Of a stretch of 64,000 nt of DNA, positions 1-64,000 are shown in pieces (the first letter of the stretch is position 1; every line of letters starts with the position of its first letter). Where the stretch lies: NCBI RefSeq assembly GCF_004010055.1, contig NZ_RQVT01000050.1, positions 1-64,000 of the forward strand, in the 5' to 3' direction. The notes beneath the pieces are model-generated. The model searched no databases. It was not told the DNA's origin and saw only the letters and a program-made list of their open reading frames with translations. This DNA comes from Psychroflexus aestuariivivens. GTDB taxonomy: Bacteria; Bacteroidota; Bacteroidia; Flavobacteriales; Flavobacteriaceae. A program made the position numbers and the translations under genes.

Positions 1-154
1 CTTGAAACAACTCAGCCCAACTAGTGATGGCTGGGATGGAACCTTTAATGGCAATGCAATGCCTTCCAACGATTACTGGTTCCGCGTGGAATATACCAAT
101 CCTGAAGATGGCAGCCCTAGAGAATATAAAGCGAATTTTACTTTGAAACGATAG
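1..154 (+). CDS. C-terminal end of a T9SS-exported protein (type B sorting domain), partial
   Basis: Only the last 50 or so codons are in the window; the frame is open from base 2 and stops with TAG at 152-154. The visible peptide has the hallmark of gliding-motility-associated (CHU-type) C-terminal domains: a WDGTFNG turn, AMPSNDYWFRVEY, and a terminal NFTLKR. This domain directs proteins through the outer membrane by the type IX secretion system and is removed on export. The rest of the protein lies upstream of the window. The PorP/SprF gene begins 7 bases downstream, the usual arrangement for type B cargo. The domain call is firm; what the protein does is unknown. Confidence 0.88.
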   Translation, partial: LKQLSPTSDGWDGTFNGNAMPSNDYWFRVEYTNPEDGSPREYKANFTLKR

Positions 155-160
155 AATAAT

Positions 161-1177
161 ATGAAATTTTTTAAACCATTTTTAATAGTTGCTTTTGCAT
201 TTTCAATAAATATGAGTTTTGCACAAGACAGAGGCATACCAGTTTATTCTGATTACCTAACTGATAATTACTATTTGATACACCCTTCTATGGCAGGTGC
301 GTCTAATTCTAATAAACTCAGATTAACTGGACGACAACAATGGTTCGATGTTGATGATGCACCAAGTTTACAAACCTTAAGTATGAATAGTAAACTTGGA
401 ACAAATACAGGTATTGGAGGAATTCTTTTCAATGATACAAATGGTAGGTTTTCTCAACAAGGAGCCTATCTAACATTTGCTTATCACTTAATGTTTTCAA
501 GAAGTAATATAGATTTAAATCAGCTTTCTTTTGGTTTAAGCGTTGGTATGGTTCAAGAAAAACTTGATGAAACAGATTTAAATTCAATAGACAACCCTGA
601 TCCTGTTATTGCTGGTGTTACGCAATCAGATTCGTTTTTTAATGTTGATTTTGGAATGTCATATTTTTATCTTGACTTTTTTGCACATTTGACCGTTAAA
701 AATTTAATTCCACAACAGAGACAAATTTTTTCTGAGGTTTTTGAAACCGATAATCAAAGGCAATATTTAACAAGTGTAGGCTATAACTTTTCTAAATTAG
801 GGTCTAGCTGGTCTTTTGAACCCTCTGTTATGTTACAGTTGAGAGAAGAAACGAGAGAATCTAATGTCGATTTGAATGCTAAAACTTATTATACGACTAG
901 TTTTGGTAGATTATGGGGTGGAATTTCGTACAGAAGAACTTTTGATGGTGCAGAGTACACAAATGACGGTCTTGGTTCTGTAGAATCTCAAAAGCTGCAA
1001 TATGTTACGCCTTTTATTGGTATAAATTTTGAAAAATTAATGTTTGGATATACATATTCGTATCAAGCTAATTCTGTCGTTATGTCTAATAGTGGATTTC
1101 ATCAAATTACATTAGGTTTCAATTTCGGTGAAGACAGAAAGCGTTATAAATGTAACTGTCCTGCAGTAAACTTTTAA
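161..1177 (+). CDS. PorP/SprF family T9SS-associated outer membrane protein
   Basis: A 338-residue protein with a signal peptide ending near FSINMSFAQ and a family-typical N-terminus in which PVYSDYLTDNYYLIHPSMAGA matches the PorP/SprF start (a short segment naming a stop-and-barrel entry). The remainder alternates short beta strands and ends GFNFG, as in a 14-strand-type outer membrane barrel. Family members work with T9SS; SprF-like proteins are needed for secretion or anchoring of type B cargo. It follows the cargo gene by 7 bases and is probably co-transcribed with it. A strong hairpin follows the stop. The C-terminus KRYKCNCPAVNF carries two cysteines. Assignment to the family is firm; which cargo it serves is inferred from position. 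Confidence 0.9.
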   Translation: MKFFKPFLIVAFAFSINMSFAQDRGIPVYSDYLTDNYYLIHPSMAGASNSNKLRLTGRQQWFDVDDAPSLQTLSMNSKLGTNTGIGGILFNDTNGRFSQQGAYLTFAYHLMFSRSNIDLNQLSFGLSVGMVQEKLDETDLNSIDNPDPVIAGVTQSDSFFNVDFGMSYFYLDFFAHLTVKNLIPQQRQIFSEVFETDNQRQYLTSVGYNFSKLGSSWSFEPSVMLQLREETRESNVDLNAKTYYTTSFGRLWGGISYRRTFDGAEYTNDGLGSVESQKLQYVTPFIGINFEKLMFGYTYSYQANSVVMSNSGFHQITLGFNFGEDRKRYKCNCPAVNF

Positions 1178-1192
1178 TAAGGATTTAAAAAC

Positions 1193-1235
1193 AAATAAAA
1201 TAGCCGATAAATTAAATTTATCGGCTATTTTATTT
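1193..1235. terminator. Strong hairpin terminator after the PorP/SprF gene
   Basis: A perfect 20-bp stem (1193-1212 with 1216-1235) around a TAA loop, with the core TAGCCGATAAAT and an A-rich 5' and T-rich 3' flank. It can terminate transcription on both strands, but the nearest upstream gene is the plus-strand PorP/SprF gene. The stretch from 1236 to 1417 is AT-rich and I see nothing else in it. Confidence 0.8.
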
Positions 1236-1417
1236 GAATCATTATAAGCTCAAAAAGAGATTATTTAAAAGAAATCATATTTAATTAATGTCTTTAAAAA
1301 ATAGTTGTAAAGAAATATAATTTTTGCTAAAGTAATCGGTAGCTACCTTTTATTTCAAAAGTAGACTTAAATGAAAATTTCAAGAGTTGTAATTTTCATT
1401 TAAATCTAAATTAAAAA

Positions 1418-2452
1418 TTAACTCTTAGGAATATGTGTAGCTAGAAACTCCTGTTTGACTAAATTCAAATTGTTGATCATTTGTTGCTTTTTGGAGTTCA
1501 AGTCGTTACTTAATTTATTATAATTATCAACTCCATCATTGACTTGTGTAACCTTTTTGTTAAATGCATCAATTTGGGCTTTAGTTCGTTTTCTTTCTGG
1601 AGTATCATCTAATTTTGACTTCAATTTTTGAAAATTAGAATTCAAAACTAAAAAATCTAACATTTCAGGTAAATAGTCTTCAGCTTCAACCATAAAGAAT
1701 TCTAAAGCTTCTTTTGTTGCCCTAACAACAGAAGAATCATCCTTGTATAAAGCGACAGTATCTATAGCTTCTAGACCTTCTTTCACAGCACTTTTTAGAG
1801 AGCTTATGTTTTGTTGAGCCGCAACCATATTCTCTTCTGAAATAGATTTCATAAGCTGGTTTTCAATGATATTAGCTTTGAAAAATATAAGATACAAAGC
1901 ATTATTATGTTCAAAAACTTCACCTGAGGCTTTCATCTTAGTTCCAAGTTCAGATTCAGAATCTATTAAATTGATATTATGCCGATTTGCGTAAGCATCA
2001 AGGTGTTCACTATATTCTTTTTGCAACTGCTCCATTTTTTCATTGGCTTTCTGTTGAGTGAGAAAATAAGCTTCCATGTTGTCGTAGGATTGTTCGGAAA
2101 TCGCTTTTAAATCTACCACTTTAGCATAATCTTGATTAAGTAAATTCTTATTCAGCTCAAAAGACTCAATAACTTTGGCTTTGAATTCTTCTCCCTCAAA
2201 ACTTTTGGCGCTTTGAATTGCTTCAATACCTTTATCATAAGCTTTTATAATTTGATTTCGTTTTCGTTCGATATTACGGTCATTTTTACTGTGAGCAATA
2301 GCAGTTGTATAGTTCCACATTCTTTTGCTAATATCTTTGCTATAATCGTCAACAAATTCAAGATATTCTATAGCCTCACTAAATTCTTGGGCCTTACTTT
2401 TGTAAGTAATGAATGACAGGGCAAAAAATAAAAATAAAACAGGTGTTCTCAT
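1418..2452 (-). CDS. Secreted helical protein, possibly LIC11966-type surface protein
   Basis: 344 residues with a cleavable signal peptide (LFLFFALSFITYKSKAQ) followed by an almost wholly alpha-helical, lysine- and glutamate-rich body with long heptad-like stretches (for example residues 120-150 and 270-330). I recall similar flavobacterial proteins being labelled LIC11966 family surface protein, but I cannot confirm this. No enzyme motif is visible. The start ATG overlaps the stop of the S41 protease upstream in an ATGA arrangement, so the two are translationally coupled and probably act together in the periplasm or outer envelope. Function unknown. Confidence 0.6.
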   Translation of the reverse strand: MRTPVLFLFFALSFITYKSKAQEFSEAIEYLEFVDDYSKDISKRMWNYTTAIAHSKNDRNIERKRNQIIKAYDKGIEAIQSAKSFEGEEFKAKVIESFELNKNLLNQDYAKVVDLKAISEQSYDNMEAYFLTQQKANEKMEQLQKEYSEHLDAYANRHNINLIDSESELGTKMKASGEVFEHNNALYLIFFKANIIENQLMKSISEENMVAAQQNISSLKSAVKEGLEAIDTVALYKDDSSVVRATKEALEFFMVEAEDYLPEMLDFLVLNSNFQKLKSKLDDTPERKRTKAQIDAFNKKVTQVNDGVDNYNKLSNDLNSKKQQMINNLNLVKQEFLATHIPKS

Positions 2453-4485
2453 TGTTTTTGGTTTTGGTTGATATAATCATTTATAATATTAAAGGCTTCA
2501 AAAATGTAAATATCTTTAGATAACTCCTCGCGGATTGAAACATTCAGTTTCGCTCTTTCAGGATCAAAAAGTAAAGCTTCTTCAGTAGATGCCGTATTTT
2601 TTAAACTGAAAAAAGGCTCGGTATCATATTCAAAGTCCCATATTTTTTTATAATTAGAAACGTCTTCATATACATTTTCAGGTGTAAAAGAATAAGATAC
2701 TTTTTTATGGAATAAGTAATTAACAAGTCCAATATTTTGCTTTTTGATAAGTTGAAAATCAGCATTATTTTTCACTCTAGAAGCACTTTTAGATTGGATA
2801 TCTTCAAAGTCGATATCAGGATATGTTTCGTATTCAATATCTACACTTGTTTGATCATTTGATAATGCAAAAGCTTGATGTTTTTCTTGACTTTCAAAAT
2901 TATTATAAATAGAAGGTAATATTACGTCAGGCAAGACTCCAATTTTCTGATGGCTCTTACCATTTACTCTATAAAATTTCTCAACAGTCAATTTACAATA
3001 ACCTAAATTTTCTTGTTCTGAAAGTTCAAAAATATACTGTGAAGTAGCTTTGCCAAAAGTTGGCGAACCAACTATAATCGCTCGATTATAATCTTGCAAA
3101 ACGCCTGCAAATAATTCTGAAGCTGAAGCGCTATAATCATTTACCAAAACCACGACTGGTTCCTCAAATATAGTTCCTCTGTACTGATCTTTTATTGTAA
3201 TATTATCGTTATTGCGATGCTTCAAAATAGTCAAAGGCCCTTTGTCTATAAAAATTCCTGAAAGTTCTGATGCTTCTTTCATGGAACCGCCACCGTTGAA
3301 ACGCAAATCGATAATTAGACCATCGACTTCAGCTTTATTGATTTTGAATAATTCCTTAGCAAAATCATTGGCTGTTCCAAAACCTGTTGGCGAATCCAAA
3401 TCTGTATAGAATGACGGAATACTGATATAGGCAATTTTTGGAGAAGCTTCAATTATATAACTTTCTAAGGTATTGTTTTCTACTTTAAGTTCACTTTTGG
3501 TAAGTTCAACTTTTTTGATATCGCCATTTTTCTTTTTCACCTCAAAAACAACAGTATTATAAGCTTCATTATTCAAAAAACTAATTACATCAAAATTAGA
3601 AACACAGAAGGCAGTCAGTTTATCTTCTCCAGATCTCAAAGATCGTAAAACATCGTTTTCGTCTAATTTACCGTTTGCGAAAGCCACGCTACCAGGACTT
3701 ATATGAGTAATAAATATTTCTCCATCGTCATTTTTGTCAGTCCAAATACCAAAAGACAACTGACTATTAGAAACCGAAGATTCAAACATATTTTTTTCTG
3801 AAGGATTAAAAAAAGATGAATTTGGATCTTGGTATTTCACATAAGCATCCAAGAAAGTTTCTTGAATAGACTTTTTTAAATCTCCTTTTTGAAATTTGAG
3901 TTCATTCAATTTGCATAATTCGTTTTCAACAATTCTAGGTTGAACTAAAGCCTGTAAACTATCAAATTTTTTTAAAAACTCAGATTTAGTTTCAGTCTGA
4001 TCAATGATTTCAAGAATAACTTTATAGCGAATCATACGATTCCAGTAATCTACGTGATTATCATCTGATCTAAAGTAAGCCGACTTTTTCTTAGAATCGA
4101 AAAACAAAGTATCCCATCCGGAATAATCTAATTTTTCATTTTTTAAATTCGAAATAATTTTGCTAGTTTGGTTTATTCTATTGCTAATCACATCAACGTA
4201 TTTATCAATAAAATCACAATTTCCGTTCAGGACGTAATCATCTATTTTGTAGCGATCCACAGAGAAAAGTTCAATATCTGATTTATAAAGCAAATAATCC
4301 TCTTGGTCAATATTGTCGACAAGTAGCTTGAAAACTTCTTCGGAAAGACTGTCATTTACCGGCTTGGGGTCGTAATGCATTGTTTGAACTAAATCTTTCA
4401 GCTGAAAAACTTGCTCACAAAACTTTTCATCTTGCGCATAAAGTTGAAATGTAAAAAATGAAAAAATGAAGCAAAATAATCTCAT
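2449..4485 (-). CDS. S41 family C-terminal processing protease (Ctp/Tsp-like)
   Basis: 678 residues with signal peptide (ending QLYAQ). An N-terminal helical part (about 20-230) precedes a PDZ domain (about 240-320, FGIWTDKNDDGEIFITHISPGS) and the S41 catalytic core. The Ser/Lys dyad is visible: SASASE near residue 452 and FGKA near 479, with LIIDLRFNGGGS before it. A C-terminal helical tail of about 120 residues follows. This is a periplasmic serine protease of the Prc/Tsp type, which trims or degrades envelope proteins from their C-termini. It heads a two-gene operon with the coupled helical protein at 1418-2452. Family call is firm; substrate unknown. Confidence 0.9.
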   Translation of the reverse strand: MRLFCFIFSFFTFQLYAQDEKFCEQVFQLKDLVQTMHYDPKPVNDSLSEEVFKLLVDNIDQEDYLLYKSDIELFSVDRYKIDDYVLNGNCDFIDKYVDVISNRINQTSKIISNLKNEKLDYSGWDTLFFDSKKKSAYFRSDDNHVDYWNRMIRYKVILEIIDQTETKSEFLKKFDSLQALVQPRIVENELCKLNELKFQKGDLKKSIQETFLDAYVKYQDPNSSFFNPSEKNMFESSVSNSQLSFGIWTDKNDDGEIFITHISPGSVAFANGKLDENDVLRSLRSGEDKLTAFCVSNFDVISFLNNEAYNTVVFEVKKKNGDIKKVELTKSELKVENNTLESYIIEASPKIAYISIPSFYTDLDSPTGFGTANDFAKELFKINKAEVDGLIIDLRFNGGGSMKEASELSGIFIDKGPLTILKHRNNDNITIKDQYRGTIFEEPVVVLVNDYSASASELFAGVLQDYNRAIIVGSPTFGKATSQYIFELSEQENLGYCKLTVEKFYRVNGKSHQKIGVLPDVILPSIYNNFESQEKHQAFALSNDQTSVDIEYETYPDIDFEDIQSKSASRVKNNADFQLIKKQNIGLVNYLFHKKVSYSFTPENVYEDVSNYKKIWDFEYDTEPFFSLKNTASTEEALLFDPERAKLNVSIREELSKDIYIFEAFNIINDYINQNQKQ

Positions 4486-4642
4486 AATAGATGATTGTAA
4501 CAGATTGTTAAAAATATGAAAATTATCTTAAGACCAAAAGTGAATTGAAAAAACTTTCCCTTATGTGTGTATCGAAAATAATTTTGACACAAAGCCAAGT
4601 TTAAAATCTTAGAATTTATCGATATTTGCTCAAAAAAGTGGT

Positions 4643-5791
4643 TTGAAAAACACAATTTATATCAACGAATTTGCCTCGATTTCTCCTTATGGACACATTG
4701 CTGAAGACATTCAATCCGGGTATTTTAAAAATTCAACTAAATTCAGCCTAAAAAAATTTGGCAATGAATCTAACCTATGCGCAGAATTAAGCACAAATTC
4801 TGAAGCTGAAATTGAAAAAATAAAAACTGAAAATAAAATATTTCAAAACCTTGACAAATCTGTGCTGATGGCAATATTTTCTGCCAGAAAAGCGGTCAAA
4901 AATTTAAACTTAAATTCAAATTCAACAGGAATAAACATTGGATCATCTCGTGGTGCAACGACATTATTTGAGAAATATCATAAAGCATTTTTAGAAGGCA
5001 AAACCTTTTCTCCACTCGCCTCCCCGACCACCACATTGGGTAATATTTCATCTTGGGTGGCACAGGATTTAGGCATTGACGGGCCAAATATCAGTCATTC
5101 TATAACTTGCTCCACAGCACTTCACGCTATGCTAAATGCCAAAGCATGGTTACAATCCAATATGAGCGATGTGTTTTTAGTCGGTGGTACCGAAGCACCG
5201 TTAACAGCCTTTACAATAGCGCAAATGCAAGCTCTGAAACTTTATAGTAAATCTACAAGATCCTCACCTTGCGAAAGTTTAAATTTGAATAAAACCGAAA
5301 ACTCTTTAGTTTTAGGTGAAGCTTCCGCAACTGCAGTACTTTCAAAATCACCAGAAAAAGCACTGGCAAAAATTGCAGGATTTGGTTATGCCACTGAACA
5401 AATCACTCACAATATTTCGATTTCAACCGATGCTAAATGTTTTCAAAAATCTATGAAAATGGCGCTTAATGAAGCTGATCTAGAAAATGTGGATGCCATT
5501 GTTTTGCACGCACCAGGAACTGTAAAAGGTGATTTAGCAGAAGTCAAAGCTATTGAAAAAAACTTTCCAAAAATGCCACTATTAACAACTAACAAATGGC
5601 AGATTGGGCATACTTTTGGCGCTTCTGGAATGATGAATATAGAAATGGCACTAATTATGCTTCGGACTGGTAAGTTTTTAGAAAATCCTTTTTACAAACA
5701 GAAAAGCAATTCCAAAACAATTGAATCTGTTTTGGTAAATGCTGTTGGTTTTGGTGGAAATGCTGTGAGTATTTTGTTGACAAAAAATTGA
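4643..5791 (+). CDS. Beta-ketoacyl-ACP synthase-like condensing enzyme next to bioB
   Basis: 382 residues, shorter than the roughly 410 of FabF. The Cys-His-His triad is visible: Cys about 156 in SITCSTALHAM, His about 289 in VLHAPGT (usually HGTGT) and His about 322 in IGHTFGASG. The start is TTG, chosen because the coding match begins with IYINEFASISPYG where family members have the first strand. It lies 107 bases upstream of bioB on the same strand. Condensing enzymes extend acyl-ACP chains by decarboxylative Claisen condensation in the cytoplasm. The pairing with bioB suggests, but does not prove, a role in pimeloyl-ACP supply for biotin rather than bulk fatty-acid synthesis. Confidence 0.82.
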   Translation: MKNTIYINEFASISPYGHIAEDIQSGYFKNSTKFSLKKFGNESNLCAELSTNSEAEIEKIKTENKIFQNLDKSVLMAIFSARKAVKNLNLNSNSTGINIGSSRGATTLFEKYHKAFLEGKTFSPLASPTTTLGNISSWVAQDLGIDGPNISHSITCSTALHAMLNAKAWLQSNMSDVFLVGGTEAPLTAFTIAQMQALKLYSKSTRSSPCESLNLNKTENSLVLGEASATAVLSKSPEKALAKIAGFGYATEQITHNISISTDAKCFQKSMKMALNEADLENVDAIVLHAPGTVKGDLAEVKAIEKNFPKMPLLTTNKWQIGHTFGASGMMNIEMALIMLRTGKFLENPFYKQKSNSKTIESVLVNAVGFGGNAVSILLTKN

Positions 5792-5871
5792 TTTAAATTC
5801 AGGAAGACTAAAACAGATAAATTATTTTCACTGAAAAATGTTTCAAAGTAGAAATTGCAAAGACTTTTTTC

Positions 5872-5879
5872 TATTTTTG
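5872..5879 (+). promoter_or_regulatory. Candidate -7 promoter element of bioB
   Basis: TATTTTTG matches the Bacteroidetes TAnnTTTG -7 consensus exactly and sits 19 bases upstream of the bioB ATG. A TTG at 5855-5857 is the nearest -33 candidate, but its 14-base spacing is shorter than usual. It suggests bioB can be transcribed separately from the ketoacyl synthase. Confidence 0.45.
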
Positions 5880-5898
5880 ACCTTGTAAAGATATTATT

Positions 5899-6981
5899 AT
5901 GACAAGACACGACTGGACAAAAGAAGAAATACTGGAGATTTACAATAAGCCTATGATGGAATTGCTATACGAAGCAGCAACAATTCATAGAAAACATCAT
6001 GATCCGAATAAAGTGCAGGTTTCAACACTGCTTTCTATAAAAACTGGTGGTTGTCCTGAAGATTGTGGTTATTGTCCACAGGCTGCCAGATATCACACAG
6101 ACATTGAAGGCAACGATTTAATGAGTGTTTCTCAAGTCAAAGCGCAAGCCTTAAGAGCAAAATCTGGAGGAAGTTCACGCGTTTGCATGGGTGCAGCTTG
6201 GCGGAATGTTAAAGATGGTGAAGAGTTCGATAATGTTTTAGAAATGGTAAGAACCATCAACAAACTAGATATGGAAGTTTGCTGTACGCTCGGTATGGTT
6301 ACAGAAAATCAAGCCCAGAGACTAGCTGAAGCTGGACTTTATGCTTACAATCATAATTTAGATTCTTCTGAAGAATATTATAAAGAAGTTATTTCTACTC
6401 GCGGCTATCAAGACCGATTGGATACGATTGGCAACGTCAGAAAAACCAATGTTACTGTTTGTAGTGGTGGAATTATCGGCATGGGAGAATCTCTTGAAGA
6501 TCGAGCTGGAATGCTTGTCGCTTTAGCAACACTAAATCCACAACCAGAATCGACTCCTATTAATGCTTTAGTTCCTGTGGAAGGTACGCCACTGGAAGAA
6601 CAGCAAAAAGTATCCATTTGGGAAATGCTTCGCATGGTTGCTACAACAAGAATAGTAATGCCAGAAACGCAAGTTAGACTTTCTGCTGGTCGAACAGATA
6701 TGAGTCGTGAAGGACAAGCCATGTGCTTTTTTGCAGGTGCAAATTCGATTTTTGCTGGAGACAAATTGTTAACCACACCAAATCCTGATGTAAATGAAGA
6801 TATGGAAATGTTCAAACTTTTAGGACTTGAACCACAAAAAGCTTTTGAAAAGAAAGCTAAACCAGAAAGTGTTTCCGCTGATGAATCTCAATACAAACCT
6901 CTCGGCGAAAAACCAAAATGGTCTCGTCCAGGTCATAAAATTGAAAGAAACCTGGAGGCAAAAGCAAAATCAAAAGCTTAA
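5899..6981 (+). CDS. bioB: Biotin synthase
   Basis: 360 residues, a radical-SAM enzyme that inserts sulfur into dethiobiotin to make biotin. The radical-SAM cysteines are C52, C56 and C59 in GGCPEDCGYCPQAARY, and the family motifs SSRVCMGAAWR, CCTLGMV, YNHNLDSS, VCSGGIIGMGE and SAGRTDMS (arginine of the second cluster) are all present in order. The C-terminal 30 residues are basic and poorly conserved. bioA, bioD and bioF are not in the window. A hairpin with a T-run follows the stop. The call is certain. Confidence 0.98.
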   Translation: MTRHDWTKEEILEIYNKPMMELLYEAATIHRKHHDPNKVQVSTLLSIKTGGCPEDCGYCPQAARYHTDIEGNDLMSVSQVKAQALRAKSGGSSRVCMGAAWRNVKDGEEFDNVLEMVRTINKLDMEVCCTLGMVTENQAQRLAEAGLYAYNHNLDSSEEYYKEVISTRGYQDRLDTIGNVRKTNVTVCSGGIIGMGESLEDRAGMLVALATLNPQPESTPINALVPVEGTPLEEQQKVSIWEMLRMVATTRIVMPETQVRLSAGRTDMSREGQAMCFFAGANSIFAGDKLLTTPNPDVNEDMEMFKLLGLEPQKAFEKKAKPESVSADESQYKPLGEKPKWSRPGHKIERNLEAKAKSKA

Positions 6982-7005
6982 AAAAGCTATAATTTTTTTG
7001 AACAT

Positions 7006-7042
7006 AGCTTCAAATTGATTAATTTCAGTTTGAAGCTTTTTT
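7006..7042 (+). terminator. Rho-independent terminator of bioB
   Basis: Inverted repeat AGCTTCAAA (7006-7014) and TTTGAAGCT (7029-7037) with a 14-base loop and a run of six T. The ATG of the cupin gene follows the last T directly, so little room is left for a leader; read-through or a promoter inside the hairpin region would be needed. Confidence 0.7.
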
Positions 7043-7930
7043 ATGCAGAAAATGAAGCAACCAACCTTGAATATTAGCAGTGTAGAGCGCGTCAAAAATA
7101 TATCTCCAGAAGATTTTGTTGAAAACTATGTAAAGCCCCAAAAGCCTCTGGTTATAGAAAAATTAACTGAAGATTGGCCAGCTTATAAGAAATGGTCTCT
7201 TGATTATTTCAAAGAAATTGCAGGCAATGTGGAAGTTCCCTTATACGATAATCGTTCAGTAAGTGCAAAAGATAAATTCAATGAGCCTCATGCGCAAATG
7301 GAAATGAAAGATTATGTTGATTTACTTCAGAACAGATCTACAGAATATCGCATATTTCTTTTCAATTTAATAAAAGAAGTTCCAGAACTTCAAAATCACA
7401 TCAAAATACCAAATCTTGGCGTATCTTTTCTTAAGAAATTACCTTTTTTATTCTTTGGCGCAGAAGGTTCTTCTGTATTTATGCATTACGATATTGATTA
7501 TGCAAATATCCTTCACATCCATTTTGAAGGCAAAAAACGCTGTTTAATTTATCCACCTTCAGAAACCAAATACTTATACAAAGTTCCAAATGCTTTAATT
7601 AGTTTGAATGCGATTGATTTCAACAATCCTGATTTTGAAAAATATCCTGCACTTCAAAAAGCCAAAGGTTACGAAGCTTATTTAAGCCATGGCGAAGCTT
7701 TATATATGCCGGAAGGTTACTGGCATAATATGACGTATCTGACACCTGGATTTTCAATGAGTTTAAGAACATTACCAAGAAGTGCTAAAAACATCGGCAA
7801 AGCAGTTTATAATTTAACCGTGATGCGTGGCATTGAAAATATTATGCGCAAAATCGGAGGTGACCGTTGGATCAAATATAAAAATGAACTTGCCTACAAA
7901 AGGCAACATAAGCGAATAAATCTAGATTGA
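7043..7930 (+). CDS. Cupin-like (JmjC/Cupin_8) Fe(II)/2-oxoglutarate oxygenase family protein
   Basis: 295 residues. The metal-binding facial triad of Cupin_8 proteins is recognisable: HYD near residues 148-150 within FMHYDIDYANILHIHFEGKKR, and the distal His near 228 in MPEGYWHNMTY. The lysine of GKKR in the strand after the HxD is typical. Such proteins are cytosolic hydroxylases of proteins, RNA or small molecules, or non-catalytic relatives. The ATG at 7043 follows the bioB terminator directly; a second ATG in frame at 7052 is an equally good start. Substrate unknown. Confidence 0.82.
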   Translation: MQKMKQPTLNISSVERVKNISPEDFVENYVKPQKPLVIEKLTEDWPAYKKWSLDYFKEIAGNVEVPLYDNRSVSAKDKFNEPHAQMEMKDYVDLLQNRSTEYRIFLFNLIKEVPELQNHIKIPNLGVSFLKKLPFLFFGAEGSSVFMHYDIDYANILHIHFEGKKRCLIYPPSETKYLYKVPNALISLNAIDFNNPDFEKYPALQKAKGYEAYLSHGEALYMPEGYWHNMTYLTPGFSMSLRTLPRSAKNIGKAVYNLTVMRGIENIMRKIGGDRWIKYKNELAYKRQHKRINLD

Positions 7931-7985
7931 AAACTGAGTAATCAAAGCTTGTTATAATACAATTTCATTGACCCATAATTTTTTC

Positions 7986-8000
7986 TTAGAATTATTCTAA
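7986..8000 (+). promoter_or_regulatory. 15-bp perfect palindrome, candidate Fur/PerR-type operator
   Basis: TTAGAATTATTCTAA is a perfect 7-1-7 inverted repeat, the architecture of Fur and PerR boxes, and lies just upstream of the -33 element of the TonB receptor promoter. The same box with two central changes (TTAGAACGATTCTAA, 41802-41816), including the trailing ATAA, is upstream of the AraC-type regulator beside hemA. The binding protein is not shown by the sequence; iron control is inferred from the downstream genes. Confidence 0.55.
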
Positions 8001-8007
8001 ATAACTT

Positions 8008-8036
8008 TTGTGAATTTCAATTTTATATTATTTTTG
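8008..8036 (+). promoter_or_regulatory. Promoter of the iron-uptake operon (-33 TTG, -7 TATTTTTG)
   Basis: TTG at 8008-8010, an 18-base spacer, and TATTTTTG at 8029-8036 fit the Bacteroidetes sigma consensus (TTG, 17-19 bases, TAnnTTTG) exactly. Transcription would begin about 25 bases before the TTG start of the receptor gene. Confidence 0.65.
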
Positions 8037-8068
8037 CACTCTTTATATTTAATCTAAATTAACGGAGC

Positions 8069-10462
8069 TTGATTTACAAATTTAATTTCTGTTTAATATT
8101 GTTTTTTTGTGTCGGAAATTTATTTTCTCAAAACACCTCTAAAGCAAGTCTATTTGGGAATATTCGCGATAAAGCTGGTCAAGCTTTGGAAGGTGTCACC
8201 GTTATTTTAGTAGATAAAAACAAAGGCGTGGTTACAAATGCCAAAGGTTTTTATCATTTAAAAAATATTTCTGAAGGCAGACACAACATCAAAGTCAGTT
8301 ATTTAGGGTTTGAAAGTTTTCAAAAAGAAATTGAATTTGGACCTAAAGCGCAGATTCAATTAGACATTCAACTTGAAGAAAGTTCATTTGAACTAGAAAC
8401 CATCAACTTGAAGGGAAAATCTGCAGTCCGAAAAATTAATGAACAAGCCTATACTGTAAATTCAGTATCAACAAAAGCACTTCAAAACAGCACTTCGGAT
8501 GCTAAACAAATTTTGAATCGTGTGCCAGGCGTTAGAATTTTACAAGATGGTGGATTGGGTTCAGATTTGGATTTTTCTCTAAATGGCTTTTCTGGCGATC
8601 AAGTGAAATTTTTCCTAAACGGTATTCCCATGGATAATTTTGGTTCGGCGTTCAATTTGGCAAGTATTCCAGTAAATTCTATAGAAAGAATCGATGTTTA
8701 CAAAGGCGTCGTACCGGTTTGGCTCGGCACTGACGCTTTGGGTGGCGCAGTGAATATTATCACCAATCAAAAAAATGATTTTTTAGATGTTTCTTATTCG
8801 TATGGCTCATTTAACACACACCGAACTTCTGTAAACGGCGCTTTTACTAATAAAAATGGATTCACTGTAAGAGGAAATTTTAATCATAATTATTCAGATA
8901 ATAATTACGACGTATTAGTTGACAAAAAAGATGTAAATGGCAATGTAGTAGAAAGAAATATTTGGGCAGAGCGTTTTCACGATCGCTATCGTTCGATTTC
9001 TGCAAACATTGAAACAGGCTGGGTTAACACTGATTTTGCAGATCAACTTCTATTTGGAATTATAGCTTCAGGGGATGATAACCAAATCCAAACTGGAGCG
9101 ACTATGGAAACAGTTTACGGTGGTGTTATAAACGAAAGTGAATCTGTAATTCCTACTTTAAAATACAAAAAGAACAACTTGTTTTTTGAAGGGCTGGATG
9201 TGAGTTTAAATTCTGCACTGAATTTAGTTAAAAACAAAATCATAGATACACTTACTGGAAGAAGATTCGACTGGTCTGGCAATGCTTTGGACACTGGTTC
9301 AGAAACTGATGGCGAATTAGGTGAAGCTAGTTTACTCACTTTAGACAATACAGAATTCACCTCTCAATTCAATGCTAGTTATTTATTCGATGAAAAACAT
9401 TCTTTGGTTTTCAATCATGGATTTCAATATTTTCATCAAGAAAGATTCGATGTTTTAAATCCTGACAGAATTGCAAACCAATTTCCAAATTCATTGTACA
9501 AAAATGTTTTAGGCTTGGCTTATAAGTATAATTTCAATCAGAACTGGAATGCCACAGCTTTCGGAAAAGCCTATATTTTGAATCTTGAAACGTCAAAAGA
9601 ATTTGATTTCGGTGAAGAAACTAGAAGAACCGATGTTTTTGAAACAAATAGTCAAAATTTTGGTTATGGTTTGGCGACTTCATATTTCATTTTACCAAAT
9701 CTTCAGCTAAAAGCATCTTATGAACATACTTACAGACTACCAACCGCTACAGAAGTTTTTGGTAATGGTTTGTTTGTCACTGCAAATGCAGATTTGGAGC
9801 CAGAACAAAGTGACAATTTGAATTGTGGTGCCACATATGATTTTTCCATAGGTGAAGCCAAACAACATAAATTCAATGTTGGAAGCAATTTTATATATCG
9901 TGAAGCCAAAGATCTTATTTTTCAAGTGGTAACTTTAAGCAGCCCACAAACCAACTTCAGTAATTTAGCTGAAATACGCACAATTGGCGTGGAAAGTAAT
10001 GTGAATTATGCTTGGAAAGACTTCTTCGAACTTTCCACAAATATGACTTATCAAAACAGTACAGATCAGGCAGAATTTACATATAACGATTTTTCAGGCT
10101 ATCAAGAAAACCTCAATCTCGGTGAGCGTTTACCAAACACACCTTATTTATTTGGGAATGCAAATGCAAGGTTCAATTTTGAAAATATTGGTCTGGATGA
10201 TTCAAAGCTTCAAGCAACTTATCGGTACAATTTTGTGGAAGAATTCTTTCTAAGTTGGTCAAGATTTGGCAATCGAAATACCAAAGCAATCATTCCACAG
10301 CAAAGTTCTCATGACTTAGAATTGAACTACAGTTTTCAAAACAACAAATACAATCTAGGCATAGAATGCAGAAATTTTACAGATGAAATTTTGTATGACA
10401 AATTCAGATTACAAAAACCAGGAAGAGCATTTTATGTCAAATTCAGATACGCAATCAATTAA
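8069..10462 (+). CDS. TonB-dependent receptor, siderophore/iron type
   Basis: 797 residues. Order: signal peptide ending NLFSQ, a CarboxypepD_reg-like beta-sandwich (about 27-110, GNIRDKAGQALEGVTVILV), the plug (about 125-230, RVPGVRILQDGGLG and RIDVYKGVVPVWLGTDALGGAVNI) and a 22-strand barrel ending FYVKFRYAIN. The start is TTG with GGAG eight bases upstream; it is the only start that gives a complete signal peptide. It transports a ligand across the outer membrane using TonB energy. The DUF4374 lipoprotein and PepSY protein downstream, and the palindromic operator upstream, point to ferric siderophore or heme. Family firm, ligand inferred. Confidence 0.92.
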   Translation: MIYKFNFCLILFFCVGNLFSQNTSKASLFGNIRDKAGQALEGVTVILVDKNKGVVTNAKGFYHLKNISEGRHNIKVSYLGFESFQKEIEFGPKAQIQLDIQLEESSFELETINLKGKSAVRKINEQAYTVNSVSTKALQNSTSDAKQILNRVPGVRILQDGGLGSDLDFSLNGFSGDQVKFFLNGIPMDNFGSAFNLASIPVNSIERIDVYKGVVPVWLGTDALGGAVNIITNQKNDFLDVSYSYGSFNTHRTSVNGAFTNKNGFTVRGNFNHNYSDNNYDVLVDKKDVNGNVVERNIWAERFHDRYRSISANIETGWVNTDFADQLLFGIIASGDDNQIQTGATMETVYGGVINESESVIPTLKYKKNNLFFEGLDVSLNSALNLVKNKIIDTLTGRRFDWSGNALDTGSETDGELGEASLLTLDNTEFTSQFNASYLFDEKHSLVFNHGFQYFHQERFDVLNPDRIANQFPNSLYKNVLGLAYKYNFNQNWNATAFGKAYILNLETSKEFDFGEETRRTDVFETNSQNFGYGLATSYFILPNLQLKASYEHTYRLPTATEVFGNGLFVTANADLEPEQSDNLNCGATYDFSIGEAKQHKFNVGSNFIYREAKDLIFQVVTLSSPQTNFSNLAEIRTIGVESNVNYAWKDFFELSTNMTYQNSTDQAEFTYNDFSGYQENLNLGERLPNTPYLFGNANARFNFENIGLDDSKLQATYRYNFVEEFFLSWSRFGNRNTKAIIPQQSSHDLELNYSFQNNKYNLGIECRNFTDEILYDKFRLQKPGRAFYVKFRYAIN

Positions 10463-10484
10463 TAATTACTAATAAATAATTCAT

Positions 10485-11726
10485 ATGTTTTCAACAAATT
10501 CTTTCAAAAAAACAAGTTTAGCGTTTTTAAGCCTTTTAGGCGTTTTTTCTTTCACTTCATGTAGTGATGACGATGATAATGTGGTCAGCGATGATAATTC
10601 AACAACAATTCCTGCAGAAGGCAAACCTTACGTTATGTCTATGGCAATCCAAGGCAGCGAGGGAAATTTCACTTATTACACCGTTCCTTTTGAAAATTTA
10701 ATGGAAGGCACACTTTCTGCTGAAGGTCAAGGTTTCGAACAACCTGGATATTACGATTTCACTCAAATTGACCAAACAATTTACAGTATTGGCGGTTTGG
10801 ACGATGTCAACGTCGTTGGTATTTCTAAAAATGAATCTGACGAATTGGTTCAAGTTGGCGACGTGTCTTATGATGCAAGCTTAAACGATGTGGTAAATGC
10901 TGATGAAAACACCGTGATTTCTGTCAGCATGAGTTCAGCTTCCGATGTCGTTACTTTCAGAAAATTCAACAAAAATAATGTGTCTGCGATTGAAACTAAA
11001 AATATTCAAGTTTCTCAATTCACATCATTGGTTGGTCCAGCTTACTCGGGAATGGTTGTTACGGAAAATCATTTATTCTTAAGTTATTACATCAGTAATC
11101 CTGAAACTTTTGCTACAGACTATACTGACCAAGCTGAAGTTGCGGTTTTTTCTTATCCTGAACTAGAATTTAAAAAAGTCATTACTGATGATCGTGTCGG
11201 ACCAATTGGCGGGTTTAACGTGAAGTCTGGCTTGATTAAAGATGAAAATAACAATGTTTACGCCATTTCTCATTCAAATCCAGCAAATGGATTTAGTGAG
11301 TTCACAAAACCAAGTGGTATATTGAAAATCAATTCTGGAGAAACTGAATTTGATGCTGACTACTTTTTTGATATTGAAGAAGCTTCTGGCGGAAATAACA
11401 CAGCACATTTGAAATATTTAGGCAACGGTCGTGCTTTTGCTGAAATCAATGTGGCTAGCAGAGATCAACAAGAAATGTGGTCTGACGGACCGCTACAATC
11501 TGCTATCGTAGATTTAGAAGCGCAAACAGTAAGCTATATCGATGGCATTCCAGAACATCCTGGACTAGGAAGAAGATTGATTGCACTTCAGGATGGTAAC
11601 TTCCTCTACACTTCTATAACTGAAGAAAACGGACTCTATGTTTACGAAGTAAATCTACAAACAGGAACTGCTGAAAAAGGTGCTAAAATACAAGCTAGTT
11701 TTCCTGCAGGAATTTTCAAATTATAA
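10485..11726 (+). CDS. DUF4374-type lipoprotein of the iron-uptake operon
   Basis: 413 residues with a lipoprotein signal (LLGVFSFTSC, Cys at about 27) followed by an Asp-rich linker and a beta-rich body in which repeated VYAIS, FLSYYI and LYTSITE strands suggest a beta-propeller. Proteins of the DUF4374 family are commonly encoded next to TonB receptors for siderophores in Bacteroidota. It begins 22 bases after the receptor gene. It is probably a surface or periplasmic ligand-binding or sensing partner of the receptor; no catalytic site is visible. Confidence 0.78.
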   Translation: MFSTNSFKKTSLAFLSLLGVFSFTSCSDDDDNVVSDDNSTTIPAEGKPYVMSMAIQGSEGNFTYYTVPFENLMEGTLSAEGQGFEQPGYYDFTQIDQTIYSIGGLDDVNVVGISKNESDELVQVGDVSYDASLNDVVNADENTVISVSMSSASDVVTFRKFNKNNVSAIETKNIQVSQFTSLVGPAYSGMVVTENHLFLSYYISNPETFATDYTDQAEVAVFSYPELEFKKVITDDRVGPIGGFNVKSGLIKDENNNVYAISHSNPANGFSEFTKPSGILKINSGETEFDADYFFDIEEASGGNNTAHLKYLGNGRAFAEINVASRDQQEMWSDGPLQSAIVDLEAQTVSYIDGIPEHPGLGRRLIALQDGNFLYTSITEENGLYVYEVNLQTGTAEKGAKIQASFPAGIFKL

Positions 11727-11793
11727 AAAATTTATCATATAATTTTCGGGCTTATTCATTTCAAATAAGTCCGAAAATTTTGTTTTCATTGGT

Positions 11794-12981
11794 ATGAAAA
11801 AGTACAAAGCCAAATCTTCTAAAAAAAGTAATTTCAGAAAGTTGAATGACTGGTTGCATTTGTGGCTAGGTTTATTTTCTGGAATTATTGTTTTTATCGT
11901 TAGCATCACAGGTTGCATTTATGTTTTTGAAAAAGAAATCAAAGATGCCATGGAACCTTGGCGATTTGTAGAGGTAAAAAATCAAGATTTTGTACCACCA
12001 ACTCAACTTCTTGATACGGCAAAAGTTTATATGCCAAATTCAGAACCTTCAGGTCTAACTTATAGCAACAAAGAAGGTGCAGCTGCAGTTGGTTTCAACT
12101 CCTTCGAAAATGGTGAAAGGCATTTTACTGCAGTTTTTATGAATCCATACACTGGGGAATTCATAAAAAAACAACAAATTATGGGCAGTGGAAATTTTGA
12201 CTTTTTTCGACTCATAATAGATGGTCACAGGGCTTTGTGGTTGCCATACGATATTGGCAGGCCAATTGTAGGCGTTGCCACTTTAATTTTCGTATTCCTG
12301 ATAATTAGCGGTCTGGTTATGTGGTGGCCAAAAAATTTGAAAAAAGGCAATCGAAAGAAAAGTTTCAGTATCAAATGGAAAGGTAATTTTAAACGCGTCA
12401 ACTACGATTTACATAATGTGCTTGGTTTTTATAGTTTACTTTTTGCTTTGGTTATCGGAATTACAGGATTGGTTTGGAGTTTTGAATGGTTTGAAGATTC
12501 GTTGTATTATGTAACTTCTGGTGGCGAAGAACATCCTGGACATCACCATCCACATTCAGATATTTCCAAAAGTTATTTAGTTGAAGATGATACAATCTCT
12601 GCTTTAGACCGTGCCTGGTATAAAACATTAGCAAAAGAAGATAATTTCCAAGGCATGTATTTGTCCCCAAATTTAAAAGATAAAGATGATGCCATAGAAA
12701 TTGTAGCTTACCAAGACCATGGTTCGTTTTACAATAAAAACGAATATTTCTATGACCAGTACACTTTGGAGGAATTTGAAGTCGAAGGTGCTAAATATGA
12801 AGAAGCAAGCTTTGCCGATCAATTGGTTTCACTGAATTATGACATACACATTGGCGCGGTTTGGGGTTTGCCGGGTAAAATACTAGCATTTTTGGTAAGT
12901 CTAATATGTGCAAGTTTACCAGTAACTGGATTTTTAGTTTGGTGGAACAAAAAGAAAAAAGGAAAGAAGAGAAAGGCGTAA
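11794..12981 (+). CDS. PepSY-associated TM-helix protein, siderophore/ferric reductase-like
   Basis: 395 residues with four membrane segments (about 25-47, 160-185, 210-235 and 365-385) and two periplasmic PepSY-like regions. Conserved-looking histidines sit at the helix ends (LHLWLGL, YDLHNVLGFY, YDIHIGAVWG) and could ligate heme. A His-rich stretch (HPGHHHPHSD, about 246-255) may bind metal. PepSY_TM proteins are inner-membrane partners of siderophore receptors and some reduce ferric siderophores. It is 67 bases downstream of the DUF4374 gene and closes the operon. Reductase activity is an inference. Confidence 0.85.
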   Translation: MKKYKAKSSKKSNFRKLNDWLHLWLGLFSGIIVFIVSITGCIYVFEKEIKDAMEPWRFVEVKNQDFVPPTQLLDTAKVYMPNSEPSGLTYSNKEGAAAVGFNSFENGERHFTAVFMNPYTGEFIKKQQIMGSGNFDFFRLIIDGHRALWLPYDIGRPIVGVATLIFVFLIISGLVMWWPKNLKKGNRKKSFSIKWKGNFKRVNYDLHNVLGFYSLLFALVIGITGLVWSFEWFEDSLYYVTSGGEEHPGHHHPHSDISKSYLVEDDTISALDRAWYKTLAKEDNFQGMYLSPNLKDKDDAIEIVAYQDHGSFYNKNEYFYDQYTLEEFEVEGAKYEEASFADQLVSLNYDIHIGAVWGLPGKILAFLVSLICASLPVTGFLVWWNKKKKGKKRKA

Positions 12982-12985
12982 ATAT

Positions 12986-13486
12986 TTATTTTTTTGCAGA
13001 AGCCAATTCATGGATTTTTTCGTAAACAAGTTGCGATTCCCAACCTCTATAAAATAAATAATTTGCCAGTTTTTTCTTTTTTTTCAAAATAGAAGTGTCC
13101 TTGATGTCATTCCAGCGTTTTTCAGCTAAATCATTTAAAGTGGAAAAATAATCTTCATCTGGAATTTCTTTCAAGGCTAATTTAATATTGAAGGCTGAAA
13201 TGTTTTTCATCTTCAATTCACGAACAATTCTAATTTTTCCCCATTTTTTTATTCTAAATTTTCCTCTTGCAAAACTTTTTGCAAAACGACTTTCATTGAG
13301 GAAATCCTCTTCGATTAATTTTAAAATAATCTGATTTCTAGCGTCTTCGAACATATTCATATCATAAAGCTTCTGCTCAACCTCTTTATGACATCGGTCT
13401 TGATAAACACAATAATTCATCAACTTCAGCATCGCTTCATCGACAGTGTAGGATTTTTTTGGTTCGAAATCAGAATAATTTTTCAT
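12986..13486 (-). CDS. recX: RecX family regulator of recombination
   Basis: 166 residues, all helical, with the tandem three-helix repeats of RecX (LKLMNYCVYQDRCHKEVEQKL, LIEEDFLNESRFAKSFARGKF, KWGKIRIVRELKMK, LANYLFYRGW). RecX binds RecA filaments and usually dampens their activity. It is not next to recA here, which lies at 28231 on the other strand. It is convergent with the PepSY gene (4-base gap) and is separated from the RNase G-like gene upstream by a terminator. Length is normal for the family. Confidence 0.9.
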   Translation of the reverse strand: MKNYSDFEPKKSYTVDEAMLKLMNYCVYQDRCHKEVEQKLYDMNMFEDARNQIILKLIEEDFLNESRFAKSFARGKFRIKKWGKIRIVRELKMKNISAFNIKLALKEIPDEDYFSTLNDLAEKRWNDIKDTSILKKKKKLANYLFYRGWESQLVYEKIHELASAKK

Positions 13487-13525
13487 ATTAAGTTAAATCG
13501 GAATGCTAATTTATGAAAAACAAAA

Positions 13526-13557
13526 AAACCCTATGTCCAGTTTTGGTCATAGGGTTT
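13526..13557 (-). terminator. Rho-independent terminator after the RNase G-like gene
   Basis: Inverted repeat AAACCCTATG (13526-13535) and CATAGGGTTT (13548-13557) with a 12-base loop; on the minus strand it is followed by a run of seven U. It lies 11 bases after the stop of the ribonuclease gene and before recX. Confidence 0.85.
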
Positions 13558-13567
13558 AGTATTTAAC

Positions 13568-15112
13568 TTATATGTTGATGACATCACCTTTACTATCATG
13601 GAAGTGATATTCTAGATAGTTATAGGCATCTCTTGGTTGGATTTTTATCCATTTTTTGAAATCAAAAAACCATTTGCTTCTTGGTGAAGGCATACCTTTG
13701 ACAAGATATGCTGCAATAAATGGATGTGCTGTAAGCACCACTTTTTTAATATCCTTTTTCATGATTTTCTGAAGATCGGCGTTAATTTTGTTTACAATAA
13801 CAATTGGCGCTTCTATTTCTCCATCGACATTTGGATTTTTTTCTCGTGTTTTGATATTCATTTCCGGCCTTACGCGCTGTCTAGTAATTTGGATTAGACC
13901 AAACTTACTCGGCGGAAGAATTTTGTGCTTGGCGCGGTCATCGCTCATCTCTTCTTTGAGATGATCATAAAGTTTTCTTCGGTTGTCTGGGTTGTTCATG
14001 TCGATAAAATCTACGACAATGATGCCGCCCATATCTCTCAATCTGAGTTGTCGTGCTATTTCTGTTGCACTTATCAAATTGACTTCTAATGCTGTATCTT
14101 CTTGATTTTTTGCCTTATTGCTTCTGTTTCCACTATTGACGTCTATAACGTGCATAGCTTCAGTATGTTCAATAACGAGATAAGCTCCTTTTTTCATAGT
14201 CACAGTTTTTCCAAAAGATGTTTTTATTTGTCTTTCGATACTATATTTTTCAAATATTGGAACTTTGTTGTTATTGTATAAAGATACGATGGATTCCTTT
14301 TTGGGGGAAATTTTACCAACATACTCTTTGATTTGGTTGTGGATAACATCGTCATCTACACAAATAGACGTAAAAGAATCATTGAAAATATCTCTTAAGA
14401 TTGATGAGGCTTTATTGAGTTCACCTAATACTTTGGAGGGTTGATGTGCACGATTGAGTTTTTTGCACATATTTTCCCAACGCTTCATCAAATTCTGAAG
14501 GTCTTTGTCGATATCAGCGACTTTTTTGCCTTCGGCAACAGTTCTGATAATGACACTAAAACCTTTAGGCTTAATACTTTTAACTAATCGTTTTAATCGG
14601 CTTTTTTCTTCTTTACTTTCAATTTTTTGGGAAACTGAAATGCGGTCAGAAAATGGAACCAAAACAATGTAGCGACCTGCAAGAGAAAGCTCACTGCTCA
14701 ATCTTGGGCCTTTGGTAGAGATAGGTTCTTTCACCACTTGAACAAGAACAGATTGATTGGAGTGTAGCGTGTCTGCTATGGATCCGTTTTTATCTATATC
14801 TTCTTCTCGCGGAAAATCTTTTAAAGAAAAATTCTTCAGTTTTCCTGAAGTGGCTTTTTTTACAAAATTCAGCATGGTCTTGACTTGTGGACCAAGATCA
14901 TGATAATGCAAAAACCCGTCTTTTTCGTAGCCTACATTTACAAATGCAGCATTTAGACCAGGTAAAGCTTTTCTTATTTTTGCAAGAAAAATATCGCCAA
15001 CAGAAAAATTGAAACCTTCTGTTTCTTTATGAAGCTCTATGAGTCTTCCGTCTTTTAACAAGGCAAAATCTACAGCGTCGGAACTAGATCTTACTATTAA
15101 TTCCTTATTCAC
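13568..15112 (-). CDS. rng: Ribonuclease E/G family endoribonuclease
   Basis: 514 residues, the length of RNase G, without the long C-terminal scaffold of RNase E. An S1 RNA-binding domain (about 37-130, with a lysine-rich insert around 85-105) precedes the catalytic region. The magnesium-binding aspartates lie in HVIDVNSGN (near 320) and IIVVDFIDMNNPDNRRKL (near 365). The start is GTG, giving MNKELIVRSSSD as in other Bacteroidetes homologues. The enzyme matures 16S rRNA and cleaves AU-rich single-stranded RNA. It is preceded on the same strand by a small basic protein and hup, a neighbourhood I recognise from other Flavobacteriia. Confidence 0.93.
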   Translation of the reverse strand: MNKELIVRSSSDAVDFALLKDGRLIELHKETEGFNFSVGDIFLAKIRKALPGLNAAFVNVGYEKDGFLHYHDLGPQVKTMLNFVKKATSGKLKNFSLKDFPREEDIDKNGSIADTLHSNQSVLVQVVKEPISTKGPRLSSELSLAGRYIVLVPFSDRISVSQKIESKEEKSRLKRLVKSIKPKGFSVIIRTVAEGKKVADIDKDLQNLMKRWENMCKKLNRAHQPSKVLGELNKASSILRDIFNDSFTSICVDDDVIHNQIKEYVGKISPKKESIVSLYNNNKVPIFEKYSIERQIKTSFGKTVTMKKGAYLVIEHTEAMHVIDVNSGNRSNKAKNQEDTALEVNLISATEIARQLRLRDMGGIIVVDFIDMNNPDNRRKLYDHLKEEMSDDRAKHKILPPSKFGLIQITRQRVRPEMNIKTREKNPNVDGEIEAPIVIVNKINADLQKIMKKDIKKVVLTAHPFIAAYLVKGMPSPRSKWFFDFKKWIKIQPRDAYNYLEYHFHDSKGDVINI

Positions 15113-15244
15113 GCTTAATTAGATTTAGTATCTGTAAAATTCACAGATAAGTTAAACAATTTTTATTTTCAGATTTTTTCAACTGAAAATAGATTTTAAT
15201 TTTAAAATTTCTTGATATGAAATTTTTGATGTCAATGAACGTAA

Positions 15245-15280
15245 CAAGAAAAAGTAGTTTTTAAAAACTACTTTTTCTTG
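15245..15280 (-). terminator. 36-bp perfect palindrome overlapping the end of the small basic-protein gene
   Basis: Bases 15245-15262 are the exact reverse complement of 15263-15280 (arm ends CAAGAAAAAG and CTTTTTCTTG). The last four codons of the 29-residue gene, three lysine codons and the stop, lie inside the repeat. It probably acts as a terminator, although there is no unpaired loop and the tail is not a pure U-run. Confidence 0.6.
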
Positions 15281-15357
15281 TGTCGGTTTGCTCTACTTCT
15301 CTTTTTTCTTTTATGAGTTGCAACCTTGTGTCTTTTTCTCTTCTTACCACTTGGCAT
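15268..15357 (-). CDS. Conserved 29-residue lysine/arginine-rich basic protein
   Basis: A 29-codon gene starting ATG at 15357 and ending TAG at 15268. It begins MPSGKKRKRHKVATHKRKK and ends RANRHKKK; about two thirds of the residues are Lys, Arg or His. I recall near-identical short proteins in many Bacteroidota (with MPCGKKRKRHK in others). Such composition suggests a ribosome- or RNA-associated protein, but I cannot assign one of the named ribosomal proteins. It sits 27 bases downstream of hup on the same strand and ends inside a perfect palindrome. Easily missed by gene finders because of its size. Confidence 0.75.
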   Translation of the reverse strand: MPSGKKRKRHKVATHKRKKRSRANRHKKK

Positions 15358-15384
15358 ACGCTTGAGTTTTTTGTGATTAATAAA

Positions 15385-15675
15385 TTATTTTACTTCAACA
15401 TTTTGTTTCACTCCTTCTACAAATACTTTGGCTGGTTTGAATGCCGGTATGTTGTGTGCAGGAATTTTGATGGTAGTGTTTTTAGAAATATTCCTTCCTG
15501 TTTTTTCCGCTCTTGTTTTCACTATAAAGCTTCCAAAACCTCTTAGGTAAACATTATCGCCACCTTCTAAAGAATTCTTAACTTCGTCCATAAAGGTTTC
15601 TATAGTAACTTGGACATCTCCTTTTTCCAATCCTAACCTTTCCGAAATGTTAGCTACAATATCTGCTTTCGTCAT
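15385..15675 (-). CDS. HU/IHF family DNA-binding protein
   Basis: 96 residues, the standard HU size. Two N-terminal helices (MTKADIVANISERLG, VQVTIETFMDEVKNSL) and the beta-arm GDNVYLRGFGSFIVKTRAEKTGRNISK are followed by the TTIKIPAHNIPAFKPAK flap that intercalates DNA at its proline. HU proteins bend and compact DNA as dimers. The gene is divergent from mutY and is followed by the 29-residue basic protein. A TATATTTG -7 element is present upstream at 15723-15730 on the minus strand. Confidence 0.95.
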   Translation of the reverse strand: MTKADIVANISERLGLEKGDVQVTIETFMDEVKNSLEGGDNVYLRGFGSFIVKTRAEKTGRNISKNTTIKIPAHNIPAFKPAKVFVEGVKQNVEVK

Positions 15676-15722
15676 AATTCAAAAAATTTATACAGGGTTA
15701 ATCTTCTATTTTTTTGAGTTTG

Positions 15723-15730
15723 CAAATATA
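15723..15730 (-). promoter_or_regulatory. -7 promoter element of hup
   Basis: On the minus strand TATATTTG matches TAnnTTTG exactly, 48 bases before the hup start. I do not see a TTG at the ideal -33 spacing. Confidence 0.45.
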
Positions 15731-15808
15731 GGGAATTAATCCACAATAAATAAATCCAAGGCGCTAAATAGTAGGCAAATATGATTTATACTTGCAAAAA
15801 AGCTTAAA

Positions 15809-16879
15809 ATGAATTTCTCCAAAACACTTGTCACTTGGTATGAAACACACAAAAGAGATTTGCCCTGGCGGCATACAAAAGACCCGTATAGAATTTGGCT
15901 AAGTGAAATAATGCTCCAGCAAACCCAAGTAAAGCAAGGCCTGCCATACTATGAGAAATTTATATCGAACTTTCCAACAGTTGAAGATTTAGCTAAAGCA
16001 GATGAAGATGTTGTGATGAAACTTTGGCAAGGATTAGGCTATTATTCCCGGGCAAGAAATTTACATTTTACAGCAAAATATGTATCAAATCACCTCAACG
16101 GAAAATTCCCTTCGAATTATAAAGATTTGCTGAAACTGAAAGGCGTTGGTCAATATACCGCAGCTGCCATCGCTTCTTTTGCCTATAATGAAACTGTTGC
16201 TGTAGTCGATGGGAATGTTTACAGGCTTTTGGCGCGTTTGCATGGTATTTCAACTCCCATCAATTCTAGTGAAGGTGAAAAAAATTTCAAAAAAATTGCT
16301 GAAGATTTACTTTCTGATGAAAATCCCGGCATTCACAATCAAGCCATGATGGAGTTTGGCGCAATTCAATGCAAACCTAAAACCCCAAAATGCATGTTTT
16401 GTCCATTTCAAAATGAATGTGTCGCTTTTCAAACCAATCAAATAGACACGTTGCCTGTGAAACTCAAAAAAATAAAAATAAAACATAGATATTTAAATTT
16501 TCTAGTGTTTGAAGATCAAAACAAACAAACTTTAGTTGAAAAAAGAACGGCTAAAGGAATTTGGCAAAATCTATATCAATTTCCACTTATAGAAGCAGAA
16601 AAGAAACTAACTTCGCTTTCAAAAGAAACGGTTGATGATTTGTTTCCATCAGAAATTTCAGGAATAATTTCAATTGAAAAAATAAATCAAAAATCGATTA
16701 AACACCAGTTAACGCATCAAAAGCTTCACGCAGATTTTTGGAAAGTATATTTCAAATCAGATTTGAAATCTTTCCCAACAACATCAAAAGCAGAAGTTTC
16801 TGAACTAGATAAAGTCAAAACCTATGCGGTACCAGTTTTAATTCAAAATTTTATAGAATCAGACTTTTTCAAAGCATGA
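15809..16879 (+). CDS. mutY: A/G-specific adenine glycosylase
   Basis: 356 residues. It removes adenine mispaired with 8-oxoguanine. The helix-hairpin-helix LKGVGQYTAAAIASFAY, the catalytic glutamate in SEIMLQQTQV and the aspartate in VVDGNVYRLLARL are present. The 4Fe-4S cluster cysteines are in CKPKTPKCMFCPFQNEC (about 188-204). A C-terminal NUDIX-like domain (about 225-350) includes the AKGIWQNLYQFPLIE motif used in oxoG recognition. It opens the mutY-ssb-gldE-gldD cluster, a conserved flavobacterial gene order. Confidence 0.97.
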   Translation: MNFSKTLVTWYETHKRDLPWRHTKDPYRIWLSEIMLQQTQVKQGLPYYEKFISNFPTVEDLAKADEDVVMKLWQGLGYYSRARNLHFTAKYVSNHLNGKFPSNYKDLLKLKGVGQYTAAAIASFAYNETVAVVDGNVYRLLARLHGISTPINSSEGEKNFKKIAEDLLSDENPGIHNQAMMEFGAIQCKPKTPKCMFCPFQNECVAFQTNQIDTLPVKLKKIKIKHRYLNFLVFEDQNKQTLVEKRTAKGIWQNLYQFPLIEAEKKLTSLSKETVDDLFPSEISGIISIEKINQKSIKHQLTHQKLHADFWKVYFKSDLKSFPTTSKAEVSELDKVKTYAVPVLIQNFIESDFFKA

Positions 16880-16915
16880 TTCTTTTTATTACATTTACAT
16901 TTAAAATTTCTCATT

Positions 16916-17377
16916 ATGGCAGGAACACTCAATAAAGTTATGCTCATCGGTCATACAGGCGACGAGGTAAAAATGCATTATTTCGAAGGTGGTGGCTGCA
17001 TAGGCAGATTTCCATTAGCTACCAATGAAGATTACGTGAATAAAACTACAGGCGAAAAAGTGTCTAATACAGAATGGCATAACATCGTTGTAAGAAATAA
17101 AGCTGCAGAAATATGCGAGAAGTATCTAAGCAAAGGTGATAAAGTATATATTGAAGGACGCATAAAAACTAGGAAATGGCAAGACGATAAAGGAATGGAC
17201 AGGTATTCTACCGAAATTCAATGTTTAGAATTTACTTTTCTCACACCAAAAGATCAAAGCGGAAGCCAAACTTCTAATGTACCTCAGCAATCACAAAATT
17301 CTGAATCACCAAAACCTAAACCACAACCTTCTGCGAATCAAGTACAGGAAGAGGAAGAAGACGATTTACCATTTTAA
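16916..17377 (+). CDS. ssb: Single-stranded DNA-binding protein
   Basis: 153 residues: an OB fold (about 1-110, beginning MAGTLNKVMLIGHTGDEV, with VYIEGRIKTRKWQDDKG), a Gln/Ser/Pro-rich disordered linker (about 118-143) and the acidic tail EEEEDDLPF that recruits repair and replication proteins. It coats ssDNA during replication, recombination and repair. It lies 36 bases after mutY and 24 bases before gldE on the same strand, so the four genes are probably one transcript. Confidence 0.97.
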   Translation: MAGTLNKVMLIGHTGDEVKMHYFEGGGCIGRFPLATNEDYVNKTTGEKVSNTEWHNIVVRNKAAEICEKYLSKGDKVYIEGRIKTRKWQDDKGMDRYSTEIQCLEFTFLTPKDQSGSQTSNVPQQSQNSESPKPKPQPSANQVQEEEEDDLPF

Positions 17378-17401
17378 CAGAATACAAAAAACTATTTAAT
17401 T

Positions 17402-18754
17402 TTGGAACCCGGCCCCTCGAGTCTTTTATTTTTTATTAGCCTTGAATTTTCAGAAATCATCAAGATTGTATTTTTCTTGATATTATTATTTGCTTCTGCA
17501 CTTATTTCAGGTTCAGAGGTTGCTTTGTTTTCACTTAAACCTTCAGACTTTGATGTGAATGATGGTAACGTGTCGAAACAAGAGCAGATTATCATCAATT
17601 TACTAGATAAGCCCAAAAAACTATTAGCAACTATTTTGATTGCTAATAATTTCATCAACATTGCGTCTGTGCTAGTTTACAGTTCAATTAGCGATGTGTT
17701 GTACGGCGATATGCAAACACTAATTTTTGGAATAAGTCTTAAATTCGTTATAGATGTTGGCTTGGTTACCTTTCTTATTTTGATGTTCGGCGAAATCCTT
17801 CCAAAGGTTTATGCCAATAGAAATAATGTAGAATTTGCGCATTTCATGGCGTATCCACTCAATATTTTAGATCGTTTTTTAACCCCATTGAGTTTGCCCA
17901 TGCGAGCGGTTACGAATCAAATTCAGAGTAAATTCGGAAAACAAAAAGGCAACCTTAGCGTCGACCAATTGTCGCAAGCTTTGGAATTGACAAGTGAAGA
18001 AGACACTTCCAAAGACGAGAAAAAAATATTGAAAGGTATTGTTTCGTTTGGAAACACAGACACCAAGCAAGTCATGAAACCAAGACTTGATATTTTTGCT
18101 TTAGACAAGAATCAAAACTACGCTGAAGTCGTTGCTGAAATTTTGGAAAATGGCTATTCCAGAATTCCTGTTTTTGAAGATAATATCGACAATATTATTG
18201 GAATTTTATACATCAAAGATTTGCTGCCACATCTCCAAGAGAAAGAATTTGAATGGCAAAAATTAATCCGAGAGCCATATTTTGTTCCTGAAAATAAAAA
18301 ACTAGATGATTTGCTGACTGACTTTCAGGAGCAAAAAAATCATCTCGCAATTGTCGTAGACGAATATGGTGGGACGAGTGGTTTAATTTCTCTTGAAGAC
18401 ATCATAGAAGAAATCGTTGGAGACATTAGCGATGAATTCGATGATGAAGATATTATATATTCAAAACTAGATGACGCTACTTTTATTTTTGAAGGAAAAA
18501 CACCTTTGAAATATTTTTATAAAATCGTAAAAATTGGCGAAGACATCGAAGAAGATTTTGAAGCTTCTAAAGGAGAAGCTGAAACTCTGGCGGGTTTTGT
18601 CTTAGAATCCGCAAAAGGCTTTCCTAAAAAAGGACAAGTCATAAAATTTGAAAATTTTGACTTTACTGTTGAAGTCGTGGATAGTAAACGCATCGTCCAA
18701 CTAAAAGTAAAGATAAATGAAGTACAAAATGAAGACGAAAATTTTACTGATTAG
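17402..18754 (+). CDS. gldE: Gliding motility-associated membrane protein GldE (CNNM/CorC type)
   Basis: 450 residues. The TTG start yields (M)EPGPSS, which fits the GldE N-terminus. Order: a DUF21/CNNM membrane domain with about four helices (20-200, SGSEVALFSLKPSD near 38-51), a CBS pair (about 215-340, YSRIPVFEDNIDNIIGILYIKDLL and YGGTSGLISLEDIIEEIVGDI) and a CorC_HlyC domain (about 360-440). The architecture is that of putative divalent-cation transporters. GldE in Flavobacterium supports GldD function in gliding and type IX secretion. It overlaps gldD at its 3' end. The name rests on the gldE-gldD order as much as on sequence. Confidence 0.9.
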   Translation: MEPGPSSLLFFISLEFSEIIKIVFFLILLFASALISGSEVALFSLKPSDFDVNDGNVSKQEQIIINLLDKPKKLLATILIANNFINIASVLVYSSISDVLYGDMQTLIFGISLKFVIDVGLVTFLILMFGEILPKVYANRNNVEFAHFMAYPLNILDRFLTPLSLPMRAVTNQIQSKFGKQKGNLSVDQLSQALELTSEEDTSKDEKKILKGIVSFGNTDTKQVMKPRLDIFALDKNQNYAEVVAEILENGYSRIPVFEDNIDNIIGILYIKDLLPHLQEKEFEWQKLIREPYFVPENKKLDDLLTDFQEQKNHLAIVVDEYGGTSGLISLEDIIEEIVGDISDEFDDEDIIYSKLDDATFIFEGKTPLKYFYKIVKIGEDIEEDFEASKGEAETLAGFVLESAKGFPKKGQVIKFENFDFTVEVVDSKRIVQLKVKINEVQNEDENFTD

Positions 18755-19301
18755 CTGTTTAGCAGTTATAATTTCAGCTTGTCAAGAAGATCCACAGCCA
18801 AAACCTGATGGTTTTTTGGCCTTGGAATATCCAAAACCAGAATACAAAAAAATTAATTTGGACTGTCCTTTCGTGTTTGAAAAAAATAAATATGCCCAAA
18901 TTAAAACCGGAAAATCCAGTCAAAATTGTGCTTTCAATCTGGATTATCCAAACATGGATGCGATGATTTACATCACCTATCGACCTGTAGAAAAAAATTT
19001 GCGAAAATTGCTGATTGACGCCCAAAAACTACCTGAAAAACACACTATAAAAGCCGATGCTATTGAAGCAAGTATTTATGAAAATTTCGAGAAAAATACA
19101 TTTGGCAATTTTTATGAAGTTGAAGGAGATGCAGCTTCTCAAGCACAGTTTTACGTTACCGACAGCACAAATCACTTCCTAACCGGTTCTATTTATTTTG
19201 AAGCCAGACCAAATTACGACTCAATTTTGCCAGCGGCAGATTATATTAAAAAAGATATTCGGCACCTCATGGAAAGTGTAGAATGGAAATCTTCAAAATA
19301 A
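18729..19301 (+). CDS. gldD: Gliding motility lipoprotein GldD
   Basis: About 190 residues with a lipoprotein signal (KTKILLISCLAVIISAC). The mature part begins QEDPQPKPDGFLALEYPKPEYKKINLDCPFVFEKNKYAQI, the diagnostic GldD start in which a conserved acid-proline stretch is followed by the CPFxFE motif. I chose ATG 18729, which gives a normal lipoprotein signal; ATG 18717 adds MKYK. Either start overlaps the end of gldE, indicating translational coupling. GldD is one of the envelope lipoproteins essential for gliding in Flavobacterium johnsoniae. Confidence 0.92.
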   Translation: MKTKILLISCLAVIISACQEDPQPKPDGFLALEYPKPEYKKINLDCPFVFEKNKYAQIKTGKSSQNCAFNLDYPNMDAMIYITYRPVEKNLRKLLIDAQKLPEKHTIKADAIEASIYENFEKNTFGNFYEVEGDAASQAQFYVTDSTNHFLTGSIYFEARPNYDSILPAADYIKKDIRHLMESVEWKSSK

Positions 19302-19425
19302 GTTTATTCTAATTTTTTTTGATTGAAGAATCACAATCAATTTTATTGATTTTGAAATCATTTTATTTAACCCGAATTTATCAAGGAAATGAATTTTAAA
19401 CCTGACTTTTGCAAAAAAGTTTGGT

Positions 19426-20337
19426 TTGAATGCAAATTACTTAAAGTGGATTTTCCTGTTTTCATTAGCTTTCTTATGGGGAAGTTCATTTATACTCATC
19501 AAAAAAGGCTTGATTGGTTTAACGCCAATTCAACTTACAGCATTACGGGTTTTAATTACAGGAATTTTCTTAGGAATAATTGGTTTCAAAAAAATCAAAC
19601 AAATTCAATCTAAACAATGGATTTGGATTACCATTTCAGGATTTATAGGAACCATGTTTCCAACTCTGTTATTTTCTTATGCTGAAACTGAAATTGACAG
19701 TGCCATAGCTTCTATTTTAAACTCTACCGTGCCACTACTAGCATTGATTGTGGGAATTTCATTTTTTGGCGCAAGATTTTTCAAAAAGCAGTTCATCGGT
19801 GTTGTGATTGGACTTTTAGGTTCAGGTTTGCTTATTTTCGCTGGCGCATCTTTGAATCCAAATCAAAATTACTGGTTTGCCATTTTACCAGTTGTCGCCT
19901 CATTAATGTATGCTTTCAATGCAAATATTTTGAAAACTTACTTAGAACAAATATCAGCTTTAGGCATTGCAACGGGTTCATTTTTGGTTTTAATTCCGCC
20001 GTCTTTAGTCATCCTATATTTTTCTGATTTTTTCAATTCAGAATTTTTAATTCAGGAAGAAGTGAAAACTTCTATTCTTTATGTGTCGGTTTTAGCACTT
20101 CTAGGAACTGCACTCGCCAAAATTTTATTCAATCGATTGATTCAACTTTCGAATCCAGTTTTTTCAACTTCAGTAACTTATTTGATACCAGTTGTGGCTT
20201 TATTTTGGGGTTTTTTAGATGGAGAAGAATTTAACTTATTTCAGCTTGGTGCTGGCGTGGTAATTTTGATTGGAGTTTATATTTCCAACAGGAAAAAAAA
20301 GAAAAAACACTCTCAAGTTGAAAAATCTACAACTTGA
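19426..20337 (+). CDS. EamA/DMT family drug/metabolite transporter
   Basis: 303 residues with ten predicted membrane helices in two five-helix EamA repeats; the first repeat starts FLFSLAFLWGSSFILIKKGL and contains ALRVLITGIF, the second contains ALLGTALAKILFNRLIQLSNPVFSTSVTYLIPVVALFWG. It is an inner-membrane exporter or permease of unknown substrate. The start is TTG, chosen because the first helix follows directly. A positively charged tail (NRKKKKKHSQ) ends the protein and overlaps a hairpin terminator. Confidence 0.88.
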   Translation: MNANYLKWIFLFSLAFLWGSSFILIKKGLIGLTPIQLTALRVLITGIFLGIIGFKKIKQIQSKQWIWITISGFIGTMFPTLLFSYAETEIDSAIASILNSTVPLLALIVGISFFGARFFKKQFIGVVIGLLGSGLLIFAGASLNPNQNYWFAILPVVASLMYAFNANILKTYLEQISALGIATGSFLVLIPPSLVILYFSDFFNSEFLIQEEVKTSILYVSVLALLGTALAKILFNRLIQLSNPVFSTSVTYLIPVVALFWGFLDGEEFNLFQLGAGVVILIGVYISNRKKKKKHSQVEKSTT

Positions 20338-20343
20338 GTGTGT
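20308..20343. terminator. Hairpin terminator between the EamA and trhO genes
   Basis: Inverted repeat with one mismatch (ACACTCTCAAGTTG and CAACTTGAGTGTGT), located in the last codons of the EamA gene and between two convergent genes, so it can serve both strands. Confidence 0.65.
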
Positions 20344-20357
20344 TTGGTAAAAAAGTT

Positions 20358-21392
20358 TTAAGCCATTTTAAACTTCAAAACAGGCGAGCGTCCTTTTTTG
20401 AAAATTCTGTTACTATTGCTTTTTCCAGCGCGCAATTTTTTCTGTTCTTCTTCAGATAATTGAATAATTTCCTGACATTCTACAGAACAACAGCTTTCCA
20501 TTTTTTCGGCACATTCTTCACACTGAATAAATAGCAAATGGCAAGCGTCGTTAGCACAATTGATATGTGTATCGCAAGGTTTTCCGCATTGGTGGCAATT
20601 GGCAATAACATCATCAGAAATTTTTTCGCTTAACCTTTGGTCGAAGACAAAATTTTTACCGAAGAATTTGTTATCTAGATTTTTACTTTTTACTTGTCGA
20701 GTGTATTCTATAATGCCGCCTTCAAGTTGAAATACATTTTTGAAACCCTTGTGTTTATAGTATGCACTGGCTTTTTCGCAACGAATTCCACCTGTGCAAT
20801 ACATCACTAAGTTTTTGTCTTCTTTGTGCTCGCGCAAATCGGCTTCAATAATGTCTAGAGATTCTCTAAAAGTATCTACATTTGGTGTGACTGCATTTTT
20901 AAAATGTCCGATTTCACTTTCATAATGGTTTCGCATATCAACCAATACAGTATTCGGATCTTCTATAAGTTCGTTGAATTTTTGGGCGTCAACGTGAACA
21001 CCTCTATTGGTGACATCGAAAGTTTCGTCGTTGAGGCCATCGGCAACAATTTTGGAACGAACTTTTACTTTCAGCTTCAAAAAAGCTTTATTATCTTGTT
21101 CGATTGCGATATTGAGTCTGACATTCTTAAGGAAATCAATTTCGTCTAAGAATTTTTTGAATTCGTCGAATCGTTTGGCTGGTACAGAAAGTTGAGCATT
21201 GATGCCTTCGTGGGCGACGTAAATTCGTCCCAGAACATCCATTTCATGCCAATTGATAAAAAGATAATTTCTGAATAAATTGGGATTCAGAATCTTGGTG
21301 TATTTGTAGAAAGAAAGCGTCAGCCGCTCTTCACCGGCTTTTTCAATTAGTGCTTCTCTTTCTTTTGCGCTTAATTTATTGTACAGTTGCAT
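20358..21392 (-). CDS. trhO: tRNA uridine(34) hydroxylase, rhodanese family
   Basis: 344 residues. An N-terminal domain (about 20-120, with HEGINAQLSVP) precedes a rhodanese domain (about 140-235) with the loop CTGGIRCEKAS near 198, which holds the essential cysteine. A Cys-rich C-terminal region (CHQCGKPCDTHINCANDACHLLFIQCEECAEKMESCC is spread over about 265-305) probably binds zinc. TrhO proteins make 5-hydroxyuridine at tRNA position 34 using oxygen. Length agrees with the flavobacterial form. The gene is 104 bases downstream of the response-regulator gene and may be separately transcribed. Confidence 0.9.
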   Translation of the reverse strand: MQLYNKLSAKEREALIEKAGEERLTLSFYKYTKILNPNLFRNYLFINWHEMDVLGRIYVAHEGINAQLSVPAKRFDEFKKFLDEIDFLKNVRLNIAIEQDNKAFLKLKVKVRSKIVADGLNDETFDVTNRGVHVDAQKFNELIEDPNTVLVDMRNHYESEIGHFKNAVTPNVDTFRESLDIIEADLREHKEDKNLVMYCTGGIRCEKASAYYKHKGFKNVFQLEGGIIEYTRQVKSKNLDNKFFGKNFVFDQRLSEKISDDVIANCHQCGKPCDTHINCANDACHLLFIQCEECAEKMESCCSVECQEIIQLSEEEQKKLRAGKSNSNRIFKKGRSPVLKFKMA

Positions 21393-21496
21393 GCTATACT
21401 TGATTTAAGTTAAAAGAAAAAAATTAAATATATTTTTGCAAATGTAAAACTTCTTCAACTAAATCAAAAAAACAAATTAGGGGAAAATTTACGCAT

Positions 21497-21859
21497 CTAT
21501 CTCAATAAACGTTTGATGCGCAGAAGTAATTCGTTTGGAGAAAAAGGTTTACTAATGAAATCGTCTACATTAAGCTCAAAAGCGTCTTCAACAGTAGATT
21601 CTTCTTCACCCAGAGAAGACAAAATCACAATTGGTGTATTTGGTGAAGTATTTTTAACATGTTGAGCAACTTCTAAACCAGATTTAAAAGGTAACATAAT
21701 GTCTGCAATTACCAAATCGGGTTTAATTTTATCAAACCTTTTGATTGCATCTGCACCATCTTTGGCAGTTACAACTTCAAAATTATTTTTCTTAAGGACG
21801 AAATCAACAATTTTTATAGTCAATTCGTCGTCTTCAACAACTAAGATTTTGGTTTTCAT
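21497..21859 (-). CDS. Stand-alone response regulator receiver protein
   Basis: 120 residues, a single CheY-like receiver with no output domain. The acidic pocket (VVEDDEL), phosphorylation site D53 (VIADIMLP), the Thr/Ser switch (ILSS) and K104 (ISKPF) are intact. It lies 3 bases after the DUF4838 gene as the last gene of the polysaccharide operon. No histidine kinase is encoded nearby. It may control the glycosyltransferase complex by protein contact after phosphorylation by a distant kinase; that is an inference from operon position. Confidence 0.9.
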   Translation of the reverse strand: MKTKILVVEDDELTIKIVDFVLKKNNFEVVTAKDGADAIKRFDKIKPDLVIADIMLPFKSGLEVAQHVKNTSPNTPIVILSSLGEEESTVEDAFELNVDDFISKPFSPNELLLRIKRLLR

Positions 21860-21862
21860 TAT

Positions 21863-24061
21863 TTAATAAATTTCAATTTCGTCGATCATAAACATCGGTT
21901 GTTTATGTTTTCGTTTCCGCCACGAAGGTAATTCATCTCGGTTTTGAATTTCAAGGATAAAACTATCAAAATTATTTAAATTGGAATGGGTGAAATTCTT
22001 AGAAACAATATTAACTTCATAATTTTCTGACGCTTCAGGAAAATTTAAAGTTTCGATTTTTATTTTTCGATCATCTTTCAAACCAAAAAGAATAGCTTTC
22101 TTAGGTGTAAAAATCCAATGTCTTTGGTCTTCCAAGAAATTTATTCTAAGTCTTTGCGCCTGAATATCATCAATATCTATTTGAATTTCTGCATCGTTGC
22201 CGTACCAACCGATCCAGTTGATGCTGAAATCCTTGTAGGCACGGATGCCATCGACCAGACTGTATGCGCCTTTTCCATTGAAAACTTCGCTAGGTTTTGT
22301 CAATAATTTCACTGATGCTTTTTTAGCTTTTGGACTAATATTGGCGTAAGTGACAATTTCTTTCCAATGCTGAAAATATTCATCTGGACTCAGTCCCATT
22401 TCTGCAATTTCATAAACGCCTTTGGCATTTAAATAATCTGTAAAATCGGCCACACGATTTGTGAGATTTGGTCGAACTTCGAAACCATCTTCAGAAGGTT
22501 TTTTCACAAACATACCGTGTTGGTCTTTTCCGAAAAATTTGGATTGCTGGAAATAGGTGTATTCTAGTGAATAACGCAAATCTTTCACACGATCGAAAAA
22601 TTTTGGTTTGTCACTTACAGCAGTTTCGGCCTTAAGAATAATTTGATTGTATTCTGACATTTGTTCTGGACTCAGAAAAGTACTAATTTGTTCAACTGGG
22701 TTATCATAAATATCCAAATATGAATTGGAATTGATCTGGTTTGCGGTTAAAAGATTGAAGTAATCCAAAATATGGTCTGCAGCATTACCGTAATACATCT
22801 TCATAAAATTCGAGATTTCATCATCCAAATTCATTTCGGTATTCAGCATCAGATTGGCTAATAAATATTGCCGCAATTCGTAAAAATGTGAAGGAATATC
22901 TGCTGAACCTTGGCTAAAAATGCCTTTGACACCCTCGGATTTGAGATAATCATAGTTTTTTTGAAACGTATGAATATTGGGAAAAGCTGAGAAATAATCT
23001 GTAAATTGAACCGTATAATCCCAAAAATAAAGATTTTCTGTTGTTGAATTCCAATTTTTCAAAATCGATCTCATTCCAGCACTTCGCGGGTCATCGGCAA
23101 AACTTCTGCCACGATTTAGACTAATCGGACAATAAATAATGTGTAAATTATGTACTAAATGTAAATTTTCTGGCGGTTTTGAAGTGTGCAAATAGGCTAA
23201 AGACATCAAATTTTGAGATGGGAAAGCTTTTGCTAATTCATTCAAAAAAACATAATGTGCACCACGCTCTTCGCCAAATTTTGAATTTAGTTTTTCACAT
23301 TCATCACATTGACAATAAATGGCATCGTCGTTTTGACTAACCGAAAAAAATTCAGAATTAGGATGTTCTTGTATGATTTTTGTAAGTTCAGTTTTGAAAA
23401 TAGCTTTGGTTTCAGAATTCGTATAGCAAATAGAACCTGGGTTTCTTTCACCTTCATATAAGGCAAATAATTCGGGCTGATTTTCAAAATAATCTTTAGG
23501 TGGCATCAGTTTATAAAAGCTATGTCCCCAAACACCAAAATCCTCTTCAATTTGGTCTAGCTGATACCAATTTCTAAATTTTTCGTTGAAATTTCCTGGA
23601 TAATAGAGGTATCGATAAACAAAATCAGGTTCAGATTTTTTATAAAAATGACTTGGAAAAGTTAGCCTTCGATTTGATTTCAAAAACCAATCCATTTCTG
23701 TAATTTTTATGATTCCGATGGATTCTAAAAAGAAAGCGATTCCACGCTGTAGGGATTTCGGACTCCCACCAGTAATCCTTATATTTTCTGAATCAGATGA
23801 AATTTCAAAAGTGATTTCATTTAAAGTTTTGGTGTTGATCGAGAGCAGAATTTGGTTATTTTCTTCTACTGCTGTCACATTTATGGTTTGGCCTAAAACT
23901 TCAGAAAAATAATGATTCAAATCAACCGAAGCTTGTCTGGCAGATTCTGTAGAATATAAACTAAGTTGAAATTCTTCTGAATCAAAAACCGGAATGTCTT
24001 GAGAATTTAAAGTCAGCGTCACACTAAAGGTTGTGAAAAGAATTAGAAAACGTTGTAGCAT
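21863..24061 (-). CDS. DUF4838 glycoside hydrolase-like secreted protein
   Basis: 732 residues with a signal peptide (ending TLNSQ). The N-terminal part (about 25-125) looks like the alpha/beta domain that precedes GH20-type barrels. The central barrel-like region has SVSQNDDAIYCQCDECEKLN near 243-262, FYKLMPP, AYLHTSKPP and FWDYTVQFTDYFSAFPNI, as in DUF4838 proteins. The C-terminal 130 residues resemble a carbohydrate-binding or substrate-capping domain. I infer a periplasmic or surface glycan-processing role next to the synthase genes, comparable to the hydrolase/deacetylase subunit of other synthase-dependent systems. Activity not demonstrated by sequence. Confidence 0.78.
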   Translation of the reverse strand: MLQRFLILFTTFSVTLTLNSQDIPVFDSEEFQLSLYSTESARQASVDLNHYFSEVLGQTINVTAVEENNQILLSINTKTLNEITFEISSDSENIRITGGSPKSLQRGIAFFLESIGIIKITEMDWFLKSNRRLTFPSHFYKKSEPDFVYRYLYYPGNFNEKFRNWYQLDQIEEDFGVWGHSFYKLMPPKDYFENQPELFALYEGERNPGSICYTNSETKAIFKTELTKIIQEHPNSEFFSVSQNDDAIYCQCDECEKLNSKFGEERGAHYVFLNELAKAFPSQNLMSLAYLHTSKPPENLHLVHNLHIIYCPISLNRGRSFADDPRSAGMRSILKNWNSTTENLYFWDYTVQFTDYFSAFPNIHTFQKNYDYLKSEGVKGIFSQGSADIPSHFYELRQYLLANLMLNTEMNLDDEISNFMKMYYGNAADHILDYFNLLTANQINSNSYLDIYDNPVEQISTFLSPEQMSEYNQIILKAETAVSDKPKFFDRVKDLRYSLEYTYFQQSKFFGKDQHGMFVKKPSEDGFEVRPNLTNRVADFTDYLNAKGVYEIAEMGLSPDEYFQHWKEIVTYANISPKAKKASVKLLTKPSEVFNGKGAYSLVDGIRAYKDFSINWIGWYGNDAEIQIDIDDIQAQRLRINFLEDQRHWIFTPKKAILFGLKDDRKIKIETLNFPEASENYEVNIVSKNFTHSNLNNFDSFILEIQNRDELPSWRKRKHKQPMFMIDEIEIY

Positions 24062-25330
24062 TTAGTTGAATTTGTATTGTAAACTTACAAATAATTCAAA
24101 TTCATTTTGAAAGCGATTTGGTAAAAACTCTTGGTTATTGTAACCGCCCTGAATGCCAACTAAATAATTTTGTCCAATCATCCTAAAATATCCAAGATTT
24201 GCACGATAAGATTCGGTTGCAACTCGACTTTGAAATTGACCTAAAGTCGAGCGTTCATCGGGTGAAGTTCCGTAACCTAAAATTAAAGCAATATAATCGA
24301 ATCTTGTGTCCAAATAATATCGTGTTGTCAAAGTGAAAGCTGGATAATAATCCTCTTTTTCGGTCATTAAATAAGATCTTAAATAAATCCAGTAAGAACC
24401 TAAATACTTATTGAGTCCCAAAGCTGCTGTATAGAATTCTCGACCATCGAAAGCCTTATTATATCTTCCACCAAGGTCTGCTTCCCAGCCTTTACCAAAA
24501 TATTGAAAATAGGAAAATCCAAAACGCCAGGTAGGAAATACTTGATCATTGCTGTAAGCGCCACCGACGTAACTGTAGCTTTTTTTTCCTGTAAAAAAGT
24601 AAGATTCCAATTCGTATTGCAAGCCATTTCCTATGCTGTTTCCGTTAGAAAGTCGGTTTGCATAATTGACACGAGCACCAAGCGATCCCCATTTTCTTTG
24701 TCTAATATATTGTAAGCTTACCAAATGCCATGGACCAACATTTTCTCTATCAAAATTCGTTAAACTATAGTTTACTCCTGCGATATCAAAATCGAAGCGA
24801 AGTTCAAGATTTATTAATCGCCTACTTAAATCGTTATTTTCAGGAAATCTTGGTTGAATTTCTTTGATGAAAGTGTACTCACCTTGTAAATCATCCAATG
24901 GCTGAAATGTGGAAAGTTTCTTGAAATAAAATCCATCTTCTTCCGGGTGATGCTTGATTGCTGCTTCGCTAACTTCTTTTGCTTTTTGGTAATTTTCTGC
25001 CTGAAATTCTAAATTAAAAAGGTAAAAAAATGCAGCTTTATAATCGGTATTTTGGCTGATAATGAGCTCATAATTTTGGCGAGCTTTGTCGATCTCGCCT
25101 GTCATTTCTTGCGCCCTTCCTAAAACTAAATTGTAATCGAGATAATCTGGAGCAATTTTCAATGCTTTCTTCGCATTAATTTTCACTTGCTCATATTCTT
25201 TTTCTTTCAATAAATCAATGGTTTCATATAGAAGTGAATCAACATTAATTTCTTGTGCAAAGGATTTGTTTTGGAAAACCAAAACGACTAAAACCAAGGC
25301 TAGAATATTATAATTCAGTATATTTTTCAT
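24062..25330 (-). CDS. TPR-containing YaiO family outer membrane beta-barrel protein
   Basis: 422 residues. A signal peptide (ending KSFAQ) is followed by about four TPR-like helical pairs (30-165, for example KINAKKALKIAPDYLDYNLVLGRAQEMTGEIDKARQNYE in two halves) and then a YaiO-type barrel (about 175-422) ending FVSLQYKFN with alternating aromatic strands. TPR plus barrel is the layout of export pores such as PgaA, though smaller. It abuts the DUF4838 gene with no gap and follows the glycosyltransferase by one base. The likely role is outer-membrane passage of the polymer made by the GT2 enzyme. Confidence 0.85.
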   Translation of the reverse strand: MKNILNYNILALVLVVLVFQNKSFAQEINVDSLLYETIDLLKEKEYEQVKINAKKALKIAPDYLDYNLVLGRAQEMTGEIDKARQNYELIISQNTDYKAAFFYLFNLEFQAENYQKAKEVSEAAIKHHPEEDGFYFKKLSTFQPLDDLQGEYTFIKEIQPRFPENNDLSRRLINLELRFDFDIAGVNYSLTNFDRENVGPWHLVSLQYIRQRKWGSLGARVNYANRLSNGNSIGNGLQYELESYFFTGKKSYSYVGGAYSNDQVFPTWRFGFSYFQYFGKGWEADLGGRYNKAFDGREFYTAALGLNKYLGSYWIYLRSYLMTEKEDYYPAFTLTTRYYLDTRFDYIALILGYGTSPDERSTLGQFQSRVATESYRANLGYFRMIGQNYLVGIQGGYNNQEFLPNRFQNEFELFVSLQYKFN

Positions 25331-25331
25331 A

Positions 25332-26771
25332 TTAACTTTTGCTTAAATCGACATCATTAAACCCTCGCCTTTTCATCTCTCCCCACTTAGATTCTTTTTT
25401 TCGTAAAAATAACCAATATCCTTTTAGATAAGCATATGTATTTACTGGATGATAAACAAGAGGCTCTACCATTGACATGGTTATTAAAATTAAAATTTCT
25501 CTTAAACTGCTATAATTTCTAAACAAATACTCATCTATCAAAATAGATATTAATGTAATGGTTTGGAAAAATAAATAAATTGTCAGAGTCATCCATAGCA
25601 AAAAGTCAACGTTTACATCTATGATGAATAAAGATATAATAATTACAATTAAACCCAAAAGTTCAACAATTGGCACTAAAAATTCAAAAAAAACAAAATA
25701 TGGATAAACCAGCAAACCTGTAATGCCATATTTAGGATTAAAAAATATTTTCCTATGAAGTTTCAAAGTCTGGATTAGACCTCTGCCCCAACGTGCACGT
25801 TGCCTAATCAAGATTTCTTTGGTAGCCGGAACTTCCGTCCAGCAAAGTGATTCGGCGATATATTTTATTGAAAATTCTTCTTTTCTCTCATGCATTAATT
25901 TCCGCATTCTGGTAATAAGCTCCATGTCTTCACCGAGAGATGCATGCCAATATCCGCCAACTTCAAAAAAAGTTTTCTTTTCAAACATACCTAAACCACC
26001 AGAAACGAGAAGCAAACCATTTATTCTGCTCCACGCCATTCTACCAAATAAAAATGCACGAACATATTCTAATTCTTGGAAGCGAGGAAACATTTCTTTT
26101 GGAAATTTTACCTTTTTCAAACTGCCTTCTTTAACTTCACAACTGTTTGAAATTCTGATTCCTGCGCCAGTTGCAATCACTCGCTTTTTTTCATTCATAA
26201 AAGGATGAACGAGTTTTGTGATGGTGTCTTTTTTCAAAATACAGTCTACATCGGTACAGATAAAGATTGGATAGCGGCAGGAATTTACCCCGGCATTCGA
26301 AGCATCTGCTTTAGAACCTCCATTGATTTTGTCAACAACCAGAAGTTTGTGATATATGGGATTTGTAGATTTGTAATGTCCACGAACTGGTTTCGTAATT
26401 ACTTGTTCTTCGTAGTGAAAATCTACTTTTTTGAGGTCAAAATTTTTAATAAGTTTTTCCAATGTGTCATCGGTGCTACCGTCGTTTATAATGACAACTT
26501 CAAATTTTGGGTAACGTAGAGAGAGTAAAGATTTTACATTGTAAACAATATTCGCACTTTCATTGTAAGCTGGTGCTACGACAGAAACACCAAGTACTTG
26601 GTTGGACTTGAGCATCATATCGTTCGGCAATTCATATTTTTCTTCAAGATTCCTATTGATAGCCAAATAAGAAAAAACCGCCATTACCAAATAAAATAAA
26701 ATATAGGAAGCCATGAATACAGCGATGAAGTATTCAAACCAATATAAAAAAATTGAAAAATATTCTATCAT
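25332..26771 (-). CDS. Processive-type GT2 membrane glycosyltransferase
   Basis: 479 residues. An N-terminal membrane helix (about 8-35) precedes a GT-A domain with VVAPAYNE and IINDGSTDDT (nucleotide-binding), TDVDC near 175 (DxD), GEDMELITRMR near 281 (TED-like) and RQRARWGRG near 325 (the Q/RxxRW signature of processive synthases such as cellulose and PNAG synthases). Four further helices (about 345-450) would form the polymer channel. It overlaps the HEAT gene by ATGA. It is likely the synthase of an unknown exopolysaccharide; sugar specificity cannot be read. Confidence 0.9.
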   Translation of the reverse strand: MIEYFSIFLYWFEYFIAVFMASYILFYLVMAVFSYLAINRNLEEKYELPNDMMLKSNQVLGVSVVAPAYNESANIVYNVKSLLSLRYPKFEVVIINDGSTDDTLEKLIKNFDLKKVDFHYEEQVITKPVRGHYKSTNPIYHKLLVVDKINGGSKADASNAGVNSCRYPIFICTDVDCILKKDTITKLVHPFMNEKKRVIATGAGIRISNSCEVKEGSLKKVKFPKEMFPRFQELEYVRAFLFGRMAWSRINGLLLVSGGLGMFEKKTFFEVGGYWHASLGEDMELITRMRKLMHERKEEFSIKYIAESLCWTEVPATKEILIRQRARWGRGLIQTLKLHRKIFFNPKYGITGLLVYPYFVFFEFLVPIVELLGLIVIIISLFIIDVNVDFLLWMTLTIYLFFQTITLISILIDEYLFRNYSSLREILILITMSMVEPLVYHPVNTYAYLKGYWLFLRKKESKWGEMKRRGFNDVDLSKS

Positions 26772-27835
26772 TTTAGTAAAGGTTCGTCTGTGTGTCTTTT
26801 TAGGCTTTCTATTCTTTGATTATTGAAAGATAAGCTTGTTAAAAACTCTGAATCTATCGATTGTATGGTTCGTGCAATTTCGATTTCATTCCAATTGCTT
26901 TCTAAAAGACGATTTTTTAGAAATTCCAAATGATTTTGGTCTCCTATTTTACCAAGGCTCATAATAATTTGCGTTTGGTTGGCTTTTGTTTCATTATTAT
27001 ATTTAGCAAGCATATCGTCTGCCTTTTCAACTAGGAAAAGGTTACCCAAAGCCACGTAAGCTAATTTTCTTACCACAGGATTTTGGTGGTCGATGCAGTT
27101 TGTAATCTCAGACTCAAGGTCAGAAGCATTATAATATACAACTAAATGAAGGCCAACTCTTACAATAAAATTATTTTCAGAAGTTAAAAACTTTCTAAGC
27201 AGTTTAGGTCTTCTCAATTTCCTTGTTTTACAGATGCCGAGAATTTCTATTTCTTTTGCATAAGAAAGTTCATAATCTATATTTATTAGAAATGAAATAT
27301 CTTTTCCGGACAACATTATAAAGGCTAACAATGCATTCGCACTTAGTTTTTGATTGGCATGAAACATATAATGTTCTAGTTGTTTTGCAGCTGGTTTGTA
27401 ATCCATCATTTGTAATTGATAGATTCCTTTTTTCTTATAAAAATTGATCGGATGTTTTAGAAAACTATAACTGTGTTTGTTTAAAGAAAATGCTTCATAA
27501 ATGTTATAAAACTTTTGTCCATCTAGACCTTTCAAGTTTGTTTTAAATTCTATCATTGAACTAATCAATAATTCTTTAAACCAGAACTTAATGTGAGGAA
27601 CACTGCGTTTGAATTTTTCTATTTCTATATTAGCTTTGAGTTCAGAATAACCGCCGTAGATAATCTCTGGCAAGAAAGTATTAATTTTTCTTTTATTTTT
27701 TCTGTTTTTGAAATCCCTAATTGTAATAGAAAATCTATTCAGAAATAATAGGACAACAACACTTGTAAACAAGATCATTAACACAGGAACAAAATAATCT
27801 ATCACTAGTGTTTCAAAGAAAACACTTGTCTTCAT
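26768..27835 (-). CDS. Membrane-anchored HEAT-repeat protein
   Basis: About 355 residues. One N-terminal membrane helix (VPVLMILFTSVVVLLFL) is followed by a basic segment and an alpha-helical body with HEAT-like repeats in the C-terminal half (HQNPVVRKLAYVALGNLF and QTQIIMSLGKIGDQNHLEFL, about 240-310). ATG 27835 is preferred to a TTG two codons earlier. It is the first gene of the five-gene operon, overlapping the GT2 gene by 4 bases. HEAT repeats mediate protein contact, so a scaffold for the synthase is plausible. Confidence 0.8.
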   Translation of the reverse strand: MKTSVFFETLVIDYFVPVLMILFTSVVVLLFLNRFSITIRDFKNRKNKRKINTFLPEIIYGGYSELKANIEIEKFKRSVPHIKFWFKELLISSMIEFKTNLKGLDGQKFYNIYEAFSLNKHSYSFLKHPINFYKKKGIYQLQMMDYKPAAKQLEHYMFHANQKLSANALLAFIMLSGKDISFLINIDYELSYAKEIEILGICKTRKLRRPKLLRKFLTSENNFIVRVGLHLVVYYNASDLESEITNCIDHQNPVVRKLAYVALGNLFLVEKADDMLAKYNNETKANQTQIIMSLGKIGDQNHLEFLKNRLLESNWNEIEIARTIQSIDSEFLTSLSFNNQRIESLKRHTDEPLLK

Positions 27836-27855
27836 AGCCAAGCTGTTAGGGCGTG

Positions 27856-27863
27856 CAAAATTA
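27856..27863 (-). promoter_or_regulatory. -7 promoter element of the polysaccharide operon
   Basis: On the minus strand TAATTTTG fits TAnnTTTG exactly, 21 bases before the HEAT gene start. It lies downstream of the hairpin at 27913-27940, so the operon has a promoter separate from whatever transcript ends at that hairpin. Confidence 0.5.
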
Positions 27864-27912
27864 ATATAAACATATTTAAGTACCTCAAAAAATTGTTAAT
27901 AAATAAAATTGA

Positions 27913-27940
27913 AAAAAGCACCGATTTCTCGGTGCTTTTT
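27913..27940 (-). terminator. Strong terminator hairpin in a divergent intergenic region
   Basis: Twelve-bp stem with core AAAAAGCACCGA and TCGGTGCTTTTT around a TTTC loop, followed on the minus strand by a U-run. No annotated gene of either strand runs into it: the polysaccharide operon starts beyond it and recA runs the other way. It therefore marks the end of an unannotated minus-strand transcript. Confidence 0.75.
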
Positions 27941-27988
27941 CTAAAATGTTGTAAAAACAACAAGGGTGGCTAATTCGTTGTTATACAT
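27941..27988 (-). CDS. Possible 15-residue leader or micro-peptide
   Basis: ATG at 27988 opens MYNNELATLVVFTTF and stops with TAG at 27941, one base before the terminator hairpin stem. An open frame ending exactly at a terminator resembles a leader peptide, but there is no run of a single amino acid and no recognisable ribosome-binding site. It could also be chance within a non-coding RNA. Confidence 0.25.
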   Translation of the reverse strand: MYNNELATLVVFTTF

Positions 27989-28230
27989 TTTTAATTCAAT
28001 AATTATCAATCAAAAACAAAACAACGTCAGCCCCCGTCAATTTTACAACTGCAAACTGTCAAAAAAGTGATTGACCCGCCGCAGGAATTTATTATAGATG
28101 TTTTAATAAGAAATTTCAATATTTATATATTTTAATTTGAAGACGCAAAATTGGACAATGGTTGCGTGATTCAGCTTCAATATTAAAAAAGAAATACTAT
28201 TTTTACAAAAATCAATCTCAATTAAATTTT

Positions 28231-29250
28231 ATGGCAAAAGATGCAAAAGAAAAAGATGCGAAGTTAAAAGCGCTTCAACTTACACTAGATAAACTGGACA
28301 AAACCTATGGTAAAGGTACAGTTATGAAAATGAGTGATCAGGCTGTTCAAGATGTTGACTCGATATCCTCAGGATCTTTAGGTTTGGATTTAGCACTTGG
28401 TGTTGGCGGTTACCCACGTGGAAGAGTCGTCGAAATTTATGGTCCAGAATCTTCTGGTAAAACTACCTTGACACTTCATGCTATAGCTGAAGCTCAAAAA
28501 GCAGGGGGAATTGCAGCATTTATTGATGCTGAACATGCGTTTGACAGGACTTATGCTAAAAACCTTAATATCGATATCGATAATTTAATTATTTCTCAGC
28601 CAGATCATGGTGAACAGGCTCTTGAAATAACTGAAAACTTAATTCGTTCCGGCGCTATAGATATTATTGTCATTGACTCTGTAGCTGCATTGACACCAAA
28701 AAGCGAAATTGAAGGTGAAATGGGAGATTCCAAAATGGGACTCCATGCAAGATTGATGTCTCAAGCCTTAAGAAAAATGACGTCTACAATAAGTAAAACT
28801 AATTGTACAGTCATTTTCATCAATCAACTGCGTGAAAAAATTGGTGTAATGTTCGGAAATCCAGAAACTACGACTGGTGGAAATGCATTAAAATTTTACG
28901 CTTCAGTGAGGCTGGATATTAGACGTTCTACACAAATCAAAAACAGCAACAGCGATGTAATGGGTAACAAAACTCGTGTCAAAGTTGTTAAAAATAAGGT
29001 TGCGCCACCGTTCAAAATGGCAGAATTTGATATTATGTATGGCACGGGAATTTCGAAAATTGGAGAAATTATAGATATTGGTGTCGATTACGAAATAATC
29101 AAAAAAGCTGGTTCTTGGTTTAGCTATGAAGATACAAAACTTGGCCAAGGCCGGGATGCTGTAAAAACATTGCTTTTAGATAATCCTGATCTAATGGAAG
29201 AGTTGGAACACAAGATTGTAGAGGCTATTAAAGTGTCAAAAGAAGAATAG
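28231..29250 (+). CDS. recA: Recombinase RecA
   Basis: 339 residues from ATG 28231. The frame is open 23 codons further upstream from a TTG, but family members begin with the helix that follows ([19 protein letters not shown]), so the ATG is preferred. Walker A is GPESSGKTT (71-79), with EHAFD, the Walker B strand [10 protein letters not shown], loop L1/L2 residues ([22 protein letters not shown] in parts; [21 protein letters not shown] in parts) and the C-terminal domain intact. RecA drives homologous recombination and the SOS response. recX is unlinked, at 12986. Confidence 0.98.
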
Positions 29251-29326
29251 TTATTCGGCTTAAATTCAATATCTAAAGTTTGACGCAACGTTTTTATATT
29301 TTGTACATCTAAAAATAAAAGATTAT

Positions 29327-29749
29327 ATGCTTAAAAATTTTTTAAAAATAGCGTTGCTTTCAATTTCATTAATCACTTTATCTTGTAGCATTGATGATGA
29401 TGGTTATAGTTTTGAAACGACTCAGGCTGTTCCAATCTTGGATGTTTCAGCGCCAACCACTATGGTTACTGGGAAAAGTTACCCACTTGAAGTCACCTTA
29501 GAAAAAACAACTGAATGTCATACTTTTCTAAGATTCGATTTGGTAGAAAGAAATGAAAATGAAATCTATTATTCTGCAACCACAAGATATGTAGATGACG
29601 GAACATGCGCTGATGATGATCCTGAAGAAATTACAGAAATCTTGAATTTTGAAAATGATTTTGAAGATGATTTCGTGATTAAGTTTTTTTCAAATACTAA
29701 TGAAAATGGATACACTTTTATAGAAGTTGAAGTTGAAGTCACAGAATAA
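29327..29749 (+). CDS. Hypothetical lipoprotein upstream of an ECF sigma factor
   Basis: 140 residues with a lipoprotein signal (ALLSISLITLSCSIDDD, Cys near 20) and a single beta-sandwich-like acidic domain of about 110 residues containing two cysteines (TECHTF, DGTCADDD) that could form a disulfide. No known family recognised. It is followed after 3 bases by the ECF sigma gene, and probably belongs to the same transcript, perhaps as an envelope sensor or target. Confidence 0.7.
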   Translation: MLKNFLKIALLSISLITLSCSIDDDGYSFETTQAVPILDVSAPTTMVTGKSYPLEVTLEKTTECHTFLRFDLVERNENEIYYSATTRYVDDGTCADDDPEEITEILNFENDFEDDFVIKFFSNTNENGYTFIEVEVEVTE

Positions 29750-29752
29750 ATT

Positions 29753-30298
29753 ATGAACATAAAAAAGCTTATCAAGCAATGCAAAAAGCAAGAGATTTCT
29801 GCTCAGAAATCCTTGTATGATTTGTATTCTGATAAGCTTTTTAGTTTAAGTCTAAAATATTCTAAAAACTACGCAGAAGCGCAAGACAATCTGCAAGATG
29901 CTTTTATTAAGATTTTCCAGAAAATTGAACAATACCAACATAAAGGCTCATTCGAAGGTTGGATGAAGCGAATAGTAATCAACACAACGCTTCAGAAATA
30001 TCGACAACAAAAAGTCTTCGAGTTGATTAATGAAGAAGCCTTGCAAGCCAAAGAAATTTATGTTGAAGAAGATGAAATATCCCTTGCATATCTGTTAGAA
30101 TGCATTCAATCGTTACCAAATCGATACCGACTGGTTTTCAATCTGTACGTGTTAGATGGTTTTTCACATCGTGAAATTGCAAGCAAACTAAATATCTCTG
30201 AAGGCACTTCAAAGTCGAATCTCTCCAGAGCAAGAGATATTCTGAAACGCAAAATAGAGGCCAGTCAAGAATATAAAATAAAACGTCAAGCTGAATAG
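29753..30298 (+). CDS. ECF RNA polymerase sigma factor
   Basis: 181 residues. Sigma region 2 (about 20-90, LYDLYSDKLFSLSLKYSKNYAEAQDNLQDAFIKIF, split across the -10-binding helices) and region 4 (about 120-172, LPNRYRLVFNLYVLDGFSHREIASKLNISEGTSKSNLSRAR) are both complete, with a short linker, as in ECF sigma-70 factors. It redirects RNA polymerase to a small regulon. The next gene starts directly after its TAG stop and encodes a membrane-anchored partner likely to be its anti-sigma factor. Confidence 0.93.
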   Translation: MNIKKLIKQCKKQEISAQKSLYDLYSDKLFSLSLKYSKNYAEAQDNLQDAFIKIFQKIEQYQHKGSFEGWMKRIVINTTLQKYRQQKVFELINEEALQAKEIYVEEDEISLAYLLECIQSLPNRYRLVFNLYVLDGFSHREIASKLNISEGTSKSNLSRARDILKRKIEASQEYKIKRQAE

Positions 30299-31630
30299 AT
30301 GTGCAATTCAAAAAACATAGATCGTTTATTTCAGGAGAAATTCAAGGATTTTGAAGCTTCTCCTCCACCAGATTTATGGAAAAATATTGAAGCTAAGCTA
30401 AATGGCAAAAACACTCGTCGAAAAATGCTGCCAATTTGGTGGAAAGCAGCTTCTGTTGCGGCTATTTTAGCTTTATTTTTTTCAATAGGCTTAGTTAATC
30501 AATCAAAATTCAGTGATGAAAATTCAGTTTCAGTAGAAGAAAATAATCTGAGGCCGCTTAAAAATATTTCAGGAAGTAAAATAGAAATTTTCCAGAATAA
30601 ATTTAGCTTTTCTTCACTTGAAAAAAATATTTCAAATTTCAATAATAAATTGAAAAATATTGATTTGGCGACCATTTTTGACAAGTCTCAAGTTCAAAAT
30701 TCAAAAAAATCTGTTTCAAAACGCAATGTTGAGTCAAATCAATTTAAAGAAAAAACTGAGCCGATATTTTCTCTTGAAAATTCAAATTATGATTTGCTAC
30801 CTGGAAATCATTTAAATTTCGAAACAAGTTTAGCTACCAATACACAAACACAGAAAAAGTCACTTGTTGAAGTTGCTGCAGAAATTGAAAACCTGAACAA
30901 AAGAAAAGAAAATAAATCAGAAAATAAATTAAAAAATCGCTGGGAATTACAACCAAATCTAGCGCCTATTTTCATGAATTCCATAAATGGAGGCAATGCA
31001 GTTGCTAGCAATCTAAATGGAAAAACTTCTAGTAATGCAAACGTGTCTTATGGTGTAAATCTTGCATTTCAAATCAATAAACGAATAAAAATTCGATCAG
31101 GAATCAACCAAGTCGCGATGGGCTACGGAACAAATAACGTGGTGGTTTCTGGCCTTTTTCGTACGACCCAAGCCAGTAATTTATCAGGAAGTGAAATTGC
31201 TATTTATGGAATTATGAGTCAAGAAAGTTTTGATCAGTTAGATTCTAATGGAAGTCGTGGTTTGTCAGAAAGCGGTGCTTTGAATCACGAACTTGGTTTC
31301 TTGGAAATTCCTTTAGAAATACAATACAATATTTTTGACAAAAAATTCGGCTTAAATATTTTGGGAGGCGCAAGTACGTTTTTGCTTACCAAAAACGATG
31401 TATTACTGGAAACCAACGAAGGTGTTTCACAGCTTGGCTCTGCCAACAATATGAACAACACAAGTTTTAGTGCAAATTTTGGGATGGGGTTAGATTATAA
31501 TTTTTCTGAAAAATGGTCACTTAATTTAGAGCCAAAATTCAAATATCAAATCAATACCTTCGAGGCAAATACCACAGAATTCAAACCTTATTTCTTTGGT
31601 ATATATTCTGGAGTAAAATTTAAGTTTTAG
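30299..31630 (+). CDS. Anti-sigma-like N-terminus combined with a porin-type beta-barrel domain
   Basis: 443 residues. The first 45 (MCNSKNIDRLFQEKFKDFEA, PPPDLWKNIEAKL) match the cytoplasmic segment often seen in putative Bacteroidetes anti-sigma proteins, followed by one membrane helix (about 51-68, AASVAAILALFFSIGLV). A long disordered Asn/Lys/Ser-rich region (70-215) leads to a C-terminal domain (about 220-443) of beta strands ending PYFFGIYSGVKFKF, like an outer membrane barrel. It begins directly at the stop of the sigma gene. A protein that spans from cytoplasm to outer membrane would be a direct envelope sensor; this topology is inferred. Confidence 0.72.
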   Translation: MCNSKNIDRLFQEKFKDFEASPPPDLWKNIEAKLNGKNTRRKMLPIWWKAASVAAILALFFSIGLVNQSKFSDENSVSVEENNLRPLKNISGSKIEIFQNKFSFSSLEKNISNFNNKLKNIDLATIFDKSQVQNSKKSVSKRNVESNQFKEKTEPIFSLENSNYDLLPGNHLNFETSLATNTQTQKKSLVEVAAEIENLNKRKENKSENKLKNRWELQPNLAPIFMNSINGGNAVASNLNGKTSSNANVSYGVNLAFQINKRIKIRSGINQVAMGYGTNNVVVSGLFRTTQASNLSGSEIAIYGIMSQESFDQLDSNGSRGLSESGALNHELGFLEIPLEIQYNIFDKKFGLNILGGASTFLLTKNDVLLETNEGVSQLGSANNMNNTSFSANFGMGLDYNFSEKWSLNLEPKFKYQINTFEANTTEFKPYFFGIYSGVKFKF

Positions 31631-31744
31631 GCTATTTTCTCGTATGCATGAACTAAGTTGAAAAAGCCCCACACGGAAATTATTTTTCAAAAAATATAAT
31701 CATGCTTTTGTTATTTTCTTAAGAAAACAATTAACTTTGTTTTT

Positions 31745-32713
31745 ATGAGAGTTGAAGATTATATAAAAGCCTTATTATACAGATACGAATGTGTTATCGT
31801 GCCCGATTTCGGTGCATTTATCACACAGCGCATTTCAGCTGAACTCAATGCTGAAGAGTCAAAATTTTTGCCACCAAAAAAGCAAATTTCATTCAATAGA
31901 CAGGTAAAAAACCAAGATGGTTTATTGACAGAATATATTGCGAAATCGGAAAATATTTCCTTTTCAGATGCAAAACAAAAAATCAAAAATTTTGTTGAAG
32001 ATATTTTTTTAGCTTTAGACGAGCAACAAAAAATAGAACTAGATAGCATCGGTGTATTTCTAATTGACAAATCAGACAAACTTGTTTTCGAACCGAATAC
32101 CGAAGAAAATTACCTTCTAGATTCCTATGGTATGGAAACTCTTGAAATTGAAAAGGTTTATGGAAAAGTTGTTGATTTTCAGCATGAACTGAAACCAAAC
32201 AAAGAAGTTGATGAAGTTCCAAATTCAAATGAACAGTTAGATGCAACTGAGGAAATTAAACCAAAACCTTATTTAAAGTATGCAGCAGTTGGAATTTTAG
32301 CACTAGGATTGGCTGGTTTTGCTGGATTTTTTCAATATCAAAATCACGTAGAAGACCACAATTTGAGCGAGGCTAAAAAGGCAGAGCGTTTAATTCAAGA
32401 TAAAATACAAAGCGCCAATTTTTCTGTTAATTTTGGCATAAATGAAATTGAAATAGACTCAAAAGTAGAAGATAAACTGAAGCCAAAATACCATGTGATT
32501 GCTGGTGCATTTAGAGTTAAATCAAATGCGGATAAGAAAGTGAATATTCTTCAAAACAAAGGCTATAACGCCAAAGTTATTGGTGAAAATAAATATGGTT
32601 TACACCAAGTTGTTTTTGAAAGTTTTGTAGATGAAAATAAAGCTCTTCTAACTTTACGCCAAGTGAAACGCTCAGAAAACCCAGACGCTTGGCTGTTTGT
32701 AAACGAACTTTAA
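31745..32713 (+). CDS. HU-CCDC81-type and SPOR-domain membrane protein
   Basis: 322 residues. The N-terminal 130 (MRVEDYIKALLYRYECVIVPDFGAF, then QISFNRQVKNQDGLL and IELDSIGVFLI) match the paired prokaryotic HU-like domains of the CCDC81 type. One membrane helix (about 180-200, AAVGILALGLAGFAGFF) and a C-terminal SPOR domain (about 245-322, YHVIAGAFRVKSNADKKVNIL) follow. SPOR domains bind denuded peptidoglycan at division sites. The protein would thus link cytoplasmic HU-like domains, perhaps DNA- or protein-binding, to septal peptidoglycan. Known combination in Bacteroidetes; function not established as far as I know. Confidence 0.85.
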   Translation: MRVEDYIKALLYRYECVIVPDFGAFITQRISAELNAEESKFLPPKKQISFNRQVKNQDGLLTEYIAKSENISFSDAKQKIKNFVEDIFLALDEQQKIELDSIGVFLIDKSDKLVFEPNTEENYLLDSYGMETLEIEKVYGKVVDFQHELKPNKEVDEVPNSNEQLDATEEIKPKPYLKYAAVGILALGLAGFAGFFQYQNHVEDHNLSEAKKAERLIQDKIQSANFSVNFGINEIEIDSKVEDKLKPKYHVIAGAFRVKSNADKKVNILQNKGYNAKVIGENKYGLHQVVFESFVDENKALLTLRQVKRSENPDAWLFVNEL

Positions 32714-32736
32714 GCTCGGCTTAACACAACAAATAC

Positions 32737-32744
32737 TATCTTTG
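32737..32744 (+). promoter_or_regulatory. -7 promoter element of the thioesterase gene
   Basis: TATCTTTG matches TAnnTTTG exactly. It lies 12 bases before ATG 32757 and includes the upstream in-frame TTG at 32742, which argues that this TTG is not the translation start. No good -33 TTG is at the standard spacing. Confidence 0.5.
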
Positions 32745-32756
32745 CCAAAAACTTTT

Positions 32757-33272
32757 ATGGAAACTAAATATCCAGAAGATTCTAAAACTATTTTGACAGA
32801 CTTGGTCTTACCAAGCGAGACGAATCCTTTGAATAATTTATTTGGAGGAGAACTTCTAGCCAGAATGGATCGTGCTGCCAGTATTGCAGCCAGAAGACAT
32901 TCTCGAAGAATAGTTGTCACTGCATCTGTAAACCATGTTGCATTCAACAAAGCTGTACCTTTAGGCAGTGTTGTTACTGTTGAAGCCAAAGTTTCCAGAA
33001 ACTTTAAAACATCTATGGAGATTTTTTTAGATGTTTGGATTGAAGACCGAGAAAGCGGAAGAAAGACCAAAGCTAACGAGGCGATTTATACTTTTGTAGC
33101 TGTAGATGATACAGGAAACCCAGTGCCAGTTCCAAAGCTGGAACCACAAACCAAACTTGAAAAAGAACGTTACGATGCTGCTTTAAGAAGAAAGCAGCTC
33201 AGTTTGGTTTTGGCTGGAAAAATGGAACCTAAAGATGCCACAGAATTAAAGGCATTATTTGATGAAAAATAA
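32757..33272 (+). CDS. Acyl-CoA thioesterase, hotdog fold (YciA/BACH type)
   Basis: 171 residues from ATG 32757; an in-frame TTG five codons earlier lies inside a promoter element and is rejected. The hotdog signature LVLPSETNPLNNLFGGELLARMD contains the catalytic Asn/Asp region, followed by AASIAARRHSRR and VTASVNHVAFNKAVPLGSVVTVEAKVSR, as in cytosolic acyl-CoA hydrolases. It hydrolyses acyl-CoA to free acid and CoA. A lysine-rich tail (about 140-171) follows the domain. The next gene starts 12 bases later. Confidence 0.9.
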   Translation: METKYPEDSKTILTDLVLPSETNPLNNLFGGELLARMDRAASIAARRHSRRIVVTASVNHVAFNKAVPLGSVVTVEAKVSRNFKTSMEIFLDVWIEDRESGRKTKANEAIYTFVAVDDTGNPVPVPKLEPQTKLEKERYDAALRRKQLSLVLAGKMEPKDATELKALFDEK

Positions 33273-33284
33273 AAAACACTAATT

Positions 33285-33725
33285 ATGATGTACGAAGTCG
33301 TTCAGATTGTCCATTCTTACTGGGCTTATTTAGTTTTACTGGTTTTAATTTTAGCCACATTCAATGCAATTTTCAAAACTTTAGCCAAAAAGCCTTTTGG
33401 ACCTCAGGATTTTAGAATTTCATTATTTACATTAATTGTATCCCACCTTCAACTGCTTATTGGTTTGGTTTTATATTTTGTTCAGCCATATTTTGCCGCA
33501 TTTTCAGAGCAAGGAATGGGCGCTGTGATGAAAGATTCGACTTTAAGACTTTATTTGGTTGAACATCCTTTAACAATGATTATTAGTATCGTTCTAATCA
33601 CAGTTGGATATAGCAAGCATAAAAAGAAACTTTCTTCTAATAAAAAATTCAGAACAATTGCAATTTTCTACGCACTAGCTTTATTACTGATGTTATCGAG
33701 AATTCCTTGGCAAGCTTGGTTTTAA
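33285..33725 (+). CDS. Conserved four-helix membrane protein of unknown function
   Basis: 146 residues with four membrane helices (about 12-30, 45-66, 90-106 and 122-137). Histidines lie at helix ends (QIVHSYWAYL, IVSHLQLLIG, LVEHPLTMI), a pattern compatible with heme or metal ligation but not proof. Homologues near rpmA in flavobacteria have, as I recall, been mislabelled from their neighbour as L27. It is 12 bases downstream of the thioesterase and is followed by a terminator shared with rpmA. Confidence 0.72.
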   Translation: MMYEVVQIVHSYWAYLVLLVLILATFNAIFKTLAKKPFGPQDFRISLFTLIVSHLQLLIGLVLYFVQPYFAAFSEQGMGAVMKDSTLRLYLVEHPLTMIISIVLITVGYSKHKKKLSSNKKFRTIAIFYALALLLMLSRIPWQAWF

Positions 33726-33750
33726 AAAAATAATTCGAAATTAGACATAA

Positions 33751-33784
33751 AAAAAGCTGAAATTCTAAAAATTTCAGCTTTTTT
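33751..33784. terminator. Bidirectional terminator between the membrane protein and rpmA
   Basis: Fourteen-bp stem AAAAAGCTGAAATT and AATTTCAGCTTTTT with a five-base loop, placed between convergent genes and flanked by A-run and T-run on the two sides. Confidence 0.85.
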
Positions 33785-33805
33785 ATTAATGCTTTATTCT
33801 AATTA

Positions 33806-34066
33806 TTATGCTTGAAAAGGCTCTACAAAAACGAAAGATTTATCATCTTTAGTTTTCTTAAAGTGCACAATTCCATCAATTTTAGCATGTAAAGTATGAT
33901 CTTTTCCAGCGTAAACATTGTCACCTGGTTTGTGAGCTGTCCCTCTTTGTCTCACGATAATATTTCCGGCTGTAGCTGGCTGTCCACCAAAAATCTTAAC
34001 GCCTAATCGTTTTGATTCTGATTCTCTTCCGTTTTTGGAACTACCAACACCTTTCTTATGTGCCAT
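33806..34066 (-). CDS. rpmA: 50S ribosomal protein L27
   Basis: 86 residues beginning [22 protein letters not shown] and containing [33 protein letters not shown] in its usual order, i.e. complete bL27. Its N-terminal tail reaches the peptidyl-transferase centre. No N-terminal extension needing cleavage (as in Firmicutes) is present. It follows rplU by 28 bases on the same strand. Confidence 0.98.
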
Positions 34067-34094
34067 GTTTTTTGAATTTTAGTGTTTAATTTTT

Positions 34095-34586
34095 TTACTT
34101 ACTTAAAGCTTCAACAAGTTCCGCTTTTTTCATTGAAGAATAACCTTCAAGTCCTTGCTCTTTAGCCATTTCTTTAAGCTCAGCAACAGTGTGCTTGCTC
34201 AAATCGTTATTGGCTTTAGTCTCTTTTTTCTCTTCAGTTTTCTTAGAAGATTTTTCAGATGAAGAAGATCCACCTGTAAGTGCAATATTTTCAATCATAA
34301 GCTCAGTTAGATACTGGCGATGACCATTTTTCTTACGGTAACCTTTTCTTCTTTTCTTTTTGAAGACAATAACTTTATCTCCTTTCAAGTGCTTGACGAC
34401 TTTGGCATCGACTTTAGCACCGTCTATAACCGGGGCGCCAACAGTAGTTTGGTCTCCATCTGAAAATAAAAGAACTTTATCAAAAGATACGTTAGCACCT
34501 TCGTCATCTTTTAGACGGTGAACAAACACTTTTTGGTCTTTTGCAACTTTGAATTGCTGCCCTGCTATCTCTACAATTGCATACAT
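34095..34586 (-). CDS. rplU: 50S ribosomal protein L21 with a C-terminal helical extension
   Basis: 163 residues; bL21 itself is about 103. Residues 1-103 are L21 ([46 protein letters not shown]). A Lys/Ser/Glu-rich linker (about 105-128) leads to a helix-extension-helix module (about 129-163, [20 protein letters not shown] and [12 protein letters not shown]) of the SAP/Rho-N type, often nucleic-acid binding. Such extensions occur in other Bacteroidetes L21 proteins. It is transcribed from an exact promoter at 34615-34644 and is followed by rpmA. Confidence 0.96.
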
Positions 34587-34614
34587 AGTGTTTATATTTT
34601 ATTAAAATAGTTTG

Positions 34615-34644
34615 CAAATATACGGCATTCTATTTTAATGGCAA
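34615..34644 (-). promoter_or_regulatory. Promoter of rplU-rpmA
   Basis: On the minus strand TTG (34644-34642), a 19-base spacer, and TATATTTG (34622-34615), an exact match to the Bacteroidetes -33/-7 consensus. The -7 box ends 28 bases before the rplU ATG. Confidence 0.65.
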
Positions 34645-34669
34645 ATTTAATTTGTTGAGAAAAAGAGCA

Positions 34670-35119
34670 CTACTTATTTTCAGGTGTAATTCGATTTTTG
34701 AACAGTTGCATAAATGATAAAGTCAGCACAATTGTGGTCGCTAAACCTAACAATAAAACTGTAAAAGAAAAAATGCCAACACCAATATCGTAAGATTGAG
34801 AAAAATTATTTGTGATCTTATCAATAAACCCAGGTTCGATTTCAGTTGCATAAATTGCCATAAAGATAGTAAACAATATTGATGCTAAAAATCCAGTAAC
34901 AATTCCAGCTTGAAATCCGACTGTATAATTATAGTCATCCTTCTTTTCAATTCTTTTAAAACGAATAGCTTCATAAATTGCAAACCCGGTAATAACGCCA
35001 TTGAACAAACTATAAAGCGGATTTGTATGAAGGTTGAACAAGGACAAAACTAAAAAATATGCGATTAATGATGTACACAATGCCACTCCGAATCTGACTG
35101 ATAAAACGAATCTACTCAT
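34670..35119 (-). CDS. Four-helix DUF4199-like membrane protein
   Basis: 149 residues with four membrane segments (about 8-25, 35-50, 68-90 and 113-136), a short basic loop (RFKRIEKKDDYNY, a typical place in DUF4199 proteins) and a FxxGxxxG-type third helix (VGFQAGIVTGFLASILFTIFM). No catalytic residues recognised. It is a single-gene unit between rplU and the M16 protease genes. The family assignment is from overall pattern and is moderate. Confidence 0.65.
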   Translation of the reverse strand: MSRFVLSVRFGVALCTSLIAYFLVLSLFNLHTNPLYSLFNGVITGFAIYEAIRFKRIEKKDDYNYTVGFQAGIVTGFLASILFTIFMAIYATEIEPGFIDKITNNFSQSYDIGVGIFSFTVLLLGLATTIVLTLSFMQLFKNRITPENK

Positions 35120-35307
35120 AATTTTTTTTATTAATTTTAATTATACTAATCACTAAATGTATTAAAAATAAACTTTTATATCAAAATTAAAATAAGATAT
35201 TAATATTTTATTATAGTTTAAATGAAATCATTTTTAAAATTTAGCCTCTATAATTGTAACATTTGCCATATTTTTATACCAATATAATAAATCAAAACAA
35301 TAACAAA

Positions 35308-36630
35308 ATGACTAAAAACTTATTTCTATCTGCTTTTGTGTTATTTCTTACTTTTAGCGGATTCGCGCAGAAAGTAGAATTTACAGAGTACGATCTGGAT
35401 AATGGCTTACACGTTATCCTTCACGAAGACAACACCGCACCAGTGGTAACTGTTGGTGTAATGTACCACGTTGGTGCTAAAGACGAAGCAAAAGGACGTA
35501 CTGGATTCGCTCACTTTTTCGAACACTTACTCTTTGAAGGTACAGAAAATATCGAAAGAGGCGAATGGTTCAATATTGTAGCTGCTAACGGCGGTAGCAA
35601 TAATGCAAACACGACGCAAGATCGTACGTATTATTACGAAACTTTCCCTTCTAACGCTTTGGAGTTAGGATTGTGGATGGAATCCGAAAGAATGCTTCAC
35701 CCAGTGATTAACCAAGTTGGTGTGGATACTCAGAACGAAGTTGTAAAAGAAGAAAAGCGTTCTAGAATCGATAACGCTCCTTATGGTAAAGTTGCTTATT
35801 CTACAGGAATTAATCCTTACATGTTCGACAAACATCCTTATAAAAATTCTGTCATAGGAACTATGGAAGATTTGGATGCTGCGCAATTAGATGAATTTAA
35901 AGCTTTTTTCGATAAATATTATAATCCAAACAACGCCACTTTAGTTGTTGCAGGTGATATTGATATCGATGAAACTAAAAAAATGATCAAAAGCTACTTC
36001 GGTCCTATCCCAAGTGGTGAAGAAGTTGAACGTGTAAACATAAAGGAAGATCCTATTCAAGAAAAAATTGTAGCTACTGAATATGATAGCAACATTCAGA
36101 TTCCTCTAAAGGTTTTAGTTTACAGAACACCTTCTATGAAAGATCGTGATGCCTACGTTTTGGATATGATATCTACTCTTTTAACTGATGGTAAAAGTTC
36201 TAGAATGTACAAAAGAATGGTTGATGACGAACAAATTGCACTTCAGGTTTTGGCTTTCGCAAGAAGCATGGAAGACTATGGAACCTATGTAATTGGCGCA
36301 CTTCCGCTTGGTGACACTTCTTTAGAAAAATTGACACAAGTCATGGATGAAGAAATTGAAAAGCTTCAAAGCGAATTGATTTCCGAAAGAGAATATCAAA
36401 AACTTCAAAATAAGTTCGAGAATAGATTTGTAAATTCTAACTCTAGCATTCAAGGTATTGCAGGCTCACTAGCCACTTACAATATGCTTTATGACAACAC
36501 AGACCTCATCAATGAGGAAATTGAAATTTACGAGAGCATTACTAGAGAAGAAATACAAGAAGTCGCTAAAAAATACTTGAAAGAAAACAAGCGTTTAGAA
36601 CTTGACTACTTACCAGAATCAAACGAATAA
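35308..36630 (+). CDS. M16 family zinc metalloprotease (catalytic subunit)
   Basis: 440 residues from ATG 35308, which starts a clear signal peptide (NLFLSAFVLFLTFSGFAQ); the open frame upstream is not used. The inverted zinc site HFFEH is near residues 69-73 (RTGFAHFFEHLLFEG), and the distal glutamate lies in NEVVKEEKRSRID. It is a two-domain pitrilysin-type half-enzyme located in the periplasm. The next gene, 11 bases downstream, encodes a partner without the zinc site, so the two probably form a heterodimer like mitochondrial processing peptidase. Confidence 0.93.
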   Translation: MTKNLFLSAFVLFLTFSGFAQKVEFTEYDLDNGLHVILHEDNTAPVVTVGVMYHVGAKDEAKGRTGFAHFFEHLLFEGTENIERGEWFNIVAANGGSNNANTTQDRTYYYETFPSNALELGLWMESERMLHPVINQVGVDTQNEVVKEEKRSRIDNAPYGKVAYSTGINPYMFDKHPYKNSVIGTMEDLDAAQLDEFKAFFDKYYNPNNATLVVAGDIDIDETKKMIKSYFGPIPSGEEVERVNIKEDPIQEKIVATEYDSNIQIPLKVLVYRTPSMKDRDAYVLDMISTLLTDGKSSRMYKRMVDDEQIALQVLAFARSMEDYGTYVIGALPLGDTSLEKLTQVMDEEIEKLQSELISEREYQKLQNKFENRFVNSNSSIQGIAGSLATYNMLYDNTDLINEEIEIYESITREEIQEVAKKYLKENKRLELDYLPESNE

Positions 36631-36641
36631 AAAAGGATAAA

Positions 36642-38705
36642 ATGAAAAGAAACATAGTAACATTAATCGTATTTTGTTTGGTCGCTACCGGAATGATGGC
36701 TCAGATCGACAGATCTGAAATGCCAAAACCTGGTCCAGCACCAAAAATTAATATCGGCGAGCCTAAAACTTTTTCTCTAAAAAACGGTTTGAAAGTTTTA
36801 GTCGTTGAAAATGACAAACTCCCAAGAGTTACGGCGAGTTTGATTATTGATAACAAACCATACACAGAAAAAAAACCTGGAACTTCAAGCATGGTTTCAG
36901 CTCTACTTGGTACAGGTACAGAAAACATTTCTAAAGACAAATTCAACGAAGAAATCGATTTTCTTGGTGCAAGAGTAAGTTTTGGTTCAGAAAGCGCTTC
37001 TGCAAGTTCTCTTTCTAAATTTTTTCCGCGTGTGATGGAATTAATGGCAGATGGTGCATTAAATCCTGTTTTTAAACAAGAAGAATTTGATTCTGAACAA
37101 AAGAAGCTTATTGAAAGTTTGAAGTCAAACCAAAAAGATGTTGGTACAATTGCTAGCAGATTGAGCAGCGCTTTAGCTTATGGCGAAAACCATCCTTATG
37201 GACAGTATACTTCTGTTGAATCCGTTGAAGAAATCAACTTACAAGATGTTGAAAACGCATACAGAAACTACTTTGTTCCTGAAAATGCATTCTTGGTAAT
37301 TGTTGGTGACATCAAAAAACGTCAAGCTAAAAAATTAGTTAAAGAATATTTTGGCGACTGGAAAAAAGCAACGCCTCCAGGAACAACACTTCCACAAGTG
37401 AAACCTGCTCAATACACTCAAATTGATTTTGTTGACATGCCAAACGCTGTGCAAAGTCAAATCATTGCACAAAACACAGTTGATCTTGAAATGAAAGATC
37501 CAGATTATTTCCCAGTTTTGGTAATGAACCAAATTCTAGGCGGAAGTTTTGGAAGCTATCTAAATATGAACTTAAGAGAAGACAAAGGTTATACTTATGG
37601 TGCAAGATCTAGTATTGGTGCAAGCCGTTATGCTTCAAGATTTAGAGCTTCAGCAGGCGTTAGAAATGCAGTTACAGACAGTGCTGTTGTTGAAATTCTT
37701 AAGGAAGTAGAAAGAATTAGAAATGAAAACGTTGATTCTGACAAATTAGAAGATACCAAAAAGAAGTTTGCTGGTAATTTCGTGATGAGATTGGAGCAAC
37801 CTTCTACAATAGCTAGTTATGCTTTAAACATTGAAACAAACAACTTGCCTGAAGATTTCTACGAAACTTATTTAGAAAAAATCAATGCAGTTAGTGTTGT
37901 AGACGTCAAAAGAGTTGCACAGAAATATTTGAAAATTGACGAAATGCAAATTGTTGTTGCTGGTAAAGGCTCAGAAGTTGCTGAAAATCTTGAAAAAGTT
38001 GAATTCAATGGAAAAAATGTTCCTGTTTTGTATTTCAACAAAGAAACAGAAAAAATTGACAAACCTGTTTTCAGCAAAGAGATTCCAGAAGGCGTGACCG
38101 TTGAAACTGTTTACGACAATTATATCAAAGCTATTGGCGGAAAAAGTGCAGTTGACGATGTTAATAAAGTAATGATGAAAGGCTCAGCTAGCATTCAAGG
38201 AACTGTTATAACTATTACTAGAAAGTTGACCAAAGACGGTAAGCAAATTGAAGAAGTCGCTATGCAAGGCACAACCATGCAAAAAGATGTTTTCAATGGA
38301 CAGAAAGGTTATGTTGAAGCAAGAGGTCAAAAAATGGACTATACAGAAGACCAAATTCAGGCTAAAAAGAAAACAGCAGGATTGTTTGCTGAGTTGAAAG
38401 TTCCAGAAGGCGTTGAGTTAACTAGTATTGAAAAAATGAACGATGAAGACGCATACGTTATTCAAGTTTCTGAAAATATTAGAGAGTTTTATAGTGTTGA
38501 AAATGGATTGAAACTAGCCACTGAAACCACAGTAGAGCAAATGGGACAAACTGCTACAACAACTATGAAATACAGCGATTATCAGGAGAAAAATGGTGTA
38601 AAATTTCCAATGACTTTATCACAAGACATGGGACCACAAACTCTAGATATTAAAATTGAAGAATTGAAAGTAAATGAAGGCGTTTCTAATTCAGATTTTG
38701 AATAA
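36642..38705 (+). CDS. M16 family non-catalytic partner with C-terminal extension
   Basis: 687 residues with a signal peptide (ending TGMMAQ). Residues about 40-470 are an M16 fold, but the position of HxxEH reads SMVSALLGTGTENIS, so zinc binding is lost. The R/Y pair of non-catalytic subunits is visible in LNMNLREDKGYTYGARSS. The last 190 residues (about 495-687, starting TVETVYDNYIKAIGGKSAVDDV) are a separate domain resembling the repeated unit of outer-membrane lipoprotein-processing or LolA-like folds. It pairs with the catalytic subunit just upstream. Confidence 0.9.
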   Translation: MKRNIVTLIVFCLVATGMMAQIDRSEMPKPGPAPKINIGEPKTFSLKNGLKVLVVENDKLPRVTASLIIDNKPYTEKKPGTSSMVSALLGTGTENISKDKFNEEIDFLGARVSFGSESASASSLSKFFPRVMELMADGALNPVFKQEEFDSEQKKLIESLKSNQKDVGTIASRLSSALAYGENHPYGQYTSVESVEEINLQDVENAYRNYFVPENAFLVIVGDIKKRQAKKLVKEYFGDWKKATPPGTTLPQVKPAQYTQIDFVDMPNAVQSQIIAQNTVDLEMKDPDYFPVLVMNQILGGSFGSYLNMNLREDKGYTYGARSSIGASRYASRFRASAGVRNAVTDSAVVEILKEVERIRNENVDSDKLEDTKKKFAGNFVMRLEQPSTIASYALNIETNNLPEDFYETYLEKINAVSVVDVKRVAQKYLKIDEMQIVVAGKGSEVAENLEKVEFNGKNVPVLYFNKETEKIDKPVFSKEIPEGVTVETVYDNYIKAIGGKSAVDDVNKVMMKGSASIQGTVITITRKLTKDGKQIEEVAMQGTTMQKDVFNGQKGYVEARGQKMDYTEDQIQAKKKTAGLFAELKVPEGVELTSIEKMNDEDAYVIQVSENIREFYSVENGLKLATETTVEQMGQTATTTMKYSDYQEKNGVKFPMTLSQDMGPQTLDIKIEELKVNEGVSNSDFE

Positions 38706-38729
38706 ATAACTGAGTCCTTTACTTTTTTA

Positions 38730-38761
38730 AATAAACCCTGCTAATTTTAGCGGGGTTTATT
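38730..38761. terminator. Hairpin terminator between the M16 pair and hemD
   Basis: Thirteen-bp stem with one G-U pair (AATAAACCCTGCT and AGCGGGGTTTATT), six-base loop, T-rich tail. It overlaps the stop codon of hemD and serves the convergent plus-strand operon. Confidence 0.75.
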
Positions 38762-39407
38762 GTTTTAAAACTTGAACAGTTTTCACAATCACACTTTCTA
38801 TCGACGTATGTTTAGCTACATAAACTTCAGAAGAAAATTTGCGTGCACAAGTCGCTGTAGTTTCTCCGATACAAATTAATTTTGAATGCTTTGCAGAATT
38901 CACTTCAAAAAAACTTTTCACCGCAGAAGGACTGAAAAACAAAATTGAATCAAAATTACGATGAAATTTTTTTAAGTTAGGCTGCGTTTTATACAAATGA
39001 ATTTCTTCAAATGAAACTTTTTGAGATTTCAATTCTGATGGCAATTCATCTCTTCGTTGTTCACTACAAAAAAAATGAAATTTTGAATCTGAATATTTCC
39101 TAGTAATTACCTCAGCTAAATCCGAGCCGTATTCAGCAATAACTTCAACTTTAAAACCATGATTCTTGAGCCGTTCAGCAGTTTTTTGGCCCACACAAAA
39201 GCAACGTTCAATCTTAGCAGGTTTGATAAAATCTACAGATTTCTGACTGGTCACAATTGCATTTTCAAAATAAACATTGTGGAAATGGTCAGGACTATAA
39301 AGCGGTTTTATTTCAATTGCATTGTATTGCACCAAACTCAAATTCGCATTCAGCAGTAAATTGGTTTGCGATTCAGTTAAAATTTTGGTGGAAAGCACAC
39401 TAGGCAT
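38757..39407 (-). CDS. hemD: Uroporphyrinogen-III synthase
   Basis: 216 residues. The sequence is weakly conserved, as usual for HemD, but the two alpha/beta lobes and family strands are present (NAIVTSQKSVDFI, CVGQKTAERLKNHGF, HFFCSEQRRDELPSELK, FDSILFFSPSAVKSFFE, LICIGETTATCARK). It closes hydroxymethylbilane with inversion of ring D. It begins 1 base after the hemC stop and ends in a hairpin; hemA-hemC-hemD form one operon. Confidence 0.92.
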   Translation of the reverse strand: MPSVLSTKILTESQTNLLLNANLSLVQYNAIEIKPLYSPDHFHNVYFENAIVTSQKSVDFIKPAKIERCFCVGQKTAERLKNHGFKVEVIAEYGSDLAEVITRKYSDSKFHFFCSEQRRDELPSELKSQKVSFEEIHLYKTQPNLKKFHRNFDSILFFSPSAVKSFFEVNSAKHSKLICIGETTATCARKFSSEVYVAKHTSIESVIVKTVQVLKQ

Positions 39408-39408
39408 A

Positions 39409-40320
39409 TCATAAGATTTCTCGCAAAGATTTCATCAAGCTGTGACCGCCTTGATCTAGAACTTTTTCAGCGCAAAGTTTACCAAAATTCTCCACTTGCT
39501 CAATAGAAGTTTGCTCATGAATTTCAAACTTTTCTTTACCATCAAGACTGTACAATCCAGCTCTCAAGCTTAAAACATCATTTTCAATTTTTGCTAAAGC
39601 ACCGATTGGCGCAGTACAGCCACCTTCTAAAGTTTTCAAAAACTGGCGCTCAACAAATACCTCCAAAGCAGTGGATTTATGATTCAATTCCTGAAGTGCT
39701 GTTCTACAAAACTGATTTTCTTCTTTAGTCACCACCAACATGGCACCTTGAGCAGGCGCAGGAATCATCCAATCTAAAGAAATATGATTGTCTGGTTTCA
39801 AATTAATTCTTTCTAAGCCAGCTGCTGCAAAAATAGCACCGTTCCAGGCATTATCTTTCAACTTTTGAAGCCGAGTATTCACATTACCACGTAAATTTTC
39901 AACCTCATGTTTTGGATAACGATTCAACCATTGTGATTTTCTTCGTAAACTTCCCGTTGCAATTACACCTTCGTTATCTAGAAAATCTAAGCCTTTGTGA
40001 ATTAAAATGTCAGCGGTGTTAGCTCTTGGTAAAACTGCAGCTTCCACAACATTTTTCGGTAAAGCAGTCGGAACATCTTTCATGGAATGCACGGCAATAT
40101 CAATATCTCCATTTACCAAAGCGATATCCAATGTTTTGGTAAATATTCCAGTAATTCCGAATTCATATAATGGTTGATCCAGATTGAGATCGCCAGTAGA
40201 TTTTACAGGTTTCAATTCTGTGGAATATCCTGCTTCTTGAAGAAGATTTTGCACCTTTTTGGCTTGCCACAATGCCAATTCGCTGTCTCTTGTCCCAATT
40301 CTTATCACTTGCTTTTTCAC
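39409..40320 (-). CDS. hemC: Hydroxymethylbilane synthase (porphobilinogen deaminase)
   Basis: 303 residues, start GTG, beginning VIRIGTRDSELALWQA. It has the motifs FTKTLDIALVNGDIDIAVHSMKDVP (split, aspartate active site), RRKSQWLNRYP, NLRGNVNTRLQKL and PAPAQGAM. The cysteine carrying the dipyrromethane cofactor is in LEGGCTAPIGA near 235. It polymerises four porphobilinogens in the cytoplasm. It is 55 bases downstream of hemA and 1 base before hemD. Confidence 0.97.
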   Translation of the reverse strand: MKKQVIRIGTRDSELALWQAKKVQNLLQEAGYSTELKPVKSTGDLNLDQPLYEFGITGIFTKTLDIALVNGDIDIAVHSMKDVPTALPKNVVEAAVLPRANTADILIHKGLDFLDNEGVIATGSLRRKSQWLNRYPKHEVENLRGNVNTRLQKLKDNAWNGAIFAAAGLERINLKPDNHISLDWMIPAPAQGAMLVVTKEENQFCRTALQELNHKSTALEVFVERQFLKTLEGGCTAPIGALAKIENDVLSLRAGLYSLDGKEKFEIHEQTSIEQVENFGKLCAEKVLDQGGHSLMKSLREIL

Positions 40321-40375
40321 AAAAATAAAATATTTTAGACGTCTAAATTTATATTGAAAATGATTTCAGGTAATT

Positions 40376-41635
40376 TTATTTCTGATTCTCAATTTCAAGT
40401 TCGAAAACTTTTTTGAGTAGAGCCACGCTGTCTTCTGTAGAACCGTTAGCACTTCGCAAATGACTAGCGAAACTTCTAGTGATTTTATGAATTATTCTGT
40501 CGCTGATGATTTCAGCTTGCTCTTTATTGAAGTCTCCGATTTTTTTGCTTTGATAATCTAATTCTTCAGCTTGAAAAATTTTAAACTTATCTTTCAAAGC
40601 TTTTATAGTTGGAGCAAATTTTCTGGTATCCAACCATTCGTCAAATTCAAATTTCACCTCTTCAATAATCAATTCCGCATCAGGAATAAATGCTTTTCTT
40701 TTGGAAAGGGTTTCATCTGTGATTTTTGACAAGTAATCTAAATGTAAAAGCTTCACATTATCCATTTCATCAACATCTTCAGCAACATTTTTTGGTATAG
40801 ACAAATCTAAAACCAAAAGCTCTTTTTTAGGATAAATCAATTCTTTCGTAATAGTCGGTGTTTGTGCACCAGTGGCAACAATTAAAATATCAGTAGAGCG
40901 AATTTCTGATTGAAGTTCAGAAAAATCTTTTACAATTAGGTTGAATTTGCCTGCAATTTCTTCGGCCCTATCTTTAGTTCTGTTGATTAAAGTAATATTC
41001 TTGTTACTGGTGTGTTTTACTAAGTTTTCACAAGTATTCCTACCGATCTTACCAGTGCCGAACAGCAATATTTTTTTATCAGAAATGTTTTTGATATTGT
41101 CCAAAATGTATTGAACAGATGCAAAAGATACAGATGTCGCGCCTGAAGAAATCTGTGTTTCATTTTTAATTCTACGACTGGCTTGAATCACAGAATTTAC
41201 CAATCGCTCCATGAAATGATTGATCATTCCATTTTTCTTTGACAATGTGAAGGCAGATTTCATTTGACTGATGATTTCAAAATCACCTAAAATCTGACTG
41301 TCCAAACCACAACCAACTCTAAACATGTGATTGATCGCTTCGCGGTTTTGAAGCACATAACCATTAGTTTCAAAAGTATTAGCATCTCCAATGCTAAATT
41401 CACAAAGTAAATCTACAAGCGTTTGCGCTTGGTCTGCAAAAGCATAAATTTCCGTACGGTTGCAAGTTGACGATACCACCAAAGCATCTAAACCCAAGTT
41501 TTGGGCTTTCTCTAACATTGCTTTACGCTGGTCTAAGTTCAAATTGAATTTACCTCTAGTTTCCGCATCAGCCTTTTGATAGCTGATTCCAATTACGAAA
41601 AAATAGGCATGTTTTGAAATGTTATATTTCTGCAT
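40376..41635 (-). CDS. hemA: Glutamyl-tRNA reductase
   Basis: 419 residues from ATG 41635; a TTG four codons earlier is less likely. The active-site Cys58 (SSTCNRTEIYA) and the motifs GCGLDSQILGDFEI, ASRRIKNETQISSGATSVSFASV (in parts), LLFGTGKIGRNTCENL (NADPH-binding) and the C-terminal dimerisation helix are present. It commits glutamyl-tRNA to tetrapyrrole synthesis. It heads hemA-hemC-hemD and is divergent from an AraC-type regulator; a -7 box is at 41661. Confidence 0.97.
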   Translation of the reverse strand: MQKYNISKHAYFFVIGISYQKADAETRGKFNLNLDQRKAMLEKAQNLGLDALVVSSTCNRTEIYAFADQAQTLVDLLCEFSIGDANTFETNGYVLQNREAINHMFRVGCGLDSQILGDFEIISQMKSAFTLSKKNGMINHFMERLVNSVIQASRRIKNETQISSGATSVSFASVQYILDNIKNISDKKILLFGTGKIGRNTCENLVKHTSNKNITLINRTKDRAEEIAGKFNLIVKDFSELQSEIRSTDILIVATGAQTPTITKELIYPKKELLVLDLSIPKNVAEDVDEMDNVKLLHLDYLSKITDETLSKRKAFIPDAELIIEEVKFEFDEWLDTRKFAPTIKALKDKFKIFQAEELDYQSKKIGDFNKEQAEIISDRIIHKITRSFASHLRSANGSTEDSVALLKKVFELEIENQK

Positions 41636-41660
41636 TTGTGAATTCAAAAATTATAGTATG

Positions 41661-41668
41661 CAAAATTA
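41661..41668 (-). promoter_or_regulatory. -7 promoter element of hemA
   Basis: On the minus strand TAATTTTG matches TAnnTTTG exactly, 26 bases before the hemA ATG. There is no TTG at the best -33 spacing. Confidence 0.45.
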
Positions 41669-41762
41669 GAGCAGAAGGCTTTCTAAAAATAACGCTGAAA
41701 GTTCATTTTTTGTCGTTTCCCGTGTTTTTGTACTAAAACTGATATTTATCATCTTATTTAGC

Positions 41763-41770
41763 TATTTTTG
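41763..41770 (+). promoter_or_regulatory. -7 promoter element of the AraC-type gene
   Basis: TATTTTTG, an exact TAnnTTTG match, 64 bases before the ATG at 41834. The palindrome at 41802-41816 lies between it and the gene, so a protein bound there could block transcription. Confidence 0.45.
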
Positions 41771-41801
41771 TAATGATAGTTAGCCTTGACAAACAATTAA
41801 A

Positions 41802-41816
41802 TTAGAACGATTCTAA
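41802..41816 (+). promoter_or_regulatory. Palindromic operator TTAGAACGATTCTAA
   Basis: An inverted repeat with six-bp arms TTAGAA and TTCTAA, the same as the perfect palindrome upstream of the TonB receptor operon (7986-8000); the match continues into the next four bases, ATAA. It lies downstream of the -7 box of the AraC-type gene. The likely binder is a Fur/PerR-type repressor, or the AraC protein itself. Confidence 0.5.
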
Positions 41817-41833
41817 ATAAATATCAACTAAAT

Positions 41834-42721
41834 ATGTCTTCCACGCCCATTGAAAATATCGCTAGAGGTTCAGAACGCTTAATCGAGATTGAAGAAGGAA
41901 TTTCGATTTTGACTGTAAAAAATGAATCTGAAATAGAACAATGCATCACTCATAATATAGGTGCAGATTTTATTCAATTTCATTTTTGCGTGAAAGGTTT
42001 AGTTAGGTTCAATTTCAACCAAGGTCGCTATTCGCTTGATATTGCTGAAGACAAGTCACTTTTATTATATAATCCGCAGCGAGATTTACCCATAAATTTG
42101 GAATCTTCTGCAAATTCTTGGTCAGTTTCTGTTTTGATTTCTATTAAAAAATTACATACTTTATTTTCTGCAGAAGCCAATTATATCGATTTTCTGATGG
42201 AAGACAATCGTGATAAAAAATACTATAAAGAAGTTCCAGTTTCTCCAGCAATGGCGGTTATTTTATCTCAAATTCTGAATTTCAACTTGCATCCTTCTGT
42301 AAGAAAAATTTACCTGAAAGGAAAAGCTTATGAGTTGATCGGTTTATATTTTAACAGACCGGAAGAAGCTGACATTGAACAATGTCCATTTCTAGATGAT
42401 GAAGATAATGTGAAGAAAATAAAACTTGCCAAAGAAATTATTTTACAACGCATGGCAGAACCACCAAGTTTGCAGGAATTGGCGGAAGAAGTTGGTTTGA
42501 GTCTAAAAAAACTAAAAGAAGGTTTTAAAGAAATATACGGCGACACCGTTTTTTCATTTTTATTCGATTACAAAATGGATTATGCGCGAAAACTTCTTGA
42601 AAAAGGTCAGCATAATGTAAATGAAGTTGGCTTAGCAATTGGCTACAGTACTGCAAGTCATTTTATTTCAGCTTTTAAAAAGAAGTTTGGTACGACACCA
42701 AAAAAATATATTCAAGGCTGA
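41834..42721 (+). CDS. AraC family transcriptional regulator (PchR-like)
   Basis: 295 residues. The N-terminal 180 form a cupin-like sensor region (DFIQFHFCVKGLVRFNFNQG, LLYNPQRDLPINLE) similar in layout to PchR-type siderophore regulators. The C-terminal double helix-turn-helix (about 195-293) is typical: PPSLQELAEEVGLSLKKLKEGFK and NVNEVGLAIGYSTASHFISAFKKKFGTTP. It is divergent from hemA and carries the same palindrome as the siderophore receptor operon, suggesting control of iron or heme genes. Ligand not known. Confidence 0.9.
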   Translation: MSSTPIENIARGSERLIEIEEGISILTVKNESEIEQCITHNIGADFIQFHFCVKGLVRFNFNQGRYSLDIAEDKSLLLYNPQRDLPINLESSANSWSVSVLISIKKLHTLFSAEANYIDFLMEDNRDKKYYKEVPVSPAMAVILSQILNFNLHPSVRKIYLKGKAYELIGLYFNRPEEADIEQCPFLDDEDNVKKIKLAKEIILQRMAEPPSLQELAEEVGLSLKKLKEGFKEIYGDTVFSFLFDYKMDYARKLLEKGQHNVNEVGLAIGYSTASHFISAFKKKFGTTPKKYIQG

Positions 42722-42723
42722 AA

Positions 42724-43380
42724 TTAATCTCCAATTTGAATGGTTTTTTGAATAGCTTCTTTTTGGGTGAGAACACTTCTACAATAGATTTTCTGACTGT
42801 GATCTCTATAAAAAGTCATGTAAATTTCTCCACGTATTTCAGCTCTAATATCTTCCAATAAATAATGTACTTTGTGATTTGGAACAGTCAATTTTTGTGA
42901 TTGATCTGTCGGATCAACAACAATATTGTAAGATTTATAACTGGCGTTTTTCTTTTTTTTGGAAGTTAATTTTATTAATTTATAAGCTTTGCCATTTATT
43001 ATTGTATCCTGATCGTAGGTTAATTCAAATTTGTCACGGGCTTTTTTCTTATAAAAATCAAGTTCCCAATATTGAAATTTAGTGCGAAATTTCATGTGTT
43101 TATCTGAAAAGATTTCTGACTCTTTGAAGACGCTGTGGGCGTGAAATTCACCTAACTTACTAATCGTTACATTCACTGTATCACTTCCCTGCCTGGTGTA
43201 TTCTAGAAATTCGTCATGAGAACCAGAACTCATCATGTATACAAATTGATAATGATCTCTATCGTAGTTGCATTCTGAATGTTCGTAAAGTAAAAACTGG
43301 TTGAAAATGAGTTTACTTTGAGCAAAAAGTACTTCTGTCATCATTAAAAATAAAATAAAAAACAGAAGTTTGAAATTCAT
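42724..43380 (-). CDS. Secreted protein of unknown function, paralogue A
   Basis: 218 residues with a signal peptide (ending EVLFAQ) and a beta-rich body. It resembles the next gene upstream (43383-44063): both begin the mature part with an aromatic strand then YEHSEC or YEHYDC and share KFELTYDQDTIINGKAYKLIKLT-like and IYCRSVL/IYCHDIL-like segments. No known domain recognised. The two genes are 2 bases apart and on the same strand as the 3-methyladenine glycosylase. Confidence 0.65.
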   Translation of the reverse strand: MNFKLLFFILFLMMTEVLFAQSKLIFNQFLLYEHSECNYDRDHYQFVYMMSSGSHDEFLEYTRQGSDTVNVTISKLGEFHAHSVFKESEIFSDKHMKFRTKFQYWELDFYKKKARDKFELTYDQDTIINGKAYKLIKLTSKKKKNASYKSYNIVVDPTDQSQKLTVPNHKVHYLLEDIRAEIRGEIYMTFYRDHSQKIYCRSVLTQKEAIQKTIQIGD

Positions 43381-43382
43381 AA

Positions 43383-44063
43383 CTAATACTTTACTAATGG
43401 ATCTACAACCACTCTTTTGTTGACAATTTCAAATACTGACAAGATATCGTGGCAATAAATTTGGTCATCTAAGTTAATGAAAAATTGTTCAACTAGAACA
43501 CCTTTCAATTTAAGCCCTTTTTGTTTGAGAAAATAGTAAAATGCAGGATAATTGATTACCACATTTTCAGAGTTCATTTTTGTATTTATGATTAAGTGAA
43601 AAGATTTAAAAGTCTCTGCCTCTGGGTTATTTGCATGAATGGTGTAGTGTTTTAAGGATTTACCTTGTATTAGTGTATCCTTGACTTTTCCTAAGCGAAA
43701 TCTTTCTTTCAAAATAGAAAAGTCTGTTTTGGAGACAGAATCCAAAGTCCAGAATTGGTTCATTAAAATTTTATGAGCCTGCAAAAAATCATTTTTCAGA
43801 AACTTATTGCTGCTGACGAAATTCTGTCGTTCAATCAAATTGACATTTATTATTTCTGATTCAGAATTGAAAACACATATGAAATTATCATCCTCAGCGT
43901 TATTCTGAAATTGAATTTTATCTACTAAAATTATTCCTATAGGATGTTCACAATCGTAATGTTCATACTTATACAAACGATTAAAAGCGAATTCATTTTG
44001 CCCATATATTTCAAAATTGAACATAAGCAAAACACCTAAAACAAACCAATTGATGGATTTCAT
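43383..44063 (-). CDS. Secreted protein of unknown function, paralogue B
   Basis: 226 residues from ATG 44063, which gives a signal peptide (INWFVLGVLLMFNFEIYGQ) and avoids overlap with the glycosylase gene; the frame is open 17 codons further. The body matches paralogue A in order: FNRLYKYEHYDCEH, ILIDK-type strand, DTLIQGKSLKHYTIH, LIINTKM and QIYCHDILS. Tandem duplication is the simplest explanation. Likely periplasmic; function unknown. Confidence 0.65.
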   Translation of the reverse strand: MKSINWFVLGVLLMFNFEIYGQNEFAFNRLYKYEHYDCEHPIGIILVDKIQFQNNAEDDNFICVFNSESEIINVNLIERQNFVSSNKFLKNDFLQAHKILMNQFWTLDSVSKTDFSILKERFRLGKVKDTLIQGKSLKHYTIHANNPEAETFKSFHLIINTKMNSENVVINYPAFYYFLKQKGLKLKGVLVEQFFINLDDQIYCHDILSVFEIVNKRVVVDPLVKY

Positions 44064-44068
44064 AATTT

Positions 44069-44668
44069 TTATTTTACAGACACAAATTTGGAATCCTTTT
44101 GATAAAAACGCCATGGTAATTCAGCGTCTTCCTTGGCATAATCAATTCCAATTCTAGTGGTCTCGACAATGTCTACATCAAAATTACTGCCATTTTCTAA
44201 CCAAATTTCATTAGAACAAACAGAATTGGCATTTTGTGCTTTCGTCAAACCTAAAGCCTGAGAAACGTTCCCAGGACCGGCGGACAAATTCTTTTCAACT
44301 TTAGTCTTATTACGCCGTTTCAGCATGGTTGCAATGCCATGTTCAGGTTCAAATCCTCGTAAAAGAATTGCATCTGCTCGGCCTTTGATATTGGTCACAA
44401 TATTAAACAAGTGGTGAATGCCATAGCATAAATAAATATAAGAAATACCACCTGTTTCATACATCACTTTGGTGCGTTCTGTAAAGCGCCCCAAATGTGC
44501 ATGACAAGCTTTGTCTCCAACACCGGCGTAGGCTTCGGTTTCTGTGATGGTTCCGCCAGTTAATTGTCCATCGAAGAAGGTAAATATCTTTTTCCCAATC
44601 AAATCTTTGGCTAGGAAAACAACATCCGATTGCTGAAAATAAGTTGGCTTCAGTTTGTTTTGCTTCAT
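44069..44668 (-). CDS. DNA-3-methyladenine glycosylase (AAG/Mpg family)
   Basis: 199 residues. The family motifs are in order: LAKDLIGKKIFT, ITETEAYAGVGDKACHAHLGRFTERT (catalytic glutamate in TETEAY), VMYETGGISYIYLCYGIHHLFNIV, AILLRGFEPEHG and SAGPGNVSQALGLT. It excises alkylated and deaminated purines from DNA. Five bases separate it from paralogue B, so the three minus-strand genes may share a transcript although no functional link is obvious. Confidence 0.95.
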   Translation of the reverse strand: MKQNKLKPTYFQQSDVVFLAKDLIGKKIFTFFDGQLTGGTITETEAYAGVGDKACHAHLGRFTERTKVMYETGGISYIYLCYGIHHLFNIVTNIKGRADAILLRGFEPEHGIATMLKRRNKTKVEKNLSAGPGNVSQALGLTKAQNANSVCSNEIWLENGSNFDVDIVETTRIGIDYAKEDAELPWRFYQKDSKFVSVK

Positions 44669-44799
44669 TTCTCAGTAATTTAAACGAATATAAAAAACGT
44701 GTGAGTCAATAATTAATAAATTTAAATATTACTTCTCCAATTTGAAAGTCTTAATTATTTTTAGGCCAACTTTAGATTGAAATAAAACATCAAATTCAA

Positions 44800-45075
44800 A
44801 TGAAAGCATCTGATAAAAAATTTATTGAAAACTGGAAAGCCACCAAAAAAGCTGGAAAGAAAAAATACATCATCACTCACGGATTGGCTTTTGGCCTTAT
44901 CATTTTTGTAATTAATACAAGTATGAATTACTGGGGAGATTGGGAGAGAATGGAATGGACTTCTTTGCTAATTTCACTTCTAATCTCAATAATTTTAGGA
45001 GGTGGACTATATGGGTTCGTCACTTGGCATATGAACGAATACCTATATAAAAAGAAACTTAAAAACAAATCTTGA
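44800..45075 (+). CDS. Small two-helix membrane protein
   Basis: 91 residues. A basic N-terminus (MKASDKKFIENWKATKKAGKK) is followed by two membrane helices (about 25-42 and 57-77) separated by WGDWERMEW, and a lysine-rich C-terminus. No family recognised; similar small proteins are common in flavobacteria. The gene stands alone between the divergent glycosylase and the convergent DNA ligase. Confidence 0.7.
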   Translation: MKASDKKFIENWKATKKAGKKKYIITHGLAFGLIIFVINTSMNYWGDWERMEWTSLLISLLISIILGGGLYGFVTWHMNEYLYKKKLKNKS

Positions 45076-45078
45076 TTT

Positions 45079-46674
45079 TTAATCTGGAATCATAGCTTTC
45101 AAATCTGAAATTGTATTAGCGTCCTCAATCAATTTATCGGTGCGCCAACGCAAAATTCTAGGGAAACGCGTTGCCACGCCGCTTTTATGTCGTTTGGATT
45201 CGGCGATACCTTCAAAAGCAATTTCAAACACATGTTCATGTTCTACACTTCTTACTGGCCCAAAACGCTCAATGGTATTTTTCTTAATCCAGGCATCTAC
45301 TTTTTTGAATTCACTATCGGTTAAGCCAGAATAGGCTTTTGCAAAAGTAATGAGCTCGGTTTTGTCGTCATTCCACAAACCAAATGTGTAATCGGTGAAC
45401 AAATTGCTACGCCGCCCGTGACCACGCATGGCATAAGTCAAAACTGCATCAATAGTAAACGGATCAGATTTCCATTTCCACCAATCGCCTTTTTTACGAC
45501 CAACGCCGTAAACGGAACCGGAACGTTTTATCATCAAACCTTCGGATTTGATGTCTCTGGCACGTTGTCGCTCTTCAGCTACATCTTCCCAAGTTTTGAA
45601 AGTCATGGTTTCTGAAAGGTGAAACTCTGGAATTTTATCTTGAAATTGAGTGTAAAGATTATCTAATATTTTGCGACGCTCTTTGAATGGTTTAGATCGA
45701 ATATCCTTTCCTTTGAATTCTAAAATATCATAAGCTTTCAAAATCACAGGAAGATTTTCTAAAAGTTTTTTGGATACGTTTTTTCTACCAATCCGTGTTT
45801 GCAAATCTTTGAAATCGCCGATATCTTTATTTGGAAAAGGCAAAATTTCACCATCGAGCATAGTTCCGTCGGGTAAAAAATCAGTAAAAATTTCAAACTC
45901 AGGATATTTGTCGGTTACCAATTCTTCACCTCGACTCCAAACAAACAATTGATTTTTGCGGACGATAAGTTGCGCACGAATGCCGTCCCATTTGTGTTCG
46001 AAAATCCAATCTTCTGGCGACCCCAAATCTTCAACTTTATCATCTATGGCGTATGCCAAATAAAAAGGAAAAGGTTTGGATAAATAATCGGCTTCATTTT
46101 CTTCTAAAATTAAAGCCTGGAAAGAAATTTTATCTGGATTCCAGTTTCCCATCAATTTGAAGGCTAAAATATCTTCATCAATATTTGTGGCTTTGGACAA
46201 GGCGCGTGTCATCAGTTTTTGACTTACACCAATTCTGAAACCACCGGTGATTAGCTTTGTAAACACAAAACGCTCATAATAATCGAGTTGCCTCCAATTA
46301 TTCGTTAAATATTCTTTTTTTTCGGTATCCGATTTTGGTTTCAGTGCGATTATTTCCTCTAGAAACTTCGTTAAGCTTTTATTGGTTTGCGAAACCGGAT
46401 TTGGTACTACTAAAGCAATCGTTTCAGCTAAATCGCCAACAATATGATAAGATTCTTCGAAAAGCCAAAGTGGAATCTCTGCCAGTTCTGAAGCGTAAGT
46501 TCTAATTTTTGTACTATTTACAGGACGTGGAGGTCTGCGATGGGAAAGTATTGCTATGGTCCAGACTTTATCTTCATCTGAAGCTTTATTGAAATAATCT
46601 GTAAGCGCCTGCACTTTCAAGTTGGTTTTGTTAGTGCTGTCTATAGTTTTGACAAGTTCTGCAAACTTTTTCAA
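45079..46674 (-). CDS. ATP-dependent DNA ligase
   Basis: 531 residues, start TTG 11 bases after the upstream stop, giving KKFAELVKTIDSTNKTN as in homologues. An N-terminal helical DNA-binding region (1-190), the adenylation domain with nucleophilic Lys near 228 (EHKWDGIRAQ), DGEILPF, SEGLMIKR and WWKWKSDPFTIDAVL, and an OB-fold domain (about 400-525) are complete. It is an LigD/LigB-like single-enzyme ATP ligase, additional to the usual NAD-dependent LigA. In many bacteria such ligases are partnered with an exonuclease gene; none is next to it here. Confidence 0.93.
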   Translation of the reverse strand: MKKFAELVKTIDSTNKTNLKVQALTDYFNKASDEDKVWTIAILSHRRPPRPVNSTKIRTYASELAEIPLWLFEESYHIVGDLAETIALVVPNPVSQTNKSLTKFLEEIIALKPKSDTEKKEYLTNNWRQLDYYERFVFTKLITGGFRIGVSQKLMTRALSKATNIDEDILAFKLMGNWNPDKISFQALILEENEADYLSKPFPFYLAYAIDDKVEDLGSPEDWIFEHKWDGIRAQLIVRKNQLFVWSRGEELVTDKYPEFEIFTDFLPDGTMLDGEILPFPNKDIGDFKDLQTRIGRKNVSKKLLENLPVILKAYDILEFKGKDIRSKPFKERRKILDNLYTQFQDKIPEFHLSETMTFKTWEDVAEERQRARDIKSEGLMIKRSGSVYGVGRKKGDWWKWKSDPFTIDAVLTYAMRGHGRRSNLFTDYTFGLWNDDKTELITFAKAYSGLTDSEFKKVDAWIKKNTIERFGPVRSVEHEHVFEIAFEGIAESKRHKSGVATRFPRILRWRTDKLIEDANTISDLKAMIPD

Positions 46675-46685
46675 ATCAAGCGCTT

Positions 46686-48266
46686 TTAGTTTTTCTGATT
46701 CAAAACAGCTTCAATCATTTTGTCATTTTTGTTTGCGATTTGTTCCGCCAAATCACTACCAAAAAGCTGTCTTGCCATTGTAGCTTTCAAATATCGTTTT
46801 AGAATATTGCTAGTACTACCAAAATTATAATTCATATCATAATCGCCTAAATACTGTGTATAGCGATTCATAATTTCATCTGTGATTAATTTTTGCTCCA
46901 TAAAATCGGAAATGCTCAAATTATTATAAAATTTTCGATTTTCATCCAAAATATCGAAAATAAACCTATCCATCACACCACCTTTGTACATGAATTTAAT
47001 ATCAATAATTGCTTGAGAATCATTTCTTGGCACAAAAATATCGGGAACAATGCCGCCACCACCATAAACGATTTTACCTCCAGGAGTTTCATATTTTAAA
47101 GAATCGTCCACAACAATGCTGTCTTTGCTTTGCATTTCACCATTTGTGTAGCGTTCCATATATTTTGAATAGTAGGCATCACTTTTGCCTTTTTCATATG
47201 GTCGTTGAATAGAACGCCCGGTTGGCGTATAATATCGTGCAACTGTCAAACGAACTGCGCTACCGTCACCGAGATTCATTTCTCTTTGCACCAAACCTTT
47301 TCCAAAAGAACGCCTGCCTACGATTGTTCCTCTGTCGTTATCCTGTATTGCCCCGGCTAAAATTTCGCTGGCAGAAGCAGTTTTGCCATCAATTAGCACA
47401 AAAACTTTTTGATCTTCATATTCCCCACGATCTGTAGAAAAAGTTTCGTTGATGTCTCCTTTTTTGTTTTTGGTATAAAGCAGTAGTTTGTCTTTGGCTA
47501 TAAATTCATCTAAAATGTCTGTAGCTTGCTTCAGAAAACCGCCACCGTTATTACGAAGATCGATGACAACATTTTTCATCTGTGGCGTCTTCAATTCATT
47601 CATTTTCAATCTAAATTCATCATAAGTTGATTCTGCAAAACGACTAATTTTAATATAACCGATAGTATCATTCAACATATAACCAGCATCTACACTTTTC
47701 AACGGAACCACACCTCTATTAATGTCGAATTTCAACAAGTCATCCTGCCCATTGCGTTTTACTTTCAGTTGAACTTGAGAATTGGCTGGTCCTTTCAAAA
47801 TATCTGTCAGTGAATCGTTACTCATATTTTCACCAAAAAGCGGAATTGAATCTGCGTACAAAATTCGATCTCCAGCTTTCAAACCAGCGCTTTCGCCTGG
47901 ACCGTTATCCAAAGTACGAATGACTGCAATAGTGTCTTTCACTTTATAAAAACTTATCCCGATGCCAACAAAATCGCCACGCATATTATCTTGAACTGCT
48001 TCGTATTCACTTTTTGAAATGTAAGCAGAATGTGGGTCCAAATTGCTTAAAATAGAGTTGACCGTAATATCTACAATGCTGTCGGTGTTGATTTCATCTA
48101 CGTATTCCGTATCAATATAGTTGATCAATCTATTCAACTTTTGCTTTTTGGATGACTTATTGGAAATTGAATTTTCGGGGAAGTCCAAAATATCGCCTAA
48201 GATCATACCTCCCACAAAAGTAATTGCAAGTATAAGTGGTAGCCATATTTTGGTTCTTTTGGTCAT
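46686..48266 (-). CDS. S41 family C-terminal processing peptidase
   Basis: 526 residues. An N-terminal signal anchor (LPLILAITFVGGMILG) is followed by a PDZ domain (about 90-175, GIGISFYKVKDTIAVIRTLDNGPGE in part) and the catalytic core with DLRNNGGG, the nucleophile near 297 (SASEIL) and Lys near 322 (FGKGLVQ). Length and layout are those of periplasmic CtpA proteases. It overlaps the deaminase gene by ATGA. This is distinct from the S41 proteases at 2449 and 50986. Confidence 0.95.
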   Translation of the reverse strand: MTKRTKIWLPLILAITFVGGMILGDILDFPENSISNKSSKKQKLNRLINYIDTEYVDEINTDSIVDITVNSILSNLDPHSAYISKSEYEAVQDNMRGDFVGIGISFYKVKDTIAVIRTLDNGPGESAGLKAGDRILYADSIPLFGENMSNDSLTDILKGPANSQVQLKVKRNGQDDLLKFDINRGVVPLKSVDAGYMLNDTIGYIKISRFAESTYDEFRLKMNELKTPQMKNVVIDLRNNGGGFLKQATDILDEFIAKDKLLLYTKNKKGDINETFSTDRGEYEDQKVFVLIDGKTASASEILAGAIQDNDRGTIVGRRSFGKGLVQREMNLGDGSAVRLTVARYYTPTGRSIQRPYEKGKSDAYYSKYMERYTNGEMQSKDSIVVDDSLKYETPGGKIVYGGGGIVPDIFVPRNDSQAIIDIKFMYKGGVMDRFIFDILDENRKFYNNLSISDFMEQKLITDEIMNRYTQYLGDYDMNYNFGSTSNILKRYLKATMARQLFGSDLAEQIANKNDKMIEAVLNQKN

Positions 48267-48694
48267 TCTTCTAAATCTTCGATTTGTTGTAAGTTAACGC
48301 CTGCTTTTCTCAAAAATTCTAATCCAGCATCATCTTTATAGTTTTTTTGAAAAACCACCCTTGTAATTCCAGCTTGATGAATCAATTTGCTACATTCTTT
48401 ACAAGGTGAAAGTGTGATGTATAACGTTGAGTTTTTTGAAGATTGTGTGGAGGCTGCAACTTTCAAAATAGCATTGGCTTCTGCATGCAGGACATACCAT
48501 TTGGTCATGCCTTCGTTATCTTCGCAATTGTTATCGAAACCGCTTGGCGTCCCGTTGAAACCGTCTGAAATAATCATTCGATCTTTGACAATAATAGCGC
48601 CAACTTGCTTACGTTCGCAATGCGAAAGTTTGCCCCATTCACGAGCAATTCTTAGGTAAGCTTTATCGAATTTGCGTTGTTTCTCTTTATTCAT
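48263..48694 (-). CDS. Cytidine/deoxycytidylate deaminase family protein (dCMP deaminase type)
   Basis: 143 residues. Zinc ligands and catalytic Glu are clear: H70-A-E72 (YVLHAEANAIL) and C98/C101 (SPCKECSKL). The extra residues between (HCERKQVGAIIVKDRMI, GFNGTPSGFDNNCED) are those of dCMP deaminases. It makes dUMP for thymidylate synthesis. It overlaps the S41 protease gene by four bases, a pairing I have seen in other Flavobacteriia. Confidence 0.93.
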   Translation of the reverse strand: MNKEKQRKFDKAYLRIAREWGKLSHCERKQVGAIIVKDRMIISDGFNGTPSGFDNNCEDNEGMTKWYVLHAEANAILKVAASTQSSKNSTLYITLSPCKECSKLIHQAGITRVVFQKNYKDDAGLEFLRKAGVNLQQIEDLEE

Positions 48695-48804
48695 TTTTGA
48701 AAATAATTTCGAATATAGTGCGAAAGTGATTTTACAATAGTTAAGAAGCTATTTAAATTTGTTTTGAAAAGCATAAATTTTGGTTTTAAACACAGTTTAG
48801 TTGT

Positions 48805-49389
48805 CTAAAAAAGCCAATTTTCAGCTAAAATTGGAATTGACATGCCTAAAACGATAGATGAAATGACCAAAATCCAGTCTCTTTTAGAAAATCTGAAAAC
48901 AGATTGAAAAATGAAACTTAGCAATAAAACTGCAATAACTATCACAATCTGAGCAACTTCTATGCCTAATGCAAATTCAACCAGCAATAGTAATAAGCTA
49001 TCGCTGTCTTTGGAAAGCATATTGAAATAGGTCGAAAAGCCAAAGCCGTGTACCAAACCAAAAAAGAAAGTGATAAAGTATAAAAAATTTATCTTTTGGG
49101 ATGCGGTATTTTTGCCAGCCGTGATGATATTATAAAGCGCCGTAAAAATGATACTTACAGGAATCAAAAACTCTATAGTCTTAGAATTGACTCGAAGCAC
49201 ATCATAAGCTGCCAAAGCTAAAGACAGGACATGCCCAACTGTGAAAAGTGTAACTAGCCAAAATACCTGTTTGGATTCTTTGAACGAATAAGCGGCGACT
49301 AATACCGATAAAAACAATACATGATCATAAGCTTTCCAATCTAAAACATGCTCGAAACCGAGTTTAAAATATAACCAAAAATCTGCCAT
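48805..49389 (-). CDS. HupE/UreJ-like membrane protein
   Basis: 194 residues with six membrane helices and the family signature near the N-terminus: FEHVLDWKAYDHVLFL, followed by FTVGHVLSLALA and GLVHGFGFSTYF. The histidines of these segments are candidate metal ligands. HupE/UreJ proteins are nickel or cobalt permeases or accessory proteins, but this shorter flavobacterial group has no urease or hydrogenase nearby, so its substrate is open. Confidence 0.88.
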   Translation of the reverse strand: MADFWLYFKLGFEHVLDWKAYDHVLFLSVLVAAYSFKESKQVFWLVTLFTVGHVLSLALAAYDVLRVNSKTIEFLIPVSIIFTALYNIITAGKNTASQKINFLYFITFFFGLVHGFGFSTYFNMLSKDSDSLLLLLVEFALGIEVAQIVIVIAVLLLSFIFQSVFRFSKRDWILVISSIVLGMSIPILAENWLF

Positions 49390-49525
49390 TTTGTATCACT
49401 TGTAAATTTTGCCATAAAAGTATAGATTTATAGGCGATTAGTTTTAAAATTGAAGCTTTTTGAATAAATATTTTTCTGAATTATTTCAAACACTGATTTT
49501 TTGTTTATTTTTGTCTTGTAAATTT

Positions 49526-49599
49526 GGGGGATTAGCTCAGTTGGCTAGAGCGCCACGCTGGCAGCGTGGAGGCCATCGGTTCGAATCCGATATTCTCCA
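49526..49599 (+). tRNA. tRNA-Ala (anticodon GGC)
   Basis: A complete cloverleaf: acceptor GGGGGAT with ATTCTCC (two G-U pairs), D-arm containing AGCTCAGTTGGCTAGAGC, anticodon stem CCACG/CGTGG enclosing CTGGCAG (anticodon GGC), T-arm with GGTTCGAATCC, discriminator A. CCA is not encoded. It is followed by a terminator hairpin, and the accessory region begins here. Confidence 0.95.
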
Positions 49600-49604
49600 C
49601 TATC

Positions 49605-49645
49605 AAAATCCTTAAAGCCTTGTAAACACTGGCTTTAAGGATTTT
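49605..49645 (+). terminator. Terminator of the tRNA-Ala gene
   Basis: Fifteen-bp stem AAAATCCTTAAAGCC and GGCTTTAAGGATTTT with an 11-base loop and a T-run, six bases after the tRNA. Confidence 0.85.
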
Positions 49646-49657
49646 TTATTTTCATAG

Positions 49658-49677
49658 TTGTACGATTCTTGTACGAT
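49658..49677 (+). repeat. Tandem 9-base direct repeat TTGTACGAT beside the tRNA
   Basis: Two copies of TTGTACGAT (49658-49666, 49669-49677) separated by TC, directly downstream of the tRNA terminator. Placement next to a tRNA 3' end is where integrase attachment sites lie, but no integrase gene or second tRNA fragment is in the window. Bases 49678-49786 are AT-rich with nothing further that I can name. Confidence 0.3.
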
Positions 49678-49786
49678 AAATTCTTTTAAGCTTCAATTTC
49701 AAAACTCTTATTGATTTCAATTCGATCATTATAATATTTAAATTTACAGAATCTTATTTAATTTTTTGTAAAATCTTTTAAATTAA

Positions 49787-50053
49787 CTCAAGCTCGTTTC
49801 TGAACAATTAAATATCGATTATTACTTTGCCAGACCCTATTATTCTTGGGAAAAAGGAAGTAATGAAAACCTGAATGGATTGATAAGAGAGTACTTCAAC
49901 AAATCTTCAGACTTCAGTAGAATAACAGATGCGCAAGTGAAAGCTATTGAAGACAAATTAAACCGAAGACCTAGAAAAAGTTTTGATTATGAAAATCCTT
50001 TCTTTGTCATGGATAAGTTATTGTTTAACAATCGAGTTGCATTTATGACTTGA
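49787..50053 (+). pseudogene. IS30-family transposase C-terminal remnant
   Basis: An open stretch of 88 codons without its own start encodes the end of an IS30 transposase: YYFARPYYSWEKGSNENLNG holds the catalytic glutamate (NEN) of the DDE triad, followed by IREYFNKSSDF, LNRRPRKSFDYENPF and a family-typical end VAFMT. The DNA-binding region and first two aspartates are missing, as a stop at 49784-49786 and unrelated AT-rich sequence lie before it. The right inverted repeat of the element would lie near 50045-50070. Bases 50070 to 50356 contain nothing else recognised. Confidence 0.82.
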
Positions 50054-50356
50054 ATACGAGATTCCCTTTTTTTGAAAATTGAGAAAGTAAAATAACATTT
50101 TCCAACCAGAATAAGAAATAGGCAGATTTTATCACTTTCAATTTTTAAACTTTTAGACCTAAAAATTGCATTTGTTAATTAAAAGAAGTTTAAATACTTC
50201 CTCCAAAAAAATATGTTCAGCTTTAATCCATAAAAAAAGGTAGCTTTTAAATTATTTAAATTTTTTAGAGCATCTTTCCGACCGACTATAAGCATGTTAA
50301 CTCAGTTTTCCCAATTTGCAAAAAACTCAGAGCAATTAGATAAATTAATATCACTT

Positions 50357-50791
50357 TTATTCATCTGAATAACCATTTCCTAATTTATAAGCCTCAATTG
50401 TAGTATTATTTGATTCAAAAATTGCTCCAATTAAATTTCGCTTTTTGTCTCTGAAATATTTTATTTCAAATTTCCCATTAAACAATTTATTTGATGAGTT
50501 TATTAAAATATAATTATCCTCTAATTGATTCCATTTCGAAATTACTCGATTAGAATATGATGTTCTAGGTATCGTAACAATTTTATTGTTCTTTGCCGTT
50601 TCAAAAAAAATCATATTATATCCCAACGAATCCTTGTAATCAATTCCTGTATAAGAGATATTTTCTATCACCCAACTACCTGGAATACTTTTAGATGTTT
50701 CATAACTATTGATACATGAATTTATTAAAAAAAATAAAAGCAAAGAAATTCTTGATAAACTCCTTGAAACTAAAATATTAATTATTCTCAT
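50357..50791 (-). CDS. Hypothetical lipoprotein
   Basis: 144 residues from ATG 50791 (a GTG one codon earlier is also possible). It has a lipoprotein signal (SLLLFFLINSCIN) and a lipocalin-like body that starts IPGSWVIENISYTG and continues in short strands (NYILINSSNKLFNGKFEIKYF). No precise family recognised. It lies in the accessory region, slightly overlapping a doubtful frame upstream. Low GC and Asn-rich composition match its neighbours. Confidence 0.6.
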   Translation of the reverse strand: MRIINILVSRSLSRISLLLFFLINSCINSYETSKSIPGSWVIENISYTGIDYKDSLGYNMIFFETAKNNKIVTIPRTSYSNRVISKWNQLEDNYILINSSNKLFNGKFEIKYFRDKKRNLIGAIFESNNTTIEAYKLGNGYSDE

Positions 50792-51005
50792 CACTATTAT
50801 TATCTAATTCTTGTAAATCTTCAATTTCCTGTTCTCCTAATCTAGATGATTTCATATCAAAAACATTACTTGATTTTTCTAAAAAGCTCTTTTTCCCATT
50901 AACTAGTTTATCTAGAGTGTAACTCAAAAAGTCTACTTCAACTGCTACTTCACAATGAGCTATATGTAGTTTTTGAAACAGTGTTTTATTCAGTCGCAAT
51001 CTCAA
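50778..51005 (-). CDS. Doubtful 75-codon frame between the S41 peptidase and the lipoprotein
   Basis: TTG start inside the end of the S41 gene, stop inside the start of the lipoprotein gene. The peptide contains LHIAHCEVAVEVDF, also seen in altered form (RHIAHCDVSAEIRIWGFMK) at about 53520-53577 on the same strand. The C-terminal half (DMKSSRLGEQEIEDLQELDNN) has protein-like composition. The double overlap argues against a real gene; the repeated segment argues that this DNA is a fragment of something mobile. Confidence 0.25.
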   Translation of the reverse strand: MRLRLNKTLFQKLHIAHCEVAVEVDFLSYTLDKLVNGKKSFLEKSSNVFDMKSSRLGEQEIEDLQELDNNSDENN

Positions 51006-52611
51006 TCGCTTTCTCTAAAATTTCATCACGACCCTGTCTTAATCCATTTATGGTAGGTTTCACTTCAACATCAATTCTAATACCTGTCCTTTGAGTTTCT
51101 GTCCCATCTGGATAAATAATTCCATTACCTGACATTGCTGTTCTATAACCACCCATATATTCAAATATAACTACATCCCCATCAGCTCCAGCAGTTTGAT
51201 TTCCAACTGTAATCACGTTGTCAGCCGTTTGAAATGCCATAGCTGTAAATTCAGACCTACTCATTGAATCTTCGTTAACCAATAAAATTACTTTTCCTTT
51301 AAATGCCTTTCTACTTCTGTTTGTTTTTAAATTATCTTTGAATGTGAATCTTGATGGATAATTTACATCAGGACTATAAATTTTACTAAAATCCCTTTTT
51401 TCTGAATTTAAATACCTTGAAAATCTTTTGTAAATAAAAGCGGGATAATTTCTTAAATCAATTATTATAGCTGTCTTATTTTCAAAGGACTCAAAAATAT
51501 CTTTGATATCTTCGCCCTTAACACTCGCCATATTTATGTAGCCTATTTTATCATTCAAGGGTTTTGATTTAATCTGTTTTGGATTATTCCAATAGTTGAA
51601 CTCATTAAAGTCATATCTATTTACTTTGATCTCTTTAATTTGTCCGTCTCTTTCAATTGATAATTTTACTTTGCTTTCTGAACCTCTTAAAATTGTATTG
51701 TAAGTGTTTTTGAATTTGATATTTATATTAGAACCTGCAACATATTTTAGATTTTTCTCTGTTTCTTTTTTGATATCTAAATCATTAATTTTTAAAATAA
51801 TATCTCCTAACTTTAAATTATTAATATTAGCAATCGAATCATTATAAAAACCTGAAATAACCGCTTTGTTCTCTATATGTGAAACTTTAACTGGAAGATA
51901 TTTAGCTTTTTCCTCATAGAAATTTATCCAAGCGTGAGTATCGTCTAGTTTTGCAATAAGTTCTTTTATGATGTATTGATATTCACTTTTGCTTGATGCG
52001 TTTCTAATCTTTGGAATCATTTCTGTCAAAACTGAATCCCAATTTTGGTCAGCAAGATATTTATATGGGTAAAAATATTCTATGATATTCCAATATTTGA
52101 ACAATCCTAATAATCTATATTTTTCGTTTGGATACTCAAATTCTTTGTAGATAGGTTCATTGGTTATTTTTATTTTGCCAACAGGTTCATTTGATGCATA
52201 AAAATTCTCTCCTTGAAATCTATTATTTTCAATGTGTTTTAATTTCAATATGAGAGTATTATTAAAAACTGTGGTGTCTTGCGTCCATGATAAATCGAAA
52301 TTTTTATCAAAATAGTTTTCTTCAGAATCACATCTTTTACATTCATCGACCTCGCCAAGGCTTTCAATCCAATCAATATATAGAGTCGACATGGATTCTT
52401 TATCAGATGCTTTTAAAACCTCAGGAAGAATCTTGATAAACTCATCGTCCCAATCAAATTTACCTTTTCCAACTTCGGGATGATAATATTTTAAAAAACC
52501 ATAGATTTTTCCGAGTGATACTAATTTTTCAGTTTCGGAAATTTTTTGTTGGGCAGTCAAGATATTTGAACTGAAAATGGTTAGAATTAGAAGTAGGATT
52601 GTTTTTTTCAT
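50986..52611 (-). CDS. S41 family peptidase, accessory type
   Basis: 541 residues with a signal peptide (ILTAQ end). An N-terminal helical domain with WDDEFIKILPEV and NIIEYFYPYKYLADQNWDSVL, a PDZ-like part (about 245-330, SFYNDSIANINNLKLGDIILKI-type) and the catalytic core with nucleophile near MSRSEFTAMAFQ. The usual GK lysine position reads NQTAGADGD, so the standard Ser-Lys dyad of CtpA is not present; a tricorn-like arrangement is possible. Similar peptidases are common in Bacteroidota. No operon partner of known function. Confidence 0.82.
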   Translation of the reverse strand: MKKTILLLILTIFSSNILTAQQKISETEKLVSLGKIYGFLKYYHPEVGKGKFDWDDEFIKILPEVLKASDKESMSTLYIDWIESLGEVDECKRCDSEENYFDKNFDLSWTQDTTVFNNTLILKLKHIENNRFQGENFYASNEPVGKIKITNEPIYKEFEYPNEKYRLLGLFKYWNIIEYFYPYKYLADQNWDSVLTEMIPKIRNASSKSEYQYIIKELIAKLDDTHAWINFYEEKAKYLPVKVSHIENKAVISGFYNDSIANINNLKLGDIILKINDLDIKKETEKNLKYVAGSNINIKFKNTYNTILRGSESKVKLSIERDGQIKEIKVNRYDFNEFNYWNNPKQIKSKPLNDKIGYINMASVKGEDIKDIFESFENKTAIIIDLRNYPAFIYKRFSRYLNSEKRDFSKIYSPDVNYPSRFTFKDNLKTNRSRKAFKGKVILLVNEDSMSRSEFTAMAFQTADNVITVGNQTAGADGDVVIFEYMGGYRTAMSGNGIIYPDGTETQRTGIRIDVEVKPTINGLRQGRDEILEKAIEIATE

Positions 52612-52734
52612 ATTGTTATCAAAGGGGGGTATCTACTAGTATGGCAATTAACGTGCAAATACTAGCTTCCTTTTAGTTTTATCTTTTAAGTATACAAAAA
52701 CTTTCGGTTTTGCAGATAATAGTTATTTGCTATG

Positions 52735-53298
52735 CTAGATGTTGTCTACAGTTTCCTTCAATCTTACATGATTCATAAAATATTCTGTAAACCATTTTAA
52801 GTCATTCAAAATATATTTTTCATTTTCGTCATCAAATCCAAGAATCTGATATTGTCTTTCATTATTGTCTAATAAGTAAAGATTTCCTTCATATGTATGT
52901 TCACCTATTTGCTCAGCCGAAAAAATAAAATCTTTAATATTTTTAGAATCAAAAATATACTCACCAAACTCATTTTTTATTTTAATTGATTTACTGTCGA
53001 GCGTTTTCAAATTGTCGTTTGCCTGTTTTTTATTTGTTATTCGAGTATAATTGAAAAACCCAGTTCCAAATAGAAAAACTATGCCAGGTATAATTTTCCA
53101 CCGATGTCTTTCAAAAGATTCAATACCTTCAAATAACATAAATAAAGACAATCCCGCACCTATGATAATTGGAGAAGCAACAAGTCCACTTAATGTCAAG
53201 TAGTCTTTTTTCGGTTTTCCAATAATTATTTTTCCATTTTCATTGAAATATGAAATTTTATGTCTTTTCAATTTAGATTCTAAAATTGAAGTGTTCAT
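52735..53298 (-). CDS. Hypothetical membrane protein with two helices
   Basis: 187 residues. A short cytoplasmic start (MNTSILESKLKRHKISYFNENGKIIIG) is followed by two membrane helices (about 34-54 and 68-86) and a cytoplasmic domain of about 100 residues with PH-like strands (KSIKIKNEFGEYIFDSKNIK, NLYLLDNNERQYQILGF). No family recognised. It stands alone; a block of inverted and direct repeats lies upstream of its start. Confidence 0.6.
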   Translation of the reverse strand: MNTSILESKLKRHKISYFNENGKIIIGKPKKDYLTLSGLVASPIIIGAGLSLFMLFEGIESFERHRWKIIPGIVFLFGTGFFNYTRITNKKQANDNLKTLDSKSIKIKNEFGEYIFDSKNIKDFIFSAEQIGEHTYEGNLYLLDNNERQYQILGFDDENEKYILNDLKWFTEYFMNHVRLKETVDNI

Positions 53299-53320
53299 TT
53301 GTTTTATAATTTAACTCTGA

Positions 53321-53461
53321 CTAACGTAAATTATTACCTATAAATCAATTATTTATACTCTATTCGAAATTTTCAATTAAATCCTAAATTTATTCATTTT
53401 TACGTTAGCCGAGGGATTAAAATTTCTATAAATCTATAAGGGATTACCGCCAACGTTCTTA
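53321..53461. repeat. Inverted and direct repeat block in the accessory region
   Basis: CTAACGTAAA (53321-53330) is the exact reverse complement of TTTACGTTAG (53399-53408). Right of it, CGTTAGCCGAGGGATTA and GGGATTACCGCCAACGTT repeat GGGATTA and end in near-complementary GTTAGCC/GCCAAC segments. The spacing of about 70 bases and the terminal AAC/GTT resemble integron attC folding, but the consensus core is not exact and there is only one block. Confidence 0.35.
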
Positions 53462-53584
53462 AATATCGACTCGTAGTGGAAAAATTAGTGATTATTTTTC
53501 AATTCAATAATTTTATTTCATGAAACCCCAAATCCTGATTTCAGCCGAAACGTCACAGTGAGCGATATGTCGATTTGTGACCAG

Positions 53585-54139
53585 TTATTTTATTTTTCCT
53601 ATTTGTTCAATTTCTTCGGTAGTTAGTCGTCTGAGAAGCTTCCATCTCAAATCTTCAAAAATCTCAATGAAACCTTTATTTTCATGCAGAATTATTCGAG
53701 TCGTGCCTTTTGGTTTTATGCTATCTTCAATAAATTCAATGTATTCCTTTTCTTTTAATTCTTCGTCAGTCAAGCTTGAAGGTGCTACCGTAATTTTAAT
53801 AGATTTTCCTATTATCTTCTTTCCATCTTTAAAGAATGTTGGAGAGCTAATTGTCAGTCTTCCACTTTCTATTGGTCTTAGTCTATAAGTCCGTGTTTCG
53901 CTTTCAGTTGTTACTCAGTTTTGAATTGAAACAGAAGAGCTTTTGTTTGGCCCGCTAATTATTTTGAAATTTTCGAGTCCAGGATTGTCGATTGAGTCAA
54001 ATTTTGCATTTAGTTCGAAAGTTAGTTTTATGATTTCGTCAAACTTGTATTCTTCTTTACCTGTTGTCAATTTGGCTTGTTGTCCAAAAGTAGAGACAGT
54101 TGAAATCAGGAATATTGTCGTTAAAAAAAGGTTTTTCAT
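53585..54139 (-). pseudogene. BatD-like N-terminal protein broken by an in-frame TGA
   Basis: Reading from ATG 54139 (signal peptide NLFLTTIFLISTVSTFGQ) the frame encodes KEEYKFDEIIKLTFELNA, ENFKIISGPNKSSSVSIQN, then TGA at 53917-53915, and continues in the same frame with VTTESETRTYRLRPIESG and GKSIKITVAP to a natural stop at 53585. This is the pattern of BatD-like oxygen-tolerance proteins, where Gly usually follows IQN, so a single GGA to TGA change explains the stop. It lacks the rest of BatD and has no bat neighbours. Probably decayed. Confidence 0.7.
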
Positions 54140-54291
54140 TTCAGTTTTTTTAATTGGCACAACTACAAAATACCACCAAATATAGGCTATTTATATTTCT
54201 TAGTTGCGTTTAAACGTTTAAAAAAGCCTCTTTGGCTCTCTCGAAAGATGAGGATTTTGATTTCACTCTAGCTGGCAAGAATAAGATTTTG

Positions 54292-54299
54292 TTTATTTG
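54292..54299 (+). promoter_or_regulatory. Candidate -7 element of the structured RNA
   Basis: TTTATTTG matches TAnnTTTG in seven of eight positions and ends 13 bases before the first base of the closing stem of the RNA candidate at 54312. Confidence 0.3.
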
Positions 54300-54311
54300 A
54301 TCTTGCTGCTG

Positions 54312-54502
54312 GGCGTGGTGGTTGCGTGAGGGATAGTAGTGGAAATCCTGTGTTTTGTCGCTGTGTTGGTGAGGCTTGCTTTTGTGGAGCTTTCTTAAAA
54401 GATCCCACAAAAGTTTAGCGAACCCACAGCGCAAATGCAGATTGGAACGGATAGCCCGACCCGGGTTTGTTTTCTTTTTTGAAAGCAAACCGGGGACACG
54501 CC
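54312..54502 (+). ncRNA. GC-rich structured RNA candidate, possibly Bacteroidetes 6S-like
   Basis: A roughly 190-base block far richer in GC than its surroundings. It folds as a rod: closing stem GGCGTG (54312-54317) with CACGCC (54497-54502), an inner stem CGCTGTG (54359-54365) with CACAGCG (54425-54431), a distal stem CTTTTGTGG (54379-54387) with CCACAAAAG (54405-54413), and a side hairpin GGTTTG/CAAACC (54464-54491). The single-stranded segments GGGATAGTAGTGGAAATCC and GATTGGAACGGATAGCCC look familiar from other Bacteroidota. A long bulged hairpin fits 6S RNA, but I cannot confirm the family. The 140 bases before it and the 165 after it hold nothing else recognised. Confidence 0.5.
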
Positions 54503-54670
54503 ATAGGTATTTAGATTGTTAGATACGGTGGTTGAGTTTAAGTGTAGTGTGGGGTTTTGGAGTGATTCATTGTCCTTATAAAGTAAAGTTTATTAGAAGC
54601 AAAAATGCTCAATTCATGCATTCACCCCATTATGATTGTACAATATTGTAAATTGTTATCTTACTTGCTC

Positions 54671-55111
54671 TTATTCTTTTGTGTCAACTTCGTTTTCGTT
54701 CATAAATCCAAATAATTGAATTATTCCAAATGTCCCAATTAATCCAATGAATGAAGCTAATAGGTCATAAGGGTCATATACGTTATTTCCACCTAAGTTG
54801 TGGAATTTTAGCTCTTGAGATATAACATAAACTGCAGCGATACTTGATGCAAGTATATTGATATGTTCAACTTTTATTGAGCCAAGTTTTTTATTGTAAT
54901 GTTGACGTACTTGCAAAAGAATTCCTGTTAGTAGAAGCGTTACAATAATAGCTTCTATCAAGTTCGGAATTGAATAGGTAACAATCAGAAGAAAATCTGG
55001 TAAATCATTTTCTAAAATCCAATTTCTGATATATAGCTTATTCAACACAAATATTAAAATTGCTATGCTGAATATATACATCACGTATTTTTTTATCAGT
55101 ATTTCCTTCAT
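54671..55111 (-). CDS. Hypothetical membrane protein with four helices
   Basis: 146 residues with four membrane helices (about 10-25, 42-66, 84-100 and 118-136). The segment HNLGGNNVYDPYDLLASFIGL recalls the DxxDxxxxxxG region of VanZ-like proteins, as do the length and topology, but the match is weak. A short acidic tail (NENEVDTKE) ends it. Single gene, 28 bases downstream of the DUF1428 gene on the same strand. Confidence 0.6.
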   Translation of the reverse strand: MKEILIKKYVMYIFSIAILIFVLNKLYIRNWILENDLPDFLLIVTYSIPNLIEAIIVTLLLTGILLQVRQHYNKKLGSIKVEHINILASSIAAVYVISQELKFHNLGGNNVYDPYDLLASFIGLIGTFGIIQLFGFMNENEVDTKE

Positions 55112-55139
55112 TTTTTCATTATTACACTTTATTTCTCAC

Positions 55140-55520
55140 CTATTCATCTGATTGTAAAAGAGGTTTGAATCCACCATATACCATTCTACTGGCGTCAAAA
55201 ATCAATTTTTTAGGATTGGTCAATGGTGAAACTAATTCTGCCATTCTTGGGTCTGTGGAAACTCTTTTATTGGCTAAATCACGTATCTCTTTTGAAGGAA
55301 AAACAACCCAACCAAATACAATCTCCTCTTCTTCTTTTGCATCTAAGGTCTCTATAAAAGATGTCGTGCCTTCTAAAGACAAATCATCACCAACGAACTC
55401 GAAGTAGGCAATTGCACCATGTTGTTTCCAAATTTCTGCTACTTTTTTAGCGACCCTTTTGTATTCGTCCAAATAAACTCGAGGAATTGGAAGTACGAAG
55501 CCATCAATGTAGTTAGTCAT
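55140..55520 (-). CDS. DUF1428 family protein
   Basis: 126 residues that match the DUF1428 ferredoxin-like fold along the whole length: MTNYIDGFVLPIPRVYLDEYKR, then EIWKQHGAIAYFEFVGDD, IVFGWVVFPSKEIRDLANKRV and MVYGGFKPLL. Members are small cytosolic proteins of unknown role, sometimes near stress or antibiotic-resistance genes. The 281 bases upstream (55521-55801) contain no gene that I can see. Confidence 0.88.
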   Translation of the reverse strand: MTNYIDGFVLPIPRVYLDEYKRVAKKVAEIWKQHGAIAYFEFVGDDLSLEGTTSFIETLDAKEEEEIVFGWVVFPSKEIRDLANKRVSTDPRMAELVSPLTNPKKLIFDASRMVYGGFKPLLQSDE

Positions 55521-55801
55521 ATTTTTATCTTTTGGGTTATAGTATCGTTTTTATGTTTTGTCTAATATGCTAAAATGACCAAATAATAGCGTAATAAAGG
55601 ATTTCAGAGCAATTCACTGTCTGCCCGTATTAAACTTTATAGATTTCAAAATACTGAATTTTAACTACTCAGCCCACATTATCGCTCAACAAATTCTGTC
55701 GGAAAGAGGTCATCCATTTCATTTCTTTCAAATTATATTTTAGAACTCTCTGCTTTCAAACAATCTGAGGGGCTAATATAATACTCACTTTCTTTACAAA
55801 T

Positions 55802-56464
55802 TCACTTGGGTAAATTCTCTAAAATGTCATTAACCGAGGCTCTTTGCTTATAATCAGGATTGAATTGTTTATAAACAATTCTACCATTAGTGTCGATAAT
55901 GAAAGTTGCCGGAACAGGTAGTGTTGCCTGTTTATTTGCATTTGTTTCACTAATTGAGGCATTGAGCTTTTCTTCAATCATTGAGTGATATTCATCTGTA
56001 ACATCAAATTGAACATCAAAAGCTGTCATCACTGAACCGTCAGCGTCTGAAATTACCGTAAAATCAATTCCAGTATTATCTATAGTCTTTTCGGTATTTT
56101 CATAGGTCTCAGGAGTTACAGCGATAATTTTAGCACCGGCATTTTCTATTTCAACCGCTCTTTCTGCAAATTCTGACAAATGTCGGTTACAAACTGGGCA
56201 CCAATAGCCCCTGTAGAAAATAACTACGAGAGGTTGGGTACGGTAAAGTGATTCAAGTGAAATCTCTTCGGAATTACTTGATTTCATTGTAATAACTGGC
56301 GCATTATCGCCAATTTTCAGACCTTTAGGATTTGAATTTTCACTCACTCCATGTTTTTTAATGCCAAGTTCTTGCTTAGTATCTTTTTTCTTTTGATTTG
56401 GTGTATTTTCGTTGCATGCAGCAATTAGTAATATTACTGAAACGACTAGGAATATTTTCTTCAT
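55802..56464 (-). CDS. Peroxiredoxin-like (AhpC/TSA) lipoprotein
   Basis: 220 residues. A lipoprotein signal (VVSVILLIAAC, Cys17) is followed by a linker rich in Lys/Asn and a thioredoxin-fold domain with APVITMKSSNSEEISLESL, FYRGYWCPVCNRHLSEF (C89 and C92), IIAVTPETYENTEKT and PATFIIDTNGRIVYKQF. The CxxC and YRGxWCP context place it with the peroxiredoxin-like/thiol reductase group rather than classical 2-Cys AhpC. It would reduce peroxides or disulfides in the periplasm. Stand-alone gene. Confidence 0.88.
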   Translation of the reverse strand: MKKIFLVVSVILLIAACNENTPNQKKKDTKQELGIKKHGVSENSNPKGLKIGDNAPVITMKSSNSEEISLESLYRTQPLVVIFYRGYWCPVCNRHLSEFAERAVEIENAGAKIIAVTPETYENTEKTIDNTGIDFTVISDADGSVMTAFDVQFDVTDEYHSMIEEKLNASISETNANKQATLPVPATFIIDTNGRIVYKQFNPDYKQRASVNDILENLPK

Positions 56465-56517
56465 ATTTGAATTTTTATTGTTAACAACTTTTTTTAGAAT
56501 TTATTGCCATGACTTGT

Positions 56518-57120
56518 TTACAAATTTACTCCCTTCGCAACTTTCAAAGCATACTGAGCTTTATTATAAGCACTAACCGCTTTCAAATAATCCAATTGTG
56601 ATTGCAGAAAAAAGTGTTGTGCCTGAAAAACTTCAAAGGGTTTAGCCGTACCCAACTTTTGTCTTTCTATACTTTGGTTCAAAGCTTTTGTAGTAAAGTC
56701 TAACGCTTCTTTGGCGGCTTCAATTTGTTCTTTTCCTAATTGCAAATCAGAAGTAGCATTGGCAATTTCTTCGTTGATCTTAACTTTAAATTGCTCTGCT
56801 TCAATTTCATTCAGACGCATTTTACTTTCAAAGGTCTTTTTGTCTCCCTGATAGGTTATTGCTCCCAACGGGATTTTCCACATCAATGAAACATTCAAGG
56901 CTTGTGTAGGATAAAGCTGTTGTGTTTCAGGATATTGAGCAGGGGTCATTGGTGATACATTTCCTCTGATACGACCAAAATAAGAACCGTAAGTACCTAC
57001 ATTTAATTCAGGAATAAGCAGACCCATAATGTATTTTTTTCGTTATATCTCCAAGGCTCTAAATTGTAGTTCATTGGCTTTTATCTCTGGGCGGTTTTGA
57101 TATACTGAATCTTCAGGTTT
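56518..57120 (-). pseudogene. TolC-family outer membrane efflux protein, 5' truncated and with an in-frame stop
   Basis: The frame encodes the C-terminal third of a TolC/CusC-type protein: PEDSVYQNRPEIKANELQ, a stop TAA at 57045-57043, then RKKYIMGLLIPELNVGTYGS, the helical hairpin LQLGKEQIEAAKEALDFTTKALNQS and the terminal LDYLKAVSAYNKAQYALK. A GAA to TAA change would explain the stop. The rest of the protein is missing because the coding match ends at about 57120, inside the 3' end of the kinase gene at 57113. Any product would start at ATG 57027 and lack a signal peptide. I read it as a relic cut by arrival of the neighbouring operon. Confidence 0.82.
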
Positions 57121-58120
57121 TTATTAATAGGGTTCTTGCTTCTTCTAGTAAATCCTTACGATTTTTCAGGTCAATACTTAATGGCAACTGTGCCAAACCA
57201 AGAATCCGCCTTAAGATTTCTACTGCCATAAACTGCATACAAAGGGAATTTTCTAAAGCATGTTTATCCTTATAAAACTTCAAAGCTTTTTCGACTATTT
57301 CGTTGGGTTGATCAGCCATTTTTAAGTGAGCTAAAGTCACACCGATTTCAAATTCTACGTCTCCAAAAAAACAAAATTCTGGATCTATAATTTTGATGCC
57401 CTGCCCCGTCTTCAGCCAGCTTCCTGGAAAATAATCACCATGTAGTAAGTTTTTACCATCCTGTAGATAGCGTTCTCCTAGTGTCTTTACTTTATCTTTT
57501 AAAACTTCGTCTTGTTTATATGGTTTTCCAACCGCCTGCAATCCAGGAAGGATGTCGTCTAAATCAAGACCATTATCTTCTAAGTAAGGATAAATAAATA
57601 TGTGTTCGTGATTGAGCTTACGCATTTCTCTGTTAGGAAGTCTAGCCTCAGTTGTGCTTGTATTAATCCTATTATGGAGTTCTGCTATAAAAGTCATTAG
57701 TTGCTTAAGCTCAGCTTCGTCGATAATGTTTTCTTCCTGATATAAAAATGTATAGTCCACTCCATTTCCTAAATCTTCCAGATTTAAGACGTGATTTTCT
57801 TTATCGACACCATTCAGTTTTGGCATCTTTTTACTTAGCGCTTCTTCTTGTGCAACTAACTGATAAAATTCAGCTTCTCGAAGCGCACGGTCTTCAGGAG
57901 CGGGAACCTGAGGATATTTTTCTACATAGTTTCGACTTTGTTTGATAATAAGACTTCGCTTTCCAGTTTTGACTCGAATCGTGAAATTCATATTACCTGC
58001 TCCGGGTATTTCTATGGCAGTTATCGTTTCATTTAGCTGTAACCATCCCTTGCCTTTGAGGTAGCTTTCTAAACTGTTTTTATTTGCTGTTAATTCCTGT
58101 ACTTGTTTCAAAATTTTCAA
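57113..58120 (-). CDS. Methylthioribose-kinase-like sugar kinase (APH fold)
   Basis: 335 residues, a protein-kinase/APH fold. The N-lobe has IPGAGNMNFTIRVKTG (glycine-rich loop) and SLIIKQSRNYVEKYP (ATP lysine). The catalytic loop is LLHGDYFPGSWL (about 226-237) and the metal site IIDPEFCFFGDVEFEIG (about 246-262). HGDxxxGS and DPEFxFxGxxxFxIG are the motifs of 5-methylthioribose kinase. It is 2 bases downstream of the nucleoside-hydrolase-like gene, the last gene of the SusCD operon. It likely phosphorylates a sugar released from a nucleoside. Exact substrate (ribose, methylthioribose, other) is inference. Confidence 0.85.
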   Translation of the reverse strand: MKILKQVQELTANKNSLESYLKGKGWLQLNETITAIEIPGAGNMNFTIRVKTGKRSLIIKQSRNYVEKYPQVPAPEDRALREAEFYQLVAQEEALSKKMPKLNGVDKENHVLNLEDLGNGVDYTFLYQEENIIDEAELKQLMTFIAELHNRINTSTTEARLPNREMRKLNHEHIFIYPYLEDNGLDLDDILPGLQAVGKPYKQDEVLKDKVKTLGERYLQDGKNLLHGDYFPGSWLKTGQGIKIIDPEFCFFGDVEFEIGVTLAHLKMADQPNEIVEKALKFYKDKHALENSLCMQFMAVEILRRILGLAQLPLSIDLKNRKDLLEEARTLLIKT

Positions 58121-58122
58121 TT

Positions 58123-59202
58123 TTATTTTAAGAGGCTTTCCATTAATTTTTCATGGTAATCTTCTACAATATCGTAACAATAAGTCACTAGAGCGCCTTC
58201 AGTTTCATTACAAATGAGATAATTTTTAAAATGATTTCCTGAAGAATCCAGCTTCATATCATTGGGATGAATTTCAAGATGAGCTTTTAAATTTTCACTT
58301 ACAATATCTTCTGGTGCAATAAGATAATGACTTGCCAAAACGTCGAAAGGATTAAATCCATTTTCCCCTATGGAAGTCCATTGCTGCAACCAGGGTTGAG
58401 ATTTTTCCGCCATCCATTTGGTACCGGCATCTCCCTCGCTCAGTTTTTGCAAATCCTCCTGAGTGATCCAAACTTTATTGGAAATTTCAAAAGGACAAAG
58501 TACAACGGGGATGTCATTCTGAAATAGCACAAGGAAGGCATTGTTATCCAAGTCAAAATTGAGGTCTGGCGCATGCGTAATTTCAGTTTTACCAATTTCA
58601 AAATAGTCAGTTGGACTTCTACGACCAGCCACTAGAACGACTTCTTTTATTTGAGATTTCAGCTCAGGATACAATAAAACCAAAGTGGCGATATTGGTGG
58701 CAGGACCAATAGCCAGGATATGCAGAGGTTCTTTTCTTAGCTGTTCTGCCAAGGCCTCTACAGCCTCGTTAGTTTCTACATTATCCAGAGTAATTGATTC
58801 TCCAGCTCCTTTATAAACAGGTATTTCATAAGGGGCAAACTCGTCTGCCATTTTTTGAGAAAGTCGGTAAGCATCATCAATTCTGGTGTTACCAAATACT
58901 GCACTTATGCCTTTCACATCAATATTTTCAGCTTTAAAAAGCTGTAATATAGCGTAGCCATCATCGACATCGCTGTAGCCTTCACGCTCATAACGTTTCA
59001 TGCCAACTGCAAGATCGGCATCTATCCATACTTTTTTCTTTTCGTTCTGCGTTATGTTTGCATCAGTTTGAGTCAATTCACTTTCGGACGTATCCTCCTT
59101 ACTCAGATCATTAGTTTGATCTTTATTGTTGCTGGCTTCCTGGCAGCTTATCATGACTAACATAGTTAATACGATAAAACTATTTTTAAAAAGCTTATTC
59201 AT
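58123..59202 (-). CDS. Nucleoside hydrolase-like lipoprotein
   Basis: 359 residues with a lipoprotein signal (VLTMLVMISC, Cys20), so it acts in the periplasm or on the membrane. The calcium and substrate aspartates are present but spaced unusually: D61-A-D63, then an insertion of about a dozen residues before DVDD (78-81), where typical enzymes have DxDxGxDD. GPATNIATLVLLYP, VLVAGRRSPTDYFEIG and LNFDLDNNAF follow in order. The C-terminal HDP position reads NPFDVLA, so the catalytic histidine is replaced. It lies between susD and the kinase gene. It is expected to cleave N-glycosidic bonds; specificity unknown. Confidence 0.85.
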   Translation of the reverse strand: MNKLFKNSFIVLTMLVMISCQEASNNKDQTNDLSKEDTSESELTQTDANITQNEKKKVWIDADLAVGMKRYEREGYSDVDDGYAILQLFKAENIDVKGISAVFGNTRIDDAYRLSQKMADEFAPYEIPVYKGAGESITLDNVETNEAVEALAEQLRKEPLHILAIGPATNIATLVLLYPELKSQIKEVVLVAGRRSPTDYFEIGKTEITHAPDLNFDLDNNAFLVLFQNDIPVVLCPFEISNKVWITQEDLQKLSEGDAGTKWMAEKSQPWLQQWTSIGENGFNPFDVLASHYLIAPEDIVSENLKAHLEIHPNDMKLDSSGNHFKNYLICNETEGALVTYCYDIVEDYHEKLMESLLK

Positions 59203-59224
59203 CTTGAATTTGTTTTAGATTAAA

Positions 59225-60670
59225 TTAATTTTCCCACCAATTTTTTGCATTGATGTTATCTCCAACGATTCTTTCTACGGCAGCATCATAATTCTCTTTA
59301 TTCACTGCTTGCTCAGACTCGGGATACAAATAGCGAACAGGGTATCTATCTTCATTAAAGTTATCTGGCCCTGGCTCAAGATCAGGAATACCTGTCCTTC
59401 TAATATTAAACCAGGCTTCGTGGCCTATCATAAAGAGGCTCAGCCACTTTTGCGTAAGTATCTTTTCCAGATTTTCCTGAGTAGAACCATTCAAAGCAAT
59501 AGCTTCTCTTGCAAAATAGTCGCCCGGCAACGAAGCTCCGTAATATTCAAAATGAGCTGCGATGCCGTTTTGATAATATTCATTTGCATCTCCAGAAATA
59601 AAGCCCCTTTCTACTGCTTCAGCCAAAGCAAATTGAACTTCAGAATACAACATTATTTGAGCATCTACTCCGTCTGGCACGGCTCTAAATCTGTCTGATA
59701 ACAATGAAAGATCATTCAGATCAATACCTCTTTCACTTATAGTTTGGCTGCTTAATCCATTTTGCAAACCTCTAAATTCCGGATTTCCCTCAAGTACGCT
59801 TTTGGGAGTAGGTTTAAAAAAAACGTCAAGTCTGGGGTCATTCCATTGTTTTAATTGATTTTCAAAAGTTTCACTCATTTTTAAACCCTGATAGATTCCT
59901 GTTGCTGCATTGAACAATGGAAACTGATTAGGGGCAGCACTCAAATAAGGTAGGACAGCATTATCGGCATTGGATTGTAAAAGCTGACCTCCGTCTGCAA
60001 GTTGTTGTAATTTGCTAAAGTCGGTAAATTTACCGCTAATTCGTATCCTAAATCTCACTTGCAGAGAGTTGGCAAAACGTGCCCATTTAGTAAGATCATT
60101 ATTAAACATAATGTCGCCACGAATACTTTCGTTTGTATTTTCAAGCTGAATAACAGCAGCTTCCAATCTGGCTAGCAGACCATTCTCAGGGTTGGTGTAT
60201 ATCTCTTCTTGTCTATCATAAACTGGTGTGAAATTGAGCTCATTGAATTGAATAGCTTCGCTATAAGGCACATCTCCCCATAAATCGGTAAGTTGAGAAT
60301 AGAGGTAAACTTTGTAAATCTCTGCTACTGCATCATAGGCATCGTTGTACCCTGGCAGTTCTTTCATAGATTCTAAATCTGCCAAAAGGCCAAATATCAT
60401 GTTCCAATAGCCACTATTACTACCTAATTCATAGCGATCAATTCTCTCAAATTCTACATCGGCATTAAATTGCGCCAGGTAGTTATTGAATCTTAAGCCT
60501 TGAATGAAAGTGTGTTCATCGATTTGTTCCAAAATTACATTAGTTAATAAAAATTCCGGACTTACCTCTTGAGGAGCGTTTGGATTATCGTTGATGTCTT
60601 CAAAATTTTCTGTACAACTTAGTGTAAATAATAAAATTACTGAAAGCAAAAAAGCTTGTATATGTTTCAT
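59225..60670 (-). CDS. SusD/RagB family lipoprotein, nutrient binding
   Basis: 481 residues with a lipoprotein signal (SVILLFTLSC, Cys19) followed by NFEDINDNPNAPQEVSPEFLLTN, the characteristic start of SusD-like type 2 proteins. TPR-like helices support the ligand site, with SQLTDLWGDVPYSEA, a segment common in the family, near 140-155. SusD proteins sit on the cell surface and lid the paired SusC barrel. The ligand is not readable, but the downstream hydrolase suggests a nucleoside or a nucleoside-bearing compound. Confidence 0.93.
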   Translation of the reverse strand: MKHIQAFLLSVILLFTLSCTENFEDINDNPNAPQEVSPEFLLTNVILEQIDEHTFIQGLRFNNYLAQFNADVEFERIDRYELGSNSGYWNMIFGLLADLESMKELPGYNDAYDAVAEIYKVYLYSQLTDLWGDVPYSEAIQFNELNFTPVYDRQEEIYTNPENGLLARLEAAVIQLENTNESIRGDIMFNNDLTKWARFANSLQVRFRIRISGKFTDFSKLQQLADGGQLLQSNADNAVLPYLSAAPNQFPLFNAATGIYQGLKMSETFENQLKQWNDPRLDVFFKPTPKSVLEGNPEFRGLQNGLSSQTISERGIDLNDLSLLSDRFRAVPDGVDAQIMLYSEVQFALAEAVERGFISGDANEYYQNGIAAHFEYYGASLPGDYFAREAIALNGSTQENLEKILTQKWLSLFMIGHEAWFNIRRTGIPDLEPGPDNFNEDRYPVRYLYPESEQAVNKENYDAAVERIVGDNINAKNWWEN

Positions 60671-60680
60671 GATAAGTATA

Positions 60681-63600
60681 TTAAAAATCTGTTTTTAAAC
60701 TAACTCCAAAACTTCTTGTAGAAGGATATGAGAAATCCTCGACACCTTGTACGATGTTGCGGTCTTGAAAAGCGTTGAGTTCTGGGTCAAAATGTGGATT
60801 TTCTGTGAATAACAACAAATTACTCCCTACAAGGCCAATCTTTAAATTTTCGGTACCCAAAGAGCTGGCTATTTTTTCAGAAAATGTATAGTAAATGCTG
60901 AGTTGTCTTAGCTTAAGGTAGGAAGCATCATAAAGTGCACTGGCTTCATTACCTCTATCAAAAAAAGCATTATTGAATGTGCTTGCTGCAACAGCAGTGG
61001 TGTTGGGGACATAATTAGGATTTTCGGGTGTTCCTATATTGGTCACTCCATCTCCAACAATACCATTTCCATCAACAAAACGTGTATTGGGTCCACCGCC
61101 TTCTCTGCCACGTAAAGTTTCTTCTAAAACACCAGAGGTGCTTCCAAGGGCTTTAATCCTGGAGACAATAGTTCCTCCATGGCGCCAGTCAAAGAGTATG
61201 TTCATATCCCAGTTTTTATAAGAAAAGCTGTTGCTGAAACCTAACGAGAAGTCAGGGTTATAATTTCCTAATTTTCTAAGGTTAGGATCCTGAACAGGTA
61301 AGCCATTAGAGTCAAATAGAGTTTGACCATCTATTTCAACAAAACCAGTTCCGTACATGTCACCTACTTGCCCATCTTCTTTGGCAATGAAAAAAACCGT
61401 ATTAGAACCGCCGCTACCACTAAAAACACTTGCTGTTGCAGTGACAAATTGATCTACGCCCTGAGGGAGTTCTGTAACTATACTTCTGAATGTGCTAAAA
61501 TTGAAAGCTGTATTCCATTGAAAATCGTTCGATTTAATTGGTGATGCCGAAAGTCTAATTTCAAGACCTCTGGTTCTTATTTCACCTCCATTTTCATTAA
61601 AACTTAAAAAACCACTTGCACTTGATATGGGTCTTGAGATAATTTGATCTTTACTTACATTTTGATATACAGAAGCATCTAGCTGAATTCTACCTTTTAG
61701 GAACCAGGCTTCAACTCCAGCTTCGTAAGCATCTAGTCGCTCTGGTTTCAGGTTGGTATTTTGTAAAACCGTGGCATTGGTGACTCTAAAGTTAGAACCA
61801 TAATTTCCATTCAGCTGAAAAGTTTGCGTATTTTGAAAAGGGTCTGTATCATTTCCTACAGATGCTGCACTTAATCTAAATTTTAGGAATGAAACGGACT
61901 CAGGAAGCTTCAGGCGTTCTGAAGCAATATAACTTAGTCCTGCAGAATAATAACTAAATGAGTTATTCTCTGAAGGTAAAGTACTGCTCCAGTCGTTTCT
62001 AAATGTGAAATCAGCGTAGAGCTCGTCTTTATATGAGAAATTGGCTGTGCTATACACGCTGTTGATACGTTTCTCAAAACGTTCGCTGTTCCCAAGCAAG
62101 GGGGAACGAGAGTTGGCCAATGTGTAGATTTCCGGCACTGCCAGCTGTGAGGCTTCAGAAAATGAATAATGAATTTCCTGGTTAAATCGGTTGGCACCTG
62201 CGGTAAGTGTGTAGTCCCAATTTTCATCAATCTTATTTTGGTAAGAAAGTAAAAAGTCGGTATTCATTTCAGTAAAGCGTACTTTATCTTCTCTGAAGGA
62301 GCCAAAGGGATTCGCGTTGGTACTTACTGCTCTTCTGAAATTTCTTTGATCGTCATAAGTATCTATTCCAGTTCTCACTTTAAGCGATAAATGCTCAGAA
62401 AACTCGTAAATAGCAGATACATTTCCCAAAATTCTGTTTTTATCAAAACTGTTGGTATTTTCAAATACAGTGAGGTAAGGATTAGTCAGCCATAGATAAT
62501 TGATGTCAAAATGTTGACGCCCGGTTTGCCCAGCCTGCCAATAATCTCTCATGGATTCTATATTAGTTTGCCTTCCCGTCCAGTTGAATCCATAAAGTAC
62601 GTTTTCATAACCATAACCTAGATTTGGACGGTTGCCACTTCGAGTGTTTATGAAATTTAGAAACGTGTTGACTTTTAGATTTTCGCTAAGTTCCTGATCG
62701 AGACTTATAGAAATTCCATCACGCTTTAGGTCTGTATTAGGAACAATACCTTCATTGCGTAAGTTGCTGTAAGAAAGCCTCATACCGCCAATATCTCCTC
62801 TTTTACTTATGGCAATATTATTTTGGTAAGTGATGCCAGTATCAAAAAAATTGCGAACATTATCGGGTCTGGATACCCATGGCGTTGCTGTAATTGGCGT
62901 AAAAGAACCATCGGGTAAAGTACGTGAAATGACATCTCCACCCCTTACAGGATTACCATTGATGTCCACAGATGGACTGTCGAACTGCGGGATTAATAGG
63001 CCAGCATCCAATCGCGGTCCATAACTGCTTATACCACCATCATTAATACCAGCTCCAACACCATTCTGAAATGCATACTGGCCATTAGAGCCTAAGCCAT
63101 AAACATTTTGATAATCTGGAAGCGTTAGCAAAGTTTCAATGGTGAAATTACTATTGATGCTTACTCCTAATCCTTCAGATTTTTTTCCTCGCTTAGTCGT
63201 AATGAGGACAACTCCATTGGCAGCACGGGAACCATATAAGGCAGCTGAGCCAGCACCTTTCAATACTGAAATAGATTCTATATCATCAGGACTAAACTCT
63301 GAAGCGCCATTTCCATAATCTACTTCTTGTAAAGCACCGTCATTAACTAGATCGCTTGTGATTTGTTCGTTGCTTATAGGAACCCCGTCTACAACAAATA
63401 AGGGTTGATTACTTCCACTTAGTGAATTTTCACCACGTATGATAATTCTCGATGAAGATCCAACACCACTCGATCCGTTTGTTATTTGCACTCCAGCTAC
63501 CTGTCCGGCCATACCATTAACCATATTGGTTTGTGGTACGTCAACCATTTTTTCAGAATCTATTGTAGAAACAGATGAAGACAAAGAACGTTTTTCCTTT

Positions 63601-63932
63601 TTGATACCCAGAGCCGTTACAACTACTTCATTGAGTTGCTCTTCTGAAACCTTCAAAATAATTACATCCTGAAGTTGACTGTTTTTCACTTCTATAAGAG
63701 CAGTTTCAAACCCTATGGAAGAAATTTCTAAAATGAAATTTCTGGAGTTGGTTTCCAAGCTAAAAAAACCATTAGCATCTGTAGTGGTATAATTCTGAGT
63801 CCCTTTTTCAGATACAGCTGCGTAGGGTATAGGATTTTGATTGCTATCTACAACTCTAGCTTCATAAACATTGTTTTGTGAAAACGTTGTTATCACAAAT
63901 AATTGCCAGAAGGCAATGAGAAATAATTTCAT
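60681..63932 (-). CDS. SusC/RagA family TonB-linked outer membrane protein
   Basis: 1083 residues. A signal peptide (ending ITTFSQ) is followed by a CarboxypepD_reg-like domain (about 22-100, DSNQNPIPYAAVSEKGTQNY), the family plug start VVTALGIKKEKRSLSSSVS, plug motifs VPQTNMVNGMAGQVAGVQI and GSAALYGSRAANGVVLITTKRG, and a 22-strand barrel ending STRSFGVSLKTDF. It imports ligands captured by SusD using TonB energy. It is the first gene of a four-gene operon; a near-match -7 box (TAGCCTTG, 63966-63959) lies 26 bases upstream. Length is normal for the family. Confidence 0.95.
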   Translation of the reverse strand: MKLFLIAFWQLFVITTFSQNNVYEARVVDSNQNPIPYAAVSEKGTQNYTTTDANGFFSLETNSRNFILEISSIGFETALIEVKNSQLQDVIILKVSEEQLNEVVVTALGIKKEKRSLSSSVSTIDSEKMVDVPQTNMVNGMAGQVAGVQITNGSSGVGSSSRIIIRGENSLSGSNQPLFVVDGVPISNEQITSDLVNDGALQEVDYGNGASEFSPDDIESISVLKGAGSAALYGSRAANGVVLITTKRGKKSEGLGVSINSNFTIETLLTLPDYQNVYGLGSNGQYAFQNGVGAGINDGGISSYGPRLDAGLLIPQFDSPSVDINGNPVRGGDVISRTLPDGSFTPITATPWVSRPDNVRNFFDTGITYQNNIAISKRGDIGGMRLSYSNLRNEGIVPNTDLKRDGISISLDQELSENLKVNTFLNFINTRSGNRPNLGYGYENVLYGFNWTGRQTNIESMRDYWQAGQTGRQHFDINYLWLTNPYLTVFENTNSFDKNRILGNVSAIYEFSEHLSLKVRTGIDTYDDQRNFRRAVSTNANPFGSFREDKVRFTEMNTDFLLSYQNKIDENWDYTLTAGANRFNQEIHYSFSEASQLAVPEIYTLANSRSPLLGNSERFEKRINSVYSTANFSYKDELYADFTFRNDWSSTLPSENNSFSYYSAGLSYIASERLKLPESVSFLKFRLSAASVGNDTDPFQNTQTFQLNGNYGSNFRVTNATVLQNTNLKPERLDAYEAGVEAWFLKGRIQLDASVYQNVSKDQIISRPISSASGFLSFNENGGEIRTRGLEIRLSASPIKSNDFQWNTAFNFSTFRSIVTELPQGVDQFVTATASVFSGSGGSNTVFFIAKEDGQVGDMYGTGFVEIDGQTLFDSNGLPVQDPNLRKLGNYNPDFSLGFSNSFSYKNWDMNILFDWRHGGTIVSRIKALGSTSGVLEETLRGREGGGPNTRFVDGNGIVGDGVTNIGTPENPNYVPNTTAVAASTFNNAFFDRGNEASALYDASYLKLRQLSIYYTFSEKIASSLGTENLKIGLVGSNLLLFTENPHFDPELNAFQDRNIVQGVEDFSYPSTRSFGVSLKTDF

Positions 63933-64000
63933 TCTAGTGATTGTTTAGTCTATGACTTCAAGGCTAATTCTACGATTCTTTGGTTTGAAATTTTAGACTT

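Follow-up and report, generated by a model that had tools for sequence, protein, structure and literature searches.

A four-gene operon in the marine bacterium Psychroflexus aestuariivivens, located at positions 57113-63932 on the minus strand of the 64,000 nucleotides of DNA analyzed here (the window), is read here, with a probability that falls slightly short of even, as an uptake-and-salvage module that would convert a 5-substituted riboside to a sugar 1-phosphate and deliver it to the arsenosugar core, the substituent most likely being dimethylarsinoyl. Judged from the gene context, the substrate would be a 5-substituted riboside, probably an organoarsenical. Because the gene set stands in for ArsS in close relatives, it suggests a recycling route for the arsenosugars of the sea.

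The operon encodes a SusC/RagA TonB-linked outer-membrane transporter of 1083 amino acids (60681..63932; TIGR04056, 604 bits, cut-off 368), a SusD-like lipoprotein of 481 amino acids (59225..60670; PF12771, 321 bits), a lipoprotein of the nucleoside hydrolase (NH) family, or ribosidase, of 359 amino acids (58123..59202; PF01156, 117.8 bits, cut-off 34.2) and a sugar 1-kinase of 335 amino acids similar to methylthioribose kinase, MTRK (57113..58120). All four open reading frames are on the minus strand, with intergenic gaps of 10 (SusC/SusD), 22 (SusD/NH) and 2 bases (NH/kinase), which confirms the layout given in a preliminary description of this DNA (four minus-strand genes, gaps of 2-22 bases); the four gene identities that it proposed also agree with the family matches and with the HGD and DPE motifs of the kinase. 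The signal of the SusD-like lipoprotein (..TLSC/T) was seen by eye and was not flagged by the motif scan. The SusC/RagA and SusD family pair at the head of the operon is that of the SusCD utilization loci of Bacteroidota, from which the operon differs in that its four genes include no glycoside hydrolase besides the NH and in that it carries an MTRK-like kinase, for which the preliminary description proposed a contrast to the PfkB-type sugar kinases of gut Bacteroides loci. The window extends upstream of SusC for positions 63933..64000 only. Further upstream, outside the window and 84 bases beyond the SusC start, the same strand carries a DUF2064/TIGR04282-like paralogue (C48:64017-64766), which scores 90 bits with the TIGR04282 model, below the cut-off of 134. 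A DUF2064-type gene heads all 12 of the kinase loci with a TonB receptor for which the upstream side is covered.

The array of SusCD, NH and kinase genes is more than chance, since an NH gene adjoins the kinase gene in 22 of 33 kinase-bearing genomes and a gene for an ADP-ribosylglycohydrolase-family protein in 4. A ribosidase is thus found beside the kinase in 26 of the 33 genomes, which supports the proposed pairing of hydrolase and kinase, and the remaining 7 loci have neither neighbor; among the 33, 14 loci were covered only as stretches of about 4 kb, and two (L017 and L018) come from close Emticicia bins. The kinase counts exclude matches to the kinase model that score no more than 75 bits (L105-L118 and those below them), since no scores lie between these and 348 bits.

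By sequence, predicted fold and motifs, the window kinase is a relative of MTRK and sides with the methylthioribose kinases rather than with choline kinases or other APH kinases. Its start codon is TTG, with a second TTG 9 bases further in. The best NCBIfam model is TIGR01767 (MTRK), with a score of 112.5 bits that stays far short of the curated cut-off of 275, and the profile search also gave 37 bits with PF01636 (APH). The predicted structure (AF2, pLDDT 92.1) was compared to the PDB with Foldseek, and the best 15 matches were all MTRK entries, followed by PsiK, the choline kinase LicA and aminoglycoside kinases; PF01633, the choline-kinase family, had no match in the genome. The fold is shared with MtnK (TIGR01767; PDB 2olc, 2pyw) and DrdK (TM 0.70-0.80 over the window kinase as query), as are the Gly-rich GxGNxN loop, HGD, DxE and E..RR motifs, although the identity is about 20% and the window kinase is shorter than the PDB chains of 397 and 420 residues. 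In the window copy two of these motifs read HGDYFPGS and DPEFCFFG. All four, including the RR with a Glu or Lys three residues ahead of it, are invariant in 19 of 19 kinase homologs; the roles of such motifs in MTRK are described in the structural account of PMC2194712. In MTRK, a Trp of the W-loop, semi-conserved in the family, caps the 5-methylthio group. This Trp is absent from the loop in the alignment of all 19 kinase homologs, which have Val or Ile at the aligned position. The earlier designation as MTRK-like stood for the fold and the motifs, but not for the family score or the methylthio-binding residue.

The resemblance of the kinase to MTRK raises the alternative that the operon salvages 5'-methylthioadenosine or 5'-deoxyadenosine, or disposes of them, where the NH would free methylthioribose or 5-deoxyribose, the kinase would form the 1-phosphate, and downstream enzymes would recover methionine or DHAP. 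DrdK, a close relative of MTRK, takes both sugars: in the substrate trials of PMC6079011, it accepted 5-deoxyribose, and methylthioribose was the only sugar taken among six further pentoses and hexoses. Radical-SAM enzymes near some loci would moreover make 5'-deoxyadenosine. We nevertheless consider this alternative unlikely. Methylthioadenosine, a candidate substrate in the preliminary description, is itself an unlikely one because the methionine-salvage isomerase MtnA had no match (TIGR00512, E 0.001) in any of 18 kinase-bearing genomes, a set that omits the L017 genome and contains incomplete genomes (G006, 80%), with a model that is expected to catch the MtnA paralogue DrdI as well and a control search that was positive in 9 of 14 genomes. 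The missing capping Trp points the same way, and an outer-membrane importer would be odd for an internal by-product.

The NH carries an N-terminal lipoprotein signal (MISC/Q), recognized by eye and by motif and missed by a narrower motif. Among the loci compared, an NH export signal was found in 9 of 9 without a linked ABC importer and in 0 of 9 with one. The lipoprotein signal, together with this correlation, supports a periplasmic or surface location of the window NH, in line with the location part of the earlier suggestion that the nucleoside is split in the periplasm. The calcium-binding Asp residues of RihA (10, 15 and 241; residue roles as given for RihA in PMC2898832) correspond to D63, D81 and D287, of which D81 and D287 are covered by the PDB alignment and D63 is assigned from the DxD motif only. 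These residues are invariant in 22 of 22 NH homologs, and the water-holding Asn is likewise kept in all 22. The window-type NH differs from RihA and other inosine-uridine nucleoside hydrolases (PF01156) by residues inserted after the first Asp pair and before the DD, by a Phe in place of the His of the HD motif in the window copy, and by its predicted export as a lipoprotein. It also differs at the O5' ligands, Asn158 and Glu164 in RihA, neither of which is present in the window copy. The Glu is replaced by Asp in 22 of 22 NH homologs, and at the Asn158 position, taken by assumption as the residue after the aligned Gly, the window copy has Lys and 6 of the 22 homologs have Asn, as judged by eye.

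These substitutions bear on ordinary nucleoside catabolism, in which the NH would free ribose, the kinase would produce ribose 1-phosphate and a phosphopentomutase would yield ribose 5-phosphate. Plain ribonucleosides are substrates of NH family enzymes, and PNP adjoins the module in Psychroflexus, as this explanation would have it. Against it stand the Glu-to-Asp change at the O5' ligand, the range of DrdK, which was confined to 5-deoxyribose and methylthioribose among the sugars tried (PMC6079011), and the replacement of ArsS by the module beside TIGR04282, which it leaves unexplained. We regard ordinary catabolism as distinctly improbable. Plain ribose was not supported as the kinase substrate; the neighbors of the kinase in relatives are genes named for arsenosugars, which speaks against ribose and methylthioadenosine alike.

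The arsenosugar biosynthesis cluster is made up of ArsM (NF038099), ArsS (TIGR04167), TIGR04169, TIGR04282, TIGR04283, a rhodanese (NF045521) and PNP, in which the functions of the core beyond ArsS and ArsM are named by context. The slot before rhodanese-TIGR04282-PNP is occupied by the NH-kinase module in some Psychroflexus species, while TIGR04169-ArsS-(ArsM) fills the identical slot in others, and a third module found there includes a YnjBCD-like importer together with a different radical-SAM protein. The kinase loci of relatives thus share the core and the slot with the arsenosugar cluster, and in several cases the DUF2064 paralogue, but they have an importer, a ribosidase and a 1-kinase instead of ArsM and ArsS. 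The rhodanese and TIGR04282 adjoin the kinase module in four members of the genus (G005, G016, G021, G025) and the rhodanese alone in a fifth (G006), counting only rhodanese matches over the curated cut-off; rhodanese and TIGR04283 searches gave many weak paralogues, and TIGR04283 was given no count. In a tree of two core genes, one kinase species is sister to an ArsS species with a support of 98/96 and the modules interleave. The three modules require 5 changes on this tree, and its strongly supported branches by themselves demand 3 changes of ArsS and 2 of the kinase, with the proviso that the tree was built from genes of the slot, where recombination may have taken place as well. An efflux pump was considered for the genes to the left of the slot, and was dropped when family scans instead identified molybdopterin-oxidoreductase and DsrP/Qrc-like subunits, which would correspond to alternative complex III.

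The window operon stands apart from the core within its own genome, which is a further difference from the arsenosugar cluster. Neither ArsS nor an adjoining rhodanese or TIGR04282 gene is present at the window locus. They are located on another contig, with ArsS at C53:58432 and the rhodanese and TIGR04282 at C53:59408-60427, beside ACR3 and an ArsR-family gene. The surroundings of the window operon were compared by BLAST with the C53 slot, for remnants that a transposition might have left, and gave no match.

The co-occurrence of these genes was counted in other genomes. In the family of P. aestuariivivens, leaving out the genus, TIGR04282 is present in 18 of 38 genomes, 15 of which have ArsS and 3 the kinase, and none of the 20 genomes without TIGR04282 has either. 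Among the 36 TIGR04282-positive genomes of the class, again without the genus, 23 have only ArsS, 8 only the kinase, 3 both and 2 neither. Outside the class, the rule that either ArsS or the kinase accompanies TIGR04282 breaks down, as at least 62 of 191 TIGR04282-positive genomes there have neither; the argument from alternation is limited to the class without the genus. TIGR04282 is common, being found in 230 of 395 Bacteroidota genomes, and was present in 31 of the 32 kinase genomes inspected, G315 being the one without a match. With shared ancestry ignored, the alternation of kinase and ArsS within the genus gave p = 0.027, and ArsS and the kinase showed no association across the 395 genomes (5/16 versus 151/379, p = 0.61).

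ArsS exceeds its cut-off in only 8 of the 32 kinase genomes, and the involvement of arsenic is for this reason argued through the shared core. The 24 kinase genomes without ArsS over the cut-off, like the genomes outside the class that have TIGR04282 alone and the radical-SAM and importer module in the same slot, would also fit a substituent other than arsenic, such as sulfur or selenium, with identical logic and a core that processes 5-substituted ribose 1-phosphates in general. However, ArsS, ArsM and TIGR04169 lie beside the core in the ArsS-type module, ACR3 and the ArsR-family gene lie beside it in the genome studied here, and TIGR04282 otherwise occurs in the family only alongside ArsS; a non-arsenic substituent seems rather unlikely to us.

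In the preferred reading, SusC and SusD would carry the riboside through the outer membrane, and the NH lipoprotein would strip the aglycone in the periplasm. The freed 5-substituted ribose would reach the cytosol via a carrier encoded elsewhere, as there is no inner-membrane carrier among the genes of the operon, and the kinase would phosphorylate its C1. A 5-substituted ribose 1-phosphate would result, the compound expected if purine nucleoside phosphorylase acted on the ArsS product; in the DrdK work, a phosphorylase on the one hand and a nucleosidase with a kinase on the other are described as alternative paths to a single sugar 1-phosphate (PMC6079011). The 5-substituted product would then be used by the conserved rhodanese/TIGR04282/(PNP)/TIGR04283 arsenosugar core, encoded in part on contig C53, so that organoarsenicals would be salvaged instead of, or besides, being synthesized through ArsS. 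The likeliest substrates would be arsenosugars or 5'-deoxy-5'-dimethylarsinoyl nucleosides. Against this, NH enzymes normally cut N-ribosides, whereas a seaweed arsenosugar described in the literature is an O-riboside. The route in its full form, with dedicated SusCD or TonB receptors that import arsenosugars or dimethylarsinoyl nucleosides, a specialized hydrolase that cuts their ribosidic bond and a new 5-dimethylarsinoyl-ribose 1-kinase that traps the sugar for the ArsS-fed core, scavenging and synthesis being interchangeable at one slot, is a candidate that we hold with clearly less than even confidence.

Organoarsenic compounds are plentiful in seaweed, mostly as arsenosugars and arsenolipids (as outlined in PMC6656958), and a 2025 review, in its treatment of cellular uptake and human metabolism, states that it is largely unknown how small organoarsenicals, arsenosugars among them, are taken up (PMC12608789). 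No published description of a SusCD-NH-kinase module was found among the matches listed in a search of the open-access literature. If the proposed route is correct, it would identify the genes for transporter, hydrolase and kinase with which bacteria take up and reuse organoarsenicals, a previously undescribed scavenging route in Bacteroidota, and supply genetic markers for arsenic cycling in the sea, with 5-substituted ribose 1-phosphate as the proposed substrate of the TIGR04282/TIGR04283 core. In Pedobacter segetis (L083), an ArsS cluster that has a SusCD pair of its own continues into the kinase cluster without a change of strand.

On the minus strand of the window at 57113-63932, four genes separated by gaps of 10, 22 and 2 bases encode SusC (1083 aa; TIGR04056, 604 bits), SusD (481 aa; PF12771, 321 bits), an exported lipoprotein of the nucleoside hydrolase family (NH; 359 aa; PF01156, 118 bits) and a kinase with a TTG start (335 aa; APH, 37 bits). 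The open reading frames, family scores and gaps confirm the four-gene array of the preliminary description. The best NCBIfam model for the kinase was that of 5-methylthioribose kinase (MTRK; TIGR01767; 112.5 bits, cut-off 275), and homologs in three Psychroflexus species with species names are 75-79% identical to it. Beyond the window, 84 bases upstream of SusC, lies a gene for a TIGR04282 relative of the DUF2064 family (90 bits against a cut-off of 134), located at 64017-64766 of the window's contig, C48 (L023:2018-2767). Among kinase loci with a TonB receptor, all 12 with a retrieved upstream flank begin with a gene of this type. The C48 paralog lacks the N-terminal KNPELGKCKTRLA stretch present in the TIGR04282 protein of the same genome, which suggests that it may be non-catalytic.

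The AlphaFold model of the kinase (19 homologs; mean pLDDT 92.1, pTM 0.90) had 5-methylthioribose kinase entries as its top 15 matches in the PDB, with TM scores of 0.70-0.80 over the query and sequence identities of 18-21%; PsiK and the choline kinase LicA ranked next. The working parts described for plant MTRK are the glycine loop GXGNXN, the HGD loop, the DXE motif that binds Mg and an RR motif with Glu or Lys at position -3 (PMC2194712), and all of these are shared with the window kinase and invariant in its 19 homologs. The cap over the 5-methylthio group is attributed in the same source to a semi-conserved W-loop Trp and two other residues, but this Trp is absent in 19 of 19 homologs, where the aligned position is Val or Ile. 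These residues lend good support to ribose phosphorylation at C1 and show an altered pocket at C5. The sugar preference of the MTRK-related DrdK speaks against plain ribose as the substrate: this enzyme is described as taking 5-deoxyribose, and methylthioribose was the only one accepted of six further pentoses and hexoses (PMC6079011).

In the hydrolase, the calcium-binding D63, D81 and D287 and the water-holding N215, with roles as described for RihA (PMC2898832), are invariant in 22 homologs; D81, D287 and N215 lie inside the alignment to the PDB, and D63 was assigned by motif. The Glu reported to bind O5' in RihA (PMC2898832) is replaced by Asp in 22/22 homologs, and the second O5' ligand, Asn158, is unconserved, being Asn in six of the 22 (by eye) and Lys in the window copy. 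These changes fit a substrate altered at C5, short of proof. An ADP-ribosylglycohydrolase-family protein stands beside the kinase, where NH would be, in four of 33 kinase genomes (loci L022, L024, L099 and L100; assigned by PF03747 at 134 bits in L022, the one scanned, and by BLAST or clustering in the others). This family is a different type of enzyme that likewise splits a glycosidic bond to release a ribose derivative, and the swap looks like a replacement of the ribosidase by a non-homologous protein.

An N-terminal export signal on NH was found in all nine loci that lack a linked YnjBCD-like ABC importer and in 0/9 with one (Fisher p = 4e-5, ancestry ignored), counting loci with a known neighbourhood; another four NH loci did not extend far enough to be classed, and in two of the nine importer-linked loci the fetched stretch shows the ATPase gene only. 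The importer's binding protein in the one locus scanned matched the YnjB-type model PRK11622 at 360 bits (cut-off 203). Thus, cleavage of the riboside seems to take place on the side of the inner membrane to which it is delivered, in the window's genome the periplasm or the cell surface. The interpretation previously proposed for this operon is partly supported, for import, periplasmic cleavage and phosphorylation at the anomeric carbon.

In Psychroflexus, a slot that has on one side a small conserved gene, which encodes a SPOR domain in the copy that was scanned, and on the other a core run of rhodanese (NF045521), TIGR04282 and purine nucleoside phosphorylase (PNP) genes is occupied by one of three modules. 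Module A consists of a TIGR04169 peroxidase-like gene, the arsenosugar enzyme ArsS and sometimes ArsM (loci L037, L039, L041, L042, L046 and L047; ArsM in two of six), with scores of 445 bits for ArsS and 570 bits for ArsM (NF038099) in L046. Module B comprises a DUF2064 paralog, SusCD or another TonB receptor, optionally an ABC importer, NH and the kinase (L038, L009, L050 and L025, the last seen without its left end); in L026 (genome G006) it is followed by the rhodanese gene only, with TIGR04282 on a different contig. Module C comprises a DUF2064 paralog, a TonB receptor, a YnjBCD-like ABC importer and another radical-SAM protein (L043, L044, L045 and L048, the last without a called receptor). 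Among the window's genome and 26 others of the genus, 15 have ArsS only, five the kinase only, one, the window's own, both, and six neither. Four of these six carry module C, the others being G011, whose locus was not fetched, and G007, which is 52% complete. In the window's genome, module B on C48 is separate from module A, which lies on contig C53 without adjoining PNP or ArsM; its neighbours there include ACR3 (402 bits against a cut-off of 283) as well as a gene of the ArsR family.

Modules A and B interleave in a tree of the rhodanese and TIGR04282 proteins (17 rows, 14 of the genus), in which the kinase species G016 is sister to the ArsS species G001 (support 98/96). To account for the distribution of the three modules, this tree needs five changes (mean 6.9 for shuffled labels, equally low in 15/200), and the strongly supported branches alone force three changes for A, two for B and one for C. 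Since the tree was built from slot genes, apparent module swaps could also stem from recombination of the core.

The unnamed radical-SAM protein, of about 320-350 aa, is linked to the YnjBCD-like importer both in the ArsS place (L043, L044, L045, L048) and where it is joined to NH and the kinase (L013, L015, L019, L021); for the copy scanned, from L013, all NCBIfam matches listed were far under cut-off. In L044 (3415-11281; genome G010), the receptor and the solute-binding protein of module C are each called in two pieces, with unassigned open reading frames between these and the permease genes, as if the module were broken by insertion or frameshifts.

Across a phylum sample of 395 genomes, the window's own included, the kinase model matched 16 at 348 bits or more, with the next best at 75 bits. 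TIGR04282 exceeded its cut-off in 15 of these 16, as compared to 230 of 395 overall (p = 0.002), and an association of ArsS with the kinase was absent in this sample (5/16 vs. 156/395; p = 0.61). The following family, class and order sets were sorted by hand from search listings. In the window's family without the genus (38 genomes), TIGR04282 occurs in 18, of which 15 have ArsS, three the kinase and none both, and 0 of 20 TIGR04282-negative genomes have either. The 49 genomes from the remaining families of the class have ArsS or the kinase in 16 of 18 TIGR04282-positive genomes (exceptions G114 and G193), and no ArsS and one kinase (G315) in the 31 negative ones; all three are absent from eight order-level genomes. 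Outside the class (297 genomes) the totals are 191 for TIGR04282, 127 for ArsS and three for the kinase, so at least 62 TIGR04282 genomes have neither and the rule fails there. All kinase genomes examined gave TIGR04282 in 31/32 and ArsS over cut-off in 8/32 (G025 by BLAST only).

5'-Deoxyadenosine is described as yielding deoxyribose 1-phosphate through a phosphorylase or through a nucleosidase plus kinase (PMC6079011), and ArsS as adenosylating arsenic (PMC12159101). In module A, PNP would convert the ArsS product to a 5-substituted ribose 1-phosphate; in module B, NH and the kinase would arrive at this compound starting from a riboside brought in by import. A common sugar 1-phosphate would account for the exchange of the two modules in front of one shared core. 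The single significant PDB relative of the TIGR04282 protein, 3cgx (79 bits), is a putative nucleotide-diphospho-sugar transferase, which would suit a protein that uses a sugar 1-phosphate. What was observed is gene content, motifs, the exchange of modules in the slot and co-occurrence; from here we infer every reaction, the part of arsenic and the direction, salvage and not disposal.

No match to the methionine-salvage isomerase MtnA was found in 18 kinase genomes (0/18), which disfavours both the salvage of methylthioadenosine, one of the candidates in the preliminary description, and the disposal of 5-deoxyribose, and does not prove the arsenic reading. In place of methylthioadenosine or plain nucleosides, the substrate class that we propose is that of 5-substituted ribosides of the arsenosugar type. 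This reading is bold. Against it, ArsS is absent from most kinase genomes, most core genes are named by context only, and TIGR04282 outside the class often occurs without ArsS or the kinase. Classic NH enzymes cleave N-ribosides. Because the seaweed arsenosugar is described as an O-riboside of the glycerol type (PMC6656958), a nucleoside form of the arsenical would fit NH better.

Two ArsS clusters have a SusCD pair of their own. In Pedobacter segetis (L083:8601-15470), the peroxidase-ArsS pair, SusCD, a membrane protein and a metallophosphoesterase are followed directly by the kinase cluster on one strand, and Maribacter antarcticus (L086:6265-13622) has ArsS with SusCD in the same arrangement. 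The membrane protein of L086 scores 21.0 bits as a sodium:solute symporter, just below the cut-off of 22.8. Identity to the module B proteins is 41-45% for the ArsS-linked SusC and 33-38% for the ArsS-linked SusD, and the presence of these genes suggests import in the ArsS branch also. In L086, the metallophosphoesterase and the peroxidase-like domain share one open reading frame.

The DUF2064 paralog stands first in kinase clusters and also in several of the ArsS clusters; the ones in L037, L039, L041 and L042 begin without it. A KTRLA-type N-terminal stretch is missing from the C48 copy and from homologs in L008, L043, L046, L083, L086 and L087, and many copies have a C-terminal NKGSP/RGPP-like motif. 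Immediately downstream of the window kinase, at 56518-57027 on the minus strand, lies a 169-aa C-terminal part of an outer-membrane efflux protein (PF02321), apparently a remnant, followed by a peroxiredoxin lipoprotein at 55802-56464.
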